Assembly: GCA_018401235.1 (NCBI GenBank)
Contig: JAGYLC010000012.1
Location: 1 to 33,171 of the forward strand
Length of the DNA: 33,171 nucleotides
Direction: 5' to 3'
Source: Kiritimatiellia bacterium
GTDB taxonomy: Bacteria; Verrucomicrobiota; Kiritimatiellia; SS1-B-03-39; UBA6053
This document shows positions 1-33,171 of the stretch, in pieces. Positions within the stretch are counted from its first letter, which is position 1, and each line of letters opens with the position of its first letter. The notes under the pieces are model-generated. The model worked only from the letters and a program-made list of their open reading frames with translations. It ran no database searches and was not told where the DNA came from. A program made the translations under genes and the position numbers.

Positions 1-1421
1 TCGCGACAGGTGCGTTCCCAACTACCCGCGTAAAATCCGGTACCGTTCTGATCCCAGATTCCCCGCACCCGGGCGTTCCAGGGGGATTGACTGCTGGCGT
101 GGGCCCGCTGCATCAGTTGATCACTTTGCCGGAACAGGCGGAAGGCGCCGAGGGGAAAGGTTTCCTGTTTAGATGCAGTTTTATGGAAATGCTCCGCCAT
201 GTCTTTGAGGTTGCGCGCGGGAGTGGATGCCGAATCGAGGCTCCCATGTCGAAGTTCAAACAGGCGGGGGGAGCGGGTCTCGCGGTGATAGCGAAGGCTT
301 TCTGTGAGGAGGGAGGGAGCCAGATTTCCGATCCATTCCCCTAGTAGCTGCTGTTTGGCATCGGTATCGCCCGAGCGCCAGGCTGTGTTCAGCCAGATGC
401 CGTGGGGACCTTGAATGGCCGCGGGCTGCCGCAGGGGGCGGTCGAGGGCATCGGCCCAGCGGGCAATCACCCGGCTGTTTCCCCGTGGCTGAATGCCGCG
501 CATGGACCAGGCGTGCTGATAGACGCGGGAGGGGGCTTCGGGCATGAGGGAGGTGTCGAGCAGAAGATGATTGAACTGTCCCACGGTAGAGGACGAGAGC
601 GCGTTTCCGATGTGAACCCCCAGTTTGCGGGCCAATCCGTTGTGGGTGGATTCGAACACGATAAGGGCGGTTCCCTGATCGACGAAGCGGGACAACTGCT
701 GAAATTCACGTTCGGAGAGATGTGGGAGATAAGGAATCAGAATCAGGCGGGGGGCGGGCCGGGTAGGCAACGCGTCCAAGGAGTGAATCGCGTGGGGAAG
801 CCCCAGTCCGGCCAGGATGCGGTCGAGATGTCGCTTGCATACCCGTGCGGTATAGGTTTCGTCCCCGGTTTTCGCGGCGGATTCGGTGTCCAGTATCCAA
901 AGGTCATCCTGAAAGCCTTCCAGGCTGATTGGATACAGGGTGGTGGTCCCGCTTCCCCGCGGCCAAAAGCTGAGACGGACAGCCTCGATCCGGTTCCAGC
1001 CCGCTACTGCGCCCTCGCTGGCGAAATTCGCCTTGGCGAATTGCAGGTGGGTGGGACCTTTCTCGTGAAGGGTGAATCCGTGGGTGTACCAGCCGTTACC
1101 CGATTTAAAGGACAGGTTCGCCTCCAGCAACACCGCCGGATCCGAGATGCCGATGCGCAGTCGGAAACTGGACAGTTCCCCAAGGTTCCAGGACCCGTTT
1201 CGGGTGAGGGTGATTTGTCTTCTTTCAGCCGGGAAGCGAAGGAGAAGTTCGACTCCCCGGGTGCTTCGTTGCAACCGTGCCGGAATTTCGCCCGATCGCC
1301 AGAGCTGCGGGTTCTCTGATTGAAAATCCACCAATGAAGTAAGCGGTTGGGCCGATACGCGCAGGAGAACCAGGGAGACCAGGCCAAGAAAGACCCCCAG
1401 ATAGGGAAATCGGGTGCTCAT
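1..1421 (-). CDS. Secreted glycosyl hydrolase-like (family 10/GHL10-type) protein, 3' end beyond window
   Basis: An uninterrupted minus-strand frame runs from the ATG at 1421 to the left edge (about 473 codons), so the gene is cut by the window. The N-terminus ([20 protein letters not shown], then RVSAQ) is a clear Sec signal peptide, so the product is exported. Residues about 27-180 look like a beta-rich carbohydrate-binding-like domain. Residues about 205-350 resemble a glutamine-amidotransferase-like Rossmann region (RLILIPYLPHLS..., then TALIVFES). The last visible residues (RVRGIWDQNGTGFYAGSWER) match the start of a GHL10-type TIM barrel. The start codon overlaps the stop of the upstream MBL hydrolase gene (ATGA), implying translational coupling. 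The signal peptide and open frame are seen directly. The glycosidase assignment is inferred from a short stretch and the catalytic residues lie outside the window. Confidence 0.7.
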   Translation of the reverse strand, partial: MSTRFPYLGVFLGLVSLVLLRVSAQPLTSLVDFQSENPQLWRSGEIPARLQRSTRGVELLLRFPAERRQITLTRNGSWNLGELSSFRLRIGISDPAVLLEANLSFKSGNGWYTHGFTLHEKGPTHLQFAKANFASEGAVAGWNRIEAVRLSFWPRGSGTTTLYPISLEGFQDDLWILDTESAAKTGDETYTARVCKRHLDRILAGLGLPHAIHSLDALPTRPAPRLILIPYLPHLSEREFQQLSRFVDQGTALIVFESTHNGLARKLGVHIGNALSSSTVGQFNHLLLDTSLMPEAPSRVYQHAWSMRGIQPRGNSRVIARWADALDRPLRQPAAIQGPHGIWLNTAWRSGDTDAKQQLLGEWIGNLAPSLLTESLRYHRETRSPRLFELRHGSLDSASTPARNLKDMAEHFHKTASKQETFPLGAFRLFRQSDQLMQRAHASSQSPWNARVRGIWDQNGTGFYAGSWERTCR

Positions 1422-2068
1422 CCAACTCTCATGGCGTGTTGGAGATATGGATTGGATGCGAGTTCCTGTCCGATGGTGGTGGCGGGTCCGTGACCGGGAA
1501 TGACCCGGGTTTCCGGGGGCAGTTTCGAGAGTCGGCGCAGGGAATGCATTAGGGTTCGCTCATCGCCCCCGGGTAAATCCGTACGTCCCATGCCGCCCTT
1601 GAACAGTACATCTCCGCCGATCAACAGGTTGTCCTCCTCGAAATAAAAGCCCACGCTGCCCGGGGAGTGGCCGGGAAGAAACAGGGTGTGGAAACGAAAA
1701 GAGCCAATCTCAAAGGGGCCGTCCTCTTCCCAAGCTGTTTCTAGGGTGGGAAGTCGGGAGGGATCCGGCTGACGATACCAGGGCAGATTTTGATTGCGGG
1801 AGGTAAAGGCCCAGTCCAGATCCAGGGGGTGCATCCAGCAGGGAGCGGGAAAGGCCTCATGCAGATCGGCAATGGCGCAGACGTGGTCGTAGTGACCGTG
1901 AGTAAAGGGATAGCCGATGACCGTGAAGTCATTCTGTTGAATATGGGTTTTGAGAGTTCCGGCGTCGGCTCCGGGGTCAATCACCAAGGTCTGCCCGTCG
2001 TCCATGGACAGGAACACGCAATTGGTCTGGATCATCCCGGTGGGAAGTAGTTGGATTTTTAATGACAT
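1418..2068 (-). CDS. MBL-fold metallo-hydrolase (glyoxalase II-like)
   Basis: This 216-aa protein belongs to the metallo-beta-lactamase superfamily. The metal-binding motif THGHYDH sits at residues 56-62 (H57, H59, D61, H62). Further ligands are suggested by [11 protein letters not shown] (His), LIGGDVLF (bridging Asp) and the C-terminal [10 protein letters not shown] (His). This order is that of small cytosolic glyoxalase II-like thioesterases (YcbL type), so hydrolysis of a glutathione-type or other thioester is the likely chemistry, but the substrate is not shown. The frame is open for over 130 codons upstream of MSLKIQ, but that part carries larB relic sequence in mixed frames. The start is therefore set at 2068, where homology to the family begins. 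The stop overlaps the ATG of the secreted glycosidase-like gene. Confidence 0.9.
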
Positions 2069-2689
2069 TGTAGAATTCGTTTGGCGGCGAGGGCGGCACC
2101 GACGCCGTTGTCGATATTCATGACCATCAGCCCATTGGCGCAGCTTGCCAGCATGGCGTGCAGAGCGGCGGTGCCGCCGGTGGCGACTCCATAGCCCACG
2201 CTGGTGGGAACGCCGATGACGGGCTGTGCGCATTGCCCGCCACCACCGATTGTGGGCCCCGAAACCGGCCACCACGATCAGGACCTCGAACTCAGCCATT
2301 TCGGGAGTTTTAGAAGCGTTGAATGGCCGCCACCCCACATCCTGAAAGCTTTGGGAATGTACCCCTAGAAAGTGAAGAGTATTTGCGCATTCCGCGACCA
2401 ACAAAGTATCGGCAGGCAATCTGATGAATGGCCAACTTCGGTGGATTACTGGACGGGGATTCCACACCCAGGTTCGCGCCACCGCGTCAGTGTCCGCCCT
2501 CCAGCGTTAAGGCTTTTCCGGCTGACAGCGGGAGATGAGCACGGGATGGTTCGCTCCCGGCATTGATCGATGATACGCTGAAGTTGGATCGATGGATTTG
2601 GCTTCCCCGTAGACAATTTCCGGAAACCCCAGCCGTTCGCGGCGTGAGAAATCGAACTCGATATCTGTTTTAGAATCGTGACCCGGCAT
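2059..2689 (-). pseudogene. larB: Relic of larB (nickel-pincer cofactor/AIR carboxylase-like protein), multiply frameshifted
   Basis: Pieces of LarB are readable in order on the minus strand but in different frames. An N-terminal piece includes FSRRERLGFPEIVYGEAKS and ends near HPVLISRCQPEK (about 2500-2680). A middle piece reads LVAECANTLHFLGVHSQSF (about 2340-2410). A short piece, EVLIVVAG, follows (about 2280). The C-terminal piece reads [20 protein letters not shown] and later [16 protein letters not shown], ending at a TAA at 2061-2059. At least four frame changes are needed to join them, so no intact LarB can be made. LarB acts in synthesis of the nickel-pincer nucleotide of lactate racemase, carboxylating nicotinic acid adenine dinucleotide. 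The 3' end overlaps the MBL hydrolase start by 10 bp, the kind of overlap seen in an ancestral operon. Sequencing error is an alternative explanation. Confidence 0.8.
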
Positions 2690-2699
2690 ACGATTCCTT

Positions 2700-2979
2700 A
2701 GCGGGAGGATCAGTAGACCCCGGCGATTTTCGTCGTAGAAGCGAAAGACCATTTCGTTCGTTTCAACCAATCCGACTTGTGCGCGACTTGCGGACATAAT
2801 CCCGATCGTTCTGGAAGCGATCCTGACGCACCCGCAAATCCTGAAGACGAAGTTCTTCCCGGTCTTAATTCACTGCAGTTCAGTGAGACGCGTTTCGTTC
2901 GCCTGGTATTTGCGGAATTGCGGAATAAATCCCAGCACAGCAGCACCACCACCCAGCACCGTGACTTACCCGTCATCAT
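2700..2979 (-). pseudogene. Relic of an FtsB/DivIC-like septum formation initiator gene, frameshifted
   Basis: On the minus strand, upstream of the larB relic, three frames together spell a small bitopic FtsB/DivIC-type protein. A hydrophobic segment reads TVLGGGAAVLGFIPQF and is followed by KYQANETRLTELQ. A coiled-coil stretch in another frame reads EELRLQDLRVRQDRF, then QNDRDYVRK. A C-terminal piece in a third frame reads RAQVGLVETNEMVFRFYDEN, closely matching the family's 'Y(V/I)E..AR...GLV...E.VFRF' ending. A stop codon lies in the first frame after TELQ. FtsB/DivIC proteins are membrane-anchored parts of the division complex and usually essential, so a functional copy would be expected elsewhere if this one is truly dead. 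The composite is seen directly. The family name is inferred from the pattern. Confidence 0.65.
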
Positions 2980-3216
2980 TTTGGTAAGTTGTTGAAAAGT
3001 GGTCACGTTTGAAATTTAAATTAAAAATGAAAAATGCAACAGACAAAATTGTATATTTTCAGAGTTTTTTTTAGCCAGAAAGATATAGTCGAGTTGCCTC
3101 AACTCAGGATGAGGAGAAGATCTCAGTTTGAGGACGAATTTTACAAAAGTTCATCGCAAATCCAAATGGATGTTCATTGAATAAACCAAACCCGGAGCTC
3201 GCCTCGGGGTGCGGAG
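2980..3216. other. AT-rich intergenic stretch without a recognisable gene
   Basis: This segment is visibly more AT-rich than its surroundings, with A/T tracts around 3010-3080. It contains a small hairpin at about 3093-3107 (GAGTTG, loop CCT, CAACTC). No coding frame with recognisable family features, tRNA or clear promoter was seen. It separates the ftsB/larB relics from the palindromic element at 3217. Confidence 0.5.
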
Positions 3217-3348
3217 AAATTCACTACCGGAATTCGCCCGTTCCGTTCTCAGCCCCGTTTCACGCCGTTAGCTCCCCGCGTGCGGGAAGCCAACGGCGGC
3301 GGGGTGGGTGGGGGATTGGGGAGGGGCCCGGTATCGTGAAGTGAATTT
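3217..3348. repeat. Palindromic repeat element (REPIN/MITE-like)
   Basis: The outer ends are a perfect 9-bp inverted repeat, AAATTCACT (3217-3225) and AGTGAATTT (3340-3348). Just inside them is ACCGG/CCGGT (3226-3230 and 3328-3332). The centre holds a strong GC-rich hairpin with a 17-bp stem (3263-3279 and 3282-3298), of which 15 pairs match. The rest is G-rich (3297-3327). No coding capacity is apparent. The nested organisation is that of a non-autonomous REP/MITE-type element, or of a strongly structured 3' region for neighbouring transcripts. Confidence 0.6.
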
Positions 3349-3423
3349 AGTTGGGGGGCATGATGGGAGTTTTCAAACTGAAATTTGTAAGTAGCAGGTT
3401 TCCAAGTGCGTATCATTGGTACT

Positions 3424-3585
3424 ATGAACTTATTCTCAAAAAACCCAGCCGCGAAATTACAGAAGCACTATGAATCTCTTATGCAACAGGCAATGAATGC
3501 CCAGCGTGGTGGAGATATTGTGAAAAGCTCCGAATTGCATGCTCAAGCTGCGGAGATCCTCAAACAGATCGATGCGCTGAAATAA
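3424..3585 (+). CDS. Small DUF6435 (Lacal_2735-like) family protein
   Basis: A 53-aa frame starts MNLFSKNPAAKLQKHYESLM and ends with ILKQIDALK before TAA. The pattern matches the DUF6435 small-protein family: an N-terminal LF(K/S)K.P..KL.K.YE.L..(E/Q)AM.AQR.GDI, then a K.(S/A)EL.A.AE.I...I..L ending. Residues 9-53 look entirely helical and amphipathic, with no signal peptide or membrane segment. No function is known for the family. The gene converges with dnaA, leaving only 13 bp between the stop codons. No Shine-Dalgarno sequence is evident. Its base composition is more AT-rich than that of neighbouring genes. Confidence rests on family recognition of a short sequence. Confidence 0.75.
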   Translation: MNLFSKNPAAKLQKHYESLMQQAMNAQRGGDIVKSSELHAQAAEILKQIDALK

Positions 3586-3598
3586 CTACTCAGCTCTT

Positions 3599-5044
<1,446 letters not shown>

Positions 5045-5327
5045 ACAACCAGTTTTTAACCTGTGAAAATTACGACTTTTCCTGTACACACATGTCCGGC
5101 GGTGGCTGAACGGATTCAGTTGCGCCGGTTCCTGAAGCCGAACATAAACCTAATACAGGGCTATGGACAAGCTGTTAAATTGAAAGAATGAAAGAAAAAT
5201 TCCACCCACTACAGGTAGTAGGTCCTGTTTCAAAAAGACACAAGATCATGAGACCAAATCGAATCATGAAAATAAAGCTTCTCTTTCGTTTGAAAAGGAC
5301 TTCGTACCCCTCAACCCGAAGCTCGAT

Positions 5328-6461
5328 ATGAACGAAAAACGAACAAGTAAAGGCCCTCTGTTGTTGATTGGCGGGGGGGCGGACGATGTGGATGTGCGGT
5401 ACGCCTGTGGCTTCGGAGCACCGGATCCGTTCCTGTATGTGGAAAAAGGCGGCGAGCGGCATGTGGTGGTCTCGATGTTGGAATTGGGTCGGGCGCAGGC
5501 CTGCGGAAAAGGGTTGCAGGCGCACACTCCCGACCGTTTGGGTTTAAAGGGAACGAAAGGTCGCGGCCTCGGAGATCAGGCGGTCGCGTTGTTACAGCAT
5601 CTGAAGGTGAAACGAATTCTAGTGAGTGGGCGCTGTCCGGTGGGGGTGGTTCGGCACTTGGAGAAAGCAGGACTGACGGTGCAAATCAAAAAAGACCCGG
5701 TGTTTCAGGGTCGACTGGTCAAATCGGCAGAGGAGATCAAGGCCTTGCGGGCCTCCCAGCGGGCGACGGCTGCCGCGATGAAGGCGGCAAGGGGCATGAT
5801 CGCGGATACCCGGGCAGGGTCGGATGGGGTTCTGCTGACTCCGGACGGGAATCCACTTAGCTCTGAACGGGTTCGGCAACGGATTGAGCAGGTACTGATG
5901 GAGGCGGATTGCCGCGCGGATGAAACGATCGTTGCGGGCGGAGATCAGGGGGTGGATCCGCACGAACGGGGATTCGGTCCTCTTTATGAAGGTGAATTGA
6001 TTGTGTTGGATATTTTTCCCTGCTCCAAAGTCAGCGGTTATTGGGGGGATATGACCCGCACGGTGCTGAAAGGGACACCTCGTCCCGAGCAGCGTCATCT
6101 GGTCCAGACGGTGTTGACCGCGCAACGGGCGGCCTTGTCCCGGGTAAAGCCGGGGGTGAGCGGAAAAGAAATTCATGAGGGAATTTGCGAGCAGTTTTTG
6201 GAGGCGGGCTACGAAACCGGATTGGTGGACGGAATTCCGCAAGGATTTATTCATTCCACCGGGCACGGGGTGGGGCTGGAGATTCATGAAGCCCCGTCGG
6301 TGGGGCCAAATGGCGGCGAACTGGAGGTCGGGCAGGTGATTACCATCGAACCCGGGCTGTATTATCGCGGTGTCGGCGGGGTTCGGATAGAAGATACGGT
6401 GGTGGTGACGGAAAGCGGGTGTTCCTTGTTGGCCCGCTGCGGCAAGGAGTGGATTCTATGA
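5328..6461 (+). CDS. M24-family Xaa-Pro aminopeptidase-like metallopeptidase
   Basis: This 377-aa protein has an N-terminal creatinase-like domain (about 1-130) and a C-terminal pita-bread catalytic domain. The five dinuclear-metal ligands of M24 peptidases can be placed: D228 (VLDIFP), D241 (WGDMTRT), H313 (HSTGHGVG), E341 (IEPGLYY) and E355 (VRIEDTVVV). H309 and H320 fit the substrate-side histidines. It probably removes N-terminal residues ahead of proline, or cleaves X-Pro dipeptides, in the cytoplasm, as there is no signal peptide. It lies divergently from dnaA, and its stop overlaps the ATG of the alpha/beta hydrolase gene (ATGA), so the two are very likely cotranscribed. No clear Shine-Dalgarno sequence precedes the ATG. 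Confidence 0.92.
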   Translation: MNEKRTSKGPLLLIGGGADDVDVRYACGFGAPDPFLYVEKGGERHVVVSMLELGRAQACGKGLQAHTPDRLGLKGTKGRGLGDQAVALLQHLKVKRILVSGRCPVGVVRHLEKAGLTVQIKKDPVFQGRLVKSAEEIKALRASQRATAAAMKAARGMIADTRAGSDGVLLTPDGNPLSSERVRQRIEQVLMEADCRADETIVAGGDQGVDPHERGFGPLYEGELIVLDIFPCSKVSGYWGDMTRTVLKGTPRPEQRHLVQTVLTAQRAALSRVKPGVSGKEIHEGICEQFLEAGYETGLVDGIPQGFIHSTGHGVGLEIHEAPSVGPNGGELEVGQVITIEPGLYYRGVGGVRIEDTVVVTESGCSLLARCGKEWIL

Positions 6462-7327
6462 TTTTCGTAGGAATTCTGGTGGTCGCGTTGGTCTTGTGGT
6501 TCGGGTTGCAGGCCTATGAACACCGCTTGATTTTTCCGGGGTCCAAAATGATGCAGGAGCCGCCCGAAAATTTCAGTCGTGAACGGGAGGAGGTCGAATT
6601 CTGCGCGGAGGACGGGATTTCATTACACGGATGGTGGTTTCCGCATCCCGAGGCGCAAGGAGTCCTGCTGGTATGCCATGGCAACGCGGGCAACGTGTCG
6701 AGTCGTCTGTGGATCGCGGAGGATTTACAGGATGTGCCTGTAAACATCTTTATTTTTGATTACCGAGGCTATGGAAAGAGCAAAGGGATTGCCAGCGAGA
6801 AGGGAACCGGACTGGATGTCGCCGCCGCCTGGGAAGTTGCCCGCAACCGCTGCGGCGGGCAGGAGTCACCTCCTGTTATTATTTACGGGCGTTCCCTCGG
6901 GGGAGCGGTGGCGTTGCAGGCGGCGACGGTTTTCCCCGTTCGCGGGGTCATCCTGGAAAGTACCTTCACGTCTATTCTGGAAATCGCGCTGCGGCGCTTC
7001 CCCTGGTTGTTCCCCCGCTTCACTTGTCGGTCGACCTATCGATCGGACGTGCGGATTTCGCAGGTTCGCTCACCCATATTGATGGCGCACAGTCCCGATG
7101 ATGAGATAATCCCCTTCGACATGGGGGAAGCCATGTACCGAAAAGTTCCGAATCCCTGGAAATTTATCCGGCTACGCGGAACCCATGAGGAGGCGGGTTG
7201 GCAGAGCTCCCCGGAGTATGCGGCGGCGGTACGGGAATTCATACGCCGATTTATCGGAACAGAGCCGGATCCAGCCAGTAGGCCGCTTGCACCACTGCTC
7301 CCACCCCGAAGAGAATCAGATAGCTGA
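6458..7327 (+). CDS. Membrane-anchored alpha/beta hydrolase (YfhR/ABHD13/BEM46-like)
   Basis: A single N-terminal transmembrane segment (residues 1-18, FVGILVVALVLWFGL) is followed by an alpha/beta-hydrolase domain. The triad is readable: nucleophile S146 in GRSLGG, acid D215 in HSPDDEIIP and H243 in GTHEEAGW. The oxyanion region is CHGNAGN (73-79). This is the BEM46/YfhR layout, a membrane-tethered serine hydrolase whose substrate is unknown. The ATG at 6458 is chosen because it overlaps the upstream stop and is preceded by AAGGAG (6444-6449). An upstream in-frame ATG at 6419 lies inside the peptidase gene. The last roughly 25 codons overlap the convergent prenyltransferase gene by 77 bp and form a Pro/Arg-rich tail not needed for the fold. 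Confidence 0.88.
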   Translation: MIFVGILVVALVLWFGLQAYEHRLIFPGSKMMQEPPENFSREREEVEFCAEDGISLHGWWFPHPEAQGVLLVCHGNAGNVSSRLWIAEDLQDVPVNIFIFDYRGYGKSKGIASEKGTGLDVAAAWEVARNRCGGQESPPVIIYGRSLGGAVALQAATVFPVRGVILESTFTSILEIALRRFPWLFPRFTCRSTYRSDVRISQVRSPILMAHSPDDEIIPFDMGEAMYRKVPNPWKFIRLRGTHEEAGWQSSPEYAAAVREFIRRFIGTEPDPASRPLAPLLPPRRESDS

Positions 7328-8174
7328 TTTTATCGCGGACGGCGAATAGTACAGGATCATCTCCCATGCCCCCCCGCAAGGTCAACAACCAGAGGCGGCC
7401 AATCCAATAGAGGATTAGCGGGCACAGTAGCCAGAGAATATGCGAGGAGGCGTAGACTTCGGTAATGGACTCATCCCGCACATACAGTGCAAGCACCATC
7501 ACGGAAAGCATGCCCGAGCAAATTCCAATTTGGGTAATGCATGCTTGGTCCCGGGGCAAATATCCGCGGATCTTCCCGGAAGATTCGGGAGTCGCATCCA
7601 TCACCAACTTCAATTCCTGCACACGTTTCGCGAAGGCGAGTGACAGAAAAAAGAACAAACTGAAACTCAGCAGCCAGTCGGTGACCTCAATGCCTCCGGC
7701 CACTCCTCCCGCATAAATACGCAGAACGAACATCAGGGTTAGAAAGACCACATCCAGAACGGGGATGTGTTTGAGTTTGAAACTGTAGAGGAGATTTGCC
7801 ACCAGGTAGACGAATAAAACCAGCGTAAACGCCCGGGGCAACAGTGCATACGCAGCGACCAGAGCTGTGAGCGCCATTCCCGCAAACAGCGGAGGGGCCA
7901 TTTTCAGCGGAAAGGTGCCGGCGGCCAGGGGACGGTTTCGCTTGTTGGGATGCCGCCGGTCGGCTTCGACATCCAGATAATCGTTGAGTACATACACACT
8001 GGAGGCCAGCAGGCAAAAACAACCGACGGCCCACACCACGTTCAGCAGCACGGGCAGTTCCATAAAGCGGTGTGCGAGAAGCACAGGCAAAAACAACAGC
8101 ACATTTTTCGCCCACTGGTGAGGACGCAACAGGAGCAGGATTGGCGGGATTTTTTGTAAATTATGCGTTATCAT
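7251..8174 (-). CDS. UbiA-family prenyltransferase (decaprenyl-phosphate phosphoribosyltransferase-like)
   Basis: This 307-aa polytopic membrane protein has about eight to nine hydrophobic helices. The N-terminus contains RPHQWAKNVLLFLPVLLA, and the first Asp-rich motif is NDYLDVEADRRHPNKRNRP (64-82). Both are hallmarks of the DPPR-synthase branch of UbiA enzymes (NDxxDxxxDRxHPxKxxRP). A second conserved segment is YSFKLKHIPVLDV (about 129-141). In actinobacteria this branch transfers phosphoribose to polyprenyl phosphate for arabinan synthesis. In Gram-negatives the acceptor is unclear, and no DprE-like genes are next to it. It converges with the alpha/beta hydrolase, overlapping its 3' end by 77 bp. 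The substrate is inferred from motif similarity only. Confidence 0.85.
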   Translation of the reverse strand: MITHNLQKIPPILLLLRPHQWAKNVLLFLPVLLAHRFMELPVLLNVVWAVGCFCLLASSVYVLNDYLDVEADRRHPNKRNRPLAAGTFPLKMAPPLFAGMALTALVAAYALLPRAFTLVLFVYLVANLLYSFKLKHIPVLDVVFLTLMFVLRIYAGGVAGGIEVTDWLLSFSLFFFLSLAFAKRVQELKLVMDATPESSGKIRGYLPRDQACITQIGICSGMLSVMVLALYVRDESITEVYASSHILWLLCPLILYWIGRLWLLTLRGGMGDDPVLFAVRDKISYLILFGVGAVVQAAYWLDPALFR

Positions 8175-8213
8175 CGGTTAGGGTCGGTGGGTGACATTCA
8201 CATAGAGCGGATT

Positions 8214-8463
8214 AAAACCACGGAGGGCACGAAGGGGCACGGAGGGGCACGGATCCGGTATGACGGCGGATGGGTTCGGCGAGCCCCTGAATTTACCCCG
8301 GTTGCCGAACCCCATCCGGTTCGCTTCGAACTGTGATGGAGTCACAGACGGAGGAGATGCCACCAACGGGGTCATCCAGGGCTCTCGACATTCCCTCCCA
8401 CAGTCGACAAGCCCATACACGGCTTGGCCGAAGCTCCGTGGTCTCCGTGTTCTTCGTGGTTAT
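8214..8463. repeat. Intergenic MITE/REP-like element with CACGGAG-type terminal repeats
   Basis: The left end is a run of related units (CCACGGAGGGCACGAAGG, then GGCACGGAGG) at 8218-8252. The right end (8431-8463) is the inverted counterpart (CTCCGTGGTCTCCGTG, then TTCTTCGTGGTTAT). Between them is a hairpin built from CGGATGGGTTCGGC (8267-8280) and GCCGAACCCCATCCG (about 8303-8317), with one bulged base. Further on, CTGTGA and TCACAG pair around TGGAG. Short open frames crossing the element look like no known protein. Terminal repeats built of (C)CACGGAG units recur in many environmental genomes as non-autonomous elements. That classification is from memory, and transposition here is inferred. 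Confidence 0.65.
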
Positions 8464-8475
8464 CCAAATCATTCG

Positions 8476-8732
8476 GGTCAGGGTAAAATTTGGCCGCGCG
8501 GCGTTGGATACCCTCGGTGAGCGTGAGATAGGAGTGTCAGCGCGTTGGCGATGTCACGAAGGGGACCAGATGATTCAAAATTAACGATAGTTCGCTCATC
8601 GAATCTCGCTTCCGGACAAAGGGCGCGCGCGCCGGGAGGGTATCGGTAGCGGGATGCAAAACTGATTTGAAATCCGATCCTCATTGGCGGTACTGAATCG
8701 GAATTTAGCGATTCACGGATAATTCGGCTTCC
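8476..8732 (-). pseudogene. Frameshifted remnant of the oxidoreductase C-terminal (dimerisation) domain
   Basis: Downstream of the oxidoreductase stop, the expected C-terminal domain can still be traced on the minus strand in shifting frames. GFEVRKPNYP follows the last in-frame motif. A GARALCPEA stretch resembles the 'GA.I.GP.A.E' segment. PLRDIANAL follows, and then, in another frame, SYLTLTEGIQRRAAKFYP, the counterpart of the 'H(S/P).PT.(T/S)E' active-site ending. At least three frame changes are needed, and the usual His of the HP(T) motif is not found in register. The remnant ends beside the repeat element at 8214-8463. Confidence 0.7.
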
Positions 8733-9842
8733 TCACCTCGAAGCCCTCGCCCGCACCTCCTCGGCAGTGAGTCCGACTCCGGCGACTTGAGGATCCGAAA
8801 AGACCACCCAGGGGACCGAGGAGGCTGGCCGGGGGGTGGTTGATTCTCCATGGACATGTGCCACCACCCGTTCCGCCTCGGCGGAGGCGGTGTATACCAG
8901 CATGTGGCCGCCCAGCAAATCTCCGGCGGCATATACGCCGGGGCAGGAGGTTTGGAGCTGATCATTTGTGGGCACGAATCCGCGGGCATGGGGCTCAATC
9001 CCCAGTCGGTCAAGTCCCAACCTGTCGCTGTTCCCCAGTCGCCCGCGGGCCATGAATACGGTTTTCGCGGTGAATTGTTGCGGCTCTCCATTTACGGTAG
9101 CATGGGCGATCACGCCGTCGCCTCCCGCCTCCAGGGAGCCCAGATTTACACCACAGTGCAGGTGAACGCCTTCTGATTTCAAATAGGCACCCAGTGGTTC
9201 CCCGAGGTAGGCGGGTTGGGCGGAAAGGATATGTCCGCTGCGTTGGAGGGCGATGACCTTGGTTCCCATCCGATTCATCATTTGCATCAGTTCCACCGCG
9301 ATATACCCCCCGCCGATCACGATCACACTTTCGGGCAACGCCTCCCGATCAAAGAGGTTTTCATTGGTCAGCACCCGGTCTTTCGGGAGGTCGGCGGCAT
9401 CCGCCAAATCGGTGCGCGATCCGGTGGCCAACAAAATGGCATCGCCTTGGATCCGCTGTCCGTTCACCTCAATTGTGGTGGAGTCGATCACGGATCCCCA
9501 GCCTTTGATCAACCTGCATCCGGGAAGCTCCGGAAGTGGTTTTTCATAGTTCCGTTCGCGCATCTCGGTGATTTTCGCGCGCAGGTCCCGGAATAATGCC
9601 GCCTGATCCTGTTGCATCCCCAGTGGCTCCTGTCCTTTAAAGGGGGAGTGGTGGGAGTGATGGACCCGTTCCGCAGCGCGAATGAGATACTTGGAGGGCA
9701 CACAGCCCACATGCAGACAGCAGCCGCCCAGCGGAAGTCCTTCGTGCACCAGGGTGGATGTTCCCCCTCGTGCATGCATGGCCCGGACGGCGGTGGTGGC
9801 GACGGAGCCTCCGCCAATGATGAGTAGATGTTTGGCTGGCAT
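8733..9842 (-). CDS. FAD-dependent pyridine nucleotide-disulfide oxidoreductase, C-terminally truncated
   Basis: The 369 residues cover the FAD and NAD(P) domains of the mercuric reductase/dihydrolipoamide dehydrogenase family. FAD binding is shown by LLIIGGG (6-12), the redox disulfide by C42-x4-C47 in GCCLHVGCVPSK, the NAD(P) Rossmann motif by VIVIGGGYIAVEL and the second FAD motif by VYAAGDLLGG. Full-length members run to about 450-470 aa and complete the partner subunit's active site with a C-terminal His-Glu pair. That domain is missing here, because the frame stops right after VVFSDPQVAGVGLTAEEVRA. The product is therefore probably inactive as a disulfide reductase. It lies 9 bp downstream of the Ser/Thr kinase gene on the same strand, suggesting cotranscription. 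The natural substrate is unknown. Confidence 0.85.
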   Translation of the reverse strand: MPAKHLLIIGGGSVATTAVRAMHARGGTSTLVHEGLPLGGCCLHVGCVPSKYLIRAAERVHHSHHSPFKGQEPLGMQQDQAALFRDLRAKITEMRERNYEKPLPELPGCRLIKGWGSVIDSTTIEVNGQRIQGDAILLATGSRTDLADAADLPKDRVLTNENLFDREALPESVIVIGGGYIAVELMQMMNRMGTKVIALQRSGHILSAQPAYLGEPLGAYLKSEGVHLHCGVNLGSLEAGGDGVIAHATVNGEPQQFTAKTVFMARGRLGNSDRLGLDRLGIEPHARGFVPTNDQLQTSCPGVYAAGDLLGGHMLVYTASAEAERVVAHVHGESTTPRPASSVPWVVFSDPQVAGVGLTAEEVRARASR

Positions 9843-9851
9843 AATAGAGGT

Positions 9852-10973
9852 TTATTTAAAGAACGTCCACGCGTACATCATGGCCGCCAACACGCCCAGT
9901 CCAATCACTTGAGGCCAAATGGTTTCGGGCGCGATAATGATTTCTTTCTTGTTTTGGCGGGCCCGGGCCATGGATGTCGCGTTGATGCGAACCTCCCGGG
10001 GGCGAGTATTTCCGGTTTCCAGCCGGATGGATCGGGTGGCCGCCAATTTGCGGTTCATAATCTTTTGACTTTTTTCCAGAGAGGCGGGGAGGCGGGTGTG
10101 CATGACCGTACTCCGGATATCTTCCGACAGAGGCGTGCGAATCAATTTTCCGCCCCGTACCGATAGGATATCCGCGATCACCTCGGCCCATTCCGCATAT
10201 CGGTCATCCGTATTTTTAGCCATGAGTCGCTCGACCAGACAGCAAAAGCCCCAGGTTAACCGGGGGTTGATCTCTTTGGGGTTAGGCAATTGACCGTGGA
10301 CCTGCTCGGAAGCCACCTCGTCGGGAGTCAGGTTTCCAAAAGGAACCACTCCGGTGGCCAGATGATACATGCTCGCCCCAAGCGCGTACATATCGGTTCT
10401 GCTGTCTAATAGCTCCTCTACCAACGCCTGTTCCGGAGGAAAATAGTTGGGTGTTCCCAGGGTCATGTCTTCATCAATGCCCACGCCGTCTTTCCCCAGC
10501 ACCTGGGCCAAACCGAGATCCGCGATTTTGGTGCGGCCATTCCGGTGAAGCAGCAAATTGTCAGGTTTGATATCGCAATGAACGACTTTGTGATCCCTCC
10601 AGGCGTATTGAAGAGCTTCCGCCACCTCTTCCGCGATTTCCAGGACCCGGGCTTCCGGCATGGCACCGTCTTGGTCCACTACATCACCGGCAGTGGGACC
10701 CGGGACATACTCCATCACATAGTAGAGAAACTCATCGAATTCCCCGGCATCGATCACCTGCACCACGTTCGGGTGAATAAGGCTGGCGGCGGCCCGGGCC
10801 TCGTAGATGAAGCGGGCGTATTCCTGGTTATCGGTTTCTGGTTGTTTATGCAGCACTTTGATGGCCACCACCCGGTCCAGTTTCTCCTGGCGGGCTTTCC
10901 ATACCTCGGCCATACCGCCCTCGGCGATTTTGTTGACCATGCTGTAACCGGGAATATCAATTTGCGCTGTCAT
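9852..10973 (-). CDS. Membrane-anchored Ser/Thr protein kinase (Hanks-type, non-RD)
   Basis: This 373-aa protein carries a complete kinase domain at about residues 9-270. The Gly-rich loop is AEGGMAEVWKA, the ATP lysine is VAIK (K39) and the helix-C glutamate is E59. The catalytic loop is HCDIKPDN (132-139, catalytic D134), the metal-binding DLG is at 152-154 and the substrate-binding PPEQ takes the place of APE. Cys replaces the Arg of HRD, so it is a non-RD kinase not expected to depend on activation-loop phosphorylation. A basic linker leads to a single C-terminal transmembrane helix (about 352-371) with almost nothing beyond it, so there is no extracytoplasmic sensor. The ATG at 10973 is chosen. 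An earlier in-frame ATG at 11030 would run into the divergent DUF1573 gene. Confidence 0.93.
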   Translation of the reverse strand: MTAQIDIPGYSMVNKIAEGGMAEVWKARQEKLDRVVAIKVLHKQPETDNQEYARFIYEARAAASLIHPNVVQVIDAGEFDEFLYYVMEYVPGPTAGDVVDQDGAMPEARVLEIAEEVAEALQYAWRDHKVVHCDIKPDNLLLHRNGRTKIADLGLAQVLGKDGVGIDEDMTLGTPNYFPPEQALVEELLDSRTDMYALGASMYHLATGVVPFGNLTPDEVASEQVHGQLPNPKEINPRLTWGFCCLVERLMAKNTDDRYAEWAEVIADILSVRGGKLIRTPLSEDIRSTVMHTRLPASLEKSQKIMNRKLAATRSIRLETGNTRPREVRINATSMARARQNKKEIIIAPETIWPQVIGLGVLAAMMYAWTFFK

Positions 10974-11020
10974 AAGCAATAGTGTAGGGGTTTGTTTGAT
11001 CCTACATAATAACTTCCACC

Positions 11021-12022
11021 ATGAGTACAAGCATAACCCCTCCCATTTACACCACCCCCTTCTGCCGAATACTGAGCGTTACTCTGGTCATGTTTGCCCT
11101 GTCTGCGTCCGCGCAACCCACTATTTTCACTCCGCAACCTGAGGTTGATTTCGGGCAAAAACGCAGTGGAGAAACCGTTCAGCATAATTTTATCCTTCGG
11201 AACCGGGGAAATACCCGATTAAAGATTCATAGGATTCAAACATCTTGCGGATGCACCACCCTGGCGGCCAAAACCATGGAGCTGGAGCCAGGGGACGAAA
11301 AAGATCTACCGGTGGAACTCGATTTGACCGGACGTACCGGCAAACAGAACCAACAAGTAATCCTTCATACCAACGACCCTGCAAACCGGACCTATCGGTT
11401 ACTCATGACAGGGGAGGCGGTCCCCGAGATTCAGGTGGAGCCCCGCACCCTGAATCTGCAACAGGCGCAACCGGATGAGCTCCATAAGGGATCGGTCACT
11501 CTCACCAGCAGCACGGGTGAACCCTTCACCATTAAAAAAGCCACCGCCAACCGGGATCGGCTGGAAATTGAAGTCGTGCGCGCGGAGGACGGGCTCAGCA
11601 GCGTGGTGAAGGTAACTCCCAAACCCATGGACGCACAAGGACACTTCACGGATGTGCTGGAAGTGGAGACCTCGAATAAATCGATGTCTTCCGTTCGAAT
11701 TCTGGTGATGTGGCAGATTAGCACCGGAATTTCCGTTGCGCCGGGACAGTTGAATCTGGTGGCGGGGCAAACTGAGCAGGCGATCGACCGGTATTTGATG
11801 GTGCGCGGATACCAGGGACTCGAGAAACCTCTGGAGGTGACCAAGGTCGAGTGGCCGGGTCGGGAAGTGGACATCATCTGGCAGGACACCCAACGCTTCG
11901 GCTGGCGTATTCACCTTAAATCTTTTATTCCCCACCCGGAGATGCACGGAGAACATATCCTTATCCACACCAACGCCGAAGGCTTCGAAATCCTGCGTAT
12001 TCCGGTCAGGATAGTTAAATGA
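11021..12022 (+). CDS. Exported DUF1573-domain protein
   Basis: This 333-aa protein has a signal peptide (hydrophobic residues about 15-31, SVTLVMFALSASA, cleavage near AQ). It is followed by Ig-like beta-sandwich repeats typical of DUF1573. The diagnostic opening appears as VDFGQKRSGETVQHNFILRN, then the SCGCT motif (C76, C78) and a GxxGxxxxxVxLxTNDP segment (HTNDPANRTY). A second and third beta domain fill the rest. DUF1573 proteins are envelope or secreted proteins of unknown role, common in Bacteroidota and the PVC group. The gene is divergent from the kinase gene with 47 bp between start codons, so the two may share a promoter region. Any functional link to the kinase is speculative. Confidence 0.88.
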   Translation: MSTSITPPIYTTPFCRILSVTLVMFALSASAQPTIFTPQPEVDFGQKRSGETVQHNFILRNRGNTRLKIHRIQTSCGCTTLAAKTMELEPGDEKDLPVELDLTGRTGKQNQQVILHTNDPANRTYRLLMTGEAVPEIQVEPRTLNLQQAQPDELHKGSVTLTSSTGEPFTIKKATANRDRLEIEVVRAEDGLSSVVKVTPKPMDAQGHFTDVLEVETSNKSMSSVRILVMWQISTGISVAPGQLNLVAGQTEQAIDRYLMVRGYQGLEKPLEVTKVEWPGREVDIIWQDTQRFGWRIHLKSFIPHPEMHGEHILIHTNAEGFEILRIPVRIVK

Positions 12023-12129
12023 CACGATGGGGTATGATTTATGACGGAATTTAATTGGTAATTCTGATGCGGCAATAGTGTCGAATGGATTTGACCTCTC
12101 TCCATCTAGGGGGCATACAACTGCATTCT

Positions 12130-12966
12130 ATGAAGCGACTTACCTTATGTATTGATTGTTCCGATGAACCGGGTTTAATTGCGCGGGTGACCGGTGTGCT
12201 GCACCGTCACGGGGGCAATATTGTAGAGAACGGAGAATATGTGGATCCGGAAAGCCGGCGATTTTTTATGCGCACGGCGGTGGAGGATGTCAAGGACCCG
12301 GACCTGCTGTTGCGGGTGTTGAAAACCGAACTCCCGGAAATCGCGACGATCCGGCTTCAGGATCCCTCCAATAAGCGGGTGATGCTGATGGCGACCCGGG
12401 AGCCCCACTGTCTGGGGGATTTATTGATTCGGGCGGCGTATGGGGATTTGCCTATGGATGTATGCGGGGTGATCGCCAACCATGAGGACATGCGGTCACT
12501 CACGGAGTCGTTCGGAGTTCCTTTTCATTTTTGCAGTCACGAAGGACGGAGCCGGGACGAACACGAGGTCCAGGTAGGGAAGATCCTCGACGAGGTAAAG
12601 CCGGATTTGATTGTGATGGCTAAATACATGCGGATTCTATCGACGGACTTTATTCGACGGTATCCCAACCGGATCCTCAACATTCATCACAGCTTCCTGC
12701 CCGCGTTTATCGGTGCCAACCCGTATCGTCAGGCCTGGGAGCGCGGCGTGAAAATTATTGGTGCCACCGCCCACTTCGCCAGTGAGAATCTGGACGAGGG
12801 GCCCATCATCGCCCAGGACGTGACCCCGGTGAGTCACCATCACCGTCCCAAGGAAATGGCCCGGAACGGGCGCGATGTGGAAAAACGGGTGTTGGCCCGC
12901 GCGGTCCGTCTAGTGTTGGAGGATCGGGTGGTGGTTACGGGAAACAAAACGGTGCTTTTTGAATAG
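12130..12966 (+). CDS. purU: Formyltetrahydrofolate deformylase PurU
   Basis: The 278-aa protein is close to the length of E. coli PurU (280). An N-terminal ACT domain (about 3-80, starting MKRLTLCIDCSDEPGLIARV) is followed by a formyl-transferase fold. The hydrolase residues are in NIHHSFLPAFIGANPY, GATAHFAS and the DEGPII(A)QD region, which supply the Asn-His-Asp set. It releases formate from 10-formyl-THF, balancing one-carbon and purine metabolism. The ATG at 12130 is chosen because it opens the ACT domain. An in-frame ATG at 12085 would add 15 residues foreign to the family. The gene stands alone and converges with the cysteine desulfurase. Confidence 0.95.
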   Translation: MKRLTLCIDCSDEPGLIARVTGVLHRHGGNIVENGEYVDPESRRFFMRTAVEDVKDPDLLLRVLKTELPEIATIRLQDPSNKRVMLMATREPHCLGDLLIRAAYGDLPMDVCGVIANHEDMRSLTESFGVPFHFCSHEGRSRDEHEVQVGKILDEVKPDLIVMAKYMRILSTDFIRRYPNRILNIHHSFLPAFIGANPYRQAWERGVKIIGATAHFASENLDEGPIIAQDVTPVSHHHRPKEMARNGRDVEKRVLARAVRLVLEDRVVVTGNKTVLFE

Positions 12967-13070
12967 GACCCCCGTCCGGATGCCGGGATAAACGAATCGA
13001 TGCATAAATCACGGAACAAAGCCAAAGATAAGAGCCACCATGAGCAATGGTTAAAAATGGCATAATGCCT

Positions 13071-14195
13071 TCAGCTTAATTTCTGCCCGCCGGTGATGAG
13101 TTGTGTGGCGATTTCGCGGATGTCGGCTTCGGTGCTGGGGGTGCCGAGGCTGATGCGCACGCTGCGCATGGCAGTTTCGGGGTCGACTCCCATTGAGCGC
13201 AGGACGTGGCTGGGTTTGCCTTGGAGGGAGGCGCAAGCGCTGCCGGAGCTGGCGATGATGCCGGGGAGCTGGGCCAGCCATTTGCCGCGAATGCCGGGCA
13301 GACTGAACATGCTGGTGCCGGGGAGCCGATCCACGTCGCCGCTTTGAATGACCACTCCCGGGAGGTGGCGAAGTACCTGAGACTCCAATTGTTTGGTAAG
13401 GCGTTGAAGCTGGGCCTTGCGGCTGTGGACCTCGCGGGCGGCTTTGTCGGCGGCCATGCCGAATCCAGCGATACCGGCGACGTTTTCGGTGCCGCTGCGC
13501 AGTCCCTCCTCCTGGCCGCCTCCTCGAATCAGGGGCGATAGGGCCAGGCCCCGTCGTTTGTACATGGCCCCCACTCCCTTGGGTCCATAACATTTATGGG
13601 CGGAGAAACAGGCGAAATCGATTCCGTCGGTATGCACATTAAAGGGCATTTTTCCCAGCATCTGGGTCATGTCGCTGAAGACCAGCGCCCCGGCGGCATG
13701 GGAGAGTCGCACGATTTCGCCGAGATCCTGCAGTACCCCGGTTTCATTGTTGGCGGCCATTACACAGACCAGGGCGGTGGGGCGGGTGAGGTTTTCCCGG
13801 AGTGCATCCAGGTCCAGTCGGCCTTGGGAATCCACAGGCAGTTCGACCCAGTCGGCTCCCGCCCGGGCGCAGTGTTCCGCTGGCATACAGACGGCGGGGT
13901 GTTCGATGGCGGAACTAAGGATGCGGGGTCGGTCGGCGAGCAGGCGTTCCATGACCCCGAAGATGATGGTATTGGCGGCTTCGGTGGCGCCACTGGTGAA
14001 TATGAGTTCGTCGGGGTGGGCACCCACGGCGCGGGCAAGTTGTTCACGGGCGGTATCAATTACCCCCCGGGCCTTGCGACCGGAGAGGGACGCGCGATTA
14101 CCGGGGTTGGCAAATTCCACGCATTGTATGTCCAACATGCGCTCGGCGATGTCCCGTAGGCAGGGAGTGGTGGAGTTGTAATCGGCGTAGATCAT
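13071..14195 (-). CDS. Cysteine desulfurase (NifS/IscS-like, class V aminotransferase)
   Basis: This 374-aa PLP enzyme starts with the typical MIYADYNSTTP. H99 (SSAIEHPAV) would stack on the cofactor, and the PLP lysine is K201 in FSAHKCYGPKG. RSGTENVAGIAGFG follows, and the persulfide-forming cysteine is C321 in the SSGSACAS loop. It abstracts sulfur from cysteine for Fe-S cluster assembly. It is downstream of nadA on the same strand, 169 bp away. NadA needs a [4Fe-4S] cluster, and nadA/nifS-like pairs are known in other bacteria, so a dedicated role in NadA maturation is plausible. The gap contains an inverted-repeat element, so cotranscription is not assured. Confidence 0.94.
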   Translation of the reverse strand: MIYADYNSTTPCLRDIAERMLDIQCVEFANPGNRASLSGRKARGVIDTAREQLARAVGAHPDELIFTSGATEAANTIIFGVMERLLADRPRILSSAIEHPAVCMPAEHCARAGADWVELPVDSQGRLDLDALRENLTRPTALVCVMAANNETGVLQDLGEIVRLSHAAGALVFSDMTQMLGKMPFNVHTDGIDFACFSAHKCYGPKGVGAMYKRRGLALSPLIRGGGQEEGLRSGTENVAGIAGFGMAADKAAREVHSRKAQLQRLTKQLESQVLRHLPGVVIQSGDVDRLPGTSMFSLPGIRGKWLAQLPGIIASSGSACASLQGKPSHVLRSMGVDPETAMRSVRISLGTPSTEADIREIATQLITGGQKLS

Positions 14196-14201
14196 GTTGT
14201 A

Positions 14202-14353
14202 AGAGGTCAGGGGTCAGAGGTCAGAGGGTAAAGAGGAATAACAGATTGGAGAATAGATTTTTGTTGGAGGTTGTGTGAACTCGACTATGACAGTCTTGCA
14301 GGTCTCTTAGCTCAAATTTCGACCTAACCTCTGACCTCTGCACTCTGACCTCT
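14202..14353. repeat. Inverted-repeat element with AGAGGTCAG-type arms
   Basis: The left arm at 14203-14227 repeats GAGGTCAG-like units (GAGGTCAGGGGTCAGAGG, then TCAGAGG). The right arm at 14328-14352 is its reverse complement, with mismatches only in the middle (21 of 25 positions match by eye). The spacer of about 100 bp has no coding features. It fills nearly all of the gap between nadA and the cysteine desulfurase gene. The structure suggests a small non-autonomous palindromic element. Any RNA read across it could fold into a long stem and affect expression of the downstream desulfurase gene. Confidence 0.6.
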
Positions 14354-14364
14354 CCACCACCGGT

Positions 14365-15342
14365 TCACCCAACCTCAAGCATCCGTTCGATAGGCAGGCG
14401 GGCGCGTTGGAGGATGTCGTCGGGTAATTCAATTTTGGGGCTACGGTTTTTCATGCACAGATAGAGTTTTTCCAGGGTGTTTCGTTTCATGTGGGGGCAG
14501 GTGTTGCAGGTGGTGCAACTGCCCTGTTCGTTGCCGGCCACCTCGGCGGGGGCCATGATGAAAGTGGCCTGGGGGGCGATCCGTTCCATCTGGTGGATGA
14601 TTCCGGGTTCGGTCACCACTACATAGGTGCCGGTGGGGTCTCCTTTTTCCACCGCCTCCAATAAGCGTTTGGTGCTTCCGACCACGTCTCCCAGGTCGCG
14701 GACGGGTCCGGGACATTCGGGGTGAACGAGAACCTTGGCCTCGGGATGGGCCTGTTTAAGTTCGAGAATGGCCTGTTCGCTGAAGATTTCATGCACTTCG
14801 CAGGAACCCTCCCAGAGCAGCATCTCGCGTCCGCTCTCCCGCTGGACCCAGTCTCCCAGATATTTGTCGGGTCCGAAGATGATTTTACGGTCTGTGGGCA
14901 GGCTTTGAATCACCTGAACGGCGTTGGAAGAGGTGACGCAGTAATCCGTGAGGGCCTTGACTGCGGCGGAGGTGTTGACATAATTGACCACCAGATGATC
15001 CGGATGTTGATCCACAAAGCGTTTAAATTCATCCGCCGGAGCACTTTCCGCCAACGAACAACCGGCCGCGAGGTCCGGGAGCAGCACTTGTTTGTGGGGG
15101 GATAATACCTTGGCGGTTTCGGCCATAAAGTGAACTCCGCAAAACACGATCACGTCTGCATCGGTGGCGGCCGCCTTGCGGGAGAGATCCAGACTATCGC
15201 CAATGAAATCGGCCACGTCCTGAATTTCGTCTACCTGATAATAATGTGCGAGAATGACAGCATTCATTTCCCGCTTGAGGTTCTCGATGGCGGGGACCAA
15301 ATCCACCTGGCCGGATTGGGATGGTTTCGTAAGCAATATCAT
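14365..15342 (-). CDS. nadA: Quinolinate synthase NadA
   Basis: This 325-aa protein condenses iminoaspartate with dihydroxyacetone phosphate to quinolinate in NAD synthesis. The three [4Fe-4S] ligands can be placed: C95 (LAAGCSLAES), C181 (LLWEGSCEVHE) and C282 in the CTTCNTCPHM segment. Other family marks are ILAHYYQVDEIQDVADFIGD and FGPDKYLG. The ATG at 15342 is preferred. An in-frame upstream ATG at 15381 would add a 13-residue lead with no family match. nadB and nadC are not in the window. The downstream cysteine desulfurase may supply its cluster sulfur. Confidence 0.96.
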   Translation of the reverse strand: MILLTKPSQSGQVDLVPAIENLKREMNAVILAHYYQVDEIQDVADFIGDSLDLSRKAAATDADVIVFCGVHFMAETAKVLSPHKQVLLPDLAAGCSLAESAPADEFKRFVDQHPDHLVVNYVNTSAAVKALTDYCVTSSNAVQVIQSLPTDRKIIFGPDKYLGDWVQRESGREMLLWEGSCEVHEIFSEQAILELKQAHPEAKVLVHPECPGPVRDLGDVVGSTKRLLEAVEKGDPTGTYVVVTEPGIIHQMERIAPQATFIMAPAEVAGNEQGSCTTCNTCPHMKRNTLEKLYLCMKNRSPKIELPDDILQRARLPIERMLEVG

Positions 15343-15456
15343 GGATGATGCATACCCTACGGGAGGATAGGAACAAGTCAAAATATCAGCCGTAGAGATG
15401 TTGTGCTGGTTTTTCTTTCCTATTGACAGGAAATGCTCTAGGTTTCCAGCTATCTT

Positions 15457-17244
15457 ATGAGTGCTTCCGAAGAATCCGAATCCCCAGTGCCCTCGAAACC
15501 AAGCAAAATCACCTTCAAGTCACCAGCGGGCCCGAAGAAGAATTTGCTGACGCATGCCCGTGAGCACCTGGAAAAGTCGGAACCCGTTTCCGAACCGATC
15601 TCCGAAGCTGTTTCCGAATCCGCTCCCCCGGATCCCCCTGTTGAATCGAAAGCGGTTGTGACGGAGGTGCCAAAGGAGGCGCCGGAGGAGTCGTTTCCAA
15701 AGGTGGTGCCGGCGGAACCGGTGCTGGTGGGCAGGGACTTTTCCGCTGCCCTTTCGGGAAAAATGGCCAAAATAAGTTCTATTCGGGAATCCACCGATTT
15801 CAAGGGCTCGGACCCGAACTGGAAAGAAAAAGCCGGTGCGACCTCTACGTTGCCGGAGGCGATGGCCCGGCTAAATCGGAAGCATCGAAACGAGGAATTG
15901 AGGAATCAACTGGACACCTCAAAACCGGTTTCGGGCAAGTCTTTGAAGCGTACGCCGACCAAAGAACCGTTGAATGTGGAGGATCCCGCGCCGGGACCGA
16001 TGCGCACACTTCACTGGTTTATTTTCCGTTTCGGACGTTTTGCCAATGGCGTTTTATTGGCCCAGTCGATTTGGTACAGCGTGTTTTTTGCAGGTCTGGT
16101 TGCGCTGGGCTCCATTTATCACAGTCTGGGTCTGCTGGTACCGGGAACGCCGGGGCCGAACTCTTTACTCGGGGGCGCTTTTGTGCTGCGGGTACTAGGA
16201 GGAGGGTTTCTGCTGGGCTTGGTTTTCTTCTCTGCGTTGAGTTTCCTTTTCAACTGGGTGGTCGGGGCGCGCTATGGGAAGGTGGGGAACGGATTCGGTT
16301 TCAAAGTGGTGGCGCAGGCCTTTGTCCCTTTGGCGGTGTGTCAGATTTTGGCGGTCATGGTGTTCAGCCTCCTGTGGGGAGAGGCGTTTTGGCGGGGAGC
16401 CACGCCCGACGGTTTTGAAGTCGTGCATTTCGTGCTGATTCCGCTTTTCTGGGTGTGGGCCGGTTTCCGCCTGGGACAGGCGGTGTGCGGATTGTATGCG
16501 CCGCGGTTCCTCTCGCGATTGCTGATCAAGGGGGTGCTGGTCTGCGTTACCGGAGGTTTGGGGCTTCTGCTGACCCGTGGACTCTCCCGTCTGGAAGCGG
16601 GCGCTAGTATGGAAGCGTGGTCGGATCTGAAGGCGGACGTGATGCAGTCGGGTGCCGCGCTTCCAATCGAGCACTACGACCAGATGGAGAAGCGTCTGGG
16701 GTTTCGGGATGTTTCCAGGCGACGCGACCTGTATTTGTGGCGTCTGCAGGCACACTATATCCGGGATGATCGGATGGAGGCGAGGGCGGATGCGCTGCGT
16801 CTTGATCGCATGGAACCCTCCGGGTCCGCGTACCGTGAATTAGCCCGGGGGCTCAATCTGCTTCTGCAGGATCGTTTGGATCTGGCCCTGCCTCGGTTTG
16901 AAAATGCAGTAGAGATTGACCCCTCCTGTCTACCTGCCCATCAATGGATGGCCTTGGCGTATGTGGGGCGGGATCTTTCGGTGGCAGAATCGCATGCCCG
17001 TCGCTTGATGGAAGCGGAGCCCAATGTGTTTCATTTGCAATTGCTGGTACGTATTCTATTTGCCCGGGATAAGCATCAGGAGATTTGGGACGTGATGTTG
17101 ACCGTGGATGCGCCGCCGGAGGAATGGGATCCCTTGACCTTGGCGCAGGGCGGGATGTCCGCACGGATACTGGGTAAAGACAGACGGGCCGATGTCCTGC
17201 AGGATTTGGCCGAACGCAAAGGATTTGATTCCGAACTCGAATAA
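15457..17244 (+). CDS. Uncharacterised membrane protein: disordered N-terminus, five TM helices, TPR-like C-terminus
   Basis: I do not recognise this 595-aa protein as a named family. Residues 1-180 are low-complexity, rich in Pro, Glu, Ser and Lys (for example SEPVSEPISEAVSES), and probably disordered and cytoplasmic. Five hydrophobic helices follow at about 203-222, 246-267, 284-306, 322-342 and 355-373. The segment FNWVVGARYGKVGNGFGFK between the second and third helices weakly recalls Yip1-like membrane domains. From about 430 to the end is helical sequence with TPR-like periodicity (YRELARGLNLLLQDRLDLAL, then ENAVEIDPSCLPAHQWMALAY). The gene is divergent from nadA. A role in scaffolding at the membrane can be guessed from the layout, but nothing specific is shown. 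Confidence 0.8.
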   Translation: MSASEESESPVPSKPSKITFKSPAGPKKNLLTHAREHLEKSEPVSEPISEAVSESAPPDPPVESKAVVTEVPKEAPEESFPKVVPAEPVLVGRDFSAALSGKMAKISSIRESTDFKGSDPNWKEKAGATSTLPEAMARLNRKHRNEELRNQLDTSKPVSGKSLKRTPTKEPLNVEDPAPGPMRTLHWFIFRFGRFANGVLLAQSIWYSVFFAGLVALGSIYHSLGLLVPGTPGPNSLLGGAFVLRVLGGGFLLGLVFFSALSFLFNWVVGARYGKVGNGFGFKVVAQAFVPLAVCQILAVMVFSLLWGEAFWRGATPDGFEVVHFVLIPLFWVWAGFRLGQAVCGLYAPRFLSRLLIKGVLVCVTGGLGLLLTRGLSRLEAGASMEAWSDLKADVMQSGAALPIEHYDQMEKRLGFRDVSRRRDLYLWRLQAHYIRDDRMEARADALRLDRMEPSGSAYRELARGLNLLLQDRLDLALPRFENAVEIDPSCLPAHQWMALAYVGRDLSVAESHARRLMEAEPNVFHLQLLVRILFARDKHQEIWDVMLTVDAPPEEWDPLTLAQGGMSARILGKDRRADVLQDLAERKGFDSELE

Positions 17245-17531
17245 GCTCGATTTTCCGGCTATTTTCTTTTTTATTTTTTTGGGGGGTAGTCCCACGGATA
17301 GCCTTGCCGGACCACGGATAGAAGAAATCAATAACCAATCATTTCAATCCCATGAAGGCCTTAGTTTTACTGCGGAAAATTTGTATATCTCCTTTACTCT
17401 TTATCCGTGGTCCGGCAAGGCTATCCGTGGTCCAGAACCTATATGGGTGCTCTGCTCGTGTACTCTTCGGTTTCGGATGGAATCCGCGTTAGGAAAGCCT
17501 GAAATTAATTCTTTATGGAGCCTGGAATTAC
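17245..17531. other. Intergenic region upstream of rfaE1 carrying a perfect inverted repeat
   Basis: This gap contains a T7G6 homopolymer junction (17274-17286) and the inverted repeat at 17292-17430, listed separately. About 100 bp then lead to the heptose kinase start. No coding frame with family features was seen. Confidence 0.5.
17292..17430. repeat. Perfect 29-bp inverted repeat with 81-bp spacer
   Basis: The arm at 17292-17320 begins CCACGGATAGCCTTGCCGG. Its exact reverse complement occupies 17402-17430 (29 of 29 bases). Within each arm the unit CCACGGATA occurs twice. The CCACGGA core recalls the CACGGAG units of the element at 8214-8463. The spacer is AT-rich and non-coding. A transcript through it would form a very stable stem just before the rfaE1-kdsB-kdsA operon. 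A MITE-like origin is inferred. Confidence 0.75.
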
Positions 17532-18542
17532 ATGACATTAACTACAACCCGCGCCCGGGACATCATGGGGCGATTTGATGAGTGCCGCCTGCTGGTGGTG
17601 GGGGATTTGATGCTGGACCGGTATGTAATGGGTAAAGTGGATCGTATCAGCCCCGAAGCTCCGGTGCCGGTGGTACAGGTGCTTTCGGAGCGAAGTGTGC
17701 CGGGGGGTGCCTGCAATGTGGGCCTGAATATTCAGGCACTGGGGGGGCATTCCCGGGTGTGCGGAGTGGTGGGGACCTGCGGGCACGGGGACGAGTTGCT
17801 GGGCCACTTGGAGGTGGCCGGTGTGGATGTGTCCTCTGTGTTGCGTGATCCGGGGATTTCCACTATCGTCAAAACCCGGGTGGTGGCGGACCGACAGCAG
17901 ATGTTGCGGGTGGACCGGGAGCGAACGGATATTTCGGAATGGGTGGAGTCCGACTCCTTCTATGAGCGTCTTCATCGGGGGCTGGACGGAATGACAGGGG
18001 TCATTCTGGAGGATTACGGAAAAGGGGTATTGCAGCAAGGGGTGGTGAAACAGGTGTTGGACGCCTGTGCGCGCTCGGGAATTCCCAGTGGATATGATCC
18101 CAAGGATAATCATGAACTGGATGTGCGCGGAATTACTTTCGCCACGCCCAATCGGAAGGAGGCGTTTACGGTGGCGGGCCTGCGGGATCGTACTCCGGAC
18201 GAGGAGCCGTTGATGGATACGAATCTCAATGAAGCGGTTGCTACCTTGTGCAGGTTGTGGGAGCCGGAGCATTTGTTGATTACGCTGGGCCCTCAGGGGA
18301 TGTATCTTAAAGGACGGGAGAAGGAACCTGCGCATTTAACCACTCGGGCCCGGGAGGTATTTGATGTGAGCGGGGCCGGGGATACCGTGATTGCCACCAC
18401 CATGTTGGCGCTGGCATCCGGAGCCGATTTCGTGGAAGCCGCCGAATTGGCGAATGTGGCGGCGGGACTGGTGGTGGCAAAGCTGGGAACGGCTACCACC
18501 ACGCAAGAGGAAATCCTGGGCGCATTGGAGTGGCAACCATGA
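17532..18542 (+). CDS. rfaE1: D-glycero-beta-D-manno-heptose-7-phosphate kinase (RfaE1/HldA-type)
   Basis: This 336-aa PfkB-family sugar kinase makes the heptose 1,7-bisphosphate used for LPS core ADP-heptose. Family signs are VVGDLMLDRYVMGKVDRISP (22-41), PEAPVPVV, PGGACNVGLN (57-66) and DPKDNH. The catalytic motif is DVSGAGDT (278-285, D284). E. coli HldE carries a fused cytidylyltransferase domain. Here the protein ends after the kinase, so the nucleotidyl transfer must be done by a separate protein not in this window. Its stop overlaps the kdsB start (ATGA). TGGAG lies about 11 nt before the ATG. Together with kdsB and kdsA it forms an inner-core LPS operon. Confidence 0.93.
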   Translation: MTLTTTRARDIMGRFDECRLLVVGDLMLDRYVMGKVDRISPEAPVPVVQVLSERSVPGGACNVGLNIQALGGHSRVCGVVGTCGHGDELLGHLEVAGVDVSSVLRDPGISTIVKTRVVADRQQMLRVDRERTDISEWVESDSFYERLHRGLDGMTGVILEDYGKGVLQQGVVKQVLDACARSGIPSGYDPKDNHELDVRGITFATPNRKEAFTVAGLRDRTPDEEPLMDTNLNEAVATLCRLWEPEHLLITLGPQGMYLKGREKEPAHLTTRAREVFDVSGAGDTVIATTMLALASGADFVEAAELANVAAGLVVAKLGTATTTQEEILGALEWQP

Positions 18543-19297
18543 GAACCGTGGCTGTTATTCCCGCCCGATTCGCCAGCACCCGCTTTCCTGCCAAAATGCT
18601 GGCGGAACTGGAGGGCGTACCCCTGGTGGTTCGAACGCTGCGTCAGGCGGCCAAAGCCTCATCGGTGGAGGAGGTGGTGGTGGCCACAGACGACGAGCGA
18701 ATTGTCCGGGTGGTGGAAGAGGCGGGCTTCAGGGCCTGCCGCACCCGTGCGGATCATCCCAGCGGCACCGACCGAATTGCGGAGGCAGTGGGAACTCTGG
18801 ACGCGGATCTGGTGGTGAATGTGCAGGGGGATGAACCTTTTATTGATCCGGAACTAATTGATCGGTTGGTGGCGCGTATGGGGGAGGAGGACCGTCCTGA
18901 TATCGGCACCGCCTGCACTCCCATTTTTGATATCGAAGAGTTGCGCTCGCCTTCGGTGGTGAAGGTGGTGCGGAACGAGCGGGGCTGCGCCCTCTATTTC
19001 AGTCGGAGTGTGATTCCCTTTTCGCGTGACGAGGATCCGACGAGTCTGCTGGATCGGCAGGTCTATTTTCGTCACCTCGGACTCTATGCCTACCGCCGCG
19101 CCTTCCTGGCCCGCTGGGAGACCCTCCCTCCGCATCCCCTGGAAACGACGGAGAAGCTCGAACAACTTCGCGCCCTGGCTCACGGAGCCAGTATCGCGGT
19201 GATCGAAACCGCGCAGACCGCGCCGGGGATCGACACCCCCGAGGATTTAGAGGCCGCCCACGACTTTTTGAAACAACACCCGGATTTTTATCTATGA
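18539..19297 (+). CDS. kdsB: 3-deoxy-manno-octulosonate cytidylyltransferase KdsB
   Basis: The 252-aa enzyme activates Kdo as CMP-Kdo for lipid A glycosylation. The nucleotide-binding start is VAVIPARFASTRFPAKML. VVVATDDERI, DHPSGTDRIAEA and VNVQGDEPFIDPE follow, and the sugar-binding region is near YFRHLGLYAYRR. Length agrees with E. coli KdsB (248). Two in-frame ATGs are close together (18530 and 18539). The second is chosen because it forms the same ATGA overlap with the upstream stop that the operon's next junction shows, but the first cannot be excluded. Its stop in turn overlaps the kdsA start. Confidence 0.95.
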   Translation: MRTVAVIPARFASTRFPAKMLAELEGVPLVVRTLRQAAKASSVEEVVVATDDERIVRVVEEAGFRACRTRADHPSGTDRIAEAVGTLDADLVVNVQGDEPFIDPELIDRLVARMGEEDRPDIGTACTPIFDIEELRSPSVVKVVRNERGCALYFSRSVIPFSRDEDPTSLLDRQVYFRHLGLYAYRRAFLARWETLPPHPLETTEKLEQLRALAHGASIAVIETAQTAPGIDTPEDLEAAHDFLKQHPDFYL

Positions 19298-20127
19298 ATG
19301 TAAAACAAACGAGAGCCATCGATATCGGTCCCTTTTCTGTAGGCGGAAACAGTGGGTTATTTCTAATCTGTGGACCCTGCGTGATCGAAAGCCGGGATGT
19401 GCTGATGGAAATCGCGGAGGCCCTGGCCATCTGGTCGCAAAAGGAAGGGGTGCCCCTGGTGTTCAAAGCCAGTTATGACAAGGCGAACCGGACATCGTTG
19501 TCGGCGTTCCGCGGACCGGGCAGGGAAGAGGGCTTGGCCCTGCTGCAGGAAGTGAAGAGCGAATTCGATTTTCCGATTCTGACCGATATTCACCATCCGG
19601 AGGACGCGGCACCGGTCTCCGAGGTGGCGGATGTGTTGCAGATACCGGCTTTTCTATGCCGGCAAACCGATTTGCTACTGGCCGCCGCCTCTACTCAAGC
19701 GATCGTCAACGTGAAAAAAGGGCAATTTCTGGCTCCGGGCGATATGGAACCGGTAGTGAAAAAGATCGCCGAAAGTGGAAACCGAAAGATCATGTTGACC
19801 GAGCGGGGATCGAGTTTCGGGTACAACAACCTGGTGGTGGACATGCGGGGTCTGGTGGAAATGCGGGATCTGGGCTATCCGGTGATTTTCGATGCCACCC
19901 ACAGTGTGCAGCGTCCGGGAGCCGGGAACGGGTACACGGCGGGAGACGGTGCCTTGGCCCCTTATTTGGCCCGTGCCGCGGCGGCGGTGGGGGTGGATGG
20001 ATTCTTCATCGAAACCCATGTCCGTCCCGAGGAAGCGCAGTCGGACCGGGAAAACCTGATACCTTTCACCCAGTTGCCCCGCCTGTGGGAGCAACTCCAA
20101 AGCATTTCCGAGCTGTTGCAGGGGTAG
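19294..20127 (+). CDS. kdsA: 3-deoxy-8-phosphooctulonate synthase KdsA, metal-dependent type
   Basis: This 277-aa enzyme joins phosphoenolpyruvate and arabinose 5-phosphate. Family motifs include CGPCVIESRD, FKASYDKANRTS, DIHHPEDA and FDATHSVQRPG. The four residues expected of the metal-dependent class are all present: C29, H203, E240 and D251. Their spacings equal those of the Aquifex aeolicus ligands (C11, H185, E222, D233). Metal-independent enzymes such as that of E. coli have Asn at the Cys position. It is the last gene of the rfaE1-kdsB-kdsA operon, with a 4-bp overlap with kdsB, and is followed at once by a stem-loop. Confidence 0.96.
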   Translation: MNVKQTRAIDIGPFSVGGNSGLFLICGPCVIESRDVLMEIAEALAIWSQKEGVPLVFKASYDKANRTSLSAFRGPGREEGLALLQEVKSEFDFPILTDIHHPEDAAPVSEVADVLQIPAFLCRQTDLLLAAASTQAIVNVKKGQFLAPGDMEPVVKKIAESGNRKIMLTERGSSFGYNNLVVDMRGLVEMRDLGYPVIFDATHSVQRPGAGNGYTAGDGALAPYLARAAAAVGVDGFFIETHVRPEEAQSDRENLIPFTQLPRLWEQLQSISELLQG

Positions 20128-20129
20128 AT

Positions 20130-20150
20130 AATTTCAACAAGGTTGAAATT
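20130..20150 (+). terminator. Stem-loop directly after kdsA
   Basis: AATTTCAAC (20130-20138) pairs perfectly with GTTGAAATT (20142-20150) around an AAG loop, starting two bases after the kdsA stop. There is no downstream U tract, so it may act as a 3' stabiliser or a weak/Rho-assisted terminator rather than a classical intrinsic one. Confidence 0.45.
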
Positions 20151-20402
20151 CCCTCCGGAAAAAAGTGTTACCAGATCAAGATTTAGCAATAAAGGCGGAT
20201 AACACCCTGCCCGATGTGCTCCATTCGGAGCCTTAAAAAAAAGGGGGGGGCGCATAACTCCTTGCCATAAATTGGTACTACAGAGAACAGCGTAAACCTG
20301 GAATCTCCTGTTCAGAGCCCTGAAAAAGATTGATAGCGGGCACAATTGCTGTAAGCTATCGGTATTAACTTGAAGACATGATGACATGAAAAGGTATAAA
20401 GC

Positions 20403-23258
20403 ATGAATGACGAAAACGGGTTAGCTTCGATGGACGCAAACGGTCTGGCGTATGTGGAGTCCTTATATGAGGAATATCGCAATGATCCCGACTCGGTGAG
20501 CGGGGAGTGGCAACAAGTTTTTTCGCGGCAAGATGAGGCAGAATCCACGGCTGCGGTCGCGAATCCCCGCCGCATTGAAGCCGAATTGACCCGTCGGGCA
20601 AGGTGGTCGGAATCCGCTCCGGTTTCTCCACGGGCCGTGGGGCCCAAGCCGTCGGCCACCGATGGATCCTGGATGGCCAAGCAGGCGGCGGTGTTGCGCC
20701 TGATTCAGGCCTATCGAATTTTGGGTCATGTGAAAGCCGACACGGACCCGATCCATCTACGGCAGGTTCCCAATGTTCCGGATTTGAATCCCGCCACCTT
20801 TGGTTTGTCCGATGTGGATATGGATTTGGTTTTCAACACCGGAAATCTGGTGGCACCTGATTTTTTGAAACTGCGTGATGTTCTGGAGATTTTGCAGGAG
20901 ACCTACACGGGGTCGATCGGAATCGAATACATGTTCATGTCCGATTCGGAGCAAAAAAACTGGTTGATGCGGCGGGCGGAAACCACCCGGGCCAAAGAAA
21001 AGTTGTCGGATGAAGAACGGAAAAGCCTGCTTTCCTCCCTGGTGTCGGCCGGGGGATTGGAACACTACATGCACGTCAAGTTCTCGGGCAAAAAGCGTTT
21101 TTCGTTGGAGGGAGGGGAAACGTTTATACCCCTTGTACATGAGATTATTCAGCGGTCCGGTGCCCAGGGAGTGGACGAGGTGGTGATTGGCATGGCCCAC
21201 CGGGGACGCTTGAATTTGCTTACCAACGTGATGGGTAAAGTGCCGAGCATCCTGTTTCAGGAGTTCGGGGAGCATGTGGCGGGCATGGATGACAAAATGA
21301 CCGGCGATGTGAAGTACCATCAGGGCTTTAGCTCGGATGTGCAGACCCCGGGGGGGCTGGTGCATTTGGCCCTCGCGTTCAATCCCTCGCATTTGGAAAT
21401 CATCAATCCGGTGATTTGCGGCAGTGCCCGTGCCCGCATGGAACGGGCCGGGGATACGACTTTACAGAAAGTGCTGCCGTTGATGATACACGGGGACGCG
21501 GCGATCGCGGGGCAGGGGGTGGTGTATGAGGCGGTGCAGATGTCATTGACCCGCGGCTACGGGGTGGGGGGCACCATTCATGTGGTGATCAATAATCAGG
21601 TGGGTTTCACTACCAGTCATCCGCGGGACGCCCGTTCCTCCCTGTATTGCACGGATGTGGGAAAAGTGACGGAATGTCCGATATTTCATGTGAACGGGGA
21701 TGATCCGGAGGCGGTGGTATGGGCGGTGCGGACGGCTATTGATTTCCGGATGAAATTTCACAAAGATGTGTTTATCGATCTGATGTGTTTCCGCAGGCAC
21801 GGTCACAACGAGGGGGATGAACCCTCTGTCACCCAGCCGACCATGTATCGGCGTATCAAGAAGCATCCGGGCACCCCCGCGCGGTATGCGCGGAAACTGA
21901 TCAAGGATGGAGTGGTGGACGAGGCGGAATTCAAGGAAATGCAGAAAAATTATCGGGACGCGTTGGATGAAGGGTTGCAGGTGGCTCCCCACGTGGTGCC
22001 CCGGAATTTGCACACCAAATATTACACCGCTTGGCAGCCGTATCTGGGGGGACATTGGGACGATGAAGCGGACACCGGGGTTTCGGTTCGTAAACTGAAA
22101 CGTCTGGGGCTGGAAGCCTGTGAACTGCCGATTAAATTTTCGTTGCATCCGGCGGTGCGAAAGCTGATGGATGACCGGCAGAACATGATCAAGGGCGATC
22201 TTCCCCTGGACTGGGGATGTGCGGAGACTCTGGCCTATGCCACCCTGATCGATAATGGATTCCGGGTCCGGCTCAGTGGTCAGGACAGCGGGCGCGGAAC
22301 CTTCTTCCACCGTCATGCGGTGGTGCATGATTACGATTCCGGTCGGCGCTTTGTACCGTTGCAGCATTTTGCCAGGAACCGCGGATCGTTGTTCACCGTG
22401 GTGGATTCCATACTGTCCGAAGAGGCCGTGCTGGGATTCGAGTATGGCTACAGCATGACCGAACCGGGAACCCTGTGCATCTGGGAGGCCCAATACGGCG
22501 ATTTCGTGAACGGGGCCCAAGTGTTGATCGACCAATTCATCAGTTCCTCCCAGCAGAAGTGGAATTTATATTCGGGACTGGTGATGATGCTTCCACACGG
22601 ATGGGAGGGGCAGGGGCCGGAACATTCCTCCGCCCGTCTGGAACGTTTTCTGCAATTGTGCGCCCAGGAAAACCTGCAGGTGGTGGTCCCGTCCACCGCG
22701 GCCCAGATGTTTCACGCTCTTAGACGGCAATTGCTCCGCAAACTGCGAATCCCTTTGATTATTATGAGTCCGAAAAGCATGTTGCGTCGCAAGGAATCCT
22801 ATTCGTCGCTGCAGGAACTGGCCAAAGGAGAATTTCAGACTCTGATTCCTGAAACCAATCCCGATCTGGAGCCTAAGAAAATTACCCGGGTGATCCTGTG
22901 CAGCGGGAAAGTGTACTACGAACTGGTGAACAAGCGGACGGAGCACGAACTCACGAACGTGGCTGTTTTGCGGTTGGAGCAGTTGTATCCCTTCGACCAC
23001 GATGCGGTGATGAAGCAACTCAAACGCTATCCCAAGGTCACCGAACTGGTGTGGTGTCAGGAGGAGCCGCTGAACCAGGGTGCCTGGTATCAGATTCGCC
23101 ACCGACTTCAACAGTGTCTGCAACCCGGTCAGGAACTGATTTTCTCCGGGCGAATCGCCTGTTCGGCCCCGGCCGGAGGAAGTCCAATGCGGCATAATGA
23201 ACGGGAGGCCATCCTCATTCATGAATCACTTGGTCTTGAAGTTCCCGACGTAACCTGA
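20403..23258 (+). CDS. sucA: 2-oxoglutarate dehydrogenase E1 component
   Basis: The 951-aa protein is full length for bacterial OGDH E1. The N-terminal E2-binding segment is present ([20 protein letters not shown]). It is followed by the IGIEYMFM region and the active-site histidine segment [11 protein letters not shown] (H about 266). The thiamine-diphosphate/Mg site is [10 protein letters not shown] and later [10 protein letters not shown]. The transketolase-like pyrimidine domain includes [15 protein letters not shown] and ends near [12 protein letters not shown]-like sequence ([11 protein letters not shown]). It decarboxylates 2-oxoglutarate and reductively succinylates the E2 lipoyl group. 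sucB follows after 49 bp. The E3 gene is not adjacent, so E3 must be shared or encoded elsewhere. Confidence 0.97.
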
Positions 23259-23307
23259 CAATCAGACTCTTCTCCATCTCCTTCCAACTCCCGAATACCT
23301 TTTTTTT

Positions 23308-24627
23308 ATGAGCACTCTAATCAAGACCCCTGAATTACCTGAATCCGTTGATGAAGCCACCCTGCTGACCTGGCATGCGGAATCCGGTTCCACTGTGTAC
23401 CGCGATGACAAGCTGGCGGATGTGGAAACCGACAAAATCGTGCTGGAGGTCTTCGCGCCGGTGGACGGGGTGTTGATCACAAAAGTGGAGGAGGGCGATA
23501 TTCTGAAGCGCGGGGATGTACTTGCGGAATTAGACGAAAAAGGATCGGGTTCTAAAAAATCTTCTTCTTCCTCCCAGCAGACAGCGGACGAAGTCAAACC
23601 GGCCGAAAAACCGGAGAAGGCGGAGGCGGTGGAGCAGGATGATCACACAAAAAACGAGGAAGACCTTCAGGAATGGAATGTGTCGGGTGAAGAATTAAAA
23701 GGATTGAGTCCTTCCGTGCGCAAGATGTTGCAACAGCATAATATCCATCCAGGACATTTGAGCGGTACCGGTAAATCGGGCCGGATCACCCGACAGGATG
23801 TGCAACGATTTTTGGACGAGACCCCGGAAGCCAAAAAGAATCTGGGACTGGGCAATCCCGAGCGGGTATTGGATATGTCGGTGGCGAACCAGAAAGCACT
23901 ACCCGAAAAATCGGAAAAGCAGGACCCCCCTTATGTGCGTCGCGTGCAAATGACTCAACTGCGTTCCCGGGTGGCCACCCGCCTCAAAGAGGTGCAAAAT
24001 ACAGCCGCGCTGCTTACCACTTTTAACGAAGTGAATATGAAAGCGGTTATGGACATTCGATCCAAGTACAAAGACCGTTTTCTTCAGGATTACGGAGTAA
24101 AACTTGGGTTCATGTCCTTTTTCGTCAAAGCTTCGGTAGAAGCCCTTAAGAAATTTCCTATTGTAAACGCCCAACTGGACGGACGGGATATTTTGTATCA
24201 GGAAGCCTACCATATCGGAGTGGCGGTGGATTCCCCGCGTGGACTGGTGGTGCCGGTGTTGCGCAACGCGGAGGATATGAATTTCGCCGAAGTGGAAAAA
24301 GAGATTCGGGAACTGGCCGGGAAAGCCAAAGACGCGAAGCTCGCCTACGAGGATTTGATAGGAGGAACTTTTACCATTACCAATGGCGGGGTCTTTGGCT
24401 CCATGCTCTCCACCCCCATTCTCAATGCGCCCCAAAGCGCGATTTTGGGCATGCATACTATTCAGGAACGGGCCTGGGTCGAAAACGGAGAACTGGTCAT
24501 CCGCCCGGTCATGTATTTGGCCCTGACCTATGACCACCGTCTGATCGACGGACGCGATGCGGTCCAATTCCTGGTCAGCATCAAAGAATCACTGGAAGAT
24601 CCGGCCCAACTGATGTTGCAGTTGTAG
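23308..24627 (+). CDS. sucB: Dihydrolipoamide succinyltransferase (OGDH E2)
   Basis: The 439-aa protein has three domains in the usual order. The lipoyl domain (1-78) carries the lipoylated lysine K43 in [11 protein letters not shown] Ser/Glu/Lys-rich linker (80-130) leads to a peripheral-subunit-binding domain (132-169, LSPSVRKML...[13 protein letters not shown]). The catalytic trimerising domain has the active-site motif [11 protein letters not shown] (H410, D414). It transfers the succinyl group to CoA in the TCA cycle. It is cotranscribed with sucA, and a terminator-like hairpin follows directly. No Shine-Dalgarno sequence is visible, but the ATG opens the lipoyl domain at the expected position. 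Confidence 0.97.
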
Positions 24628-24632
24628 GCGGG

Positions 24633-24652
24633 GAATCAAAATGATTCTTTTT
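24633..24652 (+). terminator. Intrinsic terminator after sucAB
   Basis: GAATCA (24633-24638), loop AAA and TGATTC (24642-24647) are followed directly by TTTTT (24648-24652), six bases after the sucB stop. The stem is short and AT-rich, but position and U tract fit an intrinsic terminator. Confidence 0.6.
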
Positions 24653-25019
24653 GAGTTCGAGACGTTAAATACATAAATATATTGGTACCTGCCGGGTGGG
24701 GTGACTGCGACCCAACCGAAATTCACGGGCTGCCGGCCCGCGCAGATCACCAGACCTACGTTTAAAGAGTAAAACCCGTCTTTTCGTGATGGCATTGCAC
24801 GACTATCGACACGCATTTGCTTCTGCGACGGAATGGTGAGATTTCGATATTATTCAGCTGTGAGGGTGTGCCGACGGAAAGTCGTGGATTTTTATCCACG
24901 GGAAATTTAATCTCAATAGCGGCCTCCATGGAAACAAAAATGTATCTCAAATCTCCTAACTTCGACCTCCGAATTATACTTGTGCAGAGAGAGGGTTGAG
25001 GATAGGGTTAGGAAAGATG
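24653..25019. other. Gene-free intergenic region before the ABC operon
   Basis: No coding frame with recognisable features was found. It contains a perfect 7-bp hairpin, CGTGGAT (24883-24889), loop TTTT, ATCCACG (24894-24900), whose right part reads TTATCCACG, one base from a consensus DnaA box. A GC-rich partly palindromic patch lies around 24690-24745. AGGA at 25010-25013 is the probable ribosome-binding site of the next gene. Confidence 0.5.
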
Positions 25020-25892
25020 ATGTTTAACATGGTATTCAAAACAGTAATGTTGTCGGTGTGGCTACTGTGCATGGGCTGGTTAATTCGCTATGAGGCGTTC
25101 CCTCACTGGTTCGATGATACCGTACAGGGATATAAAATGCTTTCCCGGGACTTGCCGGCGATCCGGGATACCTGGATGAAAGTGATGGCGGAGGGGAAAC
25201 ATGTCGGATATGTGAATACGTCCATTGAAATGGAGGACAAAGAGGGGCAGGAAATATTGTTGATGTCCACCCAGTTGTTGCTGAGGCTCGATTTGCAGGG
25301 AACGAGGGAGATGTTGCGGTTGCAGAATAACGTGCGATTAAACGCCCGGCATGAACTGATGGGAAGCGAATCACGCTTTTCCCTGGGGCGGATGTCAGGT
25401 CAAATGGATATTACCGGAACGGGGCGGGGCGAGACCTTTGATGTCGCCGCCACGTTCAATGAGATTCAGTTTAACCGACAAATCCGGATTCCGTCGGGTG
25501 CGGTGCTGTTTTCTCCTTTGATGGATGCGGGAATAGGATCGGTGAGACCGGGTCGCAGCATGAAAATCCGTACTCTGGATCCGTTTTCGTTTTCGGGGGA
25601 ATTGCGGACGATTGAAATGAAAGGTCTGTCGTCGAGTCGGCAAAAGTTGGAGGGCGAGGACCGGGAGGTGCTGGTGACCCGGGTGGCAGTTCATGTGGGG
25701 GATTTGGTACTGCATTCCGAGGTGGACGAGTTCGGGCGGGTACTTCGCCAGGAGACCCCGTTCGGATTGATTTTTGAGCAGAGCTCGGCCCAGGAGGCCA
25801 TGAAAGTGCCCCCCGAAAATAATTTGAATCCGCTTACCCTGCTTTCCTCACCCGCATTTCCAACCCTGATGAACCTTCCGGTGGGCCCATGA
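25020..25892 (+). CDS. Membrane-anchored periplasmic protein of an ABC-exporter operon, unknown function
   Basis: This protein of about 290 aa has one N-terminal transmembrane helix (MVFKTVMLSVWLLCMGWLI) and a beta-rich extracytoplasmic domain. The pattern (EGKHVGYVNTSIEMED, later GSVRPGRSMKIRTLDPFSF) recalls the domain preceding the transglutaminase core in some bacterial transglutaminase-like proteins. No transglutaminase domain is present. It is first in an operon: its stop overlaps the ABC ATPase start (ATGA), and the permease gene follows. It may be an accessory or substrate-contacting factor of that transporter. ATGs at 25017 and 25020 are both possible. 25020 is chosen for spacing from AGGA. 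A TTG at 24996 is less likely. Confidence 0.75.
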   Translation: MFNMVFKTVMLSVWLLCMGWLIRYEAFPHWFDDTVQGYKMLSRDLPAIRDTWMKVMAEGKHVGYVNTSIEMEDKEGQEILLMSTQLLLRLDLQGTREMLRLQNNVRLNARHELMGSESRFSLGRMSGQMDITGTGRGETFDVAATFNEIQFNRQIRIPSGAVLFSPLMDAGIGSVRPGRSMKIRTLDPFSFSGELRTIEMKGLSSSRQKLEGEDREVLVTRVAVHVGDLVLHSEVDEFGRVLRQETPFGLIFEQSSAQEAMKVPPENNLNPLTLLSSPAFPTLMNLPVGP

Positions 25893-26608
25893 TACGAGTT
25901 GAACATTTACAGAAACGCTATGGAACCCTGCAGGCGGTGGATGATTTGTGTCTGGATGTGCCCTCGGGCGAATTGTTTTGCTTTCTGGGCCCTAACGGGG
26001 CGGGGAAGACCACCAGTATCAAAATGATGACCGGGCTGGTGAAACCGGACGGCGGGTCGATTTGTCTCGCGGGTGTGGATGCGATGAAGGAGCCGGTGCT
26101 CGCCCGGAGTCAGTTGGGATACATTCCGGACATGCCGTTTCTGTATGAGCGGCTGACCCCGATGGAATTTCTCTTATTTACAGGGGATTTGTACAAGATG
26201 CCCCGTGAAGAAGTGCGTGAGAAGGCACCGCGTATGCTGGAGATTTTTGGAATGATGGATCGGGCGCATACCCTCAACCGCGATTTGTCCCACGGGATGC
26301 GTCAACGGGTGATTTACGCGGCCACCTTGATGCATGAACCGAAGGTGTTACTGGTGGATGAGCCGTTCATCGGATTGGATCCCCACAGTATCCGCCTGAT
26401 CAAGGATCTGCTTCGGGAACACACCACGCGGGGGATGACGGTGTTAATGACCACCCACATTTTGGCAATTGCGGAGGAGATCGGGGACCGGATTGGCATT
26501 ATCGACCAGGGCAAGCTGGTGGCCTGCGGAACCCTGGAGGAACTGAATATGGCGACTCCGGGTATGGGAAAACTGGAGGATCTCTTCCTGAAACTGACCC
26601 TGCATTGA
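25889..26608 (+). CDS. ABC transporter ATP-binding protein (ABC-2/BcrA-like exporter)
   Basis: This 239-aa nucleotide-binding subunit has Walker A GPNGAGKTT (34-42), a signature in the variant form LSHGMRQR (133-140), Walker B VLLVDEP (153-159) and the switch histidine in MTTHIL. The Q-loop position reads LGYIPD, with Asp where Gln is usual, as in many drug/antibiotic-type exporters. It would energise the permease encoded next, as a homodimer. The start overlaps the stop of the upstream periplasmic-protein gene. The permease gene follows after 7 bp with a shared Shine-Dalgarno/stop region. The substrate is not predictable from sequence. Confidence 0.94.
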   Translation: MIRVEHLQKRYGTLQAVDDLCLDVPSGELFCFLGPNGAGKTTSIKMMTGLVKPDGGSICLAGVDAMKEPVLARSQLGYIPDMPFLYERLTPMEFLLFTGDLYKMPREEVREKAPRMLEIFGMMDRAHTLNRDLSHGMRQRVIYAATLMHEPKVLLVDEPFIGLDPHSIRLIKDLLREHTTRGMTVLMTTHILAIAEEIGDRIGIIDQGKLVACGTLEELNMATPGMGKLEDLFLKLTLH

Positions 26609-26615
26609 GGAAAGA

Positions 26616-28286
26616 ATGATGCGCCCCTGTTTTCTATTAATTCGAAATCATTTGTTTGAGCTGCGAACCGCGGTTCGGCATTTGCACGAGCAGCCGAAAC
26701 TAAAAGTGGGCGTGATCGCTCTGTTCAGCCTTTCCTGGCTGGCAGGATTGAGCTGGCTGTTTTATGCTGGGTTTGATTTTTTGTACCGGCTGGGGGGGGC
26801 GGCTTTTTTTTTGGTGCCCCGCCTGTTTACGCTGTTTTTTATGGGGCTGGGATTTATGCTGATGTTGTCGGGGGCGGTGACGGGGTACGCGACTCTATTT
26901 CAAACTCCGGAGGTGAGGCGGCTGCTGACCTGGCCGGTGCCGATGCGGGATTTGTTTTATTACAGTCTGGTGAAAAGCACTCTGATGAGCAGTTGGGCCT
27001 TTTTTTTCATCATTATCCCTTTTATCGGGGCCTTCGGGGTTTATCGGGAATGGAGGCTGCTCATGCTGGTGTGGGCCTTTCTCATTTCGGTGCCGTTTGT
27101 GATGCTGTGTTCGGGGTTGGGGGTGTTGCTGATGCTGGTGATCGTGCGCTGGATTCCTCGGGGGCGAACCCTGGCGTTGCTGGGAGTGTTGGCACTTGTG
27201 TTCGCTGGCTATTCGGCGGCGGAGTATATGCGGGAGTTGAAAGCAAACCAGACGGAGGACGTGATGGTGCTGGTAAACTTCGTTCCCGGATTGCAGTTGG
27301 CCTCGTATCCCCTGATGCCCAATGGCTGGATGGCCAATGGAATCTTGGCGTTTTCAAATGAGGACTGGGGTACGGGACTCTTCTATTTGGGGTTGTTGGG
27401 CTCATCGGTGGGCGTACTGTTCCTGTTTATGGCTAGAATGGGAAGTTGGATTTATCCAGAGACCATGCAGCGTCAGCAGGTGGGATCGAATGTTTGGGCC
27501 AAGCAAGCCTCATTCCCGTCACGGTTTCTACAAGCGGGGTTTCCGGGGAAAGGGGCTTTGAGGGCCTATGGCATCAAGGACAGTTTGATTTTTCTGAGAG
27601 ATCCCTCTCAATGGACCCAGTTTCTGATCTTTTTCGGTCTGTTGGGACTTTATTTTCTGAATTTGGGATCGCTGGGCTACAGTGAGCTGGATCCGGTTTG
27701 GAGCAATTTGATCGCGTTTCTGAATATGTTCAGTTTGTCGGCGGTAATGAGTTCGTTGAGTGCGCGTTTTGTGTTTCCGCAGATGAGTTTGGAATCACGG
27801 ACGCTGTGGATGGTGGGGTTGGCACCGACAAGTCTGGGCAAGCTGATGCTGATCAAATTCTCATTGGCGGGAGTCACATTGGCGATCGTGGGGGTGACCC
27901 TGTCAAGCCTGTCCAATCGCATGCTGGATGTGAGCCCGTTGAGTTTGTTTCTGAGTCGATTGTTGATGCCCAGCGTGGCCTTCTCTCTGGCGGGAATGTC
28001 CACGGGTCTGGGATCGATGTTTATGGAGTTGGGTCCCCAAACCCCGGCACAAATCCTAAGTGGATACGGAGGAACCCTGAATCTGATTCTGACCCTGCTT
28101 ACAGTGATTCTGGTGGTGCTGATTCCGGGGGTGGTGTCGCACCTGTTGATTTCGGGAAATTTTGTGGGCCATCAGATGAATTCGATCCCAATTTTCACCT
28201 CCCTGTACATACTCTCTGTATCCGGTCTGGCGGGGGGGATTCCCCTGTGGTTGGGGTACCGGACCGTGACCCGTCGGGATTATTAG
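26616..28286 (+). CDS. ABC transporter permease, about 12 TM helices
   Basis: The 556-aa protein is almost entirely hydrophobic helices, arranged as a repeated ABC-2-type exporter permease. An N-terminal cytoplasmic stretch (RNHLFELRTAVRHLHEQPK) precedes the first helices. The middle loop KGALRAYGIKDSLIFLRDPS resembles the coupling region of a second half. It is likely the membrane partner of the preceding ATPase. GAGGAAAG (26607-26614) directly before the ATG at 26616 is a good ribosome-binding site. ATG 26619 is an alternative. The coding sequence contains a G8 tract (26792-26799) closely followed by a T9 tract (26804-26812), which are potential slippage sites. A 7-bp stem (28276-28282 and 28292-28298) spans the stop codon. 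Confidence 0.88.
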   Translation: MMRPCFLLIRNHLFELRTAVRHLHEQPKLKVGVIALFSLSWLAGLSWLFYAGFDFLYRLGGAAFFLVPRLFTLFFMGLGFMLMLSGAVTGYATLFQTPEVRRLLTWPVPMRDLFYYSLVKSTLMSSWAFFFIIIPFIGAFGVYREWRLLMLVWAFLISVPFVMLCSGLGVLLMLVIVRWIPRGRTLALLGVLALVFAGYSAAEYMRELKANQTEDVMVLVNFVPGLQLASYPLMPNGWMANGILAFSNEDWGTGLFYLGLLGSSVGVLFLFMARMGSWIYPETMQRQQVGSNVWAKQASFPSRFLQAGFPGKGALRAYGIKDSLIFLRDPSQWTQFLIFFGLLGLYFLNLGSLGYSELDPVWSNLIAFLNMFSLSAVMSSLSARFVFPQMSLESRTLWMVGLAPTSLGKLMLIKFSLAGVTLAIVGVTLSSLSNRMLDVSPLSLFLSRLLMPSVAFSLAGMSTGLGSMFMELGPQTPAQILSGYGGTLNLILTLLTVILVVLIPGVVSHLLISGNFVGHQMNSIPIFTSLYILSVSGLAGGIPLWLGYRTVTRRDY

Positions 28287-28365
28287 AAGTCTAATCCCTG
28301 CCGGCGGGCGGACATAACCAAGTTTCTTTTAGGAGTCCACATGCCCGATAAATCGCTATTATCAT

Positions 28366-28400
28366 AAAAACCCTGCAAATTGTTTATTTACAGGGTTTTA
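28366..28400 (-). terminator. Intrinsic terminator downstream of tRNA-Gln
   Basis: AAAACCCTG (28367-28375) pairs perfectly with CAGGGTTTT (28391-28399) across a 15-nt loop. Read on the minus strand the hairpin lies just after the tRNA and ends in a U run (T5). It is also A/T-flanked on the plus strand and could act in both directions, closing the ABC operon. Confidence 0.7.
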
Positions 28401-28405
28401 TAAAT

Positions 28406-28479
28406 TGGTTGCCGAACTAGGACTCGAACCTAGACAAACAGAGTCAGAGTCTGTTGTGCTACCATTACACCATTCGGCA
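28406..28479 (-). tRNA. tRNA-Gln (anticodon CUG), CCA encoded
   Basis: Read on the minus strand, the acceptor stem TGCCGAA/TTCGGCA is a perfect 7 bp (outermost pair U1-A72, as in many tRNA-Gln). The anticodon stem ACAGA/TCTGT encloses the loop CTCTGAC, giving anticodon CTG. The T arm is CTAGG-TTCGAGT-CCTAG, with a canonical TTCGAGT loop. Discriminator A and genomic CCA follow (28409-28406). The D loop is short. A hairpin with a U run lies just downstream. Confidence 0.95.
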
Positions 28480-28541
28480 ATCAGGGTTGTACATGAAGAA
28501 TCAGAAGGGATTCGTCAAGCCGGATGTGAGGTGGATTTCAG

Positions 28542-28748
28542 TTACTTACCTGAGCGCTTCTCAGTGGCTGGCTTGTGGTGGCGGAGGCAGAGAATGAACC
28601 CAAGTAGTGCCGGAAGAGCAAACACCAGTCCGACAACCAGATGGGTGACGTTACCGTGTTCCTCGGTTCCCGGGTGACCTGGATGTGCCAGGAGCAGTGT
28701 GGGAAAAAAAACGAAGAGGGTGTTGAGGAGGAGTTTTGGAGAGATCAT
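28542..28748 (-). CDS. Small exported/membrane protein with HPGHP motif
   Basis: This 68-aa frame begins MISPKLLLNTLFVFFPTLLL and reads on as AHPGHPGTEEHG. That is a plausible signal peptide ending at LLLA, then a His-rich stretch. A second hydrophobic helix (about 32-51, THLVVGLVFALPALLGFILC) and a basic tail (HHKPATEKRSGK) follow. The AHPGH start of the mature part is shared with HupE/UreJ-like and other small metal-related membrane proteins, but the rest of that family is absent. Upstream codons in the same frame (to 28799) lack signal-peptide logic, so the ATG at 28748 is chosen. Function unknown. The gene is supported by its protein-like layout only. Confidence 0.5.
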   Translation of the reverse strand: MISPKLLLNTLFVFFPTLLLAHPGHPGTEEHGNVTHLVVGLVFALPALLGFILCLRHHKPATEKRSGK

Positions 28749-28799
28749 GAAACAAAGGTAGAGTCGCTGTTCCGAAAAATCAACCGCGAATGTCCGCAA

Positions 28800-29159
28800 T
28801 TTTTTTTTGGGGGGGGGAGGCTACAGGGGAAGAGAAAGGCACTAACTCAGATTCAGGCTTTGAACGCGGTGGTGTTCCTGTGCCGGGATGTGTTGAACAA
28901 GGATCCGCTGGGGTGGTGAGCCCTCTGGACAGGTTGTAGACTTCGCTGTCGTGCGTTAGGATGGGAATGATGTTCAGTTGAGGACGAAGTCTTCGCTGGG
29001 GGATCTATTGCCCGGATGGGAGGCTGGGGGTATCAAGATTGCACAGACAGGAATGTCTGTGTCACGATTTGGGGTGGGCAGGCCGGGAGAGGCGGCTTGG
29101 TACAGCTTTTCTCACGGATTCAGGTTTACTTCCCACGATTTTCCGGGAAAGATGGGCAC
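28800..29159. other. Gene-free region upstream of aroE with REP-like palindrome and homopolymers
   Basis: It holds a T9G9 tract (28800-28817), an inverted pair AGACTTCG (about 28939) and CGAAGTCT (about 28985), and the palindrome at 29042-29061. Frames running through this segment into aroE do not look like AroE protein, so I treat it as untranslated. Confidence 0.5.
29042..29061. repeat. REP-like palindrome CACAGACA-GGAA-TGTCTGTG
   Basis: A perfect 8-bp stem (29042-29049 and 29054-29061) with a GGAA loop lies 98 bp before aroE. Short palindromes of this type are often dispersed repeats. Whether it recurs in this genome cannot be seen here. Confidence 0.55.
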
Positions 29160-30044
29160 ATGATTTTCTCGCCATCCCGTATATCCCCAGCCACCCGGAT
29201 TTTTGCCGTTTTAGGCCATCCGGTAGCCCACTCGTTGAGTCCGGCCATGCACAATCCCACCCTGGAAGCCATGGGAATGGATGCGGTGTATCTCGCCTTT
29301 GATGTGCCCCCGGAGGAGTTGATGGATACGCTTCGCCGCTTTGCCACGTTGGGTCTGGCCGGGGTGAATTTGACTATTCCCCTCAAGGAAGTGGCGTTCC
29401 GGAATATCGCGACGCTTTCGGATACTGCACGGCTGGCGGGTTCGGTGAATACGGTGGTATTTCACGGGGAGGGGCGGATGGAGGGCCACAGTACGGACGG
29501 CTACGGATTGCGGCAAGCGCTGGTGGAGGCGTTTGGAGTTGGATTTCAGGATCGCAGCGTGCTGGTGCTGGGCTGTGGCGGTGCTGGTCGGGCGGCGGCA
29601 TTGCAGGCAGCCTCGGATGGAGCCTCCGCCATTTGGCTGGCGAATCGAACTCTGGATCGCGCCCGGTCGCTTGCAGAAGAACTAACCTCGCGTTTCCCCG
29701 ATGTGCCCCTGCGGGTGTGCGAGCAATGGCCACCAGCGCCGGAAGAATGTACACAGGCGGATTTGATTCTGCAATCGACTTCCATGGGCATGAAGGAGGG
29801 GGATCAGATGGGGTTGACGGAGGCACATTTTCGGGCGGATCAGTGTGTAGTGGATATGACCTATGTGTTCAAGGAAACCGCGGTGATGCGGGTGGCCGCC
29901 GCGCGTGGCGCCCGGGTGGCGAATGGACTGGGCATGCTGTTGCATCAGGGCGTTCGCTCACTTGAAATCTGGACCGGGAATACGATTCCGGTGGAGGTGA
30001 TGCGGTCCGCATTGACCCAAAACGTGTACGGGGAGGGCGCCTGA
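29160..30044 (+). CDS. aroE: Shikimate dehydrogenase AroE
   Basis: This 294-aa enzyme reduces 3-dehydroshikimate with NADPH. Shikimate-binding and catalytic parts are HSLSPAMHN (24-32), NLTIPLKE with catalytic K76 and HSTDGYG with D113. The Rossmann part has GCGGAGRAA (138-146) followed by NRT (162-164), the Arg/Thr pattern of NADP specificity. Later motifs are STSMGM and NGLGMLLHQG. The ATG at 29160 is chosen because family similarity begins there. The frame is open upstream to 29016 but crosses a palindromic repeat. Its stop overlaps the prepilin peptidase start (TGATG), and aroK is two genes on, so two shikimate-pathway genes share this operon. Confidence 0.95.
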   Translation: MIFSPSRISPATRIFAVLGHPVAHSLSPAMHNPTLEAMGMDAVYLAFDVPPEELMDTLRRFATLGLAGVNLTIPLKEVAFRNIATLSDTARLAGSVNTVVFHGEGRMEGHSTDGYGLRQALVEAFGVGFQDRSVLVLGCGGAGRAAALQAASDGASAIWLANRTLDRARSLAEELTSRFPDVPLRVCEQWPPAPEECTQADLILQSTSMGMKEGDQMGLTEAHFRADQCVVDMTYVFKETAVMRVAAARGARVANGLGMLLHQGVRSLEIWTGNTIPVEVMRSALTQNVYGEGA

Positions 30045-30892
30045 TGGCCTATTGGCAGGAATTATCTCCTGACCTATGGCAAACGGTCCCCGTATGGATC
30101 ATGGTCTGGATTTTTGGAGCTATTTGGGGCAGTTTTCTGAATGTGTGCATTTATCGGATTCAGGCGGAACTCTCGGTGGCCTGGCCGGGCTCGCACTGCT
30201 TCGCCTGCAAAAAGCCGATTGCCTGGTATGACAATCTGCCGATAGTGAGCTGGTTCATTTTGCGGGGAAAATGTCGCAACTGCGGGGAGCCGTTTTCGAT
30301 TCGATACGCCATTATCGAGGCGGTCACCGGCGGACTTTTCCTGGCGTTATGGATTGGGTATGGCCCCTCCTGGCAGATGCTGGCCTACTGGCTGATGGCC
30401 TTCGGGCTGTTGCTGGGAACCGGAATTGACCTCGATGACTTCTGGATTCCGGATCGGGTAACCTGGGGCGGCATTCTTATTGGGATTCCCTTGAGTGGGC
30501 TGGTCCCTCAGTTGCACAACGCCGACACCTGGCAGCAGGGACTCCAAGCCTCCGCCTTGGGCGCGGCCCTTGGCTTCGGTCTGCTGTGGTTGGTCGGTTT
30601 CTTGGGTAAGCTGGCATTCAAGAAAGACGCGATGGGCTTCGGGGATGTAAAACTGCTGGGAGCGATTGGCGCTTTTCTGGGGGCACCGGCGATCTTGTTT
30701 GTGGTGTTCGCCTCCGCGTTTCTAGGGTCCATTGTCGGGGTGACCCTCATTGCCCTGGGAAAAAACGAATTAGGAGGACGGATTCCGTTTGGTCCCTATT
30801 TGGCGGCGGCAGCGTTGCTGTGGCTGTTCGGGGGAGATCACGTCCTTGACGTCTATCTGAATTTTATACTGGGGCCCGGGGAGTTGATATGA
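30044..30892 (+). CDS. Type IV prepilin peptidase / methyltransferase (A24)
   Basis: The 282-aa inner-membrane protein cleaves leader peptides of type IV pilins or type II secretion pseudopilins. An N-terminal methyltransferase-type domain has the segment GSFLNVCIYRI and the zinc-like CxxC pairs C52/C55 and C77/C80. The peptidase domain has aspartates in TGIDLDDFWIPD (about 129-131) and the GFGD motif at D201 (AMGFGDVKLLGAIGAFLG). About seven hydrophobic helices are present. It sits between aroE and aroK with overlapping start/stop codons at both ends (1 bp and 4 bp). Pilin or secretion genes are not in the window. Confidence 0.94.
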   Translation: MAYWQELSPDLWQTVPVWIMVWIFGAIWGSFLNVCIYRIQAELSVAWPGSHCFACKKPIAWYDNLPIVSWFILRGKCRNCGEPFSIRYAIIEAVTGGLFLALWIGYGPSWQMLAYWLMAFGLLLGTGIDLDDFWIPDRVTWGGILIGIPLSGLVPQLHNADTWQQGLQASALGAALGFGLLWLVGFLGKLAFKKDAMGFGDVKLLGAIGAFLGAPAILFVVFASAFLGSIVGVTLIALGKNELGGRIPFGPYLAAAALLWLFGGDHVLDVYLNFILGPGELI

Positions 30893-31395
30893 GCGGGCGA
30901 ATTTTTTTAGTGGGATTTATGGGGTCGGGAAAGACCCGGGTCGGAAAACTTCTGGCCAAAAAGTTGAAGTGGAATTGGGTGGATCTGGACAAGGAAGTGG
31001 TCAAGGCCGCGGGTGTGACCATTCCGGAGTTGTTCACGCGAGAGGGTGAAGAGGGATTCCGGGACCGGGAGCGGGTCGTACTGCAGGAGCATTTGCAGGC
31101 GGAGAACGAAGTGATCTCCTGCGGGGGCGGTATCGTTCTACGCCCGGAAAATCTGGAGGATTTACTCAAGGAGCCACAGGTGTATTGCCTGCGCATCACC
31201 CCGGAGTCTGTTTTCCGCCGGGTGGGGAACGACCCCCGGCGTCCTCTGCTGCAGGGGCCCAATCCCTACGAAAAAATCAAGGAATTGATGGCCAGCCGCG
31301 CGGATCTCTATGCCCGCTTTCCCAACCAGATTGATGTGGACCATCTCCGGACCTCGGATGTGGTGGATGCCATTCTGTTGTCTCTCGGCAACTAG
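30889..31395 (+). CDS. aroK: Shikimate kinase AroK
   Basis: The 168-aa enzyme phosphorylates shikimate at the 3-hydroxyl. It has Walker A GFMGSGKTRVG (9-19), the DLD shikimate/Mg motif (33-35), FRDRERVVL with the shikimate-contacting Arg, CGGGIVLR (Walker-B-like region) and the lid arginine region DPRRPLL. Length is normal. The start overlaps the prepilin peptidase stop (ATGA). Confidence 0.95.
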   Translation: MSGRIFLVGFMGSGKTRVGKLLAKKLKWNWVDLDKEVVKAAGVTIPELFTREGEEGFRDRERVVLQEHLQAENEVISCGGGIVLRPENLEDLLKEPQVYCLRITPESVFRRVGNDPRRPLLQGPNPYEKIKELMASRADLYARFPNQIDVDHLRTSDVVDAILLSLGN

Positions 31396-31463
31396 AATTG
31401 AAATCAGTTCATGGCGTAAATTTCTGTTGATTTATGCACGATTGTGGCGCATAGAGATTTTTA

Positions 31464-32174
31464 ATGAGTTTCTTGCAATCGTATACTACTTGGGAAGACG
31501 GAAAAGTCTGTTTTGCCCGTCTTCAGGCCAGCCGCTTTGCCAAGCAGGTGGCGGATGATTTCAATCCCATACATGATGTGGACGCCAAGCGTTTCTGCGT
31601 GCCGGGCGATCTGCTGTTCGCAGTGCTGCTGGACCGGCTGGGGTTGTACCCCCGGATGGATTTCACTTTCGCGGGCATGGTGGGCGACGGAGTCCCCCTA
31701 CACTTCGACGAGACGGTTTCGGGTGAGTTGCAGTTGGTGGATGAGCGGGGTAAAGAATATCTGCGGGCCTCCTTTTCCGGCGAACCGAATCGGGATCAGC
31801 AGGTAATAGAAAAGACCATCCGCAGTTATGTACGGTTTTCGGGCCACAATTTTCCGCATGTACTGGGAAAATTGATGGAGGAGCACGGCGTGATGATCAA
31901 CATCGACCGTCCCCTGGTGATTTATGAAAGCATGTCATTGAATTTAGACCGCTCGGATGTGTCGGATTTGGAAATCGAGCACACCGGTGCCACCATGGAA
32001 GTGGTGGGTAAGCGGGGGAACGCCAATTTGACCTTTCGGTTTTTGGAAAAGGGTGAACCCGTGGGAACCGGAGAGAAAAAAATGGTGTTGAGCGGATTGC
32101 GGGAATTCGACGCATCGGTGATGAGGCAAATGGTAGAAAAATACGACCAGAGAAAAGCAGACGAAATTGAGTAA
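31464..32174 (+). CDS. DUF3581-family protein with MaoC-like DxNPxH motif
   Basis: This 236-aa protein matches the size and opening pattern I recall for DUF3581 (KVCFARLQASRFAKQVADDF, then NPIHDVDAKRFCVPGDLLFA). There is no signal peptide or membrane helix, so it is probably cytosolic. The stretch FAKQVADDFNPIHDVDAKRF (25-44) strongly resembles the hydratase-2 motif of MaoC-like hot-dog enzymes, in which Asp and His of DxNPxH are catalytic. Later beta-rich segments (LHFDETVSGELQLVDERGKE) fit a hot-dog sheet. A thioester-related activity is an inference. The family is best known from Gammaproteobacteria. It lies 68 bp after aroK and 43 bp before lexA, same strand. Confidence 0.75.
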   Translation: MSFLQSYTTWEDGKVCFARLQASRFAKQVADDFNPIHDVDAKRFCVPGDLLFAVLLDRLGLYPRMDFTFAGMVGDGVPLHFDETVSGELQLVDERGKEYLRASFSGEPNRDQQVIEKTIRSYVRFSGHNFPHVLGKLMEEHGVMINIDRPLVIYESMSLNLDRSDVSDLEIEHTGATMEVVGKRGNANLTFRFLEKGEPVGTGEKKMVLSGLREFDASVMRQMVEKYDQRKADEIE

Positions 32175-32196
32175 CTTTTTCTCTTGCATGTTCTAA

Positions 32197-32220
32197 AGAC
32201 GTATGTATAGCAGACGTATG
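32197..32220 (+). promoter_or_regulatory. Direct repeat AGACGTATG overlapping the lexA start (possible operator)
   Basis: The 9-mer AGACGTATG occurs at 32197-32205 and 32212-32220, 15 bp apart. The second copy ends in the preferred lexA ATG. A TTGCAT (32184-32189) and TATAGC (32206-32211) separated by 16 bp could be a weak promoter, which would give a nearly leaderless lexA mRNA. Both the operator and promoter readings are inference. Confidence 0.3.
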
Positions 32221-32823
32221 AACACAAAAGAAGACCTCACTCACAAGCAGCGCGCCGTTTACGATTATATCCGACTTAGGATCGAAAAAGACCGCTGCCC
32301 CCCCACCGTCCGAGAAATTGCCGACGAGTTCGGCATCAAGTCCCCCAAGGGAGCGTCCGATCATTTGGCCATGTTGGAACGGAAGGGCTGGATCCAGCGT
32401 ATGCCCGGATTAAGTCGAGGCATTCAACTCACCGAAGAGGAGTTGGGAATCCCGCTGCTGGGGAAAGCGGCCGCTGGACATCCGATTCTGGCCCAGGAGA
32501 ATATTCTGGGGCATTTAAGCTTCGCCCAGTTATTCGGACTGCAGGATCGCTTTTCCGTGCAGATTTCCGGCGACAGCATGGAGAACGCAGGCATTCACGA
32601 CCAGGATTATGTCATCGTGCAACGTGGAAGTGATTTTCGGGACGGAGACATCGTGCTCGCGATGGTGGACGGCGAAAGCACCGTGAAACGTATCTACAAG
32701 GAATCGAATAAACGCTATCGACTGCAACCGGAAAGCGACCGTCACTTCCCGCTCTATGTGGAAGATTCCCAACCCGACTTTCAGATTCTGGGTAGGGTGG
32801 TGGGAGTGGTGCGGCGGTACTGA
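32218..32823 (+). CDS. lexA: LexA repressor (S24 self-cleaving)
   Basis: The 201-aa protein has an N-terminal winged helix-turn-helix (1-70, PPTVREIADEFGIKSPKGAS). A linker carries the self-cleavage site A86-G87 in GKAAAGHPI. The C-terminal S24 peptidase domain has S120 (ISGDSMENAGI) and K157 (ESTVKRIY). It represses SOS genes until RecA filament-stimulated cleavage. Length and residues indicate a functional repressor. The ATG at 32218 (MNTKEDLTHKQ) is preferred over the ATG at 32203, which adds only MYSRR. The recognition helix (KSPKGASDHLAML) differs from E. coli LexA, so the operator sequence cannot be assumed. Confidence 0.95.
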   Translation: MNTKEDLTHKQRAVYDYIRLRIEKDRCPPTVREIADEFGIKSPKGASDHLAMLERKGWIQRMPGLSRGIQLTEEELGIPLLGKAAAGHPILAQENILGHLSFAQLFGLQDRFSVQISGDSMENAGIHDQDYVIVQRGSDFRDGDIVLAMVDGESTVKRIYKESNKRYRLQPESDRHFPLYVEDSQPDFQILGRVVGVVRRY

Positions 32824-32871
32824 CCCTAAACTCCGAACGGTGAACATTGAACGCCTAACTTTGAACTTCGA

Positions 32872-33171
32872 ATGAAATTTCACTACACTAAGAACGGAGT
32901 TCTTCATTTTGGCAAAGGTGAGTTTTTTATACAGGGCGTGATCGTACTCAGTTTGGTGGTCATGAGTCTTGAAACGTTTACTTCGATTCAGACAAGAGGT
33001 GGAAATCTTTTAAAAAAAATTGAAATGGCAACGCTATCCTTATTCTGCGTTGAGTACGTGTTTCGATTGGTGTGTTCACGGGATCGTAAAAAGTTTGCGT
33101 TCGGATTTTACGGCATTATCGATTTGTTAGCGATATTGCCTTTTTTTCTTGGCTTTGGCCCTCAATTCCAA
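32872..33171 (+). CDS. Voltage-gated ion channel protein (Kv/ion transport family), 5' part only
   Basis: The frame is open from the ATG at 32872 to the right edge (100 codons). It shows the first helices of a six-TM channel: S1 about 17-36 (GEFFIQGVIVLSLVVMSLET), S2 about 52-66 (LSLFCVEYVFRLVCS) and S3 starting near 76 (FYGIIDLLAILPFF). The acidic residue in VEYVFRL and the Asp in GIIDLLAILP are the conserved S2/S3 charges of voltage sensors. S4 and the pore lie outside the window. The gene is clearly more AT-rich than its neighbours, which could reflect acquisition. The 48 bp before it contain TGAAC-type repeated units. Confidence 0.85.
   Translation, partial: MKFHYTKNGVLHFGKGEFFIQGVIVLSLVVMSLETFTSIQTRGGNLLKKIEMATLSLFCVEYVFRLVCSRDRKKFAFGFYGIIDLLAILPFFLGFGPQFQ

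Follow-up and report, generated by a model that had tools for sequence, protein, structure and literature searches.

DUF3581 as a probable relative of MaoC-type hydratases with a predicted double hot-dog fold

What do DUF3581 proteins do? The question is raised by an open reading frame located on the plus strand at positions 31464-32174 of the window, the whole stretch of 33,171 nucleotides analysed here, which derives from a 2.5 Mb assembly of 246 contigs. The frame starts with ATG and encodes a protein of 236 aa, which matches the Pfam profile PF12119 at 300.5 bits (E value 8e-90, cut-off 25 bits) over profile positions 2-216 of 217, and thus belongs, as originally predicted, to the DUF3581 family. 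The nearest named relative is the copy found in 'Kiritimatiellaeota bacterium B1221', which is 76% identical. NCBIfam searches with the window protein returned no family, and sequence searches of the PDB, carried out both with the single protein and with a 64-member profile, returned no credible match. No biochemical work on DUF3581 was found in the literature search, and the sole functional suggestion found is a role in chromid maintenance (PMC8826520). A paper on mycoviruses also reports the family as a weak hit, and a bulk table (PMC12828279) lists it, via SUPFAM, under 'fatty acid biosynthesis'. A link at the fold level, devoid of residues or mechanism, may therefore predate this work.

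The original prediction drew attention to a segment resembling the active site of MaoC and hydratase 2 enzymes. This segment, FAKQVADDFNPIHDVDAKRF, spans residues 25-44 (31536-31595, plus strand) of the translation, and the hhalign alignment to MaoC is centred on it. Conservation was assessed in an alignment of 64 DUF3581 proteins (13 from Kiritimatiellota, 51 from Gammaproteobacteria), which are 38-76% identical to the window protein. Thirteen residues, F25, A26, A30, D32, N34, H37, F44, V46, P47, G48, D49, L51 and G60, are identical in all members. The predicted catalytic residues, Asp32 (codon 31557-31559, plus strand) and His37 (codon 31572-31574, plus strand), pair in hhalign with the Asp and the His of the MaoC motif, and are spaced five residues apart, as in MaoC and hydratase 2. 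Gly48 (codon 31605-31607, plus strand) is a candidate oxyanion-hole residue by analogy with MaoC (PMC11321319). The stretch encompassing residues 19-60 is the least variable of the family, with a mean entropy of 0.9 bits. The objection that the motif may not be conserved therefore fails, since both Asp and His are invariant, and the surrounding region is the most constrained of the protein. The core D-x-N-P-[LIV]-H is present in 63 of the 64 members. In the six frames of the window the short form [GDNAH]DxNP[LIV]H has a single occurrence, where about 0.014 are expected from composition, but conservation across the family is stronger proof that the motif is not a product of chance.

Comparison of profiles adds to this picture. 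The N-terminal half of DUF3581 matches the profile of 11 gammaproteobacterial MaoC domains with a probability of 93 and a P value of 3.2e-7 in hhalign. The same half showed no specific similarity to FabA, FabZ and 4HBT groups (P values from 0.012 to 0.56). With FabA and FabZ the P values range from 0.012 to 0.26, and no GHFP-type motif is found in the family consensus; with the thioesterases, represented by profiles of 4HBT groups, P is at least 0.09. The full DUF3581 profile scores 46.3 against MaoC; when the columns of the MaoC profile are shuffled, the score does not exceed 21.5 in 40 trials, and with this profile reversed it is 17.8. The match is wholly lost when residues 22-52 are masked, and hence the sequence evidence coincides with the active-site segment, and is separate from the evidence provided by the fold. 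The profile-profile search proposed at the outset thus returned MaoC specifically, within the motif segment only. The C-terminal half does not match MaoC, and has a weak match to FabA (P 5e-4) over 49 columns, which was given no weight. The two halves of the DUF3581 profile, compared to check for an internal duplication, are weakly alike (P 0.003).

The fold was predicted by AlphaFold2 with the family alignment. In the resulting model (pLDDT 94, pTM 0.89) DUF3581 consists of two successive hot-dog units, with central helices at residues 48-59 and approximately 129-140, each followed by strands. The N-terminal unit, which carries the active-site motif, corresponds to residues 1-110 (31464-31793, plus strand); the C-terminal unit, in which the Asp/His motif is missing, to residues 111-212 (31794-32099, plus strand). 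When the full-length model is compared to the PDB, the top matches are double hot-dogs, namely TesB, FatA, the MaoC-like dehydratase 5i7n and the human hydratase-2 1s9c, with E values from 4.5e-6 to 3e-4. Residues 1-112 modelled alone (AlphaFold2) gave a pLDDT of 96, and the first matches of this half are the (3R)-hydroxyacyl-ACP dehydratases HadBC, HadAB and HadBD (E values from 4.5e-4 to 3e-3). TM-scores of the predicted model to PDB hot-dogs are moderate, ranging from 0.4 to 0.6; for the N-terminal half the top score among the matches listed, 0.58, is with the MaoC-like 3exz. No match at E <= 0.001 was found when the model was compared to a viral structure library. The hot-dog fold anticipated in the original prediction is therefore the one predicted by the model, in a double and not in a single version.

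Not all features of the hydratase 2 signature are retained. Asp and His are kept, and in this respect the resemblance noticed at the beginning is genuine; yet DD takes the place of the signature's GD in the window protein, and the residue preceding Asp32 is G in 41, D in 16, N in 6 and H in 1 of the 64 members. The strict hydratase 2 pattern, [YF]-x(1,2)-[LIVG]-[STGC]-G-D-x-N-P-[LIV]-H-x(5)-[AS] (PMC4491049), is found in no DUF3581 member, and in 5 of the 11 MaoC controls. Misfits involve an Ala at the position of [STGC], one extra residue after the aromatic residue, and the lack of Ala or Ser at His+6. The failure of all 64 proteins to match the pattern may explain why the link between MaoC and DUF3581 is missed by libraries. 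Similarly, none of the members reaches the cut-off of PF01575, and only eight match it weakly (best E value 0.022). The catalytic-type His and the Gly lie 11 residues apart in each of the 64 DUF3581 proteins, and 18 apart in each of the 11 MaoC domains. The overhang is consequently seven residues shorter in DUF3581, and the long overhang between catalytic His and central helix, a trait of MaoC and hydratase 2, is absent. The Gly is flanked by Pro and Asp in DUF3581, by His and Met or Leu in MaoC. Since strict motif, overhang length and PF01575 cut-off all set the family apart, DUF3581 is, as judged from these alignments, a distinct relative of MaoC rather than a standard member.

The predicted fold and the catalytic residues support the hydratase-2-like hypothesis, and that DUF3581 combines a hot-dog fold with a hydratase-2-like active site is very probable on the basis of alignments and model. 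It is also likely, though to a lesser degree, that DUF3581 proteins are single-chain double hot-dog hydratases or dehydratases of acyl thioesters, as predicted from sequence, model and analogy with known enzymes. What we infer about catalysis, stereochemistry and the role of the second half is as follows. MaoC enzymes use an Asp and a His to position and activate a water molecule, and the carbonyl of the thioester is held by the amide of a Gly with which the central helix begins (PMC11321319). The N-terminal half of DUF3581 would be a catalytic hot-dog of the MaoC/hydratase 2 type, in which Asp32 and His37 would hold and activate water or, in the reverse direction, the 3-hydroxyl. In the AlphaFold2 model the invariant Gly48 is the first residue of the central helix, a position fitting that of the MaoC oxyanion Gly, and its amide may polarise the thioester carbonyl. 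A trans-2-enoyl thioester would be hydrated reversibly and with (R)-specificity, or a (3R)-hydroxyacyl thioester dehydrated, on CoA or ACP as the carrier. The C-terminal hot-dog lacks the dyad, and hosts four residues, Tyr122, Ser126, Tyr154 and Lys205, which are invariant in the 64-member alignment. This half would be non-catalytic, and most likely form an acyl-binding channel, since HadA, the subunit of HadAB that lacks a dyad, is the one that binds the fatty chain, and HadB supplies the dyad (PMC4491049).

The genes surrounding DUF3581 say little about the pathway. In the window the gene is preceded, on the same strand, by aroE, a prepilin peptidase gene and aroK (shikimate kinase, PF01202, 30889-31395, plus strand), which lies directly upstream, and is followed by a lexA-like gene (PF01726 and PF00717, 32203-32823, plus strand), which starts 28 bp past the DUF3581 stop codon. 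The genes from aroE to lexA (29016-32823) are co-directional and separated by short gaps, and a possible operon may join shikimate genes to lexA. Upstream of the shikimate genes resides a putative ABC exporter membrane protein (26616-28286; PF16949, E value 5e-98), and at the opposite end the window stops within an ORF (32872-33171) that has a match to the ion transport domain PF00520 (E value 2e-9). The adjacency of DUF3581 and lexA is repeated at three other loci of the same genus. Neighbours otherwise vary from locus to locus, and 30 of 57 loci lack a same-strand neighbour within 80 bp. In a Pfam tally of 86 neighbours no family clearly recurs except LexA, in the genus of the window, and genes for acyl-CoA or ACP functions were not found in the gene context across the loci examined.

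DUF3581 had been suspected to occur beyond Gammaproteobacteria, and to have been transferred. The window protein and its B1221 relative place the family in Kiritimatiellota. Occurrence was sampled in the phylum of the window and in Pseudomonadota. The family was identified in 13 of 58 near relatives, belonging to two families only, in 8 of 241 genomes of the phylum, in 57 of 369 Gammaproteobacteria and in 18 of 299 Pseudomonadota. An independent study (PMC8826520) found PF12119 in every member of the Vibrionales that it covered and in Plesiomonas, where the copies make up one monophyletic group, and described a spread like that of a mobile element elsewhere. Among the other Gammaproteobacteria the family is scattered. 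Plasmids carry DUF3581 genes as well, three of them from Vibrio and one, a megaplasmid, from Halomonas. In plasmid p09022A (31 kb) of Vibrio sp. 09022 the gene (2776-3501) has as neighbours a SinI-type restriction-modification system and a gene for an HNH endonuclease; the two other Vibrio plasmids are of similar size. Nearly all carriers host one copy, and one pseudomonadotal genome (G855) has two full-length copies about 0.6 Mb apart. In another genome (G616, contig C61, 17080-17784) the match is split into two parts next to each other, which points to an insertion or a divergent loop near profile position 160. Searches of phages and viral contigs revealed no DUF3581 relatives. In a maximum-likelihood tree restricted to Kiritimatiellota and gammaproteobacterial sequences, the Kiritimatiellota proteins fall into two separate groups among the gammaproteobacterial ones, one of which has a gammaproteobacterial sister. 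The hypothesis that they form one clade is rejected (p-AU 0.0034). Because the Kiritimatiellota copies are nested as two groups, and a single clade is rejected, horizontal transfer of DUF3581 into Kiritimatiellota is likely, as far as can be judged from the tree, and the suspicion of transfer is borne out.

Alternative functions can be envisaged. DUF3581 could be a double hot-dog thioesterase of the TesB or FatA type, acting on acyl-CoA or acyl-ACP, with a MaoC-like motif that is no more than a trace of shared ancestry. TesB and FatA lead the full-length fold matches, and the invariant Asp49, at the beginning of the central helix, lies close to a position that is acidic in several hot-dog thioesterases. 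The high rank of TesB and FatA is partly due to their double hot-dog architecture and comparable length, and HadBC and HadAB lead when the N-terminal half alone is searched. This half has no profile similarity to 4HBT, and the conserved Asp-x-Asn-Pro-x-His and Gly are a hydratase set, all of which makes a thioesterase rather unlikely. A non-catalytic hot-dog which senses or binds an acyl thioester, as FapR, would account for the lack of an operon partner and for the lexA neighbour in the genus of the window, and FapR (2f41) is found among the weak matches of the N-terminal half (E value 0.036). The adjacency to lexA is, however, confined to one genus, the 236 aa accommodate no DNA-binding domain, and the putative catalytic segment 19-60 is the one with the lowest entropy; a sensor is accordingly an even less probable solution.

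Two further proposals concern cellular roles. Maintenance of the second chromosome (the RctB chromid) in Vibrionales has been suggested (PMC8826520), and the presence of PF12119 as one monophyletic group in all Vibrionales of that study and in Plesiomonas speaks in its favour. The idea is at odds with the mobile-element-like spread described elsewhere in the same study, with the occurrence in Kiritimatiellota and in many other Gammaproteobacteria, Thiocystis among them, and with a predicted fold typical of acyl-thioester enzymes, and looks very improbable. The D-x-N-P-[LI]-H core is common to the PhaJ/MaoC group, and DUF3581 might accordingly be a PhaJ-like hydratase feeding polyhydroxyalkanoate synthesis. 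However, none of the 58 relatives, of which 13 carry DUF3581, has a PHA synthase (PF07167), and in the 369 Gammaproteobacteria the synthase was found in 10 of 57 genomes with DUF3581 and in 61 of the 312 without it (Fisher p 0.86). In the absence of the synthase from the relatives, and of any co-occurrence in Gammaproteobacteria, a role in PHA supply was rejected, and retains hardly any credit.

The preferred reading, a single-chain hydratase or dehydratase, names a fold, three putative catalytic residues and a reaction class, and provides a directly testable hypothesis for DUF3581. More tentatively, DUF3581 may represent a distinct, horizontally mobile class of such enzymes, with an N-terminal catalytic hot-dog, a short overhang and a fused acyl-binding hot-dog, serving an undescribed lipid or acyl-thioester pathway in Gammaproteobacteria and Kiritimatiellota; this wider scenario is possible, though doubtful.

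Among known systems, MaoC and PhaJ hydratases 2 (PF01575) share with DUF3581 the D-x-N-P-[LIV]-H core, the Asp, Asn and His residues, the Gly of the central helix and the hot-dog fold, and differ because they are single hot-dogs, and in the Gly surroundings and spacing reported above. TesB and FatA thioesterases resemble DUF3581 in double hot-dog architecture and length. TesB, in contrast to DUF3581, relies on an Asp-Thr-Gln triad (PMC2698920). The nearest solved folds of the N-terminal half are HadAB and HadBC of Mycobacterium tuberculosis, in which, as predicted for DUF3581, a dyad-bearing hot-dog has a non-catalytic one as its partner. HadA and HadB are distinct polypeptides, whereas both units are fused in DUF3581, with the HadB-like half first. 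The Had substrates are borne by ACP, and the likeness concerns predicted fold and dyad, not ACP or chain length. The hydratase 2 of MFE-2 (1PN2, 1S9C) and the mesaconyl-CoA hydratase MeaC are, as DUF3581 is predicted to be, fused double hot-dogs with one active site, and are longer than its 236 aa. The C-terminal hot-dog is the one that holds the catalytic residues in MeaC and in hydratases of the MFE-2 type (PMC2698920, PMC10164722); the predicted catalytic half is N-terminal in DUF3581, and the domain order is thus reversed relative to the fused hydratases checked. If the prediction is correct, reversed order and short overhang would represent another way to build a double hot-dog hydratase with one active site.
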